Below, piece by piece: positions 1-47,034 of a DNA stretch of 47,034 nt (positions are counted from its first letter, which is position 1; each line of letters opens with the position of its first letter). The notes beneath the pieces were generated by a model that did not search any database, was not told where the DNA came from, and worked only from the letters and a program-made list of their open reading frames with translations. The DNA comes from Lachnospiraceae bacterium (GTDB lineage: Bacteria > Bacillota > Clostridia > Lachnospirales > Lachnospiraceae): positions 1 through 47,034 of the forward strand of contig JAEEXY010000017.1 of the NCBI GenBank assembly GCA_016288005.1. The letters are read 5' to 3'. A program made the translations under genes and the position numbers.

Positions 1-2063
1 ACAATGGTATCCATTCCGAAGAAAAACTCTGCATTCCCCGCGGGGAAAATGTCCTGCTCTGGGATGTTAAGGTTAAGAACACCGGAGATACAGAGCGCGA
101 TCTTTCTGTTTTTTCATATCTTGAATTTTCGTTCCACCATGTAATGATCGACAATATCAATTTCCAGATGAGCCTTTACTGTGCGGGCGGCTCGTATAAG
201 GACGGCGTGATAGAGGAGGACCTTTTCTATGAGGAGGATGGCTATCAGTATTTCACCTCCAATTTCGAGCCCGACGGCTTTGACTGCGTAAGAGACAGAT
301 TCCTCGGCACATATAATACCGAGACCAATCCTCAGGCAGTGATAAACGGCAAGTGCTTCGGCTCAGAGGAAAAGGGCATGAGCCACTGCGGCAGCCTGAT
401 GAAGAGATTCACCCTGAAGCCCGGCGAGGAAGTCAGATACATCTTCATGCTCGGCGAGGGAAAACGCGAGGATGCATATCCTGTAAGGGAAAAGTATTCG
501 GATTTTAAGAATGTCGACGCGGCTTATGAGGACCTGAAAGCTTACTGGAAGCGTAAGGCAGACGCGATGGTGATCGACACGCCCAACCCCGGCATGAATT
601 CGCTGATCAATATCTGGACGCTCTACCAGTCAGAGATCAATGTTATGTTCTCGCGTTTTGCCTCGTTCATCGAGGTCGGCGGCAGAGTTGGTCTCGGATA
701 CCGCGATACCGCGCAGGATGCGATGACGGTGCTGCATTCAAATCCGGACAAATGCCGTTCGCGTATCATCGAGCTGTTAAAGGGTCTGACCACACGCGGC
801 TACGGACTACATCTGTTCCAGCCCGAGTGGTTTGAAAAAGAAGAAAAGACCGCAGGCTTTGATTCTCCCACAGTTGTTCCGAAGGCGGACAAAAGCGTGA
901 TCCATCCCGAGGAGCAGGCCTGCTCCGATGACTGCCTCTGGCTGATCCCTTCGATCGTTGAGTACATCAAAGAAACAGGCGATATGGATTTCGTTCGTGA
1001 GCAGGTTACCTATGCGGACACATTTGTTGAGGGCAATGACTTTGCCGAGTCCGTATATGACCACATGAAGAGGATCCTTGATTTCTCGACCGAACAGGTA
1101 GGCGCGAACGGCATCTGTAAGGGCCTGAGAGCCGACTGGAACGACTGCCTGAACCTGGGCGGCGGAGAGAGCACACTCGTTACATTCCTGCTTTATCGGG
1201 CGCTCGACTGCTTCACGGAGCTGGCCGACGAGCTCGGAAATAAGGAGGACGTTGCAAAATACACTGAGCTGCTCGACAAAGTCAGAGAGATCTCGAATGG
1301 CATCTGCTGGGACGGCGATTGGTTCATCAGAGGCGTCACCAAATCCGGCAGAAAGATCGGCTGCAAGGAGGACGAAGAGGGCAGGGTTCATCTTGAATCC
1401 AATTCATGGGCGATACTTTCCGGAGCCGCGGACAGGGACAAGGCGGAAAAGGCACTCGATGCCATCGATAAGTATCTGTTCACTCCGTACGGATTGCTGC
1501 TGAACGCTCCGTCCTACACAAAGCCCGATCCCGAGATCGGTTTTGTAACGAGGGTTTATCCCGGACTTAAGGAAAACGGCGCGATATTCTCGCATCCGAA
1601 TCCCTGGGCACAGGCGGCTGCCTGCGTTCTCGGCAGGGGCGATATCGCGATGAAGTTCTATAACGCGCTCTGCCCCTACAATCAGAACGACATGATCGAG
1701 ATCAGGGAGAGCGAGCCTTACTCGTACTGCCAGTTCATCGCAGGCGTCGATCATACCGCATACGGCAGGGCGAGACACCCGTTCATGACAGGCTCGGGCG
1801 GATGGTCGTATTTTACAGCGACACATTATATCCTCGGCATCAGACCCGATTATACGTCGCTCACGGTAGATCCCTGCATCCCCGCGGACTGGAAGGAGTT
1901 CAGGGTAAGCCGCATTTTCCGCGGCGTGACCTACAATATCACGGTCAAGAATCCGGACGGACATATGAAGGGTGTTAAGCGGCTCGAGGTGGACGGCATC
2001 CCGGCGGACAAGATCCCGGTATTCGAGAGAGGTTCTGTTCACTGCGTAACGGTTACGATGTAA
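1..2063 (+). CDS. chbP: GH94 N,N'-diacetylchitobiose phosphorylase-like enzyme, 5' end cut by window
   Basis: The frame is open from base 3 to the TAA at 2063 (686 residues visible), so the apparent ATG at 144 is internal; family members are about 800 residues and roughly 115-150 are missing upstream. It should phosphorolyse a beta-linked disaccharide in the cytoplasm to a sugar-1-phosphate plus free sugar. The catalytic-acid motif RADWNDCLNLGGGES is present, with the general-acid Asp at codon 1143-1145, as are ASFIEVGGRVGLGYRDTAQD, SNPDKCRSRIIELLKG, VYPGLKENGAIFSHPNPW and a TGSGGWSY phosphate-site-like segment. From memory these follow the Vibrio chitobiose phosphorylase (GlcNAc2) more closely than the cellobiose type. 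Cellobiose or another beta-disaccharide remains possible. A mutase follows 37 bases downstream, a logical partner for the sugar-1-phosphate. Confidence 0.85.
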   Translation, partial: NGIHSEEKLCIPRGENVLLWDVKVKNTGDTERDLSVFSYLEFSFHHVMIDNINFQMSLYCAGGSYKDGVIEEDLFYEEDGYQYFTSNFEPDGFDCVRDRFLGTYNTETNPQAVINGKCFGSEEKGMSHCGSLMKRFTLKPGEEVRYIFMLGEGKREDAYPVREKYSDFKNVDAAYEDLKAYWKRKADAMVIDTPNPGMNSLINIWTLYQSEINVMFSRFASFIEVGGRVGLGYRDTAQDAMTVLHSNPDKCRSRIIELLKGLTTRGYGLHLFQPEWFEKEEKTAGFDSPTVVPKADKSVIHPEEQACSDDCLWLIPSIVEYIKETGDMDFVREQVTYADTFVEGNDFAESVYDHMKRILDFSTEQVGANGICKGLRADWNDCLNLGGGESTLVTFLLYRALDCFTELADELGNKEDVAKYTELLDKVREISNGICWDGDWFIRGVTKSGRKIGCKEDEEGRVHLESNSWAILSGAADRDKAEKALDAIDKYLFTPYGLLLNAPSYTKPDPEIGFVTRVYPGLKENGAIFSHPNPWAQAAACVLGRGDIAMKFYNALCPYNQNDMIEIRESEPYSYCQFIAGVDHTAYGRARHPFMTGSGGWSYFTATHYILGIRPDYTSLTVDPCIPADWKEFRVSRIFRGVTYNITVKNPDGHMKGVKRLEVDGIPADKIPVFERGSVHCVTVTM

Positions 2064-2100
2064 GCATTTATATATTAGTCGAAAAAGGAAAGGCGGCATT

Positions 2101-3516
2101 ATGATCAAATTCGGTACAGGCGGCTGGAGAGCCGTGATCGGAGATGAATTCACAAAAGAGAATCTTCAGATCCTGGCGCGCGCGATGTGCGACAAGATGA
2201 AGAGCGAAAAGGTGGCGGATGAGGGCATAGTAATAGGCTACGACAGACGTTTCCTCTCGAAGGAAGCCATGCAGTGGATGGCCTGCGTGTTCGCGAAAGA
2301 GGGCATCGAGAGCTTTCTTGTTAATAAGGCCGCGCCTACGCCTCTTTTAATGTATTATGTGCAGGTTCACTCGATGCATTACGGCATGATGGTGACCGCG
2401 AGCCACAATCCCGCGATCTACAACGGTGTAAAGGTATTTACTTTCGGAGGCAGGGACGCCGATGAGGAGCAGACCGCGGATATCGAGGATTTCATCAGCA
2501 ATGTGACAGACATCCCGGTAGAGGCTATGGACTACGAAGAGGGCGTCAAAGCAGGCATCATTCATGAGATCTATCCGCTGAACGACTATATCGACGCGGT
2601 GCTCGCATCGGTCGATGTCGATAAGATCAAACAGGCCCACTTAAAGGTAGCTGTCGATCCGATGTACGGCGTCAGCGAGACGAGCCTTAAAACCATACTC
2701 CTGACCATGCGCTGCGATGTCGAGACGATCCATGACAGGCACGATACGCTGTTCGGAGGAAAGCTGCCTGCTCCCAATGAGAGCACGCTCCGCGACCTGC
2801 GCGCTCATGTTCTCAATTACAACTTTGACATCGGCATCGCGACGGACGGCGACGCGGACAGGATCGGCATCATCGATGACAAGGGCAATTTCCTTCATCC
2901 GAACGATATCCTTGTCCTGTTGTATTACTATCTCGTCAAATACAAGGGCTTCAAGGGCGACTGCGTAAGGAATATCTGCACCACGCATTTGCTCGACAAT
3001 ATCGCGAAGGCATTCGGCTTTAACTGCTACGAGGTGCCTGTCGGATTTAAACATATCTCGGCCAAGATGAGCATGACCGACGCCATCATCGGCGGAGAAT
3101 CCTCGGGCGGCATGGCTGTCAAGGGCCATATCCGCGGCAAGGACGGTATTTACGCGGCGGCACTCATCGTAGAGATGCTCGCTGTGACCGGCATGAAGCT
3201 ATCCGACATCATCGAGTCCATCAAAAAGGAATACGGCGCGATGGCCTTTGTCGAGAGGGATTACCGTTTCAGCAAGGAAAAGAAAGAGGAGATCGTAAAG
3301 CGCATCCTTACGGACAAGGAACTGCCCGATATCCCGTTCGAGAGCACAAGGATATCTTACCTCGACGGGCTTAAGATATACTTCGCCGACGGTGGCTGGA
3401 TATCTGTAAGATTCTCGGGAACAGAGCCGCTTCTGCGCATTTTCACCGAGATGAAGGAGCAGGCGGATGCCGAGAAGTTGTGCGCGATATTTGAGAGCTT
3501 TCTGGAGCTTCAATGA
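2101..3516 (+). CDS. Alpha-D-phosphohexomutase (phosphogluco-/phosphoacetylglucosamine-mutase type)
   Basis: 471 residues, the usual length of bacterial phosphohexomutases. It interconverts hexose-1-phosphate and hexose-6-phosphate through a phosphoserine. Visible landmarks: N-terminal KFGTGGWRAVIG; active-site TASHNPA with Ser101; Mg-binding DGDADR with Asp249, Asp251 and Asp253; sugar-binding GGESSGG near 330; C-terminal phosphate-binding RFSGTEPLLRIF. A good ribosome binding site (AAAGGAAAGGCGG) precedes the ATG. It directly follows the phosphorylase gene, so its likely job is to feed the phosphorolysis product (glucose-1-P or GlcNAc-1-P) into glycolysis or amino-sugar metabolism. Which sugar is used cannot be read from the sequence. 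A second, longer phosphoglucomutase lies at 40926. Confidence 0.85.
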   Translation: MIKFGTGGWRAVIGDEFTKENLQILARAMCDKMKSEKVADEGIVIGYDRRFLSKEAMQWMACVFAKEGIESFLVNKAAPTPLLMYYVQVHSMHYGMMVTASHNPAIYNGVKVFTFGGRDADEEQTADIEDFISNVTDIPVEAMDYEEGVKAGIIHEIYPLNDYIDAVLASVDVDKIKQAHLKVAVDPMYGVSETSLKTILLTMRCDVETIHDRHDTLFGGKLPAPNESTLRDLRAHVLNYNFDIGIATDGDADRIGIIDDKGNFLHPNDILVLLYYYLVKYKGFKGDCVRNICTTHLLDNIAKAFGFNCYEVPVGFKHISAKMSMTDAIIGGESSGGMAVKGHIRGKDGIYAAALIVEMLAVTGMKLSDIIESIKKEYGAMAFVERDYRFSKEKKEEIVKRILTDKELPDIPFESTRISYLDGLKIYFADGGWISVRFSGTEPLLRIFTEMKEQADAEKLCAIFESFLELQ

Positions 3517-3540
3517 AAGTGACAATTTTTGTCAAAAGAT

Positions 3541-3566
3541 GCCAAATCGGTTTAAAGACATTTGGC
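3541..3566. promoter_or_regulatory. Inverted repeat in the mutase-permease gap (possible operator)
   Basis: GCCAAAT (3541-3547) is matched by ATTTGGC (3560-3566) across 12 bases, just before the permease genes. A smaller GACAA-TTT-TTGTC palindrome lies at 3521-3533. Neither has the GC stem and T-run of a terminator. They could be operator sites for sugar control of the transport genes, or weak RNA hairpins. Confidence 0.3.
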
Positions 3567-3620
3567 GGGAAATAAATAAAATTGTAAATGTAGCTGTGGT
3601 AAATGAAGTGGGGTAGCAAA

Positions 3621-4568
3621 ATGACATCAAGACGTGGGGTTAAGAAAAACAATGTCAAGAAGAATCTGATGCTTCTGACAATGGTGGCGCCTGTAGCTAT
3701 CTGGCTTATCTTGCTTAGATACATTCCGATGGCCGGAATTGTGATAGCATTTAAGAAATACAAGGTGTACACCGCCGATCCTTCCCTGATCAACAATATC
3801 GTTCATTCAAACTGGGTTGGACTCGGCAATTTCAAATTCCTCTTTACTTCCTCGGACACACTTCTGTTCCTGCGGAATACGGTCGGATACAATCTGCTCT
3901 GGATAGCGCTCGGTGTGGTGATCTCGGTTTCCTTCGCGATCATGCTGAGCGAGATAACCAGCAGGTTCATGGCGAAAACCTATCAGACCATGATGTTCTT
4001 CCCGTTCTTTATCAGCTGGGTCGTAGTCAGCTATTTCGTTATGTCGCTGCTCGATCCCACCAGCGGACTTATAGTTAAACAGCAGATCGCAAAGACCGGC
4101 GTCGCGACCGAGTGGTATCACGATTACAAACCCTGGCCGGTGATCCTGACCATCTGTAATCTCTGGAAAAACATGGGTTACCAGACCATCCTTTATCTGG
4201 CGGCCATAACCGGCATCGACAAGTCCCAGTATGAGGCGGCTTCGATCGACGGCGCGAGCAAGGCGCAGCAGATCTGGTACGTTACGATCCCCAATCTGCG
4301 CAAGATGATCATCATCCTGCTGATCATGGATGTCGGCAAGATATTCAATTCTGACTTCGGTCTGTTCTTCTCGGTTCCCCAGAACTCGGGCTCGATCTTC
4401 AGGACGACCCAGGTTCTCGATACATATGTTTACAGAGCTCTGATGAATTCACAGAATATCGGCATGAGTACCGCAGCGTCGCTGTTCCAGAACACAGTGG
4501 GATTCATACTGATCATGATCACAAACAGCGTTATCAGGAAGATCGATCCGGATTCTTCATTGTTCTGA
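3621..4568 (+). CDS. Carbohydrate ABC transporter permease, LplB type
   Basis: Inner-membrane channel subunit of a binding-protein-dependent sugar importer. The protein (315 residues from ATG 3621) has a short basic N terminus, six predicted hydrophobic segments and the EAA loop YEAASIDGASKAQQIWYVTI that contacts the ATPase. ATG 3621 is chosen over an in-frame ATG at 3603 because GGGG lies 8 bases upstream of it while 3603 has no ribosome binding site. The second permease follows after 24 bases. No ATPase gene is in the window; LplB/YtcP systems commonly use a shared MsmX-type ATPase encoded elsewhere. Substrate is probably an oligosaccharide related to the phosphorylase upstream. Confidence 0.85.
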   Translation: MTSRRGVKKNNVKKNLMLLTMVAPVAIWLILLRYIPMAGIVIAFKKYKVYTADPSLINNIVHSNWVGLGNFKFLFTSSDTLLFLRNTVGYNLLWIALGVVISVSFAIMLSEITSRFMAKTYQTMMFFPFFISWVVVSYFVMSLLDPTSGLIVKQQIAKTGVATEWYHDYKPWPVILTICNLWKNMGYQTILYLAAITGIDKSQYEAASIDGASKAQQIWYVTIPNLRKMIIILLIMDVGKIFNSDFGLFFSVPQNSGSIFRTTQVLDTYVYRALMNSQNIGMSTAASLFQNTVGFILIMITNSVIRKIDPDSSLF

Positions 4569-4592
4569 TACCGCAGGGAAAGAGGGCTTGCC

Positions 4593-5513
4593 ATGAGTCG
4601 GGAGAAGACTAAAAGAAACAGACTCCAGAGCGTATCCATACCGGCAGAGATCATATTCCATCTGATCGTCGGCGGCTTCGCACTGGCCTGTATCATACCG
4701 TTTATATTCGTTATCATCATTTCCTTCTCTTCGGAGGAGAGCATCAGACTGATCGGTTATTCGTTCAAACCGCTGCAGTGGTCGACAGAGGCGTACGGCT
4801 TCGTCCTCAAGATGGGCAGCCAGCTGTGGAGATCTTATTTCAACAGCTTCCTTGTATCGATCGTCGGCACCACCGTCAGTGTCCTGATGTGCCTGTTATA
4901 CGCATACGCGCTGTTCAGGAGAGATTTCAAGTACAGAAAGTTTTTCATGTTCTTTGCTTTCTTTACGATGCTGTTCGGAGGCGGACTCGCGCCGACCTAC
5001 ATGGTCTGCAAGCAGATGCTCGGACTCAGCGACAATTATGCCGCTCTTATAGTTCCGGCTCTCGTTAATCCGTTCTTCATCATCATTATGAGGACATTCC
5101 TTCAGACGTCGGTTCCCGAGGAACTGATCGAGGCCGCGGCCATCGACGGAAGCGGAGAGTATAACACATTGTTTAAGATCATCATTCCTATCTCAAAGCC
5201 CGGCATCGCTACGGTTTCGCTGCTCACGATGATCAATTACTGGAACGACTGGTTCCTGACCATGCTCTACGTCAGGGACAGCTCAAAGTTCCCGCTGCAG
5301 TACCTGCTGATGAAGGTACAGAACCAGGTTGATTTCCTGATCAAGAACTCGTCCGTTATCGGTATCGAAGCGTCCAAGATACTTCAGAACCTTCCCGGAA
5401 CGAGCCTCAGGATGAGCCTAGTTGTATTCATTGTTGTTCCGATCGCCTGCGCGTATCCGTTCTTCCAGAGATACATCATTTCGGGTCTTACGATCGGTTC
5501 CGTAAAAGGGTAA
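4593..5513 (+). CDS. Carbohydrate ABC transporter permease, YtcP/LplC type
   Basis: Second channel subunit of the importer, 306 residues with six hydrophobic segments. The EAA loop reads EAAAIDGSGEYNTLFKIIIP, followed by the usual conserved KPGIATVSL. Its N terminus (MSREKTKRNRLQ) is basic and cytoplasmic. It is 24 bases after the first permease and 57 bases before the binding-protein gene, so the three form one transport operon. Length and order (LplB, LplC, LplA) are typical of the family. Nothing looks damaged. Confidence 0.85.
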   Translation: MSREKTKRNRLQSVSIPAEIIFHLIVGGFALACIIPFIFVIIISFSSEESIRLIGYSFKPLQWSTEAYGFVLKMGSQLWRSYFNSFLVSIVGTTVSVLMCLLYAYALFRRDFKYRKFFMFFAFFTMLFGGGLAPTYMVCKQMLGLSDNYAALIVPALVNPFFIIIMRTFLQTSVPEELIEAAAIDGSGEYNTLFKIIIPISKPGIATVSLLTMINYWNDWFLTMLYVRDSSKFPLQYLLMKVQNQVDFLIKNSSVIGIEASKILQNLPGTSLRMSLVVFIVVPIACAYPFFQRYIISGLTIGSVKG

Positions 5514-5542
5514 GTACGGCATAGGGCCGCTTACATAAATAA

Positions 5543-5559
5543 ATACATTAAATGTATTG
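5543..5559 (+). promoter_or_regulatory. Small palindrome just before the binding-protein ribosome binding site
   Basis: ATACATT and AATGTAT form 7-base arms around one base, directly upstream of GGAGG at 5560-5564. It may stabilise or shield the highly expressed binding-protein message, or be a protein site; it is too AT-rich to be a terminator. Confidence 0.3.
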
Positions 5560-5570
5560 GAGGAAAAAGT

Positions 5571-7202
5571 ATGAAAAAAATCTTATCGATGCTTCTTGTA
5601 CTGGTTTTAGCTATCGGAATGCTGGCCGGCTGCAAGAAAGAAGCTGACAACGGCAATGGGGGCAACACCAGCCAGTCAAGTACCGACACAGGTTCAAAGA
5701 CCGACACAGGCAAGACAGACAACACCGCCGCTGCAACAACTACCAGACCCGACACTCATGTTGTTCTTAAGATGTACCTTGAGGGCAGCAACGTAACAGA
5801 TGACACAAAGGTTCTCGAAGAAGTAAACAAGTACCTTGATGAGAAGCTTAACTGCGAGCTTAAGCCCATCTGGGGAACATGGGGCGACTTTGATCAGGGC
5901 GCTGTTCTTTCACTGCAGGGCGCTGAGGACGTTGATATCTACTTCACATGTTCATGGACTCTTAACGAGTACAACCAGTTCGCACGCGACGGTTACTACG
6001 TAAGACTCGACAAGCCCGAGAACAACCTCATTGAGAAGTACGGACAGGATATCCAGAACCTTCTTCCCGAAGTACTCATCAAGGGTGCTACGATCGAGGG
6101 CGCTGACGGATACGGCATCTACGCAGTAAACGGCTACAAGGATATCGCATGCCAGCTTTGCTGGGACGTAAACGTTGATCTCCTTAAGAAGTACGGTTAC
6201 ACCGTAGAAGATATCGAGAAGGCTGATTACTTCACCTTCGGCGACATCCTCGCAAAGGTTAAGGCAGGAGAGGGCGAGAACTTCTATCCTCTGCTCATCG
6301 AGGGCGCGGTCCTTGAGCGTATGGTCGACAACTCGATTATCGTTGCCGGCGATTCCGGTTCCAACAACCTTCTTTCCTACTACATCAATCCCAAGAAGAC
6401 TTCCGATCTCGGCGCATACGGCAACAAGATCCTCAACAAGTTCGCTACCGACGAGTTCAAGAAGTTCTGCGAGAAGACCCGTGAGTACTATCTTGCTGGT
6501 TACATCGATCCCGATATGGCTAACCCCGAGAAGGCTAACGACGTAAGAAGCAACAAGCAGCTTACCGGTCAGTACCTCATCGGAACACAGTCCTATTCAC
6601 TGGGTTATGAGATCCAGGCTTCGACCGAGCGCGGTTTCGAGGTTGCCATGGTTCCCACCACACCCGCTTATGTTGACACGACCTCTTCACAGGGCGCTAT
6701 GATGGCTATCTCGACAGCGTCCAAGAACCCTGACAGAGCTATGATGTTCCTTAACCTGCTCAACACCGATCCTTATCTGTTCACACTGCTTGATTTCGGT
6801 GTACAGGGCATTCACTACAACATTAACGAGATCGGCGAGGTTGAGTTCACTCCCGAGAGAGATAACTACATGCCTTGGACCAACGGTCTCGGCAACGTAA
6901 CACTGCTTCCTCCTCAGAAGGGCCAGGGCGCAGACTTCCAGACCAAGTTCAAGAACTACTACGGCAATGCTGACGAGATCCCGATCCTCGGCTTCACCTT
7001 CAATCCCGAGAACGTAGAGAACGAGTTCGGCGCGCTTGCAAACGTAGCTGCTGAGTACTTCCTTCCTCTTTGCACAGGCGCTGTAGATCCTGCGGAGAAG
7101 ATCCCGGAGTTCCTTGCAAAGCTTGATGCAAACGGCATGCAGAAGGTCGTTGACGAAGCAAATAAGCAGCTCAGCGATTTCCTTGCGGCACAGGGCAAAT
7201 AA
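5571..7202 (+). CDS. Extracellular sugar-binding lipoprotein with DUF3502-type C terminus
   Basis: 543 residues. A lipoprotein signal ends in LAGC (Cys20), followed by a Gly/Asn/Ser/Thr/Asp-rich linker to about residue 55, then a family-1 binding-protein fold. The C-terminal stretch (GFTFNPENVENEFGAL; CTGAVDPAEKIPEFLAKL) matches the DUF3502 domain typical of LplA-like oligosaccharide binders. It is anchored on the outer face of the membrane and delivers sugar to the permeases at 3621 and 4593. GGAGGAAAAAGT gives a strong ribosome binding site. Codon use (AAG, AAC, CTT, GAC strongly preferred) suggests high expression. A REP-like palindrome begins 19 bases after the stop. Confidence 0.85.
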   Translation: MKKILSMLLVLVLAIGMLAGCKKEADNGNGGNTSQSSTDTGSKTDTGKTDNTAAATTTRPDTHVVLKMYLEGSNVTDDTKVLEEVNKYLDEKLNCELKPIWGTWGDFDQGAVLSLQGAEDVDIYFTCSWTLNEYNQFARDGYYVRLDKPENNLIEKYGQDIQNLLPEVLIKGATIEGADGYGIYAVNGYKDIACQLCWDVNVDLLKKYGYTVEDIEKADYFTFGDILAKVKAGEGENFYPLLIEGAVLERMVDNSIIVAGDSGSNNLLSYYINPKKTSDLGAYGNKILNKFATDEFKKFCEKTREYYLAGYIDPDMANPEKANDVRSNKQLTGQYLIGTQSYSLGYEIQASTERGFEVAMVPTTPAYVDTTSSQGAMMAISTASKNPDRAMMFLNLLNTDPYLFTLLDFGVQGIHYNINEIGEVEFTPERDNYMPWTNGLGNVTLLPPQKGQGADFQTKFKNYYGNADEIPILGFTFNPENVENEFGALANVAAEYFLPLCTGAVDPAEKIPEFLAKLDANGMQKVVDEANKQLSDFLAAQGK

Positions 7203-7221
7203 AGCACGGCTTTAACGGATA

Positions 7222-7327
7222 AAGACATGGTAAGACATGGGGACGGTTCTTCTGTCTGCGCACTTCGCAGACAGAAGAACCGTCCCCGTGTCTGCCGGAA
7301 CCGTCCCCGTGTCCTGTACCATGTCTT
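7222..7327. repeat. REP-like palindromic repeat (GGGGACGGTTCTTCTGTC family), nested copy
   Basis: Inner arms 7234-7260 and 7266-7292 (27 bases each, one G-T mismatch) surround the loop CACTT. Outer arms AAGACATGGTA (7222-7232) and TACCATGTCTT (7317-7327) enclose the whole element, and 7297-7313 repeats the outer part of the right arm. The inner core recurs at 45180-45246. It fills the gap between the binding-protein and kinase genes and could act as attenuator or 3' mRNA stabiliser. Confidence 0.85.
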
Positions 7328-7370
7328 GCCTGTATGTTGCGCGGATGTTATAATTTTTCTCGGTGATGAT

Positions 7371-9110
7371 ATGAAAGGCATTTGGAAAAACTCCGGTATC
7401 AAGTGGAGAATGATAAGACTGCTCGTATTCGGCTGGATCGTACCGCTGACTGTTGCTACGGTACTGGTTACAGTCGTTATGTCGGCGCGCCTTTCAAAGC
7501 AGATGAGAGAGACGGTCACAAACTCTCTGTCGAAGGTCGCGAGCCTTATCGAAGCGGGTTTTGAGGAATGCAACAAGGCATCGCGTGATGCCACTTATCT
7601 CGGTGTTATCCAGGAGGCATACAATGAGTATCTGCAGACTTATGACGAGCAGAAGCTCTATAATGATATCACCGTTTTTCTGACCGGTCAGTACCGTTAC
7701 AATCAGCGCAGCGACTGCGTCATGCTGATATTTACAGAGCGGCCGGATCTTTTCTACAGCGCGTACGATTCGAGCGCGACCTATAAGGATGTCATGAGCT
7801 TTAGGCAGAACGGCCTGAATAACGTGCTGGCGCTCTCGGGGAGCCTCGATACCGGCATATGCCTGTATACCGACGAAACAGGCCTGTATCTTGCCAGAAA
7901 CCTCGTATCGCCGTCATATCAGCCGTATGCGATGATCGTGATGAAGCTCGATCCCGATGAGATGTTCGGCAGCTTAAAGAGCGTATGGGGATATTCCGAT
8001 GCTGCGGTTTATATTGACGGCGTGCCCGTATACGGCAGCGAGCTCGGATTCGACAGGACCGATAAGGACAGGCTTGATACCGCGTTTTTCCATGATTCGG
8101 TAAAGCATCCGTATGCGCATTATACTTCGGAGATCGACCGCAGCGAAGTCTATCTGAAGGTCAGCCTCGACCGCGCAGTCATCACCAGTGAGAAGAGGAT
8201 CGGACTCTATATCATTACCATACTAATACTGTCGATGTTCCCGTTATGCTTCATCGTTATGAAATTCTTTGACAGGATGGTTAAAAAGCCCGTTGACGAG
8301 CTGGTCAAGGCAGCCGATGAGATCAGCCGTGAGAATTACGGCTATGAGATAGAGGCGGAGGCCAACAGCAAGGAGTTTAATTTCCTGAACGGTTCGTTCA
8401 ACGGCATGAGCCGCAAGCTGAAGCAGCAGTTCGAGCAGATATATCTCGAGGAGCTGGCCGTGCGCGACGCAAATATCAAGGCGCTGCAGTCGCAGATCAA
8501 TCCTCATTTCATAAACAATACGCTCGAGATCATAAACTGGGAGGCCAGACTGAACGGCATCTATAAGGTATCGGGCATGATCGAGGCATTGTCCACGATG
8601 CTCAACGCTACGTTAAACCGCAGTAACATACAGCGCATCAGGCTAAGCGAGGAGATGAAATATGTCGACGCCTATCTCTATATTATTTCCGAGAGAATGG
8701 GAAAACGTCTGACGGTCAAAAAGGACATCGATGAGAGCCTGCTAAACGAGACGGTTCCGAGACTCATCGCGCAGCCCATAGTTGAAAATGCCGTAGAGCA
8801 CGGTATTTCCGATTCGGGCACCGGTGTGGTATCGATCAGGATCTATGCGGAAAATGAATATATGTACATGGAGGTCCGCAATACCGGTCATATGACCGAA
8901 CAGGACAGGGAGAAGATCCGCGCGATACTCTCGGGCGAGACCGAGGGCATGGACCAGCGTTCGGTCAGCATAGGCATCAGCAACGTGAACAAGCGGCTTA
9001 AGCTGATGTACGGCGATTCGTGCGGACTCAGCATTACCGATGACGCAGAAGGCACGGTTAGCCTCCTGACATTTATGAGGGAAGGCGGTGATACGAATGC
9101 AAACAGGTAA
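7371..9110 (+). CDS. YesM-type sensor histidine kinase
   Basis: 579 residues from ATG 7371, the first start after the palindromic repeat; the frame stays open further upstream only through the repeat. It has an N-terminal membrane segment (about 20-40), an extracellular sensing region to about 270, a second membrane segment (about 275-300), a HAMP-like region, then the His_kinase domain with the phospho-acceptor His379 in QSQINPHFINNTLE and a HATPase_c domain with the N-box QPIVENAVEHGI. It should phosphorylate the AraC-type regulator at 10422. The binding-protein gene at 9097 overlaps its 3' end, which suggests translational coupling and possibly a sensing partner. The ligand is probably a sugar related to the transport genes before it. 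Confidence 0.85.
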   Translation: MKGIWKNSGIKWRMIRLLVFGWIVPLTVATVLVTVVMSARLSKQMRETVTNSLSKVASLIEAGFEECNKASRDATYLGVIQEAYNEYLQTYDEQKLYNDITVFLTGQYRYNQRSDCVMLIFTERPDLFYSAYDSSATYKDVMSFRQNGLNNVLALSGSLDTGICLYTDETGLYLARNLVSPSYQPYAMIVMKLDPDEMFGSLKSVWGYSDAAVYIDGVPVYGSELGFDRTDKDRLDTAFFHDSVKHPYAHYTSEIDRSEVYLKVSLDRAVITSEKRIGLYIITILILSMFPLCFIVMKFFDRMVKKPVDELVKAADEISRENYGYEIEAEANSKEFNFLNGSFNGMSRKLKQQFEQIYLEELAVRDANIKALQSQINPHFINNTLEIINWEARLNGIYKVSGMIEALSTMLNATLNRSNIQRIRLSEEMKYVDAYLYIISERMGKRLTVKKDIDESLLNETVPRLIAQPIVENAVEHGISDSGTGVVSIRIYAENEYMYMEVRNTGHMTEQDREKIRAILSGETEGMDQRSVSIGISNVNKRLKLMYGDSCGLSITDDAEGTVSLLTFMREGGDTNANR

Positions 9111-10407
9111 ATCCGGATGTCTTTCGGGCATCATCGCGTTTGTCATGCTGTTATGCGTCTGTCTGGCCTCCTGCTCAAGAGGAGGGGATGACCCCGCCTC
9201 GGCCGTTTCCGCGCGCACCGTGACTATCACGGTCAATACGATGTACGCGGGCGACGAATACGCGGATATTTTCTATGATGCGGTCGGCAAATGGGAGAGC
9301 ATGACCGGATATAAAGTAAAGACAGTCTCGAACACTTCGGATGAAGCCTATAAAAAGCGTATCCTGATGGAGTTCCAGACCGGAGCGGAGCCCGATGTGC
9401 TGTTTTATTTCAACGGAGTCGATTCGAATTCGTTGGTGGCAAATAAGAGGGTCATCCCGCTCGACACGATCAGGAGCGTGTATCCCGATTATGCCTCAAA
9501 CATGAAAGAGAGCATGATGAAGGCCTCCAACTACGACGGCAAGATATATGCCGTACCCGTAAACGGCTACTGGGAGGCGCTGTTCGTAAATGTTAAGGCG
9601 CTGCATGAGCTGGGGCTGGAGATGCCCGGTACCGATACGGACTGGGACAGCTTCATGCGGCTGTGCGGCCAGATTAAGGCAAAGGGAAAGATACCGATCG
9701 CAGCCTCGCTTTCGGAGATCCCGCATTACTGGTTCGAGTACTGCATCTACAATCACCAGAATCTGGACAATCACGCGCTGGTACCGGAGTTTGTCGTCGA
9801 TAATACGGCTCAGGCCTGGATCGCCGGGCTCGGGGACATCAAATACATGTACGAACAGGGGTATTTCCCCGAGAATACGCTCTATATGTCCGATGAGATA
9901 TCAAAGTCCCTGTTCCTTGCGGGAGATGCGATATTCCTGCTGGAGGGTTCGTGGTACGCGTCTACTATCAACGAGCGCAGCGACTCGGATAATTTCGCGG
10001 TTACCTATGTACCGGGTACCGCCACGAGAAAAACGACGGACATCATCGGAGGCCTCTCGACCGGCTATTTCATCACGAAAAAGGCCTGGGAGGACGAGGA
10101 AAAAAGAGAGGCTGCCGTCAGCTTTGTCGAGTATATGACCGACGACGAGCGTATATCAAAGTTCGCCGCTATCAGCGCCACGGCGCTCAAAAACGGCGTA
10201 GAATACACCGGAACGCCCTCATCCTTCTATGAGTCCGCACTGGGCATGTCGGAGGGCGCTACGGGCTGTTCCGAGGCCGTACAGGACCAGCTGCCGGCAT
10301 ACTGCAGGGCACCGGTATTCGAAAACATGCAGGGACTGATGCAGGGGACGAGTGACATCACCGAGGCTGTGCGCGAGGTGATCAGGAGAAAAAAGCAGAA
10401 AGACTGA
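9097..10407 (+). CDS. Second extracellular sugar-binding lipoprotein (family 1), between kinase and regulator
   Basis: About 436 residues from ATG 9097; an in-frame GTG at 9088 is an equally possible start, since the purine-rich GAGGGAAGGCGG serves either. The signal peptide ends in a lipobox (LASC), followed by a family-1 solute-binding fold with typical elements (GYKVKTVSNTS; EPDVLFYFNG; YAVPVNGYWEALFVN; FLLEGSWYAS; GGLSTGYFITKKAW). The gene overlaps the kinase gene by 14-23 bases and is followed 14 bases later by the response regulator, away from the permeases. That position suggests a sensory ligand-binder for the kinase rather than, or besides, a transport component. Confidence 0.8.
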   Translation: MQTGKSGCLSGIIAFVMLLCVCLASCSRGGDDPASAVSARTVTITVNTMYAGDEYADIFYDAVGKWESMTGYKVKTVSNTSDEAYKKRILMEFQTGAEPDVLFYFNGVDSNSLVANKRVIPLDTIRSVYPDYASNMKESMMKASNYDGKIYAVPVNGYWEALFVNVKALHELGLEMPGTDTDWDSFMRLCGQIKAKGKIPIAASLSEIPHYWFEYCIYNHQNLDNHALVPEFVVDNTAQAWIAGLGDIKYMYEQGYFPENTLYMSDEISKSLFLAGDAIFLLEGSWYASTINERSDSDNFAVTYVPGTATRKTTDIIGGLSTGYFITKKAWEDEEKREAAVSFVEYMTDDERISKFAAISATALKNGVEYTGTPSSFYESALGMSEGATGCSEAVQDQLPAYCRAPVFENMQGLMQGTSDITEAVREVIRRKKQKD

Positions 10408-10421
10408 TATTGGGGTAATGT

Positions 10422-11216
10422 ATGTATAAAGTTGTGATAATAGATGACGAGCCCATAATCGTCGAGGGTCTCTCGAGGGCCGTGGACTGGAGCCGTTGGG
10501 ACTGCAAAGTCGCGGGTTTTGCGTATAACGGCAGGGAAGGGCTCGAAGTGATACGGCGGGAGAGACCGAATATCCTTATCTCGGATATCCGTATGCCCGA
10601 GATAGACGGCCTCACGATGGTGGCTGCGTTAAAGAGCGAGTTCCCGTATATGCAGATATCGATACTTACGGGGTACCGCGATTTTGAGTATGCACAAAAA
10701 GCGATAAAACTGGGCGTTTCGAGATTCCTGCTCAAACCCTCGAAGCTGGACGAGCTCGAGGAAGCCATCGCGGCCATGAAGAAAAAGCTCGATGACGCGG
10801 TAAGGGTTCATCCCGAGCTGATAGCCGACGGGCCTGCGGATGAGCCGGGAGATGATACCGGCCCGGATAATGACGCAGAGCTCGATGACAGCCCCGCGAG
10901 CAGCTTTATCGTGCATAACGCGATAGAGTATATCAAGGAGCATTATGCGGACAAATTAAGGCTTTCCGACGTTGCGGACGAGATATATGTGAGCCAGTGG
11001 CATTTGAGCAAGCTCATCAACAAGCATACCGGGAGCAATTTCTCGGAGATCCTAAACGGCATCAGGATCGAAAAGGCAAAACAGCTCTTAAAGGACCCTG
11101 CGCTGAAGATATACGATATCGCCGAACAGGTCGGTTTTTCCGATCTTACGCATTTTTCCAGGGTGTTTAAAAAGATCGAAGGCATCAGCGCTAACGAGTA
11201 CAGGAACAGGATTTGA
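10422..11216 (+). CDS. AraC-type response regulator (YesN-like)
   Basis: 264 residues. An N-terminal receiver domain (1-120) has the acidic pair Asp8-Asp9, phospho-acceptor Asp55 in LISDIRMPE and the conserved LLKPSK lysine. An acidic linker (about 140-165) leads to two AraC-type helix-turn-helix motifs, including YVSQWHLSKLINKHTG and IAEQVGFSDLTHFSRVFKK. It is the expected partner of the kinase at 7371 and most likely activates the sugar-uptake genes. No terminator follows; a promoter for the next gene starts 4 bases after its stop. Confidence 0.88.
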   Translation: MYKVVIIDDEPIIVEGLSRAVDWSRWDCKVAGFAYNGREGLEVIRRERPNILISDIRMPEIDGLTMVAALKSEFPYMQISILTGYRDFEYAQKAIKLGVSRFLLKPSKLDELEEAIAAMKKKLDDAVRVHPELIADGPADEPGDDTGPDNDAELDDSPASSFIVHNAIEYIKEHYADKLRLSDVADEIYVSQWHLSKLINKHTGSNFSEILNGIRIEKAKQLLKDPALKIYDIAEQVGFSDLTHFSRVFKKIEGISANEYRNRI

Positions 11217-11219
11217 GAC

Positions 11220-11248
11220 TTGACAACGATTTACTCTGACATTAAACT
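11220..11248 (+). promoter_or_regulatory. Sigma-70-type promoter for the NUDIX gene
   Basis: Perfect -35 TTGACA (11220-11225), 17-base spacer, -10 TAAACT (11243-11248), 45 bases before the ATG at 11293. It begins right after the stop of the response regulator gene. Confidence 0.6.
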
Positions 11249-11292
11249 TATAAACAGTTTAGGATAACGACACCGAAAGCGAGGTTTTTACC

Positions 11293-11745
11293 ATGGTAGA
11301 AGCGGTCAGCTGTGGTGGTGTAGTTATTTTCAGAGGAAAGATCTTATTGTTGTATAAGAATTACAAGAATAAGTATGAGGGATGGGTACTTCCTAAAGGA
11401 ACGGTAGAGGAAGGCGAAGAGTTTAATGAGACGGCGCTGCGCGAAGTAAAAGAGGAAACAGGCGTGGAGGCCCAGATCATCAAGTATGTTGGAAAAAGTC
11501 AATATACGTTTAATACGCCTCAGAATACTGTCATGAAGGATGTGCACTGGTACCTTATGATGTCTGACAGTTATTACAGCAAACCACAGAGAGAGGAATA
11601 CTTCTGTGACTCCGGTTACTACAAGTACCACGAGGCCTACCACCTGCTGAAATTTGCCAACGAAAAGCAGATACTCGAGCAGGCGTACAACGAGTATGTG
11701 GAGCTTAAAAAGAGCAACCTTTGGGGCAATAAGAAATATTTCTGA
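11293..11745 (+). CDS. NUDIX hydrolase
   Basis: 150 residues with a complete Nudix box, beginning GTVEEGEEFNETALREVKEE and ending TGVE (about residues 38-61), the Mg-dependent pyrophosphohydrolase signature. Substrate (nucleotide, diadenosine or mRNA-cap-like) cannot be read from the sequence. It has its own promoter, a GAGG ribosome binding site 8 bases before ATG, and a strong terminator after it, so it is a single-gene unit. The length is typical of small family members. Confidence 0.85.
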   Translation: MVEAVSCGGVVIFRGKILLLYKNYKNKYEGWVLPKGTVEEGEEFNETALREVKEETGVEAQIIKYVGKSQYTFNTPQNTVMKDVHWYLMMSDSYYSKPQREEYFCDSGYYKYHEAYHLLKFANEKQILEQAYNEYVELKKSNLWGNKKYF

Positions 11746-11754
11746 GCAAACAAG

Positions 11755-11782
11755 AAAAGACCGCGTGAAGCGGTCTTTTGTT
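11755..11782. terminator. Bidirectional intrinsic terminator
   Basis: AAAAGACCGC (11755-11764) pairs with GCGGTCTTTT (11770-11779) around GTGAA, flanked by A-rich and T-rich runs. It lies between the convergent NUDIX and ComFB-like genes. Confidence 0.85.
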
Positions 11783-12052
11783 TTACTTGTGTCTCGGGAA
11801 CTCTTTGACTACCTGAGCTGCCGCGGATATCTGCGTGATGATCGCGATATCGAAGGTGGAGCTCAGCGAATCGATCTTCGAGAGCAGCTCGCCCTGTGAT
11901 GTGGCTACATATTTGGGCTTAAGACGGTTAAGCGCGTAGCAGAGGATATCCGTGCGGCAGATCTCGCAGTTACAGACATCCAGCTGAGGCATCATGGCAT
12001 CGAGCTTGCGCTCGACCATGTCCTCCATTATATTCTTAACGACCAGACTCAT
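11783..12052 (-). CDS. comFB: ComFB-like protein (late competence / cyclic dinucleotide receptor family)
   Basis: 89 residues. The family pattern is clear: VKNIMEDMVERKLD, a Cys-x-Cys-x-x-Cys cluster in NCEICRTDILCYALNRLKPKY, then a short helical tail. The gene has a strong GGAGG ribosome binding site and its own predicted promoter, and ends at the shared terminator, so it is monocistronic. ComFB was first known from competence operons; family members have recently been reported to bind cyclic dinucleotides. No competence gene is nearby. The HD-GYP genes in this window make a second-messenger role attractive, but that is inference. Confidence 0.75.
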   Translation of the reverse strand: MSLVVKNIMEDMVERKLDAMMPQLDVCNCEICRTDILCYALNRLKPKYVATSQGELLSKIDSLSSTFDIAIITQISAAAQVVKEFPRHK

Positions 12053-12132
12053 ATGTTAATCCTCCTCATGGGAACCTGAAAGGCTCCGGATGCTTTACTT
12101 TTTGGGTTTAGAGCATTAATATTATATTTATT

Positions 12133-12160
12133 ATTATACATATCGAAATTGATTTAACAA
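12133..12160 (-). promoter_or_regulatory. Predicted promoter of the ComFB-like gene
   Basis: On the minus strand: -35 TTGTTA (complement of 12155-12160), 16-base spacer, perfect -10 TATAAT (complement of 12133-12138), giving a leader of roughly 75 bases. Confidence 0.5.
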
Positions 12161-12192
12161 GAGCTTTCGGAACATACGGAGGACTTATTTTC

Positions 12193-12696
12193 ATGTTTAA
12201 GAAGCTGTTTGCAAAGATTTTCAGCCGTGAGATCATAATGTATCTCATATTCGGGGTCGCTACGACCGTTGTTAACTGGGGAGTCACATTCCTCTGTCAG
12301 CGGGTTTTCGGCCTGAACGAGCCCGGATTTCAGACTTCCGCGGCCAACGGAATAGCGTGGTTTGCGGCTGTACTCTTCGCGTTTATCACAAACCGCAGGT
12401 TCGTCTTTGAAAAAACAGACAACTCGGTATGGGCGGAGCTGGTCAAGTTCTACGCGGCGAGGATATTCACCGGTCTGTTCGAGACATTTCTGCCGGACGG
12501 ACTGTTCGCCCTTTCAAGGGTCGGAGGCGGCGCGTTAAGCTTCTTAGCGGCCGATTTCCTTGGGCTTACCGGCGGCATCGCAAAGGCGATCACCACTGTT
12601 ATCGTTATAATCTTAAACTATATACTGAGCAAACTGGTCGTATTTACGAAAAAGCGCGGCGATTCGAAAGAGGAGACAGATGAGGAACAGCATTAA
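12193..12696 (+). CDS. GtrA-like membrane protein
   Basis: 167 residues with four hydrophobic segments (about 14-35, 48-68, 85-120 and 125-152) and the GtrA-family pattern (YLIFGVATTVVNWGVTFL; ITNRRFVFEK; LNYILSKLVVF). The family is proposed to flip or help transfer lipid-linked sugars for cell-envelope decoration, usually beside a polyprenyl-phosphate glycosyltransferase, but none is adjacent here. The ribosome binding site is ACGGAGGA. Its 3' end overlaps the methyltransferase gene by 17 bases, so the two are probably co-transcribed although functionally unrelated. Confidence 0.75.
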   Translation: MFKKLFAKIFSREIIMYLIFGVATTVVNWGVTFLCQRVFGLNEPGFQTSAANGIAWFAAVLFAFITNRRFVFEKTDNSVWAELVKFYAARIFTGLFETFLPDGLFALSRVGGGALSFLAADFLGLTGGIAKAITTVIVIILNYILSKLVVFTKKRGDSKEETDEEQH

Positions 12697-13879
12697 ACTT
12701 AAAAAAGGCGAGGGCCGTACGATAAAGAGCGGCGGCCTCTGGATATACGACAATGAGATCGATCAGATCCCCGAGAGTGTTAATGACGGGGATATAGTCG
12801 ATGTGCTCGATTTTGACGGGTATTTCCTGGGAACGGGCTATATTAACCGCAGATCGAAGATCACGGTCAGACTTCTTGCGCGCAGGACAAAGGATGTCGA
12901 TATCGACGAGCTGCTCACCATGCGTGTCAGGGACGCATGGGAGTACCGCAAAAAGGTCTGCGACACTTCATGCTGCCGCCTGATATTCGGCGAGGCGGAT
13001 TTTCTGCCCGGGATCGTAGTAGATAAATTCTCTGACGTGCTGGTGGTTGAATCGCTGGCTCTCGGCATAGACAGGCTGAAGATGCGGATACTCGACGAGC
13101 TGAAAAAGGTACTGGCGGCCGACGGGTTCGCGATACGCGGCATATACGAGAGGAGCGACGCGAAGGTTCGCGAGCTCGAGGGCATGGAGCGCTCGAAGGG
13201 ATTTATCGGAGAGCCTTTTGATACAAAGGTTGAGATCGTAGAGAACGGCATTCGTTTTATCGTGGATGTCGAGGACGGGCAGAAAACGGGATTTTTCCTG
13301 GATCAGAAATACAACAGGCTCGCCATTCAGCGGCTGTGTAAGGACGCCGAGGTCATAGACTGCTTTACCCATACGGGCTCATTTGCGCTGAATGCGGCAA
13401 AGGGCGGCGCCAAAAAGGTAACTGCGGCCGATATCTCGGAGACAGCCATCGCGCAGGCGTGCGAGAACGCCGCGCTCAATGGTTTTACCGATACCGTCGA
13501 TTTTGTATGCACGGATGTGTTCGACCTGCTCCCCAATCTGATAAAAGAGGGCAGGAGCTATGACGTTGTGATACTCGATCCTCCGGCCTTTACAAAGTCG
13601 AGGAGTTCGATCAGGGATGCGGTAAGAGGCTACAAGGAGATCAATCTGCGCGGCATGAAACTGGTTAAGAACGGCGGATATCTGTGCACCTGCTCATGCT
13701 CGCATTTCATGGATCCTGCAACTTTTTACGATACGATCGAAAAAGCGGCAAAGGACGCGCACAAGCGCATCAGGCAGGTTGAATACCGCACTCAGGGCCC
13801 CGATCACCCGATACTATGGGACGGCGGGGACTCGTATTATCTGAAGTTCTATATCCTGCAGGTTTCGGATGAGATATAA
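12680..13879 (+). CDS. Class I SAM-dependent rRNA methyltransferase, RlmI-like
   Basis: 399 residues. The N-terminal PUA RNA-binding domain (about 1-75: KKGEGRTIKSGGLWIYDNEI) is followed by a central RlmI-type segment (FGEADFLPGIVVDKF) and a Rossmann methyltransferase domain with SAM motif VIDCFTHTGSFALNAAKGGA, the DPPAFTKS motif and the CSCSHFMD segment holding the catalytic cysteine of m5C methyltransferases. The expected target is a cytosine in 23S rRNA (position 1962 in E. coli numbering). AGGAG lies just before ATG, inside the end of the GtrA-like gene. A bidirectional terminator follows. Confidence 0.85.
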   Translation: MRNSIKLKKGEGRTIKSGGLWIYDNEIDQIPESVNDGDIVDVLDFDGYFLGTGYINRRSKITVRLLARRTKDVDIDELLTMRVRDAWEYRKKVCDTSCCRLIFGEADFLPGIVVDKFSDVLVVESLALGIDRLKMRILDELKKVLAADGFAIRGIYERSDAKVRELEGMERSKGFIGEPFDTKVEIVENGIRFIVDVEDGQKTGFFLDQKYNRLAIQRLCKDAEVIDCFTHTGSFALNAAKGGAKKVTAADISETAIAQACENAALNGFTDTVDFVCTDVFDLLPNLIKEGRSYDVVILDPPAFTKSRSSIRDAVRGYKEINLRGMKLVKNGGYLCTCSCSHFMDPATFYDTIEKAAKDAHKRIRQVEYRTQGPDHPILWDGGDSYYLKFYILQVSDEI

Positions 13880-13882
13880 AAA

Positions 13883-13904
13883 AGGCGGCTCAATCGCCGC
13901 CTAT
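13883..13904. terminator. Bidirectional intrinsic terminator
   Basis: GGCGGC (13884-13889) pairs with GCCGCC (13896-13901), preceded by a run of A and followed by TATTTT. It serves both the methyltransferase gene and the convergent small gene, whose stop codon lies inside the hairpin. Confidence 0.8.
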
Positions 13905-14084
13905 TTTAATGGGTTCGTTTATCGTTGTCGTGTAATACTTGATCATGCAGTCGCTGTGATTATTGATGATCTCTTTGTCTGTCAGCTCTAAGTCACGTAC
14001 GTAAGTCGTGTTGTCATAAATAATAAACCCGTCCTTCATCATGTCCTGGAACGGAAGCAGAGGGGTATATTTCTTGTCGTCCAT
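13890..14084 (-). CDS. Small hypothetical protein, 64 residues
   Basis: I do not recognise a family. The protein begins MDDKKYTPLLPFQDMMKDGF and is acidic and soluble-looking, with no signal peptide, membrane segment or obvious metal motif. ATG 14084 is chosen because AGAGGTG lies 6 bases upstream; a GTG at 14093 would overlap that site. Support that it is real: a near-consensus promoter at 14121-14149, a good ribosome binding site and an exactly placed terminator. It is a single-gene unit. Confidence 0.6.
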   Translation of the reverse strand: MDDKKYTPLLPFQDMMKDGFIIYDNTTYVRDLELTDKEIINNHSDCMIKYYTTTINEPIKIGGD

Positions 14085-14120
14085 CAGACTCACCTCTTTT
14101 TATCTGTCTTAAGTGCTGTT

Positions 14121-14149
14121 ATTATACTCCTTAATCGTGAAAAAAGCAA
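14121..14149 (-). promoter_or_regulatory. Sigma-70-type promoter for the 64-residue protein gene
   Basis: Minus strand -35 TTGCTT (complement of 14144-14149), 17-base spacer, perfect -10 TATAAT (complement of 14121-14126). The plus-strand sequence 14150-14322 around it is AT-rich and holds nothing else I can support. Confidence 0.65.
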
Positions 14150-14322
14150 CCGCTTTTGCATTTGGAACAATTCTCGTGAAGTATTACTACACAAAAAGCA
14201 AAATGGGTACAGATTTGGAAATAAAAAGAGGAAATGTAATTCATGACACATTTTTGCCACAATTTGATGCTTTAATAAATATGCTGGATTAGAATGATAC
14301 TGGTATGATTATGTGTACGAAA

Positions 14323-14360
14323 GGCAAGCAGAATTTGCCGAAGGCAAAACTGCGAGTGCC
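14323..14360 (+). promoter_or_regulatory. Extended leader hairpin before the FliD-like pair
   Basis: Three stacked stems with small bulges: GGCA/TGCC, GCAG/CTGC and TTTGCC/GGCAAA around a GAA loop (14323-14360), about 14 base pairs. It lies directly before the ribosome binding site AAAGGAGG (about 14374-14381). No T-run follows, so it is not an intrinsic terminator; a leader RNA control element is possible. Confidence 0.5.
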
Positions 14361-14386
14361 TGGAGCGAAGCGAAAGGAGGCAGAGT

Positions 14387-15121
14387 ATGAATATTTACAT
14401 TTCGGATGTAGGCATTTATAAGTCTGATAATAATTCATATCCTTTTACAAATACTGCCTCCGTTAATAAGATAGAGCCTTTAGAAAAGACCAAATCTTCG
14501 ACCGACAGTGTTGTAAGGCAGGCCCAGCAGGCCTATGTTGCCGAGAACACTCCCGCATATACGATCAGCATTTCGAGTATGGGCAAGGCTGCCGTTCAGT
14601 CATTGCAGAAGCTCAGCGCGAACTTTGCCACGCTTCGCGATCAGCAGTCCCGCAATAATAATATCGACTTTGCTGCGGAAAATAATAACTCCCAAAAGAG
14701 TTCATTATATGATGCTTACGATGAGAGAGAGAGTTTCACCACTGTAGATGCGTCGAAGTCGCTTAATGCCGGCTTTACCGGCACGGAAAGCGTAGGCGTC
14801 TCGGCTCTGGCCGGCCCTTCTGAGGTTTCGGCTGAGCCTGCGGCGGCTGTTGTATCGGACGAGATCGAAGAGACCTCTTCAGCTTCTTCGAATTTAAGCC
14901 GATATACAGATTACCAGCTCCAGCAGCTTTTAAACGACGGATCGATATCGAGGGCTGAGTACAATACTGAGCTTGCGAAGCGTACCGGTACCGAGGCTCC
15001 GGAGGACCGCGAGGTCTCCGAACAGCAGGAGGCCGCTATGCAGGATCCCGTTATGAGACAGGCTGTGGCTGCCTATAATTTCCAGATGGCGTACCAGATC
15101 AATGCCATGATCACGCAGTAA
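14387..15121 (+). CDS. Hypothetical protein, Ser/Ala-rich, upstream of FliD-like gene
   Basis: 244 residues; I do not recognise a family. It lacks a signal peptide and membrane segments and is low-complexity (Ser, Ala, Glu, Asn). A short helical element near 170-195 (YTDYQLQQLLNDGSISRAEY) resembles SHOCT-like adaptor motifs, and the C terminus (FQMAYQINAMITQ) is helical. AAAGGAGG gives a strong ribosome binding site. The next gene begins 18 bases later and looks FliD-like, so both may be cytoplasmic or exported factors tied to flagella or surface structures. That link rests only on position. Confidence 0.6.
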   Translation: MNIYISDVGIYKSDNNSYPFTNTASVNKIEPLEKTKSSTDSVVRQAQQAYVAENTPAYTISISSMGKAAVQSLQKLSANFATLRDQQSRNNNIDFAAENNNSQKSSLYDAYDERESFTTVDASKSLNAGFTGTESVGVSALAGPSEVSAEPAAAVVSDEIEETSSASSNLSRYTDYQLQQLLNDGSISRAEYNTELAKRTGTEAPEDREVSEQQEAAMQDPVMRQAVAAYNFQMAYQINAMITQ

Positions 15122-15139
15122 CTATAGGAGGTGTTATTG

Positions 15140-15868
15140 ATGACTTCTGTATTCGGATTAAATTCATCGGGCGATAATAATTATTTCAACAGTCTTTCGG
15201 GTCTTAATTCCTCGAAAAAGTCCTCGGCGGCCGATTCGTCGATCTTTTCCGGCATGCTCTCGGGAGCGTCCGCACTCGGGGATTATTCGATGATCCAGAG
15301 CGGCGCATATAAGAAACTGCTCAATGCTTACTACGGCAGAGAGAAGTCCGGCACCGCATCCGAGACCGACAAAAAAGAGATGATCAACCTTAATACAGCA
15401 AATGCCGATGCTTCTTCGCTAAACGCTTCCATCAACAAACTGATGGGTACAGCAGTTACCGAAGAGAACCGTGACACCATTAAGGAAAACATCAAATCGC
15501 TGGTTGAGAACTATAATTCCGTTATCGATTCCGCGAGTGAGGTTGATAATACTTCAGTGCTCAGGCAGGCACTCTGGATGACCCAGGGTACATCGGCCAA
15601 TTCATCGACACTGACCGATATCGGTCTTTCCGTAGGTGAGAACAATAAGCTCGTATTTGACGAAGAAAAGTTTGCAAAGTCCGATCTGGCAGTCATGAAA
15701 TCGCTGTTTATCGGCACAGGTTCATTTATGGGCCGTCTGGCGAGCCGCAGCTCGCAGATCGCTTCGGCCGCGATGAACGCTCTCACAGGCACATCGGGCT
15801 CAGCTTACAACAGTTCCGCCGGATACACGGGTGTTAACTCGAAAAGTATTATTGACACTCTTACCTGA
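15140..15868 (+). CDS. Small protein resembling the C-terminal region of flagellar cap protein FliD
   Basis: 242 residues from ATG 15140, placed 8 bases after a perfect AGGAGG; an in-frame GTG at 15131 overlaps that site. The N-terminal 60 residues are Ser/Gly/Asn-rich. Residues about 95-215 follow a FliD_C-like pattern: an NYNSVI helix, LTDIGLSVGENNKLVFDEEKFAK, then MKSLFIGTGSFMGRLASRSSQIA. It is much shorter than FliD (usually over 400 residues) and lacks the N-terminal half, so it is not a complete cap protein. No other flagellin-export genes adjoin it. It may be a FliD-derived filament or surface component; confidence in the relation is moderate. Confidence 0.55.
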   Translation: MTSVFGLNSSGDNNYFNSLSGLNSSKKSSAADSSIFSGMLSGASALGDYSMIQSGAYKKLLNAYYGREKSGTASETDKKEMINLNTANADASSLNASINKLMGTAVTEENRDTIKENIKSLVENYNSVIDSASEVDNTSVLRQALWMTQGTSANSSTLTDIGLSVGENNKLVFDEEKFAKSDLAVMKSLFIGTGSFMGRLASRSSQIASAAMNALTGTSGSAYNSSAGYTGVNSKSIIDTLT

Positions 15869-15884
15869 TTAAATTAAACTTTTT

Positions 15885-15912
15885 ACCGGAGGCTTAAGGC
15901 CTCCGGTTTCTT
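15885..15912 (+). terminator. Intrinsic terminator after the FliD-like pair
   Basis: ACCGGAGGC (15885-15893) pairs with GCCTCCGGT (15899-15907) around TTAAG, followed by TTTCTT. The T-run is short. Confidence 0.65.
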
Positions 15913-15931
15913 GCGTTAAGGAGGCTTAATT

Positions 15932-17380
15932 ATGATAACTGCTAATCTCAAACCCCAAAAGGTATTCGAATATTTTGAAAAGATCTGCTCGGTGCCGCAC
16001 GGTTCGGGCAATACCAAACAGATCAGCGACCTGCTCGCAGGTTTTGCGCGCGATCTCGGGCTCAAATACCGTCAGGATGAACTCAACAACCTGATCGTCT
16101 GGAAGGATGCCAGCCCCGACAAACAGGGCTGCGCTCCCGTGATACTTCAGGGTCATATGGACATGGTCTGCACAAAGGAGGCCTGGGTCGATAAGGATAT
16201 GGCAAAGGACGGGCTCGACCTCGTGATCGACGGCGACTGGCTCAGGGCAAACGGTACGTCTCTCGGCGGAGATGACGGCATCGCTGTGGCCATTGCTTTT
16301 GCCATTCTCGAGGACAACAGCCTTTCGCATCCTCCGATCGAGGTCGTTATCACCGTTGACGAAGAGGTCGGCATGGACGGCGCTTTCGGCATCGACCTGT
16401 CCGATGTTAAGGGCAGACGCATGATGAACATCGACTCCGAGGAGGAGGGTGTAGTGACCGTATCCTGCGCAGGCGGTGTCAGGGCGGATTCTGTCATCCC
16501 GGCTCATCCGGCGCAGCTTGATGACGGCTGCAGCGTATTTAAACTCACTATAGACGGACTGCTCGGCGGCCATTCGGGCTGTGAGATAGACAAGGGCAGA
16601 GGCAATGCGATCAAGCTCATGTCACGCGTCCTGTTCGGCGCGGAGGAGCGATTTGAAGGCTTAAGGCTCTGCAGTATAAAGGGCGGCAGATTCGACAACG
16701 TTATCTGCCCCGAGTGTGAGGCGGTTGTTGCCGTACATGCCCCCGCAGCGGATGATCTGAAAAGTTATGTGAACGGTTTCAGGGATATACTGAAGACTGA
16801 GTACGCTGCCGCAGACCCCGGTGTTGAGCTTAAGATCGAGCCTGCGGAGGCGGATACGGCTTACGATGAATCGGATTCGTTCAAGGTTGCCGAGGCGCTG
16901 TTCATGCTGCCTCAGGGTGTTATAGAGATGAGCAGGGATTTTAAGGACCTGCCCCAGACTTCGCTCAATCTCGGTGTGATATCATCCGATGCGGACGGAG
17001 TGCATTATTCGAACTCGATCAGATCGAGCATAACATCGCAGAAAGAGTACGTGCTCGCGCGCGTAAGAGCGGTGACCGAGACCGAGGGCGGAACGCTCAC
17101 CACCCGCGGAACCTATCCCGGATGGGCATACAACAGGGATTCGGCATTCAGGGCAACTCTGATGGATGTGTATAAAAAACAGACCGGGCGGGAGGCTGCG
17201 ATCGCAGCGACCCACGGCGGTCTGGAATGCGGTCTGTTCATTGAAAAGCTGCCCGGACTGGACTGCCTTTCGATCGGACCCGATATGCGTGATATTCATT
17301 CAAGCGCAGAGAAGCTCAATATTCCTTCGGTAGAGCGCCTGTATGACCTGATCACGGGATTCCTCGCGGAATTACGATAA
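15932..17380 (+). CDS. pepD: Aminoacyl-histidine dipeptidase (PepD, M20 family)
   Basis: 482 residues, full length for PepD. A cytoplasmic zinc dipeptidase that splits Xaa-His and related dipeptides. Landmarks: N-terminal KVFEYFEKICSVPHGSGNT; metal-binding LQGHMDMVC; GDDGIAVA; ITVDEEVGMDGAFG with the catalytic and metal-binding acids; lid-domain GLLGGHSGCEIDKGRGNAIK; C-terminal THGGLECGLF and SIGPDMRDIHS. AAGGAGG precedes ATG by 8 bases. The 3' end overlaps the convergent cyclophilin gene by 9 bases with no terminator between. Confidence 0.92.
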   Translation: MITANLKPQKVFEYFEKICSVPHGSGNTKQISDLLAGFARDLGLKYRQDELNNLIVWKDASPDKQGCAPVILQGHMDMVCTKEAWVDKDMAKDGLDLVIDGDWLRANGTSLGGDDGIAVAIAFAILEDNSLSHPPIEVVITVDEEVGMDGAFGIDLSDVKGRRMMNIDSEEEGVVTVSCAGGVRADSVIPAHPAQLDDGCSVFKLTIDGLLGGHSGCEIDKGRGNAIKLMSRVLFGAEERFEGLRLCSIKGGRFDNVICPECEAVVAVHAPAADDLKSYVNGFRDILKTEYAAADPGVELKIEPAEADTAYDESDSFKVAEALFMLPQGVIEMSRDFKDLPQTSLNLGVISSDADGVHYSNSIRSSITSQKEYVLARVRAVTETEGGTLTTRGTYPGWAYNRDSAFRATLMDVYKKQTGREAAIAATHGGLECGLFIEKLPGLDCLSIGPDMRDIHSSAEKLNIPSVERLYDLITGFLAELR

Positions 17381-17905
17381 CCAACCCGTTTTCTTTTCGG
17401 GAGCATCATAGAACTCACCGAAGGTATCAACGGTAACCTTTTTCATCTTCTGCGTCTCATAAGGTCTGTCGCTGTAGTCGGTGGCTGTGCACGCGATTTT
17501 GTCAACCACGTCCATGCCATCGATGATCTTGCCGAATGCGGCGTACTGACCGTCGAGATGGGGCGAATCCTTGTGCATGATGAAGAACTGAGAGCCGGCG
17601 CTGTCGGGATCCATGGCGCGTGCCATAGAGAGTACGCCTGCCGTGTGCTTTAAGTTGTTGTCAAAGCCGTTTGACGAGAACTCGCCGCGGATAGAGTAGC
17701 CGGGGCCACCCATGCCGGTGCCGTCGGGACAGCCGCCCTGGATCATGAAATTCTCGATGACTCTGTGGAAGATGAGGCCGTTATAGAAGCCGTCTTCGAT
17801 AAGCGAAATGAAATTCCTGACAGTGTTGGGCGCGATCTCGGGATAGAGCTCGGCCTTCATGATGCTGCCGTCTGCCATTTCGATAGTTACAATGGGATTT
17901 TTCAT
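17372..17905 (-). CDS. Cyclophilin-type peptidyl-prolyl cis-trans isomerase
   Basis: 177 residues with the complete cyclophilin core: NFISLIEDGFYNGLIFHRVI containing the catalytic Arg, then FMIQGGCPDGTGMGGPGYSI, GVLSMARAMDPDSAGSQFFI and YAAFGKIIDGMDVVDKI. There is no signal peptide, so it is a cytoplasmic folding helper. GGAGGT lies 6 bases before ATG. It is convergent with pepD and overlaps its end. Confidence 0.92.
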   Translation of the reverse strand: MKNPIVTIEMADGSIMKAELYPEIAPNTVRNFISLIEDGFYNGLIFHRVIENFMIQGGCPDGTGMGGPGYSIRGEFSSNGFDNNLKHTAGVLSMARAMDPDSAGSQFFIMHKDSPHLDGQYAAFGKIIDGMDVVDKIACTATDYSDRPYETQKMKKVTVDTFGEFYDAPEKKTGWLS

Positions 17906-17930
17906 AAGATACCTCCGTCGGTTTAAAATC

Positions 17931-17959
17931 TTGCTTAATTCTACACCATACTATAGAAT
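17931..17959 (+). promoter_or_regulatory. Predicted promoter for the membrane/adhesin-like gene pair
   Basis: -35 TTGCTT (17931-17936), 17-base spacer, -10 TAGAAT (17954-17959), 45 bases before ATG 18004. Confidence 0.5.
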
Positions 17960-18003
17960 AATGCCAGATACTTTTTATTTCAGTAAGTTTGGGGAGAATA
18001 TTT

Positions 18004-18768
18004 ATGACTTACAAATATTGGGAGACCTGCGCGGAGCGGGAGCTCGGGAGCATGCCTGCTGCGGCTGAGGATCCGGCCGGTGAGAGCCGGGAACTGTCGG
18101 CGGCTGATCTGGGATATACTGCAGACATATCTGCGGAAGATGGGGCGGTTCCGGATACTGCTTCGATTTCCGGAATAACAGATACTCCTACGGCAGACAT
18201 TGATTCTGCGGAAACTGTCAAAACAGAAACTGTCACGGCAAGTACTGTCACTGCAGGGATTGCAGAACAGGAAGCTCAGCCCGAGCCTGAGACCGAAACT
18301 CAGATAGTCGATCTGCAGGAGATCAGGCGCGACAGAGAAGACAGCGACCGCCAGAACCGCGAGATAGACGAGTTCTTCGCTGAGGAAGAGCGTCAGAGCC
18401 GCGGTGAGGGGAGACGCAAAAGCACCGCGAGACTGATATTTGTTGACGGACTGCTCGGAGTACCGCTGCTTGTCCTTGCTTATGTGGCAGCCGCGGGATT
18501 CCTGCTCATCTTCGGCGCCGTAACCGCCGCGCTGTTTATCGCTGGGCTGGCTTTGATGATCGGTGCGGTGATCGTGATCTGCAATTCATTCAGGATATTT
18601 TCGGTAAATACGCCGACTGCGCTGGTATGCATAGGCGCATCCGTTGCTTGTGTCGGAATAGGACTGCTGCTGTGGCTGCTTTGTCTGCTTACTGCTAATA
18701 AGCTGCTGCCTTTCATTTTCAGGCTTCCGCTGAAGCTCGAGAAAAAGCTGCATTTATTTAAAGACTGA
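18004..18768 (+). CDS. Membrane protein with acidic low-complexity N terminus (HAAS/DUF1700-like membrane half)
   Basis: 254 residues from ATG 18004, which has GGGGAG 7 bases upstream. Residues 1-105 are Ala/Thr/Glu-rich low complexity beginning MTYKYWETCAERELG; a charged helix (about 105-140) leads to three or four hydrophobic segments (about 145-230). The membrane half and its neighbour resemble the HAAS/DUF1700 plus DUF4097 pairs of Firmicutes that respond to envelope stress, but the usual N-terminal HAAS helix bundle is not recognisable. The next gene follows after 35 bases. Function unknown. Confidence 0.6.
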   Translation: MTYKYWETCAERELGSMPAAAEDPAGESRELSAADLGYTADISAEDGAVPDTASISGITDTPTADIDSAETVKTETVTASTVTAGIAEQEAQPEPETETQIVDLQEIRRDREDSDRQNREIDEFFAEEERQSRGEGRRKSTARLIFVDGLLGVPLLVLAYVAAAGFLLIFGAVTAALFIAGLALMIGAVIVICNSFRIFSVNTPTALVCIGASVACVGIGLLLWLLCLLTANKLLPFIFRLPLKLEKKLHLFKD

Positions 18769-18803
18769 ACCGGTTAAAAGTATCTGATTGGAGATATAAC
18801 TGC

Positions 18804-19475
18804 ATGAAGAAATTCTGTAAAACCTTATTTGCCGTAGCAGGCATCATGGTGATCGTCGGCGCGATCACGATCCTCGCGGCGATCATAATATATAACCGCT
18901 CGGGAAGCATCGTGGGCGATGTGACATACACCTTCGAGGGCGCGGGCGGTGATGATATCCGTTCACTGAACGTCTTTACAGCCTATGGAAAGACGGTTTA
19001 CAAAGAAGGCAGCGAATGGTCCGTGACCTTTAACGATATATACCTCAAAGGCGCGTTCTGCGGCGTAAACGATCATACACTCTATGTAAAAACAGAGGGG
19101 CCGGGCGAGATAGAGCTGTTCGGATGGAAGATAGGCCTGTTCTTTGATTTCAATAAGAATCGCAGGGCCGAAACGATCATCACATATCCCGCAGGCGTTG
19201 AGCTGGACAGTGTTTTCAGCGAAGCCGGCATCGGCCGTATCGATGCGGACAAGCTGCGCGCAAAGACTGTTCTGATACAGGCTCCTTTCTGCGGCATAAA
19301 CATTAAAGGCGCCGTGATCTCAGACCGTTTTGTGATAGATACGCTCGTCGGAAATGTCAGGTCATCCTACGGTGACATCGCAAAACTGACTGCCGACATG
19401 AGAATGGGGAGGCTGGCGATCACCGGCAGCACACCGACCGAGGTGGAATATAAATCGAAGCTGATACTGAAATAG
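18804..19475 (+). CDS. Membrane-anchored beta-rich protein, DUF4097-like
   Basis: 223 residues. One N-terminal membrane anchor (about 8-31), then an extracytoplasmic region of repeated short beta strands: TIITYPAGVELDSVFSEAGI, then DADKLRAKTVLIQAPFCGIN, VISDRFVIDTLVGNVRSSYG and LTADMRMGRLAITG. This strand rhythm is typical of DUF4097 beta-helix (adhesin-like) proteins. Co-transcribed with the preceding membrane protein; such pairs are thought to act together at the envelope. A perfect palindrome 5 bases after the stop probably ends transcription. Confidence 0.55.
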   Translation: MKKFCKTLFAVAGIMVIVGAITILAAIIIYNRSGSIVGDVTYTFEGAGGDDIRSLNVFTAYGKTVYKEGSEWSVTFNDIYLKGAFCGVNDHTLYVKTEGPGEIELFGWKIGLFFDFNKNRRAETIITYPAGVELDSVFSEAGIGRIDADKLRAKTVLIQAPFCGINIKGAVISDRFVIDTLVGNVRSSYGDIAKLTADMRMGRLAITGSTPTEVEYKSKLILK

Positions 19476-19480
19476 ACTAA

Positions 19481-19522
19481 AAAGGTGCCTGTCACCATAA
19501 AATAATGGTGACAGGCACCTTT
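19481..19522. repeat. REP-like palindrome, GGTGCCTGTCACC family, copy 1
   Basis: Perfect 18-base arms (19481-19498 and 19505-19522) around AAAATA, containing AGGTGCCTGTCACCAT. It sits between convergent genes and, with A- and T-runs at its ends, can serve as terminator for both. A second copy with longer arms is at 45092-45135. Confidence 0.85.
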
Positions 19523-19537
19523 TGTGCACCTTTTAGG

Positions 19538-21319
19538 TTACATCTTTACCGCATTGAGCAGCCACTCGCGGTCGGCAGGCTCGAGATGAGGGCTGAGCTT
19601 TTCGACAACCATGTCGTGGTATGCCTTAAGGGTCCTGAACTCTTTGGCGGTGAGCTCATCAAAGTTGACCGGACGCAGATCGATGGGGCAGAGGGTGAGG
19701 GCCTCAAACCGCATAAACTGGCCGTATTCCGATTTCTTATCCTTTACGCAGAGCAGGTCGTTCTCGATACGCACGCCGTATTTGCCCTCGATGTAGATGC
19801 CGGGCTCATCGGTGATGACCATGCCGTCTTCGAGCTTGGTGAGCGTTGAGCGGCGGCCGGAATTCCAGTGGAAGCTCTGAGGTCCCTCGTGAACATTCAG
19901 GAAGAAGCCGACTCCGTGACCCGTGCCGTGATTGTAGTCCTCGTACTCATCCCAGAAAGGAGCGCGCGCGAGGATATCGAGATTAGCACCGCTGCAGCCT
20001 TCCTTAAATATTGCGGCAGCGAGAGCGAGATGTCCGCGCAGGACCATGGTATAGTGATGCTTCATCTCATCGGTCAGAGGTCCGACAGCAATGGTCCTAG
20101 TGATGTCCGTGGTACCGCCGAGGTACTGTGCGCCGGAATCGACGAGCAGCAGACCGTGCGGCTCTACCTCGATATCGGTAGCTTCGGTGGGCTCATAATG
20201 AATGATCGCGCCGTGCGCGTTGTAACCGGAAATGGTATCGAACGAAAGTCCCTTGTAGCCGCGGCCTTCTGCTCTGAAACGCTCGAGCTGTTTGGCGGCC
20301 GAAACCTCGGTGATACGGGTCTTTCCGATATTCTCATCGAGCCAGCGCAGGAATCTGACCATCGCAACGCCGTCGATTATATTGGTCTCGCGCAGGTTTT
20401 CACGCTCGGTCTCGTTTTTCTTTGACTTCATCAGAGTCGAAGGATTGGCTGTGATATAAGTCTCGCAATGAGATGAAAGCGTGCTGTAGAGTGCGTAATT
20501 GAGCCTGTTCTTATCGATCATTACCTTTGCATCGGCGGGAAGTTTGCCGATATTGGTGTAGATATCGTTGTAGGGCATGAGTCTGATGCCGAGCGAGTCA
20601 AGATGTGACTTCGCGGCGGTAACGATATCGGGATTTACAAAAAGGATCGCGTCATCCTTGCCGATCAGCAGGTAGGAGAGGAATACGGGATTACAGTCGA
20701 CGTCTGCGCCGCGCATATTAAGGATCCATGCGATATCGTCGAGCGAAGTAACGATGTGGTGCGTGCAGCCTGCCTCGGCCATCTCTTTTCTTATGTCGGC
20801 AAGCTTTTCCGACGCAGCACGTCCGGTATACTTTGTATCGAGCACGAAAACAGGCTGTGCGGAAAGCGCGGGACGGTCGGTCCAGACTTCAGCGCACAGA
20901 TCGATGTCAAAACGGATCGAAGCGCCGGTTTTCTTAACAACTTCTTCAAAATCAAGTCCTTCGCCGACGGAGAAAACACGTCCGTCAAAGCCGAGCACCG
21001 AACCTGACTTAAGATTATCCGTCAAAAACTCGGTGATCGTGGGAACGCCTTCTTCGAGCATCTTCATGAGTTCGATATCGCTGCCCTTAAGCTCCTCGGC
21101 TGCCTGCAGAAAATAGCGTCCGTCGGTCCACAGATAAGCGCCGTCATCGGTAACCACCAGTGTGCCGTTGGAACCTGTGAAACCCGAAAGGAACTCCCTG
21201 CATTTAAAATATACGCCGACATACTCGGAATTATGGTAATCGGAGGTCGGAACAACGTAAATATCGAAGCCGTCGCGTTTCATGAGCGACCTTAAAGAAT
21301 TGATGCGTTCTTTTATCAT
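19538..21319 (-). CDS. Aminopeptidase P family protein (Xaa-Pro aminopeptidase, M24B)
   Basis: 593 residues, the long three-domain form. It removes an N-terminal residue preceding proline. Two N-terminal creatinase-like domains (about 1-300: FDIYVVPTSDYHNSEYVG; WTDGRYFLQA) precede the pita-bread catalytic domain, whose dinuclear metal ligands are visible in LVDSGAQYLGGTTDITRT (two Asp), NHGTGHGVG (His), TDEPGIY (Glu) and RIENDLL (Glu). AAGGAG lies 7 bases before ATG. There is no signal peptide. A single gene, convergent with the DUF4097-like gene. Confidence 0.9.
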   Translation of the reverse strand: MIKERINSLRSLMKRDGFDIYVVPTSDYHNSEYVGVYFKCREFLSGFTGSNGTLVVTDDGAYLWTDGRYFLQAAEELKGSDIELMKMLEEGVPTITEFLTDNLKSGSVLGFDGRVFSVGEGLDFEEVVKKTGASIRFDIDLCAEVWTDRPALSAQPVFVLDTKYTGRAASEKLADIRKEMAEAGCTHHIVTSLDDIAWILNMRGADVDCNPVFLSYLLIGKDDAILFVNPDIVTAAKSHLDSLGIRLMPYNDIYTNIGKLPADAKVMIDKNRLNYALYSTLSSHCETYITANPSTLMKSKKNETERENLRETNIIDGVAMVRFLRWLDENIGKTRITEVSAAKQLERFRAEGRGYKGLSFDTISGYNAHGAIIHYEPTEATDIEVEPHGLLLVDSGAQYLGGTTDITRTIAVGPLTDEMKHHYTMVLRGHLALAAAIFKEGCSGANLDILARAPFWDEYEDYNHGTGHGVGFFLNVHEGPQSFHWNSGRRSTLTKLEDGMVITDEPGIYIEGKYGVRIENDLLCVKDKKSEYGQFMRFEALTLCPIDLRPVNFDELTAKEFRTLKAYHDMVVEKLSPHLEPADREWLLNAVKM

Positions 21320-21396
21320 ATATGTTCTCCTTGATGCGTTTTAGTTAAAATATGGGCCTTCAAAGCCCAAAAAATATTATAGCAATTGATTTTTAT

Positions 21397-21426
21397 TTGT
21401 AAAATAGTAAAATATTAAAATATAAT
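21397..21426 (+). promoter_or_regulatory. Predicted promoter of the Mrp/Mbh-like operon
   Basis: -35 TTGTAA (21397-21402), 18-base spacer, perfect -10 TATAAT (21421-21426) in a very AT-rich stretch, 40 bases before the first ATG. TTGATT at 21386 with TAAAAT is an alternative. Confidence 0.55.
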
Positions 21427-21466
21427 GAAGTAATATAGTTTACCATTAGATGATACGAGGCATATT

Positions 21467-21772
21467 ATGAATGACATTCTGATGATCATACTCTGTCTGT
21501 TTCTTATATTCTGCGCAGTGGTCGTTAGCTTTACAAAGAGCACGCTTTCGGCCATTGTCATTTTTTCTGCATACAGTCTTGTAATGGCTATAATCTGGAT
21601 ACTCATGGAATCACCCGATCTCGGCATCACCGAGGCTGCCGTCGGCGCGGGGGTTACGGGTATCCTGTTTTATGCGACGCTCAAAAAGATCAACCAGATC
21701 GACCTCGATTTTGAGCCCGATATGAAAAAGGCAGAGCAGACGGCGACAGGAGATAAAAAAGAAAATGAGTGA
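21467..21772 (+). CDS. MbhD/DUF4040-type subunit of Mrp-like ion-transport complex
   Basis: 101 residues with three membrane segments and a charged C-terminal tail. The segment FSAYSLVMAIIWILMESPDL, continuing GITEAAVGAG, is the DUF4040 signature, corresponding to a piece of the C-terminal part of MrpA that is a separate gene (MbhD) in membrane-bound hydrogenases. First gene of a tight seven-gene operon; it overlaps the next by 8 bases. It probably forms part of the sodium/proton path in the membrane. Confidence 0.8.
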   Translation: MNDILMIILCLFLIFCAVVVSFTKSTLSAIVIFSAYSLVMAIIWILMESPDLGITEAAVGAGVTGILFYATLKKINQIDLDFEPDMKKAEQTATGDKKENE

Positions 21773-22568
21773 TATCGGCAAAAAGTATCTTCCGGGCAGG
21801 AAGATAGACAAGATCAACATCATATTCAAGATCATGTCCGTCATAATGACGTGCATTCTTTTAGTTGCGCTGATGATCACCGTGCTCGACCTGCCGGACA
21901 TCGGACGCATCTCAAACCCCGATAACAACGAAGTTGAAAAGCGTTACGTCGAGGAGGGCATAAAGGAGACCGGCGCGGTCAATACCGTTGCGGGCATGAT
22001 CCTCGATTACAGGGCATTCGATACCTTCGGTGAGTCAAACGTGCTGTTCGCGGCGACTATATGCGTTACGGTCATGCTGAGGGCCAGCGCGAAGCGCAGA
22101 CGTAAGGACGGCACCACGGTATTTGACGACCGTGACCGTTTCTATGAGCCCAGACACGATACCATACTGAGAATAGCCGCTATATTCCTGATCCCGATGA
22201 TCCTGGTGTTCGGCGTTTACGTTATACTGAACGGCCATATCTCACCGGGCGGAGGCTTCTCGGGCGGCGCGATATTGGGCGCTGGATTCATACTGTATCT
22301 TAATGTTTTCGGATTTAAGGCGACCGAGCGTTTCATGAACGAGAAAACGATCAAATGGATCACGTTCTCGGCGCTCATGGTTTACTGCCTGGCCAAGAGC
22401 TATTCGTTCTTTACCGGCGCCAACCATCTCGAGTCGCATATCCCTCTCGGCACACCGGGTGCGATACTCAGCTCCGGTCTGATACTGATCCTCAATATCT
22501 GTGTCGGGATGGTCGTTGCATGCACCATGTATTCGTTTTACGCACTTGTCAGGAGAGGTAGGATCTGA
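21765..22568 (+). CDS. MbhE-MrpB fusion subunit of Mrp-like complex
   Basis: 267 residues. The N-terminal part (about 1-110) has a membrane segment, then NTVAGMILDYRAFDTFGESN and a hydrophobic run, the MbhE/MrpA-end signature. The C-terminal part (about 125-267) is MrpB/MnhB-like: DTILRIAAIFLIPMILVFGV and GHISPGGGFSGGAILGAGF, then two more membrane segments. These two units are usually separate or the first is fused to MrpA, so here they are joined differently. Overlaps the neighbours on both sides (8 bases and 1 base), implying coupled translation. Confidence 0.8.
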   Translation: MSDIGKKYLPGRKIDKINIIFKIMSVIMTCILLVALMITVLDLPDIGRISNPDNNEVEKRYVEEGIKETGAVNTVAGMILDYRAFDTFGESNVLFAATICVTVMLRASAKRRRKDGTTVFDDRDRFYEPRHDTILRIAAIFLIPMILVFGVYVILNGHISPGGGFSGGAILGAGFILYLNVFGFKATERFMNEKTIKWITFSALMVYCLAKSYSFFTGANHLESHIPLGTPGAILSSGLILILNICVGMVVACTMYSFYALVRRGRI

Positions 22569-22945
22569 TGTACGAAACCATAATGAATCATTTGACGGAT
22601 GTGGTATCGGTGATACTCTTTATAATCGGTTTTGCCAATCTGCTCCTTCACAGGAATATGATCAAGAAGATAATCGGACTGAACATCATGGACACTTCGA
22701 TCTATATGCTTCTTGCGACACAGGGCTATATCACTGGACTCAAGGCCCCGATCATCACCGACGGGATCACGGACGCGTCGCGCTACATCAACCCGATACC
22801 GAGCGGACTCGTACTCACCGGAATCGTTGTTTCCGTCAGCGTTACGGCGCTCATGCTCTCGATGACGATACGCATGTATAAGGAATATCACACGCTCGAC
22901 CTGGATGCGATACTTATGCAGGTAAGGAAGAAGGATCTCACATAA
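22568..22945 (+). CDS. MrpC/NuoK-like subunit
   Basis: 125 residues, three membrane segments: VVSVILFIIGFANLLLHRNM, KKIIGLNIMDTSIYMLLATQ and LVLTGIVVSVSVTALMLSMT, the pattern of MrpC/MnhC and complex I NuoK. Overlaps the previous stop in TGATG and the next start in TAATG. Homologues form part of the ion translocation module. Confidence 0.85.
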   Translation: MYETIMNHLTDVVSVILFIIGFANLLLHRNMIKKIIGLNIMDTSIYMLLATQGYITGLKAPIITDGITDASRYINPIPSGLVLTGIVVSVSVTALMLSMTIRMYKEYHTLDLDAILMQVRKKDLT

Positions 22946-24459
22946 TGGACTTTATCAATAACTTTCCTTTTTTCTCAATAATGTTGTGCATGTTCTGCGC
23001 GATAGTCACCTTCGTGCTGAACGGCAGATACGCGAGGCACCTGACGAGGATCGTTCTGGGGCTTGTTATCGTACTGTCTCTGACACTGCTCATTAAGCTC
23101 CATATCAGCGGTGAGTCGTTCGTGTATTATATGGGCCATTTTCCCGCGCCCTGGGGCAATGAGATCAGGGCGGGAGAGCTGGAGGCGATACTTGCGCTGT
23201 TCGTTTCCGTTATTGCGTTTTTCGCGGTTCTCGGCGGTCTGAACGCCATACTCGAGGATGTGGAAGAGGACAAACAGAATCTGTATTTCATCCTCGTCGA
23301 TATGATGGTGGCGTCGCTCCTGGCGATGATATATACGAACGACCTGTTCACCGCTTATGTTTTCATCGAGATCAATACGATCGCGGGCTGCGGACTGATC
23401 ATGATCAGACAGCTCGGCAAATCGATAGTTACGGCCGTTCGATACATGGTCATCAGCCTCGTCGGATCGGGACTTTTCCTGATCGGAGTCACGCTGCTCT
23501 ATACGATCACCGGACATCTGCTGATGTCGAATATACAGGAGGCGGTCGCTGAGATCGCTTCGCATGAATCATACAGGACCACGCTTACGGTCATCATCGC
23601 GCTGATGTCTGTCGGACTGGCGATCAAATCGGGACTGTTCCCGTTCCATTCATGGATCCCCGAGGCTTACGGCACATCAAACGCCTGCTCGAGCGCGCTG
23701 CTGAGCTCAGTCGTGTCGAAGGGCTATATCTTCCTGCTGATCAAGATATATTACAGGGTCATCGGCATCGATGTCGTTCGTTCCTCGAGCGTTCTGAACA
23801 TACTGTATGTGTTCGGAGTTACCGCGATCATACTCGGTTCGGTTCTCGCCATCAGGGAAAAGAATATCCGCAAGATGATCGCATATTCATCGGTTGCCCA
23901 GATCGGATATATCTACATGGGCATCGGCATCGGTACGACGATAGGCTTTGTTGCCGCGATATTCCATATTTTCGCGCACGGCTGCACAAAGGCGCTGCTG
24001 TTCATATCATCCACGGAGTTTACCGAAGGCTCGCACGCGAAGCGTTATGACGAGCTGTACGGTTTCGGCCATAAATACAGACTCTCTGCGTTCTGCTTTT
24101 CGGTGGGCGCGTTCTCGATGGTCGGCTTCCCGCTGCTCGCAGGCTTTATCTCTAAGGTCTGGTTCGCGAAGGCGGGCATAGATTCCGACGGGAAGATGCT
24201 GGCGACGCTTATAGCGCTGGCTGTCTCGACACTGCTCAACTGTGTTTATTTCCTGCGCGCGGTCGTTATACTTTATTCCGAGAATAAGCGCTCCGAGAGC
24301 AAAGGAACCCCGTATTTCTCGGGCGAGGCGGGAGAGAGGCCCGCAAAGGTTCAGTATTATCTGGCGATCATGGCTCTTACCGTGATCAATTTCGTTCTCG
24401 GTATAGCCGCAGGACCCATTATGACGGTCATCGAAAACGGACTCGGTATATTTAACTGA
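22945..24459 (+). CDS. MrpD/NuoN-like antiporter subunit, copy 1
   Basis: 504 residues, about 14 membrane segments. The proton-path residues of the family are visible: Glu in the TM5 segment FIEINTIAGCGLIM, and Lys in the TM7 segment LAIKSGLFPFHSWIPEAY. The loop SNACSSALLSSVVSKGYIFL replaces the more common APxPxSAxLH. A second conserved Lys-rich turn (REKNIRKMIAYSSVAQIGYI) is present. One of four related subunits in a row. Confidence 0.85.
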   Translation: MDFINNFPFFSIMLCMFCAIVTFVLNGRYARHLTRIVLGLVIVLSLTLLIKLHISGESFVYYMGHFPAPWGNEIRAGELEAILALFVSVIAFFAVLGGLNAILEDVEEDKQNLYFILVDMMVASLLAMIYTNDLFTAYVFIEINTIAGCGLIMIRQLGKSIVTAVRYMVISLVGSGLFLIGVTLLYTITGHLLMSNIQEAVAEIASHESYRTTLTVIIALMSVGLAIKSGLFPFHSWIPEAYGTSNACSSALLSSVVSKGYIFLLIKIYYRVIGIDVVRSSSVLNILYVFGVTAIILGSVLAIREKNIRKMIAYSSVAQIGYIYMGIGIGTTIGFVAAIFHIFAHGCTKALLFISSTEFTEGSHAKRYDELYGFGHKYRLSAFCFSVGAFSMVGFPLLAGFISKVWFAKAGIDSDGKMLATLIALAVSTLLNCVYFLRAVVILYSENKRSESKGTPYFSGEAGERPAKVQYYLAIMALTVINFVLGIAAGPIMTVIENGLGIFN

Positions 24460-24474
24460 TGAGCGTGGAGGTTA

Positions 24475-25959
24475 TTGATTATGAGCGGATTATTGATACT
24501 TTTATCCATATTGTTCCCGATACTTGCGGGCGTGCTGCTGTTCCTCATAAAGCCGCTGGCTGAGGACCGACCCAGGAATATATATGTGGCATGCGCGCTG
24601 GCGGTATCGAGCGCGATCACGCTTTTATGCCTTTTTACCGCGACCGGCAGCATCACGCTCTGGTCGATCACCGAAAATGTCAGCATAGGGCTGCGCGCGG
24701 ACGGACTCTCAAAGATATTCGGTACCCTGATGAGCCTTATGTTTACGGTTGTCGGCATATACGCGATGGGGTATATGGAGCATGAGGAGCATAAGAACCG
24801 TTTCTTCGCGTTCTATCTGATGGTTTTCGGAGTGCTGAACGGCATATATCTGGCGTCAAACCTGCTCACGATGTACCTTTTCTATGAGATGATGACGCTG
24901 ATCTCGCTGCCGCTGGTACTGCATGAGCTGACCGCCGAGGCGATAGACGCGGGCAAGAAATACCTGTATTATTCAATCGCCGGCGCATTCCTGTCGCTCG
25001 TTTCGATATTCCTGATATATACCTACGCGGGCTCGTACAACTTTGTCGGAGGCGGAATAGTAGATGCTTCCAAGGTCGCCGGACATGAGAACCTGCTGCT
25101 CGCTTTCGTGCTGCTCGCTATCATAGGTTTCGGCTGCAAGGCGGGTCTGTTCCCTCTGCATGACTGGCTGCCCACTGCGCATCCCGTGGCACCCGCTCCT
25201 GCGTCCGCGGTACTTTCCGGCGTTATCACCAAATCGGGCGTAATCGCGATCATCAGGGTTGTTTTCTACAGTGTTGGCGCAGATTTCATCAGAGGTACAT
25301 GGGTTCAGTACACATGGATCATCCTTACTCTGGTGACCGTTTTCCTCGGATCGATGATGGCTTATCTGGAGAAAGGCCTGAAAAAGAGGCTCGCGTATTC
25401 CTCGGTCAGCCAGGTATCGTACGTGCTGTTCGGACTCTCGACGCTTCATCCGCTCGGATTCCTCGGAGCTTTGCTTCATGTGATATTCCACTCGATCATC
25501 AAGGACGATTTGTTCCTGGTGGCCGGCGCTATCATCCATCAGACCGGCATTACGGTTGTCGACGGGCTTAAGGCCATCGGTAAGCGCATGCCGCTTACGA
25601 TCTGGGGATTTACGTTAGCGTCGCTGGCACTCATCGGTATACCGCCGTTTACGGGATTTGTGAGCAAGTGGTTCCTGTGCAGCGGAGCGCTGGATGCCAA
25701 TATCGGCGCGGCCGGATATATCGGCCCCGTGGTGCTGCTCGTGAGCGCGCTGCTGACAGCGGGATACCTGCTGCCGATCACCATTGACGGATTCTTCCCG
25801 GGACATGATTTTGACGATTCGGGGCTGACTAAGTGTGAGCCGGCGCCCGTTATGCTCGTCCCGATACTCGTTCTGTCGCTGCTTGCGCTTGTTTTCGGTA
25901 TTTTCCCCGGATTCATCGAGAGAGGTATTATGGCCGTTGTCACAGAGATCGGTCTTTGA
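24475..25959 (+). CDS. MrpD-like antiporter subunit, copy 2
   Basis: 494 residues, about 14 membrane segments. Conserved TM5 Glu in LFYEMMTLISLPLVLHE and TM7 Lys in GFGCKAGLFPLHDWLPTAHP, followed by the classic VAPAPASAVLSGVITKSG. Later EKGLKKRLAYSSVSQVSYV matches the family. It starts 15 bases after the previous stop with its own GGAG site. Similar to copies at 25974 and 27456. Confidence 0.88.
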   Translation: MIMSGLLILLSILFPILAGVLLFLIKPLAEDRPRNIYVACALAVSSAITLLCLFTATGSITLWSITENVSIGLRADGLSKIFGTLMSLMFTVVGIYAMGYMEHEEHKNRFFAFYLMVFGVLNGIYLASNLLTMYLFYEMMTLISLPLVLHELTAEAIDAGKKYLYYSIAGAFLSLVSIFLIYTYAGSYNFVGGGIVDASKVAGHENLLLAFVLLAIIGFGCKAGLFPLHDWLPTAHPVAPAPASAVLSGVITKSGVIAIIRVVFYSVGADFIRGTWVQYTWIILTLVTVFLGSMMAYLEKGLKKRLAYSSVSQVSYVLFGLSTLHPLGFLGALLHVIFHSIIKDDLFLVAGAIIHQTGITVVDGLKAIGKRMPLTIWGFTLASLALIGIPPFTGFVSKWFLCSGALDANIGAAGYIGPVVLLVSALLTAGYLLPITIDGFFPGHDFDDSGLTKCEPAPVMLVPILVLSLLALVFGIFPGFIERGIMAVVTEIGL

Positions 25960-25973
25960 TATAGGAGTTTGAT

Positions 25974-27440
25974 ATGCCTTTGTATTTTATCCTGATACCG
26001 GTGCTGCTGCCGTTTATTATCGGAGCGGTGCTGCTCATATTCCCCAATATCGGGCACAGGGCCAGGAATACCGCGATCCTTTTCGAATCGCTGATGAATC
26101 TGGCGCTCGTACTGCTGGCTGTGATGAAAGGGCCCGAGGGTGAACTGCTGATCTTCAGGCTGCTCGAGGGTCTCAATATAGCTTTCAGAGTCGACGGAGC
26201 AGGCAGATTCTTTGCCGTGATGGTATCCGTGCTCTGGCCGTTAACTTTGCTGTACGCGTTCGAGTACATGGAACACGAGGAACGTCAGGGAAAGTTCTTC
26301 GGATTTTTCATGATGACGCTCGGCGCGGTGCTCGGTATCGCGTTTTCCTCGGACATCTTTACGATGTACATTTTCTATGAGTTCCTGACATTGTGCACCT
26401 TCCCGCTCGTTATGCACGAGATGACCGATGCGGCGTTGAAAGCGGGGCGTCAGTACCTTACATATATGCTCGGAGGCGCATCGTTCGCGTTCGTGGGCAT
26501 CATAGTTCTGTTAATGAACGGTTCGGACCTGACCTTCAGGCTCGGCGGCGGTGTGGTGCCCGGGACAGTGAGCCGGGGAGTGCTCGTTTTTGTATTTTTC
26601 ATGATGTTCTGCGGTTTTTCCGTAAAGGCAGCCATGATGCCGTTCGGAAAATGGCTGATCGGAGCGGCTGTCGCACCGATGCCGGTTACGGCGCTTCTCC
26701 ATGCCGTGGCAGTCGTTAAAGCCGGTTCTTTCGCAGTTATCAGGCTTATATACTATGTCTACGGTACAGAGCTGATACGCGGCACCTGGGCTCAATACGC
26801 GGCGATAGCGTGCTGCGTGTTCACCATACTGTACGGCTCGACGATGGCGGTCAAGGAGCCTCACTTAAAACGCAGGATGGCGTATTCGACCATCAGCAAC
26901 TTAAGCTACATCCTGTTCGGTGCATGTATCATGACGCCGATGGGCATGTATGCGGCCCTTATGCATACCGCAGCACACGCGGTTACCAAGATCGCCCTGT
27001 TCTTAAGTGTCGGCGCGATCATGCATGTTACCGGGAAATGCTATATCTACGAGATAGACAATCTGGGAAAACGCATGAAAGGGATATTTATCTGCCTGAT
27101 ATTCGGCGCGCTCTCGATCATCGGAGTGCCGCAGTTCATGGGCTTTAACAGCAAGATAAGCCTGCTGCGCGCGTCGATTGACGGCGGGGAAGCGGCGGAT
27201 TACGTCGGAGCGTTCGCGATAATCATCTCGGCACTGCTGACTGCGGTTTATCTGCTGAATATCCTTATCCGCGGATATTTCCCCAAAGACAACGCCAAAT
27301 GCGATAAGTTCGAGGAATGCCATGACCCCGGCTGGAGGATGATGTTCCCCGTCGGACTCGCCTCAGCCGCCACTCTGGTGCTCGGTATCTGGTGGCAGCC
27401 GCTTTCGTCTTATCTTAAGACGGTTTCAGGATTACTTTAA
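25974..27440 (+). CDS. MrpD-like antiporter subunit, copy 3 (divergent TM7 loop)
   Basis: 488 residues, about 14 membrane segments. TM5 Glu in FYEFLTLCTFPLVMHE and TM7 Lys in FSVKAAMMPFGKWLIGAAV are kept, but the usual His after PF and the WLPxAH motif are changed to GKWLIGA; then PMPVTALLHAVAVVKAG follows as in MrpA/MrpD. The altered motif suggests this copy may differ in ion path or in partner contact. It follows the previous gene by 14 bases. Confidence 0.85.
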   Translation: MPLYFILIPVLLPFIIGAVLLIFPNIGHRARNTAILFESLMNLALVLLAVMKGPEGELLIFRLLEGLNIAFRVDGAGRFFAVMVSVLWPLTLLYAFEYMEHEERQGKFFGFFMMTLGAVLGIAFSSDIFTMYIFYEFLTLCTFPLVMHEMTDAALKAGRQYLTYMLGGASFAFVGIIVLLMNGSDLTFRLGGGVVPGTVSRGVLVFVFFMMFCGFSVKAAMMPFGKWLIGAAVAPMPVTALLHAVAVVKAGSFAVIRLIYYVYGTELIRGTWAQYAAIACCVFTILYGSTMAVKEPHLKRRMAYSTISNLSYILFGACIMTPMGMYAALMHTAAHAVTKIALFLSVGAIMHVTGKCYIYEIDNLGKRMKGIFICLIFGALSIIGVPQFMGFNSKISLLRASIDGGEAADYVGAFAIIISALLTAVYLLNILIRGYFPKDNAKCDKFEECHDPGWRMMFPVGLASAATLVLGIWWQPLSSYLKTVSGLL

Positions 27441-27455
27441 GCAGGAGCTTTTGAA

Positions 27456-29519
27456 ATGACAGGTAATGTATTTCTGCTTTTACTCATATTGTGGCCGTTT
27501 GTCGCGTCGCTCTTTATCTTCCTTTCGGGGGCGGATAAAAAAAGGACCGAGCGGATCGCGCTTTCTTCAACGATAGAAGAGGCACTGATCGCGGCCGCCG
27601 CCATATGGCTCTCGGTTAAGACTTCCGGGATGCCTTATCTTAGTGTACCCTTTGTCGAGGGCTTCGGACTCTCGTTCAGGCTCGACGGATTCAGGATCGT
27701 ATATCTGTGCGTGACGGTCCTGATGTGGTTCTGCTCGACGGCGGCATCGCTGCAGTATTTCTCCGACGCTAAGAACAATGTCAGGTATTACTGCCTGTCT
27801 ATGTGGACGTTTGCTGCAACACTCGGAGTGTTTGTTTCCGCGGATCTGCTGACCACATTTACCTTCTTTGAGATAATGTCGCTGGCGTCATACGCGTATG
27901 TAGCGCATACCGAGAAAAAAGAGGCCATGCGCGCTGCCGAGACATATCTGGCAGTGGCGGTCATCGGCGGTCTGGTTATGCTGATGGGTCTGCTGATAGT
28001 TCACCATCTGACCGGTACGCTCGATATGGGAATGCTTAAGGATGGCTGCAGTAAGATATTCGCTTCGGGTGATCCCTCGAAGATCAGGGCGCTGTATGCC
28101 GCGGGCGGATGCATATTGTTCGGATTCGGCGCCAAAGCAGGTATGTTCCCGCTGCACATCTGGCTGCCCAAGGCGCATCCCGTTGCTCCTGCGCCCGCAT
28201 CAGCGCTGCTTTCGGGCGTGCTGACAAAGTGCGGAATTTTCGGTGTGCTGATACTTGTACTGGAGATATTCGCGGAGAATTTTGCGTTCGGACTGACAGT
28301 GGTACTGCTGGGTACGGTGACCATGCTTATCGGCGCGATACTCGCTGTATTCTCGGTGGACCTCAAGAGAACGCTCGCATGCTCGTCGGTATCGCAGATA
28401 GGATTCATACTGATAGGCTGCGGACTCATTCCGCTGTTAAAAGAAGAGTGCACACTGGCTCTGTCCGGCGCGATGCTCTATATGGTCAATCATTCGCTGT
28501 TCAAGCTCACGCTGTTCCTCTGCGCGGCTGCGATATACATGAACTGCCACATGCTGAACCTGAACGATCTGAAGGGTTACGGACGTGACCTGCCCGTACT
28601 CAAGGTTATTTTTGCCGTGGGCGCCCTGGGTATATCCGGCGTTCCGATGCTCAGCGGATATGTGTCAAAAACCCTGATCCACGAAGGTCTCGTCGAATAC
28701 ATACATGAGGCGGGAGACCTGGCTCCCATGTTTAAGACGATCGAGATACTGTTCTTAATCAGCGGCGGTATGACTTTTGCCTACATGATGAAGATATTCC
28801 ATGCGATATTTGTGGACAAGCCGGATACAGACTGCAAATATGCCGGTAAGGATAAGTCCATATCGGTGCTCACATATGTTTCGTGCGCATTGCCCGCTGC
28901 ATTGATCCTGTTGTTCGGCGCGGTTCCCAAGCTGTTCGTAAACGGCGTTGCGCGACTCATGGGCAGCTTTAACACTGCAGCGTATCAGCATCACCAGCTC
29001 GAAGTGCTGGGAGGCCTCAGGCTTTTCTACTGGGAGAATCTTAAAGGCTCGCTGATATCGCTGGGCATAGGTACCGTTTTCTTTATACTGATCAGGCTTC
29101 TGCTCACCGAGGGCGACAGGAGAAAGTCACCGGTTTACTTAAACCGCTGGCCGGCTAAGCTGGACCTCGAAGAGCTGGTATACAGACCGCTGCTCACAGG
29201 CCTGTTCCCGTTCATCTTCAGGCAGCTGAAGGTTACCGAACTGCTCAAAGCCATCTGGAAGGGCATCATGGCCGCAGGCATTTTTATAGGACGTTTGCTC
29301 GGAGACACATTTGCGGTTCTCGTCGATCTGATGAGAGTGCATGTTTTCAAGGATCTGGAGTCAAAGCGGCATCCGAGACTGGAGCGTATAAAGCGCGGAT
29401 ATATCAGGACCGAAGTTTATTACAAGATAGTTTCCGGAGCGCTGTCGTTCGGTCTGATGCTGATATGCATCGGTCTGACAGGTACGCTGATTTATCTTTT
29501 GTATCTGATGTTCAGGTGA
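27456..29519 (+). CDS. NuoL/MrpA-like antiporter subunit with C-terminal extension, copy 4
   Basis: 687 residues, the longest of the four. The antiporter core (1-500) has the TM5 Glu in TFFEIMSLASYAYVAHTEKK and the TM7 Lys in GFGAKAGMFPLHIWLPKAHP with VAPAPASALLSGVLTKCG. After about residue 530 a charged, helical C-terminal region (LDLEELVYRPLLTGLFPF to the end) carries hydrophobic and amphipathic segments and a final membrane helix, resembling the lateral helix of NuoL. Last gene of the operon; no clear terminator follows in the 107 bases before the next gene. Confidence 0.85.
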   Translation: MTGNVFLLLLILWPFVASLFIFLSGADKKRTERIALSSTIEEALIAAAAIWLSVKTSGMPYLSVPFVEGFGLSFRLDGFRIVYLCVTVLMWFCSTAASLQYFSDAKNNVRYYCLSMWTFAATLGVFVSADLLTTFTFFEIMSLASYAYVAHTEKKEAMRAAETYLAVAVIGGLVMLMGLLIVHHLTGTLDMGMLKDGCSKIFASGDPSKIRALYAAGGCILFGFGAKAGMFPLHIWLPKAHPVAPAPASALLSGVLTKCGIFGVLILVLEIFAENFAFGLTVVLLGTVTMLIGAILAVFSVDLKRTLACSSVSQIGFILIGCGLIPLLKEECTLALSGAMLYMVNHSLFKLTLFLCAAAIYMNCHMLNLNDLKGYGRDLPVLKVIFAVGALGISGVPMLSGYVSKTLIHEGLVEYIHEAGDLAPMFKTIEILFLISGGMTFAYMMKIFHAIFVDKPDTDCKYAGKDKSISVLTYVSCALPAALILLFGAVPKLFVNGVARLMGSFNTAAYQHHQLEVLGGLRLFYWENLKGSLISLGIGTVFFILIRLLLTEGDRRKSPVYLNRWPAKLDLEELVYRPLLTGLFPFIFRQLKVTELLKAIWKGIMAAGIFIGRLLGDTFAVLVDLMRVHVFKDLESKRHPRLERIKRGYIRTEVYYKIVSGALSFGLMLICIGLTGTLIYLLYLMFR

Positions 29520-29527
29520 TTTTCTTC

Positions 29528-29556
29528 TTGATATTGTAAGGAAATTATGATAAACT
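29528..29556 (+). promoter_or_regulatory. Predicted promoter of the CheX-like gene
   Basis: -35 TTGATA (29528-29533), 17-base spacer, -10 TAAACT (29551-29556), about 70 bases before ATG 29627. Confidence 0.45.
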
Positions 29557-29586
29557 ACAAAATATAAAAATATTATATCATGATTT

Positions 29587-29604
29587 TGATGTTCGTGAAC
29601 ATCA
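29587..29604. promoter_or_regulatory. Perfect inverted repeat upstream of the CheX-like gene
   Basis: TGATGTTC-GT-GAACATCA, 8-base arms separated by 2 bases, located between the predicted promoter and the ribosome binding site. The tight symmetry suits a dimeric repressor site; an mRNA hairpin is the alternative. Confidence 0.4.
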
Positions 29605-29626
29605 CTTTATGTTATAGGAGATTGTA

Positions 29627-30115
29627 ATGGCAGATACTCTTGATATTAAGTACATTAATCCATTTCTTAAGGCAACGATCACTGTCTTTGAAATGCTCGG
29701 AATAGCAGGAGGTAAGGTAGGTAAGCCCAGCATTAAGGACCTTGATTTCCCGGCAAATACTTTCCTGATCCAGGTCGGCGTGACCGGAGCCATGAAAGGA
29801 CAGGTTTTCTTCGAGATAGAGGACCTGAAGGCCATGTCCATCGCCAGCACGATGATGATGGGTATGCCCGTTACCTCACTCGACCCGATGGCCTGTTCGG
29901 CTCTGCAGGAGCTCGGCAACATGATCCTGGGCAATACCTCGACGCTTTTCTCGACGATGAACATCATCTTTGATATCACGCCTCCGCTGTCGATGCACGG
30001 TGACAAACTGAAGATCCAGACCGAGACGCCCGCGATCTCGATTCCCGTGCTGTTTAATGACGAGGAGTTCATCAGGCTTTACATCGCCGTAACGGAAAAT
30101 AAGGACAACACATAA
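29627..30115 (+). CDS. cheX: CheX-like chemotaxis phosphatase family protein
   Basis: 162 residues. The CheC/CheX/FliY phosphatase fold is suggested by the N-terminal INPFLKATITVFEMLG and the helix SALQELGNMILGNTSTLFS, whose Glu and Asn match the ExxN catalytic pair that dephosphorylates CheY. One such helix is present, as in CheX rather than CheC. The rest has the expected strand pattern (MKGQVFFEIED; LKIQTETPAISIPVLFN). AGGAG precedes ATG by 8 bases and a terminator follows, so it is a single gene. It may serve chemotaxis or a CheY-like regulator near the HD-GYP genes. Confidence 0.75.
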   Translation: MADTLDIKYINPFLKATITVFEMLGIAGGKVGKPSIKDLDFPANTFLIQVGVTGAMKGQVFFEIEDLKAMSIASTMMMGMPVTSLDPMACSALQELGNMILGNTSTLFSTMNIIFDITPPLSMHGDKLKIQTETPAISIPVLFNDEEFIRLYIAVTENKDNT

Positions 30116-30130
30116 TAACATACTTGATCG

Positions 30131-30160
30131 AAACGCCGTATTTCATATACGGCGTTTTTT
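30131..30160 (+). terminator. Intrinsic terminator after cheX
   Basis: AAACGCCGTAT (30131-30141) pairs with ATACGGCGTTT (30147-30157) around TTCAT, followed by a T-run. Confidence 0.9.
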
Positions 30161-30341
30161 TAGTTACTATTCACAGCTGTTCAAAATGACTCATAAACCT
30201 TTCTGCATTGCAGAAAGTCGCTGCTTCGCAGCTTTTGTTTATTCGTCAGTTTTGAACAGCCTTTACAGAATACTCTGAGTAGGAAAAATTACGAACAAGT
30301 TCGTATTTTTCTTTCTCAGACTATTCTGTGAATAGTAACTA
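30161..30341. mobile_element. MITE-like multi-hairpin element with 16-base terminal inverted repeats
   Basis: The ends are perfect inverted repeats: TAGTTACTATTCACAG (30161-30176) and its complement at 30326-30341, beginning and ending with TA. Inside are an arm CTGTTCAAAA/TTTTGAACAG (30177-30186 and 30250-30259) holding two hairpins (CTTTCTGC/GCAGAAAG at 30199-30217; GCTGC/GCAGC at 30220-30232), and an arm ACAGAATA/TATTCTGT (30265-30272 and 30322-30329) holding CTGAG/CTCAG and TACGAAC/GTTCGTA. It has no ORF. It sits between a terminator and a promoter. Confidence 0.75.
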
Positions 30342-30345
30342 TGGC

Positions 30346-30374
30346 TTGAAAATTACGCGTGTAAATTGTATAAT
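30346..30374 (+). promoter_or_regulatory. Promoter of the HD-GYP / adenylate cyclase operon
   Basis: -35 TTGAAA (30346-30351), 17-base spacer, perfect -10 TATAAT (30369-30374). The -35 begins 4 bases after the MITE-like element. ATG 30425 follows a leader of about 45 bases with AAAGAGGAAAAAGG. Confidence 0.7.
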
Positions 30375-30424
30375 TAATTGTTGAAGATTTCGCATTTTTC
30401 AGAAAGAGGAAAAAGGCCAACCCC

Positions 30425-31903
30425 ATGATTTTAGTAGATAATCTGACGGAGACAATATTAGAGACCGCCAAGGACCTGACAAGGCCCATGGATTATCCGC
30501 GTCTGCTCGAAGAGATAATCAACGACGCAATGAGGATAACCAATTCTGACGGCGGTACGCTATACATCATGATCAACAATGCGCTGTATTTCATGATCAT
30601 GATCACAAAATCAAAAGATTTCCGCCGCGGAGGTGACGGCAAACCTGTCGATTTGCCTCCGGTTGAGCTGGATTCCACTTCTGTCTGCGCATATGTTGCC
30701 AGGACCAAGACCACCAAGAATATCGCAGATGTCTATCACGATAAGGAGTTTAACTGGGACGGCCCCAAAAAGTATGATAAACTCAACGATTATCATACAT
30801 GCTCCGAACTCGTCGTTCCTCTGATAAACCACGAACAGAAGGTTATCGGAGTTCTCCAGCTGATAAACGCTCATGACGGCGACGGCAATATCGTCGCGTA
30901 CACCGAACAGGAAGAGCAGATCTGCGAGGCGATAGGGTCTCTGGCCGCAGTCAGCCTCTCTAACAGCAACATGATCAAACAGCTGCAGGAGCTGCTTGAT
31001 TCCATCGCGCTTTCGTTCACCGATGCGATAGAGACGAGGACGCCTTTCAACGCGAATCACACACGCCACGTGGCGCAGTACTGCTGGGATTTCGCCGAAT
31101 TCCTGAACAAACGCGCGCAGGAGGAAGGAAAGACCAACCCGACCCTCGACGAGAACAGCTGCGACCAGCTGTATATGGCCGCGTCCCTGCACGATATCGG
31201 CAAGATGTCCGTATCGCGCAGCCTGCTGAATAAGGCCGACCGCCTCGGCCCCTACATGGATCGCATGAAGGAGAGATGGCGCTTTATCCTGACCGATCTT
31301 CGAGTAAAGAAATACGCGGGCACCGTGACCGACGACGAGTATGTGCGGACCGCGCGCAGATACAACGAATACATTGATTTCATAATGCGGATCAACACTG
31401 CCGGATATCTCGATGACGAGACGCTGGAAAAGGTTGAGGAGATCGCGGCTGAGAGATATTGGACATTCGACGGTGAAGAGATCATGTTCATTTCCGAGCC
31501 TGAAGCCGAGGACTTAAGAGTCCGCAAGGGTACGCTGACGACCGAGGAACGCAAGGCCATCGAAAAGCATGCGGTTTATACTTCCAAGATCCTCGAAAAG
31601 ATAACCTTCGGTGACAAGTACAATCGCGTACGCTTCATCGCAGGCGCGCATCATGAGTATCTGGACGGTTCGGGTTATCCCGAAGGCCTGACGGCCGATA
31701 AACTTCCGATCGAGGTACGTATCCTCACCATCATGGATATATTCGATTCTCTGACGGCCGACGACAGGCCCTATAAAAAGGCTCACGACAAAGACGGCGC
31801 ATTAAGAATACTCTCGGCCATGGTGACCGAGGGCAAGCTCGATCCGGAACTCGTGGAGCTCGCGAAGGAGTTTTTTGTAACAGAACCTATACTTGATCGT
31901 TAA
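30425..31903 (+). CDS. GAF-HD-GYP protein (predicted c-di-GMP phosphodiesterase)
   Basis: 492 residues, no membrane segment. A GAF domain (about 10-185, with SDGGTLYIM and SELVVPLINHEQKVIGVLQL) precedes an HD-GYP domain. The HD-GYP residues are complete: first His in NANHTRHVAQYC, HDIGK at 256-260, His in EKHAVYTSKIL, HHE at 409-411 followed by LDGSGYP, and FDSLTADDRPYKKA. The HDIGK-to-HHE distance is 153 residues, about 90 more than usual, because of an inserted helical, charged segment (about 275-375). Expected to hydrolyse c-di-GMP in the cytoplasm in response to a GAF ligand. First gene of a four-gene operon; the cyclase gene starts 12 bases after its stop. Confidence 0.85.
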   Translation: MILVDNLTETILETAKDLTRPMDYPRLLEEIINDAMRITNSDGGTLYIMINNALYFMIMITKSKDFRRGGDGKPVDLPPVELDSTSVCAYVARTKTTKNIADVYHDKEFNWDGPKKYDKLNDYHTCSELVVPLINHEQKVIGVLQLINAHDGDGNIVAYTEQEEQICEAIGSLAAVSLSNSNMIKQLQELLDSIALSFTDAIETRTPFNANHTRHVAQYCWDFAEFLNKRAQEEGKTNPTLDENSCDQLYMAASLHDIGKMSVSRSLLNKADRLGPYMDRMKERWRFILTDLRVKKYAGTVTDDEYVRTARRYNEYIDFIMRINTAGYLDDETLEKVEEIAAERYWTFDGEEIMFISEPEAEDLRVRKGTLTTEERKAIEKHAVYTSKILEKITFGDKYNRVRFIAGAHHEYLDGSGYPEGLTADKLPIEVRILTIMDIFDSLTADDRPYKKAHDKDGALRILSAMVTEGKLDPELVELAKEFFVTEPILDR

Positions 31904-31915
31904 CAGGGGTGGACA

Positions 31916-33886
31916 GTGAAAACTATCAAAAAGATCAATTATAAAATCATTATAGCTGCATTGGTAACCGGGTTACTGGTATTTATTCTTGCGTTTGCAG
32001 ATCCTAAAAAGGGAGCTGCGGATACGGCGGAATTCGGGCCCAGATTCCATGATTTTGTTTCAAACAGATTATTATATAATGGTTTGGAAGCACTTGATTT
32101 GAAAATAACCGACACGATATATCAGCCGGACTGGAATACGGCATTGGATATCTGGGTTATCGGAATTGATAGTGAAACACAGGATGAGCTTGGCCCTCAA
32201 AGCTCATGGCAAAGAGACAAATACGCCGAACTTCTGGATAATCTGCATAAAGACGGCTATTCACCTGCGGTGGTATGCTTTGATATTCTGTTTAGTGGTG
32301 AAAAGGATCCGGAAAAGGATAAGCTTTTTGCAGATACATGCGCCAAATACGGCGATACGATCCAGGGTGTTTATTTTAATTATGGCTTAAGACATGTATA
32401 TGAAGAGGATAATGTCCATTATTATGAAGAAAGCTATATAAAGAAGATTGATGGACCTTATGCTGACCTTGCAGCTGTTACGAAGCAGGCATGTACCAAT
32501 AATGATATCAGCGCGGACGGTTACGCCAGAACTGTCTTTGTCGATCGTATGAGCGATGAACCCGTTGATTCTCTTGCATTGGCTGCGTATAAGGCATATC
32601 TGGAATATAACGGCGAAAATTATGTACCTCATAAATATATCGCGGATAAGAAGCAGAATACCATATATTTCACGTACTCAACCACACTGAACAAAAACTC
32701 CAAGCCGTTTTCTTACAGACCTTTTTATGAGGCGCTTACCGATGAGAATTTGGCTCAAAATTGTGATGGAACCATAGTTTTCGTCGGTGCTTATGATGTA
32801 GCTATGTCCGATGATTTCTTTACTCCGGCAGGCAAGGATAAGATGTATGGAGTGGACATCCATGCAAATACATGTGAGGCAATCGCACAGGGAAAGCTTT
32901 ATGTACCTGCCAACAGGACGACGGTTGCTATAGTATACAGCATTTTAAGCGTACTGCTTGTATTCTTTGTTTATTTGTCAGCACTGCCCATAGCAATCTC
33001 AGCTTCGGTCGGAGCGATCGCTCTTGATTTTATCGCAAACTGGATAGCAAGAAAGAACGGAGTTTATCTGCCGATCGTTTACTTTGTAGTACCCGCATTC
33101 ATTGTCATTGTTACCGCGACCGTACTGCATTACCTCGCCGCACGCGCCGAGAAAGCGAAGATCAACAACGCATTCAAGATGTATGTTGCGCCGGAGGTCG
33201 TTGATGAGATGGCCGGCAGCGGCTCATACGAGCTGAAGCTCGGCGGACAGACCAAGGATATCGCGGTTCTGTTCATCGATATCCGAGGGTTTACGACGAT
33301 GTCCGAGGGTCTGCATCCCGAGGAAGTGGTAAGCATCCTGAACGAGTATTTCGGTCTCGTTACCGACGCGATATTCAAGAACAAGGGTACTCTCGATAAG
33401 TTTATCGGAGATGCCGCGATGGCGGTATTTAACTCACCGAACGACCTGGACGATTACGTTTACAGAGCGGTGCACACCGCATGGGATATAGCGCTCGGTT
33501 CACAGGAGCTCGCGCAGAAGCTGCTCGATACGCACGGCAGGACGATCAACTACGGTATCGGCGTTAACTGCGGACCCGCTACTATAGGCAACATCGGCTC
33601 CGAGTTCCGTATGGATTTCACGGCGATCGGAGATACCGTCAATACCTCGGCACGCCTCGAGGCAAACGCCAAGGCCGGCCAGATCCTCATTTCACAGGCC
33701 GTGTACGACAGGGTTAAGGACTGGATCGAGACAGAGGAGATAGGCACGATACCGCTCAAGGGTAAATCAAACGAGATCTTCGTTTATAATGTTATAAATG
33801 TTAAGGACAAGCCCGGCTACATCGAGAGCCGCAGCGAATCCGGAAAGAAAAACAAAAGGAACAGGTTAAACCATGGACAGATTTGA
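31916..33886 (+). CDS. CHASE2-domain adenylate cyclase (class III)
   Basis: 656 residues from GTG 31916 (GGGG 6-9 bases upstream). N-terminal membrane segment (about 10-30), an extracellular CHASE2 sensor (about 50-335), three membrane segments (about 340-410), then a class III cyclase domain. Metal Asp455 (LFIDIRGFT) and Asp499 (KFIGDAAMAVF), adenine-selecting Lys495 and Asp567 (RMDFTAIGD), and transition-state Asn576 and Arg580 are all present, so it should make cAMP and work as a homodimer. The sensor half (to about 33100) is clearly richer in A+T and uses different codons from the cyclase half. Its end overlaps the next gene by 14 bases. Confidence 0.88.
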   Translation: MKTIKKINYKIIIAALVTGLLVFILAFADPKKGAADTAEFGPRFHDFVSNRLLYNGLEALDLKITDTIYQPDWNTALDIWVIGIDSETQDELGPQSSWQRDKYAELLDNLHKDGYSPAVVCFDILFSGEKDPEKDKLFADTCAKYGDTIQGVYFNYGLRHVYEEDNVHYYEESYIKKIDGPYADLAAVTKQACTNNDISADGYARTVFVDRMSDEPVDSLALAAYKAYLEYNGENYVPHKYIADKKQNTIYFTYSTTLNKNSKPFSYRPFYEALTDENLAQNCDGTIVFVGAYDVAMSDDFFTPAGKDKMYGVDIHANTCEAIAQGKLYVPANRTTVAIVYSILSVLLVFFVYLSALPIAISASVGAIALDFIANWIARKNGVYLPIVYFVVPAFIVIVTATVLHYLAARAEKAKINNAFKMYVAPEVVDEMAGSGSYELKLGGQTKDIAVLFIDIRGFTTMSEGLHPEEVVSILNEYFGLVTDAIFKNKGTLDKFIGDAAMAVFNSPNDLDDYVYRAVHTAWDIALGSQELAQKLLDTHGRTINYGIGVNCGPATIGNIGSEFRMDFTAIGDTVNTSARLEANAKAGQILISQAVYDRVKDWIETEEIGTIPLKGKSNEIFVYNVINVKDKPGYIESRSESGKKNKRNRLNHGQI

Positions 33887-36194
33887 TTTAGACGATTACA
33901 TGACAAACGGGCAGTACGGGACGCCCAAGCTGCACATTATCCCCAATTACAAAGAGGCTCAGAAGTGGTGCGATCTGGCAAAGGAGCTGGATGCCGCGTT
34001 CGAGTACAATGAGTTCTTTATCCCGGCAAACGTGGATAACGAAGAGCTCTGCAGGAAGATAATCGACACCTACAAATCGCTGGACCGCGACCGCAGCATG
34101 GATACGCTGCACGGCGCATTCCTCGATATCGTTGTCAACAGCTCGGATGAGTTCGTTCGCAACAATTCGAGGATGAGATGCCGCCAGAGCATGAAGATCG
34201 CCGAGGAGCTCGGCTGCCGCGCTGTTATTTTCCATACCAATTACATCACCGGATTTAAGTCGTATTCCTACCGCGAGAAGTGGGTCATCGACAACGCCGA
34301 GTTCTATCGTGAGCTGCTCGAGGAGTTCCCGAATCAGTGCATCTTCATCGAGAATATGTTCGACGATACTCCGGAGCTCTTGAAAAAGCTCGCTGTCGAG
34401 ATGAGATCCGAGGAGCGTTTCGGCGTATGCTTTGACATCGCGCACGCATTCTTATGGGATTTCCCGCTGGAGGCCTGGATCGAGGAGCTGGGCCCGTTCA
34501 TCCGTCATGTCCATGCGAATGATAACTTTAAGGATGAGGACTCGCATCTGCCCATCGGTGACGGACGTCTGCCGTGGCTGCTGATCAACAGCGGCGTTTT
34601 CAAGCGCAACCGCTGCTCGTTCCTCATTGAGGTAAACGGCATCGACAATGTGCGCAAATCATACGATTACCTGACCAAGAACCATTTGTATTTCTTTGAC
34701 AGACGACGCAGGACCAGGCTAGCGATCACGAACGACCTGAAACGCGTGCTCGATATCGGCATCGCGCTTACTGCAGAGAGAGACCATTACAAGCTGTTCG
34801 ACCTGATCGTAAGTGAGGCCATGTCGCTCACCAGATGCGAGGCCGGTACGTTATACATTCTCCAGGACGGTATGCTGTACTTCAAGATACTGCGCAACGA
34901 CAGGATGAATGTATATGAGGGCAGGAACGGCGAGCCAATCACCATGCATCCCGTTGCACTCGATGAGAAGTATGTCTGCGCGTATGCTGCCATTCATAAG
35001 AAATCCGTCAATATCGAGGATGTTTACGCCGACGATAATTTCGACTGGAAGGGACCGCGTGAGTATGACCGCGTGACCGGATACGAGACCCGCTCAATGC
35101 TCGTAATACCGCTGGTTAATCATGATAATGAACTGATCGGCGTGCTGCAGCTCATGAACGCGCATGATGACGACAATAACATCTGCGGATTCGGCACCGA
35201 CCAGGAATACGTTACTTCCTCGCTGGCATCACAGGCGGCGATATCGCTGTCGAACATGATCATGCTGAAGGAACTGAAGGATCAGATGTATTCCTTTGTT
35301 TCCTCATTCGCGACCGTTATCGATGCCAGAACACCTTATAACGCAAAGCACACCTACAATGTAGCGAAGTACTGCACGAAGTTTGTAGATTATCTCAATA
35401 AGCTCAACAAGCTCGGCAAGAGCCCTTACAGCATAGATGAGGAGATGAGAGAGCAGCTGATGCTCGCCGCCATGCTGCATGATGTCGGCAAGGTTGTCAT
35501 CCCGCTCGAAGTCATGAACAAATCCGACAGGCTGTCCTCGATGCTTCCGATCATGAGGATGCGCTGGAAGTACATCAAGCTTGTTCTGGAAATCCAGCAT
35601 TTATCCGGAGCCATCAATGACAGTGACTATGAAGAAAAGCTCAAAGAACTCAACGACAACATCGACTTTGTCGAGAAAACTAATGTGGCGCCTTTCCTGG
35701 ACGATGAGGTATTTGCCCGTATCGACGCGCTTGAGAAGTTTGTTTACACGGGACCCGGCGATGAAAAAGTAGAGTTCGCCACAGAGGAGGAGCGCGAGGA
35801 GCTCAAGATCCGCAAAGGCACGCTTACCGCTGCCGAGAGAGCCAAAATCGAGGAGCACGTTGTATTTACCGACAAGATACTTTCAAAGATCCAGTTCGGT
35901 TCAAAGTACGATAAAGTTAGATTTATCGCGGGCGCGCATCATGAGTTCATCAACGGATCGGGTTATCCGAACAAGCTCGCTGGAGATGATATCCCGCTTG
36001 AGGTAAGGATACTTACGATCATGGATGTATTCGATTCGCTGTCGTCATCCGACAGACCTTACCGTAAGCAGAGTTCGCTGGCTGAGACATTCGAGATCCT
36101 CCGCGCGATGGCGAAGGAAGGCAAGCTCGATATAGGTCTGGTTGAGATCGCGCGTGACTGCTTCGTTCCTGATGATCAGTTAAACGGTTTTTAA
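33873..36194 (+). CDS. TIM-barrel (sugar isomerase/endonuclease IV-like) - GAF - HD-GYP fusion protein
   Basis: 773 residues, soluble. Residues 1-275 form an AP-endonuclease-2/xylose-isomerase-like TIM barrel with plausible metal ligands in order: TLHGAFLDIV, VIFHTNY, IFIENMFDD, VCFDIAHAF, IRHVHANDN, FLIEVNG. Residues about 295-450 are a GAF domain (CEAGTLYIL; SMLVIPLVNHDNELIGVLQL). The rest is HD-GYP: NAKHTYNVAKYC, HDVGK at 536-540, HHE at 689-691, then INGSGYP (Asn where Asp is usual) and FDSLSSSDRPYRKQ. GAF and HD-GYP parts are close paralogues of the protein at 30425, with the same 153-residue HD-to-HHE spacing. I know of no standard family with this three-part layout. Confidence 0.85.
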   Translation: MDRFDLDDYMTNGQYGTPKLHIIPNYKEAQKWCDLAKELDAAFEYNEFFIPANVDNEELCRKIIDTYKSLDRDRSMDTLHGAFLDIVVNSSDEFVRNNSRMRCRQSMKIAEELGCRAVIFHTNYITGFKSYSYREKWVIDNAEFYRELLEEFPNQCIFIENMFDDTPELLKKLAVEMRSEERFGVCFDIAHAFLWDFPLEAWIEELGPFIRHVHANDNFKDEDSHLPIGDGRLPWLLINSGVFKRNRCSFLIEVNGIDNVRKSYDYLTKNHLYFFDRRRRTRLAITNDLKRVLDIGIALTAERDHYKLFDLIVSEAMSLTRCEAGTLYILQDGMLYFKILRNDRMNVYEGRNGEPITMHPVALDEKYVCAYAAIHKKSVNIEDVYADDNFDWKGPREYDRVTGYETRSMLVIPLVNHDNELIGVLQLMNAHDDDNNICGFGTDQEYVTSSLASQAAISLSNMIMLKELKDQMYSFVSSFATVIDARTPYNAKHTYNVAKYCTKFVDYLNKLNKLGKSPYSIDEEMREQLMLAAMLHDVGKVVIPLEVMNKSDRLSSMLPIMRMRWKYIKLVLEIQHLSGAINDSDYEEKLKELNDNIDFVEKTNVAPFLDDEVFARIDALEKFVYTGPGDEKVEFATEEEREELKIRKGTLTAAERAKIEEHVVFTDKILSKIQFGSKYDKVRFIAGAHHEFINGSGYPNKLAGDDIPLEVRILTIMDVFDSLSSSDRPYRKQSSLAETFEILRAMAKEGKLDIGLVEIARDCFVPDDQLNGF

Positions 36195-36216
36195 GGCATA
36201 GGGAGGGCCAATACCG

Positions 36217-39183
36217 ATGAGTAAAAAGACACTATACATAGGAGGCGGCGCGATCGGCGGTGTGATAGTCATCGCACTGATCGTTGTGTTGATCCTGAAC
36301 GGGCGCTCAAAGGACCTTGAGGCCAGACAGATCACGGTTTTCGATCTGTTCGGCGAAGCTGTGCTGAACCGCGGCAACAAGGAACTCAGCGTTTCCAAGG
36401 ATATGAAGCTGAAGTCCGGCGACGGCATCAAGGTTGGGGAAGGGTCTGACTCGTTTATCAGACTCTGTCTTGATGACGACAAATTCGTTTACGCCGAGTC
36501 CGGCACCAATTTCTCGATCGACGCCACAGGCACATCGCAGAACAGCAAGAGCGTTATACATCTGCAGTCCGGCGGAGATCTGGTGTGCGAGGTACAAAAC
36601 AAGCTGAACGGTGATTCGTCGTTCTCCATCCAGACACCGAATACGACCATGGCTATCCGCGGTACGATCGTTGGTCTGCGTGTTGATAAAACTACAGACG
36701 CGAACGGCAATGAGATCTATGTCTCGGAAGCTGTATGTCTCGAGGGCAGCGCCATCATCGCGATCATGACCGATGACGGCCCCGTATATGCGACTGCGCC
36801 TGCAGGACAGGGTATTACCGTTACAGGCCCCGCACAGGTTGTTGAGGACACATCAAACATAGATATGTCTCAGGTGGTTTCGATCGAGCAGGCGGTCGAG
36901 ACTCTTAAATCACGCGGCATCGAAGCATCAGCTGATGTGGATGAAGAACATTACAAAGAAATGCTTCGCTCTCGTGAGGGTGATTTGGACAACCTCAGTA
37001 ATACTATGATAATTACTATAGAGGACGAAGAGCCCACGACTCCGCCTACAGAGCCTCCTACAGAAACACCTTCAGAGCCTCCTACTGAGCCTCCTACAGA
37101 GGCACCTACACCTGAGGCTACACCTACACCCGAAGCTACGGCAACGCCTACGCCGGAACCTACGGCTACAGCTACGCCCGTACCTGCTACGGCTACGCCT
37201 ACACCCAGGCCTACAACGCCTCCCACGGAGCCTCCGACAGAGCCGCCTACATTAACTCCTGTACCGACTCCGTCGACTATACCTACTCCCACACCGACAC
37301 CTGAACCGTCGCCTACACCGACGTCTTCACCGACATTGACTCCTACACCTTCGCCGTCGCCGACTCCGACACCTACTCCGAGTCCGACTCCTTCACCTAC
37401 TGAGGAGCCCACTCCGGAGCCTACAGAGGAGCCTACACCCGAGGTAACACCGGAGCCGCCGACAGATACACCGACGCCGGAACCGACACCGACGGCTGAA
37501 GCATCTGTAAATGTAACAGTTTCATTTAGCGATCCTGCAATGTCTCAAGCTATTTTGAATATCTTTGTTGAGAATGATTATATAGATGGTCTTGGGACAT
37601 CCGGTGATAATTCAATATCTTTTACACTCAAGGAAGGAACAAGCATCGATTTACCCGGATCTTTAGAGTATACTCCTTCTGAAATTGGCTATTCCTGGGA
37701 TCCGGATACGACAGAAATACATGTAGTATGGTATTACAATGATAGTACAATTACCTCTGTAAGCGTTGAATCGTTTGGAGGATCAGAAACGGCATCCCTT
37801 TCTGTTCAGCAAGATCACGGATATACTGCAAGATTGCATTATAATCCTGATGGGATAATGTTTAACGGTAATGATGAGCAGCTTCCTGAGGAAAGAGTAG
37901 AATCTGTGTACTATTCACTTTCGAACTCAACAAGTCAAACATTAAGTTTTTCATACGGAACTGCTTCAGATGCTGTTTATAAAAAGGAGGTTATTAATTC
38001 TACCGAATGTATTCCATTAACGTTTTATTATATTAATAGCTGGTATATAGAAGATACGGAAGAAACAATTACTTCGCTATCTTCGGATCTCGAAGAATAT
38101 GCAGATGAAGATGGATACATAGATCTTTATCCTATTTGGAAACCTACTGTTACACTTCCGGTAGACTCATATTTATATGGTGGTGAAGTTACAATGGGAA
38201 CTGATACCTTTGTAAATAGATCCATAAGACCTGATGGCGGAGATAGTCAAAGTTATTATATCGGCATTTTGAATGGTGAAGGCTCCACAATTTATCTTCC
38301 TGTGTGGGAATATGCTTTGGGCTCACCATATCCTTTGGGTGTTTCGACTGCTGTTAATTATGCCGTTGTTCGGCAAACCGGGTGGGTTATGTACTCAAAT
38401 TCGGGAAGCGCTATTTCGGATCCCACTTCGACTATTGGGCTTGAAGCAATTGAAAAACTAGCAAGCGGAGAAGCGGAATTACGTCCGTATGGAAGTTCTT
38501 TGCTTGAAGGAGCTCATATTCTGTATCAGAATTATGATTATTGTATTCCTGCAGGAAATGATTTATTCTCTGAATGCGAAATAGTATCAAATTCTCATGG
38601 GTTATGCATTGAAACCGCTAGCCTTAGCGAGATTATTTATGGATATGATCCGGATAATAAGATACTTGATGTGGCAGTATTTAGATCACCTACAGTTTTA
38701 CCTGTAAATGAACAAGGCCTGTTTTTCTGCACTAACGAAACTTATTTGATGAGTCAGTTCATAAGTAATATGACTTTTGAAAGCGGAAAGGTATATAATA
38801 TCTCAACTTATATTCAAGATAGTATTGGAGTTCAGAATTTCATTACTGACACGTATGTTGATGATGAAAATGCTTTTAATGTCGGTATTAGTATGAATAA
38901 CCTTACAGGTAAGGATCGTTATACAGACTATACTTATAACCTTTCTTATTTGCTGCAGGCTAAATTCAGCGCTTCAGAAAGTTCCTCCGGAAGTGCAATT
39001 ACTGTAACACTTGGAACAGTTAACATGCAAAATGGTAATTATAGTTTCAATTCAGATGCTATTTCCGGAATGGTCTGCGATTGGGATTATTATGATGATG
39101 ATAAGATCATTATCGCAAAGTTTACTTTTACTAATCCGGATGCACTACTTTTTGACTATAAATTAAAGTATCCGAGAGAATAG
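36217..39183 (+). CDS. FecR-domain surface protein with Pro/Thr-rich linker and AT-rich C-terminal region
   Basis: 988 residues. A single N-terminal membrane segment (about 6-28) without cleavage site leaves the rest outside. Residues about 40-200 are FecR-like ([40 protein letters not shown]). A Pro/Thr/Glu-rich linker (about 265-430, PTPTP-like units) could cross the cell wall. The C-terminal 560 residues are Tyr/Asn/Ser-rich with strands, one segment ([20 protein letters not shown]) recalling Listeria-Bacteroides (InlB B) repeats. The DNA from about 37500 is markedly AT-richer than before. FecR and CHASE2 proteins often occur together, so it is a likely partner of the cyclase. Last gene of the operon, 22 bases after the previous stop. 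Confidence 0.75.
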
Positions 39184-39198
39184 CTGGCTGAATAAGCG

Positions 39199-39232
39199 AA
39201 ATCCCCTCACCTTCTGGTGAGGGGATTTCTTT
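39199..39232. terminator. Strong bidirectional intrinsic terminator
   Basis: AAATCCCCTCACC (39199-39211) pairs perfectly with GGTGAGGGGATTT (39216-39228) around TTCT, followed by CTTTAT. It ends the signalling operon and the convergent fapA gene. Confidence 0.92.
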
Positions 39233-39237
39233 ATCTC

Positions 39238-40644
39238 TTATGAGAAATTATTTATCACCTGTACCTGTCCGCCGGTATCCTTCAGCGTGACATTCGTGAA
39301 CGTATCTCTGGTATTGTAGTGCAGGCCGTTGATCGTGATATAAACGCCGGGGTAGAGGAACTTCATGACGTTTATCTTTGAACTCGAGTAAGTAGAGATC
39401 AGGAACAGCTTTTGGCTGAGGACAGTGGATTTGTCTTTCAGTTCGGCACTCAGTGTCGTGATGGAATTCTCTATCTGTTCGAGGGTTTCCTGGAACTTGG
39501 CCGCATCGGTGGGATTGGTGATCTGGTTCATCTTGCGGCGGACCTCATGGAGTTTTTCGAGCTTATTCTCATCGTCTTTGATCTCGGCCTCGAGGGCGGA
39601 GATCTCGGTGATGGTGTTCGGGTTCGTGCCGGCGTTGATCATGGTCTTGACCTCGGAGAGGTTGCCGATGATCGTGGATTCGATGTTGCCGGAGCAGGTG
39701 GTACTGCCGCCGACGATGATGCCGAAACGACCGGTGACATATATGTTGCTCTCGCAGAAGAGATCGCAGTTCATGATCGAATTGGCGTGGAAATCACCCT
39801 TGCAGTGGATGCTGGTGGACTCGAAGAACTTGCCCCAGACATCGGCGTCGGAAACTACACTGCCTTTGTGGCCGCCCTGCATGCCGGCCTTGATCTCGAT
39901 GGTGCCGCCCGCGTAGATATTGGCTTCTTCGACACTGCCGAGGATCGTGAGATTGCCCTTGCAGCGGACGCTCGTACCGGTCATGACATTGCCGTGTATG
40001 ATAACGTCGCCGCCGAAGACCACGTCGCCGGTCGTCATATCAACGTCCGTTTTGATCTCGAGAGTGTTGGTTATGCGGATCGAGTTATCCTGCCCGAGCT
40101 CTATTTTACCCGTGAGGTTGGAGTAGTAGTGGTTGCCGTCCTCGGAAACATAGAAGCCCTCGCCCTTCAGCGCGGTCTGGTCCTTGCCGGGGATGCAGGA
40201 GAGGAACTTATTCTTGACATCGTAACCGAAACTGCCCTTGGTAGCGGGAGTGTAGGTTACGACCTCCTGGTCCTTTGTTACGGACTCGTACATCTCGATA
40301 TTGCGGTAATCGACTGAGCCGTCCGCCTGAACCTTGGGTTTATTGTCAACGTGGGTCTTGAAATGATATGTGAAAAAACCGTCAGTACCGTTGACTGCGG
40401 GCTTTCCTTTGGCGATCACATGATAGGTATCGTAGAGCTTGTTGATGATGATGCTTTGGATGAGGGGTTTGTCTATACCGGCCTTGACGCCTTTTTCCTT
40501 AAGGAACTCCATGATATTCTCGACGGTATAGAGGTTGGTCGCGTCCTCACCCCATGACGGAGGAGTAGAAGACAGGTACAGCCTGGCTTCCATGGAATCT
40601 TCGGAAATAAGAACCTTAACGGTTTCTTCGAGTCTGTTATCCAT
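39238..40644 (-). CDS. fapA: FapA (DUF342) family protein
   Basis: 468 residues. The N-terminal region (to about 160) contains the FapA/DUF342 start (VKAGIDKPLIQSII; IAKGKPAVNGTDGFFTYHF). A right-handed parallel beta-helix like the MinC C-terminal domain follows (about 180-330: GDVVFGGDVIIHGNVMTGTS; CKGNLTILGSVEEANIYAGG; IEIKAGMQGGHKG). A coiled coil (about 345-405) precedes a short C-terminal domain. The family is called flagellar assembly protein A and is linked to polymer-like or polar structures, with uncertain function. GGAGG precedes ATG by 7 bases; single gene with its own promoter and terminator. Confidence 0.85.
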   Translation of the reverse strand: MDNRLEETVKVLISEDSMEARLYLSSTPPSWGEDATNLYTVENIMEFLKEKGVKAGIDKPLIQSIIINKLYDTYHVIAKGKPAVNGTDGFFTYHFKTHVDNKPKVQADGSVDYRNIEMYESVTKDQEVVTYTPATKGSFGYDVKNKFLSCIPGKDQTALKGEGFYVSEDGNHYYSNLTGKIELGQDNSIRITNTLEIKTDVDMTTGDVVFGGDVIIHGNVMTGTSVRCKGNLTILGSVEEANIYAGGTIEIKAGMQGGHKGSVVSDADVWGKFFESTSIHCKGDFHANSIMNCDLFCESNIYVTGRFGIIVGGSTTCSGNIESTIIGNLSEVKTMINAGTNPNTITEISALEAEIKDDENKLEKLHEVRRKMNQITNPTDAAKFQETLEQIENSITTLSAELKDKSTVLSQKLFLISTYSSSKINVMKFLYPGVYITINGLHYNTRDTFTNVTLKDTGGQVQVINNFS

Positions 40645-40678
40645 AAGCCCCTCCTTTCGTTAGAGTTTTTCACTTTTT

Positions 40679-40707
40679 ATTATAACAAAGACATGCCTGA
40701 AAAGCAA
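40679..40707 (-). promoter_or_regulatory. Sigma-70-type promoter of fapA
   Basis: Minus strand -35 TTGCTT (complement of 40702-40707), 17-base spacer, perfect -10 TATAAT (complement of 40679-40684), about 30 bases before the start codon region. Confidence 0.65.
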
Positions 40708-40868
40708 TGATTTGCAAAGATATTTTTTGTTTTTGTGAAAGATAGCGCAATATCATGGGAAATGTGTTGTTAAACGTTTTTATCATAGCAATTTTTGTTG
40801 TATTCGGGCCTGTTTTATTGTAGAATTCTAACGGAGTATGAGATTATATTTGCCTGAAAAAGATACGG

Positions 40869-40919
40869 CGGCTGCAGTCGGTCAGCCGAATCTTGGGACT
40901 CTCCCGGGCAGGAACGGAG
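40869..40919 (+). promoter_or_regulatory. Structured leader before phosphoglucomutase gene
   Basis: CGGCTG/CAGCCG (40869-40874 and 40883-40888) forms a first hairpin. Then GGGA-CTC-TCCC (40895-40905) competes with CTCC (40901-40904) pairing to GGAG (40916-40919), which is the ribosome binding site of ATG 40926. The two choices could switch translation. It matches no riboswitch class I know. A 36-codon frame from ATG 40838 overlaps the region but lacks support. Confidence 0.35.
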
Positions 40920-40925
40920 TAAATT

Positions 40926-42650
40926 ATGGATTACATGAAAGAATATGAGAAATGGCTTGCCGAGCCTTGTTTTGACGAGGCTACGAAGGCTGAGCTGAAG
41001 GCTATCGCCGGCGATGAGAACGAGATCAAGGACAGATTCTACAAAAACCTTGAGTTCGGTACCGGCGGATTGCGCGGAGTTATCGGTGCGGGCATCAACA
41101 GAATGAATATCTATACCGTAAGGCGCGCGTCGCAGGGCCTCGCGGACTATATTCTCGAGCAGGACGGCGCTGACAAAGGTGTCGCGATCGCGTTCGATTC
41201 GAGAAACATGTCGATAGAGTTCAGCCGTGAGGCGGCTCTGACACTCAATGCAAACGGCATCAAGACATACAGGTTCGATACCTTAAGACCCACTCCCGAG
41301 TTGAGCTTTGCTTTGAGAGAGCTCGGCTGCATCGCCGGCATCGTTGTTACCGCGAGCCACAATCCGCCCGAGTACAACGGCTATAAGGTTTACTGGGAGG
41401 ACGGCGCTCAGATTACGCCTCCTCATGACAATAACATCATCTCGAAGGTTAATTCGATCTCCGATTTCTCAAAGTGCAAGACCATGTCGATCGAGGACGC
41501 TAAGGCTGCAGGTCTCTATAATGTGATAGGTGAAGAGATCGATGCCCGCTACAATGAGGAGCTGATGAAGCTGGTTCTGCGTCCCGACGTTATCAAAAAG
41601 GCCGCGGACGACATCACAATCGTTTATACGCCTCTGCACGGCACAGGCAATCTTCCCGTCAGACGCGTGCTTTCGTCACTCGGTTTCAAAAAGGTTTATG
41701 TCGTTCCTGAGCAGGAGCTGCCGGACGGCAATTTCCCGACCGTGGGATACCCTAACCCTGAGGATCCCGCTGTATTTAAGCTGGCTCTCGACCTCGCGAA
41801 AAAGGTTGACGCAGACATCATCCTGGCTACCGATCCCGATGCGGACCGCCTCGGCGTATACGCTAAAGATACCAAGACCGGTGAGTACATGGCATTTACC
41901 GGCAATATGAGCGGCACACTGCTCTTGGACTACCAGCTTCAGACCAGGAAAGAGCTCGGCAAACTGCCCGAAAACGGCGCGGTTGTCAAGACAATCGTTA
42001 CCACGAATATGTGCGATGTTGTCGCAAAGAAATACGGATGCGAGCTGATCGAGTGCCTGACCGGGTTCAAGTACATCGGTGAGCAGATCAAGCTCTTCGA
42101 GCAGGGCAAGAAGGATCTGCAGTACATGTTCGGTTACGAGGAGAGCTACGGCTGCCTGATCGGCACACATGCGAGAGATAAGGACGCCTGCGTGGCCGTT
42201 ATGGGTCTGTGCGAGGCTGCCGCCTACAATAAGCTGCAGGGCAAGTCTCTCTGGGACCGCATGCTCGAGATGTACGAGGAGTACGGATATTTCCGCGAGG
42301 GTGCAGTATCGATCACTATGAAGGGCGCTGACGGAGCTGAGAAGATCGCCGCGATCCTTGACGGACTGCGCGCTAAACCCCTTACCGTACTGGCAGGCAT
42401 CAAGGTGCTCAAGGCATACGACTACAAACTTCATACAGTTAAGGACTATGTAAACGGAACCGATGGCGAGACCGAGCTTCCCACCTCGAACGTTCTCTAC
42501 TATGAGCTCGAGGACAATATGTGGTGCTGCGTTAGACCTTCCGGAACAGAGCCCAAGATCAAGTTCTACTACGGCATCAAGGGCAAGAGCCTCGAGGATG
42601 CGAACAAGCTGTATGACACCGTAGGCGCCGCGATCAAGGCACTTGCGTAA
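40926..42650 (+). CDS. Phosphoglucomutase (phospho-sugar mutase, PgcA-like)
   Basis: 574 residues, the long Firmicutes form. Interconverts glucose-1-phosphate and glucose-6-phosphate. Landmarks: NLEFGTGGLRGVIGAGINRM; active-site TASHNPPEYNGYKVYW with phospho-Ser; metal-binding ATDPDADRLG; sugar-binding GYEESYGCLIG; C-terminal CVRPSGTEPKIKFYYG. Codon use suggests good expression. It supplies glucose-1-phosphate for envelope polysaccharides or handles glycogen/cellobiose products. It differs clearly from the shorter mutase at 2101. The acyltransferase gene follows after 74 bases. Confidence 0.92.
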   Translation: MDYMKEYEKWLAEPCFDEATKAELKAIAGDENEIKDRFYKNLEFGTGGLRGVIGAGINRMNIYTVRRASQGLADYILEQDGADKGVAIAFDSRNMSIEFSREAALTLNANGIKTYRFDTLRPTPELSFALRELGCIAGIVVTASHNPPEYNGYKVYWEDGAQITPPHDNNIISKVNSISDFSKCKTMSIEDAKAAGLYNVIGEEIDARYNEELMKLVLRPDVIKKAADDITIVYTPLHGTGNLPVRRVLSSLGFKKVYVVPEQELPDGNFPTVGYPNPEDPAVFKLALDLAKKVDADIILATDPDADRLGVYAKDTKTGEYMAFTGNMSGTLLLDYQLQTRKELGKLPENGAVVKTIVTTNMCDVVAKKYGCELIECLTGFKYIGEQIKLFEQGKKDLQYMFGYEESYGCLIGTHARDKDACVAVMGLCEAAAYNKLQGKSLWDRMLEMYEEYGYFREGAVSITMKGADGAEKIAAILDGLRAKPLTVLAGIKVLKAYDYKLHTVKDYVNGTDGETELPTSNVLYYELEDNMWCCVRPSGTEPKIKFYYGIKGKSLEDANKLYDTVGAAIKALA

Positions 42651-42724
42651 AAAAGTTTACCCGGAGCTGTAGCGTCTTACGATCGAAGCTAAATCCAATC
42701 AGCCCGGGCTTATAGGAAGATAAT

Positions 42725-43393
42725 ATGGAAGAGATGAGAATAAGCAATCTGTACGATCTGACACAGACGATCGCTGCAGAGGTTTTTGAGGGAAAGACCT
42801 ATCCGTGGGAGGTTCTTGCGGACATAGGTGATTTTATAAAGAAACTCGGTCCCACACTTGACCCCGCTGAGTTTGAGCAGAAGGGCGAGGACATCTGGAT
42901 CGCAAAGTCCGCAAAGGTTTGGCCTACGGTCAGCATCACCGGACCCTGCATCATCGGACGTGACGCCGAGGTCAGACAGTGCGCGTTTATCCGCGGCAAG
43001 GCGATCGTCGGAGACGGCGCGGTGGTCGGCAATTCGACCGAGCTCAAGAACGTTATCCTGTTCAATAAGGTTCAGGTGCCTCACTACAATTACGTCGGCG
43101 ACTCGATCCTCGGCTACAAGGCTCACATGGGCGCAGGTGCCGTAACGAGCAACGTAAAGCAGGATAAAAAGAACATAACCGTTGCGTATAAGGGCAGAAA
43201 GGTCGAGACCGGCCTGCGCAAGTTCGGCGCTATGCTCGGCGACAATGTCGAGGTAGGCTGTAATTCGGTGCTTAACCCCGGAACCGTGGTAGGCAGATGC
43301 AGCAATGTTTATCCGCTGAGCTGCGTGCGCGGCTTTGTTCCCGAAAAGTCCGTATACAAGACCGGCGGCGTGATCGTGGATAAATACGATTGA
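42725..43393 (+). CDS. Left-handed beta-helix acyltransferase, GlmU C-terminal-like
   Basis: 222 residues. After a helical N terminus (1-55), hexapeptide repeats run from about 60 to 205 (SITGPCIIGRDAEVRQCAFI; GKAIVGDGAVVGNSTELKNV). VPHYNYVGDSILG keeps the His of the GlmU acetyltransferase site, and AGAVTSNVKQDKKNITV parallels its CoA-binding loop. It lacks the uridylyltransferase domain of full GlmU. A sugar N- or O-acetyltransferase acting on a sugar-1-phosphate or nucleotide sugar is likely, which suits its place after the phosphoglucomutase gene. GGAAGATAAT precedes ATG. Confidence 0.75.
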   Translation: MEEMRISNLYDLTQTIAAEVFEGKTYPWEVLADIGDFIKKLGPTLDPAEFEQKGEDIWIAKSAKVWPTVSITGPCIIGRDAEVRQCAFIRGKAIVGDGAVVGNSTELKNVILFNKVQVPHYNYVGDSILGYKAHMGAGAVTSNVKQDKKNITVAYKGRKVETGLRKFGAMLGDNVEVGCNSVLNPGTVVGRCSNVYPLSCVRGFVPEKSVYKTGGVIVDKYD

Positions 43394-43471
43394 TGGATTT
43401 CGCAGAAGTATTTCATACTTAATGGTGTATTACAAACCGCATTTATCGTATAATATTAATACTTGGATATG

Positions 43472-43498
43472 TTACCGGGATAGGCAATATCCCGGTAA
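43472..43498 (+). promoter_or_regulatory. Leader hairpin downstream of a -10 box
   Basis: TTACCGGGATA (43472-43482) pairs with TATCCCGGTAA (43488-43498) around GGCAA. A perfect -10 TATAAT lies at 43449-43454 without a convincing -35, so the hairpin would be near the 5' end of the mRNA for the secreted protein, as a stabiliser or attenuator. Confidence 0.5.
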
Positions 43499-43532
43499 TT
43501 TATTAGAATGATATAGGATGGAGGTTTATGAA

Positions 43533-45062
43533 ATGAGAAGAGTACGTTTTATTGCAATGCTCCTTGCCCTGATCCTGGCTTTTTCGTCTGCGATAGAGGT
43601 TTTCGCCGATGAGAACGACAATCAGCAGCAATACGTTGATAATGAGGCTGAGGATGCGGGATCGATAGGAGAGGGTTATTCTGAGGATCAGCCCGAGCCC
43701 ATTTCACAGGAGGATTATTTTAACGGTTATACAACGGATCAGCTCGAGACAATGGAAAACCAGTTCTTTGATTACTGGAACGAAGTCAGCGAGTACAAGG
43801 ACTGGAGCAGCTATGCGTATTACGAGGTAAATACAGAGCTGGTAAGCAGTAACGATGCGCCTGTTGACAGACAGGACAGACCTTCAAATACGGATAATAT
43901 CATCAGAGTAGATTATGAAGTTGTATCCGGCGCTTACGCGGAAGCTACGCCTACTCCTTACTATGAGCAGCCGCCCAGAGGCCATGCGAATCCCGACGAT
44001 GAGCCTCTTGAGCTTCCGAGAGGACCCATGAATCCCGACTGGGAGCCCACACCTATCCCTATCAATACGATCGAGCCCATTCCCGAGCCTCCCATTCAGC
44101 AGATATATTTCCAGCCTGAATATGAGCCTGTATACACCACACCCGTACAGGTAGAGGAGACAAGGGTTGTATACGATATCGGTCTCGAAGTCGGAAGATA
44201 TGCATTCATCGAGCCCGAAAAGATGACTTATGTTACAAGTTCTTCGAACACCAAGATCATCAATAAGCCCGAGCGCAATGACAGATGGGGCTTTAATTCA
44301 GATGAGTACTACGCACAGGCCAACAAGCCCGGCGACGCGACTCTGACATTCACCAATACAACGAATAACCATACTGAAGTATGGAACGTACATGTATACA
44401 GCAGACCTCTTGATTTTGAGAGAAACATGTATGTTGTGGAAACACCCAAGGACAGAGACGGCTATATTACGTTGTACCTGAAGAACTTTGAGTACAAGCA
44501 GGAGTGGTACTACGATTTCGTATATACTTCATCGAACAAAAAGGTTGCTTATCTGGCAGGCGGGGACACAAAGATGACCTATGCGAGATTCTGCATCCCG
44601 AAGGGAACCGTAGGATCGACTGTTATCACCGTTAAGGATAAGTACGGCAACAGCGAGCAGGCCGTGATCCTCGTTCAGGGACCCAAGGCTGACGGTCCCG
44701 CAAAACCGGATAACGATAAGACTGACTTCTCGGCGCTTACCGCAAAGCAGCAGAAAAAGGCTGTTAAGGCCGTAGAAGTAGATCTGGAGATCGTATCGAA
44801 CAAGACCGGCAAGATCACACTCGAGTGGGATACCACCGCGAACTTCGATCTGGACGGATATCAGGTATTTGTTTCCGGCGACAAGGGAAAGACCTTCAAA
44901 AAGAAAAAGACCATCAAGAAGGCTTCGACCACTAAGTATAAGTACACCGCCGGCAAGGACGGCAAGACTTATTACTTCAAGGTCAGGGGCTACAAGAAGG
45001 TTAACGGAAAGACCGTATACACCGAGTGGTCGGATGTGATAAAGGGGAAGTTTTCGAAGTAA
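43533..45062 (+). CDS. Secreted protein with C-terminal fibronectin-III-like domain
   Basis: 509 residues from ATG 43533; GGAGG lies 8 bases before it, so the in-frame ATG at 43518 is too early. A signal peptide (MRRVRFIAMLLALILAFSSA, ending near FADEN) is followed by an acidic Gln/Asn/Glu-rich region to about 100, a Pro-rich stretch (about 135-200), a strand-rich central part, and a C-terminal FN3-like module (about 415-509) with many lysines (KKKKTIKKASTTKYKYTAGK; TYYFKVRGYKKVNGK). Such modules are common in Lachnospiraceae surface proteins. No catalytic motif or sortase LPXTG signal is seen. Function unknown. A REP-like cluster follows. Confidence 0.7.
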   Translation: MRRVRFIAMLLALILAFSSAIEVFADENDNQQQYVDNEAEDAGSIGEGYSEDQPEPISQEDYFNGYTTDQLETMENQFFDYWNEVSEYKDWSSYAYYEVNTELVSSNDAPVDRQDRPSNTDNIIRVDYEVVSGAYAEATPTPYYEQPPRGHANPDDEPLELPRGPMNPDWEPTPIPINTIEPIPEPPIQQIYFQPEYEPVYTTPVQVEETRVVYDIGLEVGRYAFIEPEKMTYVTSSSNTKIINKPERNDRWGFNSDEYYAQANKPGDATLTFTNTTNNHTEVWNVHVYSRPLDFERNMYVVETPKDRDGYITLYLKNFEYKQEWYYDFVYTSSNKKVAYLAGGDTKMTYARFCIPKGTVGSTVITVKDKYGNSEQAVILVQGPKADGPAKPDNDKTDFSALTAKQQKKAVKAVEVDLEIVSNKTGKITLEWDTTANFDLDGYQVFVSGDKGKTFKKKKTIKKASTTKYKYTAGKDGKTYYFKVRGYKKVNGKTVYTEWSDVIKGKFSK

Positions 45063-45091
45063 ATCATAACGAAACAAGTTATGGATGTAGT

Positions 45092-45135
45092 AAAGGTGCC
45101 TGTCACCATCGTTAACGATGGTGACAGGCACCTTT
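45092..45135. repeat. REP-like palindrome, GGTGCCTGTCACC family, copy 2 (perfect 44 bases)
   Basis: Perfect palindrome with 22-base arms (45092-45113 and 45114-45135) and centre GTTAAC. It shares AAAGGTGCCTGTCACCAT with copy 1 at 19481, but the centre differs. It probably also terminates the secreted-protein gene. Confidence 0.88.
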
Positions 45136-45141
45136 TTTCGA

Positions 45142-45182
45142 GGGGACCGTTAACCCCAAGATAAGGGACGGTTAACCCCAAA
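45142..45182. repeat. Two degenerate short repeats between the palindromes
   Basis: GGGGACCGTTAACCCCAAG (45142-45160) and GGGACGGTTAACCCCAAAG (45165 onward) are near-identical direct repeats, each nearly symmetric about GTTAAC and flanked by G and C runs. They look like related, shorter REP units. Confidence 0.65.
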
Positions 45183-45246
45183 GCCATGGGGGACGGTTCT
45201 TCTGTCTGCGTACTTCGCAGACAGAAGAACCGTCCCCCATGGCTTT
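45180..45246. repeat. REP-like palindrome, GGGGACGGTTCTTCTGTC family, copy 2
   Basis: Perfect 31-base arms (45180-45210 and 45216-45246) around TACTT. The inner 24 bases of each arm match the copy at 7234-7292; the outer parts (AAAGCCATG here) differ. It lies between the secreted-protein gene and the convergent LacI gene. Confidence 0.9.
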
Positions 45247-45286
45247 GCCTGTCTCAGCAATGTTTGATATATGAGGATGAAAAAGA

Positions 45287-46309
45287 TCAAGTACTCGAAC
45301 GTTTGAGGACTTCGGCGCTCAGCGTAACAACCTTGGCCGGAGTGTCGTCGCCTTCGATGCGGTCGAAGAGCGTACGTGCAGCGACACGGCCCATGTCATG
45401 GATCGGCAGGGCGATGGTCGAGAGCGGAGGATTCGAGTATTTCGATATCTCGATATTCGATAGACCGATAACAGCCACCTGCTCGGGAACCTTAACACCG
45501 AGATCGAAGAGAGTACGGAGCACTCCGATGGCCATCAGGTCGGACGCAACGAAGTATGCGTCGGGAAGTACCTTTTTCTCGTAGGCTTCGCGGATAACGC
45601 TCTCGCAGTGTTCCTCGTCCCAGTTGCTGGCGAGTACCCACTCGGGATTATACTCGAGGCCGAAGCAGTGCAGCGCGGAGTAGTAACCGTTGTAACGGCG
45701 GCTGGTCTTCATGTTTTCGGCAAAACCGCCGATGAATCCGATCCTCTTATAGCCGCGCGACATCAGATGCTGGATAGCCATGAAAGCGGCTCCGTAGTGA
45801 TCGTACGCGATATTGTCTATGTCGGTGTGATCGGTGTCTATGCCGACGATATAAGGTGTCTGATTCTTTAAATAAGAGAAGGTGGACTCCTCGAGCGTAT
45901 TCATGATGATAACGCCGCTGACCGGATTCTGGAAGGTGGAGTAGAGGACCTTCGGATTCTCGAGCTCCTGGTTGGTACGGATAAATGATATCTCGTAGCC
46001 CTTTTTCATAACGGCCTCTTCAAAACCGGAGAGGATCGAAAGATAGTAGGGATCGTTATATTTGCCGCCCTGTACATTAAGTATGCAGCCGAACTTATGA
46101 GTGTTCTGGGAGCTGATCTCGGGCCTGTGAACGTAACGCATCTGATCCTGTGAGGAAGTGGGAGCCTTATAGCCGAGCTCGGCCACGGCCTTCCAGACGC
46201 GTTCGATGGTTTCTTCAGTCATCTTGTACTTTGTATCGTGGTTAAGAACTCGCGATACGGTAGCGGCAGATACATTGGCAAGAGCCGCAACGTCACGTAT
46301 TGTACTCAT
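45287..46309 (-). CDS. LacI-family transcriptional regulator
   Basis: 340 residues from ATG 46309, placed after AAAGGAACACC; the frame is open further upstream but that part would run through the promoter. The N-terminal DNA-binding domain is complete (TIRDVAALANVSAATVSRVL, hinge region to about 60). A periplasmic-binding-like sensor domain follows (GCILNVQGGKYNDPYYLSIL; YIVGIDTDHTDIDNIAYDHY; GYKRIGFIGGF; DAYFVASDLMAIGVLRTLFD). It probably represses its own gene and the divergent gene through GTAACG boxes. Effector sugar unknown. Nearby genes do not include a transporter within the window. Confidence 0.88.
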   Translation of the reverse strand: MSTIRDVAALANVSAATVSRVLNHDTKYKMTEETIERVWKAVAELGYKAPTSSQDQMRYVHRPEISSQNTHKFGCILNVQGGKYNDPYYLSILSGFEEAVMKKGYEISFIRTNQELENPKVLYSTFQNPVSGVIIMNTLEESTFSYLKNQTPYIVGIDTDHTDIDNIAYDHYGAAFMAIQHLMSRGYKRIGFIGGFAENMKTSRRYNGYYSALHCFGLEYNPEWVLASNWDEEHCESVIREAYEKKVLPDAYFVASDLMAIGVLRTLFDLGVKVPEQVAVIGLSNIEISKYSNPPLSTIALPIHDMGRVAARTLFDRIEGDDTPAKVVTLSAEVLKRSST

Positions 46310-46406
46310 GGTGTTCCTTTCCGAACATCGAAAACATTCTGATATAATGATTGATACGACAGCATGGAATACCGCGAAATAACGCATATATTCCGTGCTG
46401 TTTCTA

Positions 46407-46459
46407 ATTGTAACGATTCCTGTAACGTATGTCAACGAAACAAACACAATTTCGTTACG
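46407..46459 (-). promoter_or_regulatory. LacI-gene promoter with repeated GTAACG operator-like boxes
   Basis: Minus strand -35 TTGACA (complement of 46430-46435), 17-base spacer, -10 TACAAT (complement of 46407-46412). The spacer holds two CGTTAC boxes 12 bases apart (complements of 46410-46415 and 46422-46427). A further box CGTTAC is at 46453-46458, and AACGAAA/TTTCGTT (46434-46440 and 46450-46456) forms an inverted repeat over the -35. Confidence 0.65.
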
Positions 46460-46504
46460 TGATTTTTCACAAAAATCGACGCAAGAAAATGTTAAAAATT
46501 ACCA

Positions 46505-46533
46505 TTGCACACAAAAGAAAGGAATGTTATATT
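46505..46533 (+). promoter_or_regulatory. Divergent promoter for the gene at 46585
   Basis: -35 TTGCAC (46505-46510), 17-base spacer, -10 TATATT (46528-46533). The sequence ATAACGTAAC just downstream (46536-46545) repeats the CGTAAC core seen at the LacI promoter. Confidence 0.55.
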
Positions 46534-46584
46534 GTATAACGTAACAAGCGCAACAAAACACGAAACATGCTTGTGAGGGGTGAA

Positions 46585-47034
46585 ATGAGTACGAAGTGGC
46601 AATACAATGATCTGATAAACTATATGGGGATGAGTAAACTTCCGAAAGGCTTGGAAGAGGCTTTTAAAGAATACTCGCCTGTTTACGAAACAGAACTTCT
46701 GCCTCATGCATATTACGAAAAGCTGCTGGCACCTTACGATCTGCCCGCAGACAAAAGGGATTTTCTTGACAGGGCGCTGGCCGCTGTCGAGGCAGACGAG
46801 AAAGTTCTGTTTTTCTCACATTTCTTCGTATGGGATATGTGCTCGATGAGAAACAAGTACGATATCGACAACTACACCGAGCTCGTTCCCGAATGTCTGG
46901 GTCCGTACAATACGGCCTACGCTTTCCTTGTATTACTTGCATGTGTTCCCGTTTCCGAAAAGGAGATGATCCGCAGGGGAGTTCCTCTCGAATATTATGA
47001 GGACATACCTCACAGGATGATCAGGGACCAGCTG
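46585..47034 (+). CDS. Acyltransferase-domain (DUF5596-like) protein, 3' end cut by window
   Basis: 150 codons are open from ATG 46585 to the window end with no stop; GAGGGG lies 4-9 bases before ATG. The visible part starts MSTKWQYNDLINYMGMSKLP and includes FFSHFFVWDMCSMRNKYDID, then NTAYAFLVLLACVPVSEKEM and RRGVPLEYYEDIPHRMIRDQ. From memory this resembles the N-terminal region of proteins annotated as acyltransferase-domain/DUF5596 in Firmicutes, often next to LacI regulators and glycosidases; I am only moderately sure. It is divergent from the LacI gene and likely controlled by it. Confidence 0.6.
   Translation, partial: MSTKWQYNDLINYMGMSKLPKGLEEAFKEYSPVYETELLPHAYYEKLLAPYDLPADKRDFLDRALAAVEADEKVLFFSHFFVWDMCSMRNKYDIDNYTELVPECLGPYNTAYAFLVLLACVPVSEKEMIRRGVPLEYYEDIPHRMIRDQL

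Follow-up and report, generated by a model that had tools for sequence, protein, structure and literature searches.

What does a bacterium gain from a gene cluster that joins cAMP synthesis, c-di-GMP breakdown and a surface protein, and what is the function of the TIM-barrel domain within it? These questions were raised by a locus of a Lachnospiraceae bacterium (GCA_016288005.1, contig JAEEXY010000017.1), in which positions 1-47,034 of the forward strand were taken as the analysis window. To our knowledge, cAMP signalling in Clostridia has been little studied, and nothing on adenylate cyclase together with HD-GYP in Lachnospiraceae was found in our literature search. The TIM domain, to which the original prediction gave no role, is the most informative part of the locus.

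Organization and conservation of the locus

The locus was composed of four plus-strand genes, encoding a GAF-HD-GYP protein (copy 1, 30425..31903, 492 aa), a predicted CHASE2 class III adenylate cyclase (31916..33886, 656 aa, GTG start), a TIM-GAF-HD-GYP fusion (33873..36194, 773 aa) and a FecR-like surface protein (36217..39183, 988 aa), with intergenic spacing of 12, -14 and 22 according to ORF coordinates. On the same strand, a sigma-70-type promoter-like site TTGAAA-17-TATAAT (30346..30374) agreed with the consensus at 11 of 12 positions; when the 14-kb region was shuffled 100 times, 13 of the shuffled sequences contained a site of that quality. By eye, this site was kept in the near-identical locus L121, and L122 and L123 showed none 5' of the gene. 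An intrinsic-terminator-like hairpin with a 14-pair stem (39198..39229, plus strand) lay at the 3' end, with a comparable hairpin 3' of the gene in L121 by eye, and another terminator-like hairpin (30130..30158, plus strand) closing the upstream CheX-type gene formed the left border. The ORFs, spacing, Pfam domains and hairpins agreed with the predicted arrangement of four tightly packed genes running from a promoter-like site to a strong terminator.

The prediction that the four genes are neighbours in relatives was also borne out. Among the best 80 named TIM loci, the CHASE2-cyclase was nearby in 75, GAF-HD-GYP in 62 (62/80 by tblastn, 63/78 by profile) and FecR in 63, and cyclase, TIM, GAF-HD-GYP and FecR occurred together in 50. 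The cyclase, TIM or a metallo-β-lactamase-type (MBL) fold protein, GAF-HD-GYP and FecR were together in 24 of 49 family loci. In these counts some contigs end short, the named and family loci overlap in part (L127/L045, L159/L047, L168/L053), the cyclases of L158, L161 and L190 were hidden by wrong-strand ORFs, and L170 escaped the ORF call. Adjacent cyclase-TIM pairs were always on the same strand (66/66), with a median gap of 5.5. Since the gene set, strand and tight spacing recurred across the family, a chance neighbourhood was rejected, and the recurrence in relatives likewise ruled out an orphan four-gene oddity. The four-gene set is a widespread Lachnospiraceae module.

The CHASE2-cyclase and the FecR-like protein

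The cyclase contained a CHASE2 domain (about 32072-32947; 104.8 bits, 7.4e-30) and a Guanylate_cyc catalytic domain (about 33248-33778; 4.6e-27), and the Pfam search of the whole genome gave no further CHASE2 or PF00211 match. D455, K495, D499, T569, N576 and R580, which we take to be the two metal Asp, the substrate Lys, the base-selecting residue and the transition-state Asn/Arg, were each present in 116/116 aligned rows, some rows being the same genome fetched twice. The base-selecting pair had been predicted as Lys/Asp; it is instead Lys495/Thr569, matched in the alignment to CyaC (1wc1) by the DFTAIG motif, and Lys and Thr were found in 116/116 rows. The catalytic residue set points to a class III adenylate cyclase of the Lys/Thr type, and these intact residues suggest that cAMP would be its product.

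The FecR domain of the surface protein (about 36445-36693) scored 21.3 bits, below the Pfam cut-off of 24. The protein aligned with that of the relative L047, whose FecR gene passed Pfam (45.5 bits), so that a FecR-domain protein was recognized beside the CHASE2 cyclase despite the sub-cut-off score. It showed a hydrophobic N-terminal stretch and a Pro/Thr-rich linker, with membrane anchoring judged by eye, and a conserved N-terminal FecR-type region carrying a ten-residue motif, while the C-terminus was variable. The FecR profile was matched in 37 of 49 family loci within 7 genes and in 38 over the whole stretch; no FecR was detected by profile at 11/49, including L045 of the same genus.

A similar combination has been reported in Campylobacterota, where CHASE2-adenylate cyclase, cAMP phosphodiesterase, FecR and TPR genes form clusters (PMC9239204). 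As in our locus, a CHASE2 class III cyclase, a FecR-domain protein and a phosphodiesterase are neighbours there; in the part of that paper available to us, however, neither HD-GYP nor TIM is placed in the cluster and the phosphodiesterase family is unnamed (PMC9239204). The original remark that no described system with this exact set was known to its author thus needs qualifying, since CHASE2-cyclase, cAMP phosphodiesterase and FecR together were already in print and the set is not wholly undescribed. In the BiofilmReg operon of Burkholderia, according to the section seen of PMC5192318, a CHASE2 receptor also adjoins a FecR-domain protein, but with a histidine kinase and response regulator in place of cyclase and HD-GYP, and its FecR protein carries LysM.

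The GAF-HD-GYP proteins

Copy 1 (GAF 45.9 bits, HD_5 112.6 bits in Pfam) is a candidate cAMP-responsive c-di-GMP phosphodiesterase. Copy 2, the GAF-HD-GYP half of the fusion (34728..36194, plus strand, by Pfam), was modelled with a pLDDT of 92.3 and a pTM of 0.63, and its top Foldseek match was PmGH (4mcw). When the PmGH metal ligands (E185, H189, H221, D222, H250, H276, H277 and D305) were compared, seven of the eight were invariant in 27/27 aligned sequences, and the E185 position was occupied by Tyr in 25 and Phe in 2. Tyr or Phe at this position marks the Y/F subfamily, as stated in the portion seen of PMC4159591. In the HHExxDGxGYP signature, HHE and GYP were kept in 27/27, and D was changed to N in 12/27 including copy 2, with D retained in copy 1. 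An additional segment of about 100 residues was located by alignment inside the HD-GYP core of copy 2 (35520..35822, approximate borders, plus strand); it was mostly helical in the model, ran from N549 to L651, measured 102-104 aa in 27/27 rows, and followed the HDxGK helix, ahead of the next metal-ligand His. Both HD-GYPs of the locus matched HD_5 positions 62/63 to 167/170 only, from which the majority of the genome's remaining 18 differed.

The best PDB sequence match of the copy 2 HD-GYP was V-cGAP3, a 3'3'-cGAMP enzyme (5z7c, 3.6e-22), which would favour breakdown of 3'3'-cGAMP rather than c-di-GMP by the HD-GYP pair. We consider this very unlikely, because the substrate does not follow from how HD-GYPs rank by sequence, the best Foldseek match was the c-di-GMP enzyme PmGH, and the genome held 34 GGDEF matches.

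The best PDB relatives of the GAF domains were PDE5, CyaB2, the PDE2/6/10 GAFs and PmGH, but the GAF part alone of a GAF-ABC ATPase protein, used as control, gave the same kind of matches; this likeness to cyclic-nucleotide-binding GAFs is therefore not specific, and PDB similarity was dropped as proof of a cAMP binder. In the NKxnFx3DE motif, a GAF cyclic-nucleotide motif, the Lys was replaced by Ala in 24/27, which counts against a cAMP-binding GAF. Among the 49 family CHASE2-cyclase loci, GAF-HD-GYP was present in 30 and a cNMP-binding profile in 7, together in none, as expected if both were cAMP readers. Of the 37 genomes that carried a relative of GAF-HD-GYP at full length, 3 (G076, G168 and G170) gave no cyclase match, a point against a cAMP-linked circuit.

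These data bear on whether cAMP and c-di-GMP are arranged in series or are parallel outputs, FecR/CHASE2 setting cAMP and the HD-GYP pair setting c-di-GMP through a GAF ligand of its own. The parallel arrangement is helped by two further cNMP-binding proteins in the genome, which are possible cAMP targets, and by the fact that sequence cannot reveal GAF-ligand specificity; the swapping of GAF-HD-GYP and cNMP-binding proteins at the locus and the Tlr0485 precedent argue against it, and we regard it as unlikely. Tlr0485 of Thermosynechococcus is a GAF-HD-GYP c-di-GMP phosphodiesterase activated by cAMP (PMC8846402, a review), so that GAF and HD-GYP in one protein and a cAMP activator would be shared with our locus; the comparison is by description, not sequence, and the review text at hand describes no TIM fusion or cognate operon. 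Bd1971 of Bdellovibrio is likewise a c-di-GMP phosphodiesterase under cAMP control, yet, in the part of PMC6717892 seen, an EAL enzyme with a CRP-type sensor instead of GAF/HD-GYP. With Tlr0485, Lcd1 and Bd1971 as precedents, as far as the excerpts of these sources go, a series from cAMP to GAF to HD-GYP is more likely than parallel outputs. Neighbourhood conservation favours the predicted single circuit of outside sensor, cAMP and c-di-GMP, while its parallel outputs are better drawn as a series.

The TIM domain

The TIM domain (fusion residues 1-285; 33873..34727, plus strand) matched AP_endonuc_2 with 83.5 bits against a cut-off of 31.1, and the structure model and Foldseek gave a TIM fold, which places it in the AP endonuclease 2 superfamily. 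It was mostly a stand-alone gene adjoining class III cyclases, and in the source genus it was fused to GAF-HD-GYP. H80, H121, E160, D188, H191, H214, D223, H225 and E253 were invariant in 43/43 sequences and presumably map to the Endo IV zinc ligands H69, H109, E145, D179, H182, H216, D229, H231 and E261, a mapping consistent with the alignments to PDB relatives, which included Endo IV, MJ1311 and TTHB071. MJ1311 and TTHB071, the closest solved relatives, have structure titles that read D-tagatose 3-epimerase-like or uncharacterised, and they keep the same ligands, so the ligand set is no proof of hydrolysis.

The domain scored below the NCBIfam cut-offs for endonuclease IV proper (nfo, 24.2 vs 129.65 bits) and for CbiR (NF041277, 38.1 vs 105 bits), and the fusion matched neither PDEase_II nor NF041851, the models of known class II cAMP phosphodiesterases, at E 0.01. 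Elsewhere in the genome a weak NF041851 match was found (32.2 bits vs 400), as in 11/14 control genomes; these are probably RNase Z. Within the TIM set, the deoxyribonuclease IV model was matched by 13/13, the model of CbiR, a small-molecule phosphodiesterase, by 12/13 and the fructoselysine 3-epimerase model by 8/13, all below cut-off. CbiR is a cobamide-remodelling enzyme; it cleaves the phosphodiester of a small molecule, and EDTA inhibits it (PMC7733943, seen in part). It shares the superfamily with our domain and differs in genomic context.

The fructoselysine matches, the Pfam name (xylose isomerase-like) and Foldseek matches including UlaE and psicose epimerases would suit a metabolic sugar isomerase or epimerase; the cyclase would then respond to its activity or to the level of its substrate, linking sugar status to second messengers. 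Sugar isomerases, however, use four metal ligands, in contrast to the nine invariant Endo IV-type ones here; more members matched the deoxyribonuclease IV and CbiR models; the recurrent neighbours, among those identified, were signalling or surface proteins; and TIM was replaced by an MBL hydrolase at other loci. This explanation is accordingly unlikely. We consider instead that TIM is a candidate cAMP phosphodiesterase.

Distribution of TIM and its alternation with MBL

TIM genes scoring at least 135 bits were found in 31 genomes, and all 31 were among the 56 of 299 genomes matching the cyclase query. Two of the 56 (G096 and G187) matched in the CHASE2 part only, both without TIM. Twelve genomes with weaker TIM matches were left out; G241 had TIM by a cyclase, and the other 11 were without a cyclase match. 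In the class-wide search, TIM was matched in 19/381 genomes and 15 stretches were fetched: a module-type TIM lay by a cyclase in L228, L229 and the remnant L230, which belong to a single other family, and L231-L242 (12, with lower scores) had no cyclase in the stretch, at least 4 being at a contig end. L230 was rejected as a working cyclase-TIM fusion, since its sequence looks like a remnant with an internal deletion. Trios of cNMP-binding, TIM and cyclase genes occurred in L097 and L104.

In 47 genomes with a CHASE2-cyclase, TIM was present in 26, an MBL-fold protein in 18, both in none and neither in 3. At family loci MBL was counted in 15/49 by ORF call and 16/49 by tblastn, because a wrong-strand ORF hid MBL in L074. 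The alternation was a single change on the cyclase tree, so the Fisher p-values are not independent and were dropped as independent evidence. Fusion to the same GAF-HD-GYP was observed for both TIM (source locus) and MBL (L115). Two observations count against an eraser of cAMP: within the stretch fetched, the TIM gene lay apart from any cyclase in L105-L108 (4 of 31 TIM genomes), and the two MBL proteins scanned, whose matches to the cyclic-nucleotide phosphodiesterase model NF041851 were weak (27.5 and 54.4 bits vs a cut-off of 400), both matched RNase Z better.

TIM and MBL might alternatively finish the HD-GYP reaction by hydrolysing pGpG or another linear dinucleotide, which would account for their fusion to GAF-HD-GYP. 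The adjoining of TIM to another HD-GYP in L105, the resemblance of MBL to RNase Z, and MBL-GAF-HD-GYP pairs in stretches that hold no cyclase (L109, L112 and L114, the first two on short contigs) agree with this. We judge it quite improbable, as GAF-HD-GYP was absent at 9/23 TIM-bearing CHASE2-cyclase loci and at 2/15 MBL loci, TIM stood beside cyclases matching in the catalytic part only (L097, L101-L104), and a cyclase match accompanied TIM in 31/31 genomes with TIM of at least 135 bits.

A cAMP circuit with c-di-GMP output

With cAMP as the TIM substrate, the locus can be read as a self-contained cAMP circuit with c-di-GMP output, a reading to which we give about an even chance. The FecR-like protein and CHASE2 would pick up a signal on the outer side of the cell membrane, and the cyclase, given its intact catalytic residues, would make cAMP. 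By analogy with the precedents, cAMP may bind the GAF domains of the two HD-GYP phosphodiesterases and set the rate of c-di-GMP breakdown, and TIM would hydrolyse cAMP through its Endo IV-like metal centre and end the signal. With the candidate eraser and one presumed reader in one polypeptide, as in this genus, the response would be local and self-limiting. Since the Campylobacterota clusters are in print and Tlr0485 is known, the relay is a variation on a known theme.

The known classes of cyclic-nucleotide phosphodiesterases are I (HD), II (MBL) and III (calcineurin-like), to which the Endo IV-fold candidate would be unrelated, and our literature search found nothing joining TIM barrel, endonuclease IV and cyclic nucleotide phosphodiesterase. 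In our estimate it falls just short of an even chance that TIM founds a new Endo IV-fold class and that, in Lachnospiraceae, the operon unites writer, reader and eraser in a complete cAMP device with fixed wiring to c-di-GMP. The module, in which a single cyclase would be wired to two HD-GYPs, would offer one concrete input to the many c-di-GMP enzymes of this genome (34 GGDEF and 20 HD_5 matches). If TIM breaks down cAMP, signalling would be added to the roles of a DNA-repair fold, many genes annotated as 'sugar isomerase' would have to be renamed, and the fused eraser-reader would be a compact case of local second-messenger control; gut Lachnospiraceae would then possess a previously unrecognised enzyme for switching off cAMP.

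Conservation of the four-gene module

Gene neighbourhoods were analyzed in two samples. For the family sample, the cyclase query was compared with 299 Lachnospiraceae genomes (298 genera) and matched in 56 of them, and 49 full-length CHASE2-cyclase loci, window counted, made up the family locus set. GAF-HD-GYP was present at 30 of these loci, FecR at 38, TIM (the AP_endonuc_2 domain) at 23 and an MBL-fold gene at 16, and the cyclase, GAF-HD-GYP, FecR and either TIM or MBL were all present at 24 of the 49. The second sample was obtained from genomes of named species by a pattern scan with the TIM alignment. The best 80 of 316 relatives were taken, which partly overlapped the family loci and, as those closest to the window TIM, are uninformative on distant TIM proteins. 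CHASE2-cyclase was found at 75 of these best 80 of 316 TIM loci, GAF-HD-GYP at 62, FecR at 63 and all four genes at 50; no MBL (0) was found at the same 80 loci. Their titles named mostly Lachnospiraceae or its genera, some just Clostridia, Clostridiales, Eubacteriales or bacterium, with one each from Clostridiaceae (L134), Eubacteriaceae (L145) and Bacillales (L157). Where the two genes adjoined, cyclase and TIM lay on the same strand in 66/66 cases in the named loci and 16/16 in the family loci. The four-gene set is a conserved module, and Lachnospiraceae bacterium COE1 (L180) is one of its carriers.

A CHASE2-cyclase with FecR and a phosphodiesterase has already been described in Campylobacterota (accessible text of PMC9239204), and a CHASE2 kinase with FecR in Burkholderia (accessible text of PMC5192318). 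In the literature searched, which covered few subscription journals, no title was found that describes this module in Lachnospiraceae or a cAMP phosphodiesterase with the Endo IV fold.

Operon layout and host genome

The four genes occupy 30425-39183 on the + strand, with gaps of 12, -14 and 22 bases. The domains assigned to them in the original prediction were confirmed by Pfam, except that the FecR match fell under its Pfam cut-off. A promoter-like site (11/12 match, + strand) ends 50 bases upstream of the set; it was retained in L121, a locus near-identical to the window, and none was seen in L122 or L123. When the region was shuffled 100 times, 13 of the shuffles had an equally good site, so this remains a plausible but unproven promoter. 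A terminator-like hairpin of 14 pairs (+ strand) starts 14 bases downstream, and a second hairpin, upstream of the set, ends the preceding CheX-type gene. CheX-type and FapA genes flank the set (29627-30115 and 39238-40644 (- strand)); CheX was also near the module in L045, L121 and L122, and FapA in L045 and L121-L123.

The host genome (3.3 Mb, 136 contigs, 99.55% complete, 5.98% contaminated) held a single CHASE2 and a single class III cyclase, those of the window, together with 34 GGDEF, 20 HD_5 and 7 AP_endonuc_2 matches. Its two cNMP-binding proteins lay in L043 and L044 (770 aa), and by eye neither was of Crp type. In L043 (1281-3224, - strand) the cNMP-binding domain was fused, as judged by eye, to an antiporter-like membrane part, and this protein is a possible direct cAMP target.

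TIM as a candidate phosphodiesterase

TIM was mostly a stand-alone gene of ~260 aa across loci (10908-11693 in L047, for example), and the TIM-GAF-HD-GYP fusion was found in the window, L045 and L121-L127. The invariant columns of 13 TIM proteins included H80, H121, E160, D188, H191, H214, D223, H225 and E253, and the same nine residues were unchanged in 43/43 rows of a second alignment set. We map these nine onto the zinc ligands of Endo IV, and they lined up when TIM was aligned by profile with MJ1311, TTHB071 and Endo IV. Among the 13 proteins, NCBIfam models were matched for deoxyribonuclease IV (13/13), CbiR (12/13) and fructoselysine 3-epimerase (8/13), the window TIM scoring far under every one of these cut-offs. 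Structure prediction for the 773-aa fusion was confident within domains (pLDDT 92.3, pTM 0.63); Foldseek found the c-di-GMP HD-GYP structure PmGH with the GAF-HD-GYP half, and TTHB071, MJ1311, UlaE and Endo IV were among the matches of the TIM half. CbiR shows that the superfamily of TIM is able to gain small-molecule phosphodiesterase activity (accessible text of PMC7733943). CbiR is also sensitive to oxygen. The TIM protein stands as a strong candidate member of a new class of phosphodiesterases.

In L230 (9049-10239), a remnant with an internal deletion, part of CHASE2 runs into an incomplete TIM, as if the CHASE2-cyclase/TIM pair decays together. A different set, comprising TIM, a GAF-GGDEF-type gene, one further gene and a class III cyclase, was seen in L101 (9089-14677), L102 (5786-11108) and L103; the further gene of L101 carries a TIR domain (Pfam), and the set recalls cyclase-TIR (Pycsar-type) defence arrangements.

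Alternation of TIM and MBL

A second set of CHASE2-cyclase loci had an MBL-fold protein, mostly of 256-292 aa, in place of TIM (5049-5843 in L075, for example). RNase Z models were the best match for both of two such proteins scanned, followed more weakly by NF041851, a model for cyclic-nucleotide phosphodiesterase, and one of them matched PDEase_II at 17 bits, under the cut-off. Genome-wide, the 47 genomes with CHASE2-cyclase comprised 26 with TIM, 18 with MBL, none with both and 3 with neither. Among the remaining genomes, TIM at >=135 bits occurred in 5, each of which matched the catalytic part of the cyclase; MBL occurred in 2 (G063, G168), both without a cyclase match. The TIM counts omit 12 genomes with weaker matches (<135 bits), among which G241 has TIM adjoining a cyclase and 11 are without a cyclase match. 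Ten family loci held neither gene, and seven of them come from genomes holding one elsewhere (TIM in G004, G190 and G080; MBL in G048, G006, G281 and G293). The cyclase of G080 sits in the MBL branch of the cyclase tree. TIM away from the cyclase (L105-L108, from G014, G190, G004 and G080) stood by itself or next to a gene of HD-GYP or GGDEF type. In L115, MBL-GAF-HD-GYP formed a single 783-aa protein, the mirror image of the window fusion. The TIM/MBL difference was one change on the cyclase tree (quick method), and thus the alternation does not represent dozens of independent events: it amounts to a single historical event, to which the two fusions and the non-CHASE2 cases are added.

HD-GYP halves and readers of the signal

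Seven of the eight PmGH metal ligands were retained in 27/27 rows of the HD-GYP halves. By sequence, these halves belong to the Y/F subfamily, which is probably two-metal (accessible text of PMC4159591). An extra conserved segment of ~100 residues, mostly helical, lies inside the HD-GYP core in 27/27 rows, at 35520-35822 in copy 2 and in the corresponding part of 30425-31903 in copy 1.

Full-length GAF-HD-GYP relatives were found in 37 of 299 family genomes, 34 of which have CHASE2-cyclase. GAF-HD-GYP (30) and the cNMP-binding profile (7) co-occurred in none of the 49 family loci, and their exchange required three changes on the cyclase tree. Pfam, run on the cNMP-type proteins of L047, L059, L097 and L104 only, found the domain in 4/4. 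By Pfam, L047 contained FecR, cNMP-SpoIIE, CHASE2-cyclase, TIM, HATPase, STAS and GGDEF; L048, L056 and L059 had the same parts by profile, and L097 and L104 had cNMP, TIM and cyclase only, the cyclase matching just in its catalytic part.

Other partners were also observed. An NHL-repeat-type protein, perhaps an alternative outside sensor, adjoins the cyclase at 6/49 loci (L066, L073, L076, L079, L080, L090; Pfam on L066 and L079). In L093, L094 and L096, CHASE2 is fused straight to an HD-GYP region in a single protein of ~680-704 aa, adjoined by a FecR gene in L093 and L096, and here CHASE2 may drive the HD-GYP enzyme without a cyclase.

The best PDB relatives of the GAF domains bind cyclic nucleotides; the GAF of an ABC protein, used as a control, behaved alike, so this likeness by itself is a weak sign of cAMP binding. 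Tlr0485 is a cAMP-activated GAF-HD-GYP and Lcd1 a cAMP-activated GAF-GGDEF (accessible text of PMC8846402), and PDB 5w10 is the Lcd1 structure with cAMP. Given the reader exchange at the loci and these precedents, the module likely works in series, in which an outside signal would change cAMP, cAMP would act through GAF on HD-GYP, and c-di-GMP would be lowered.
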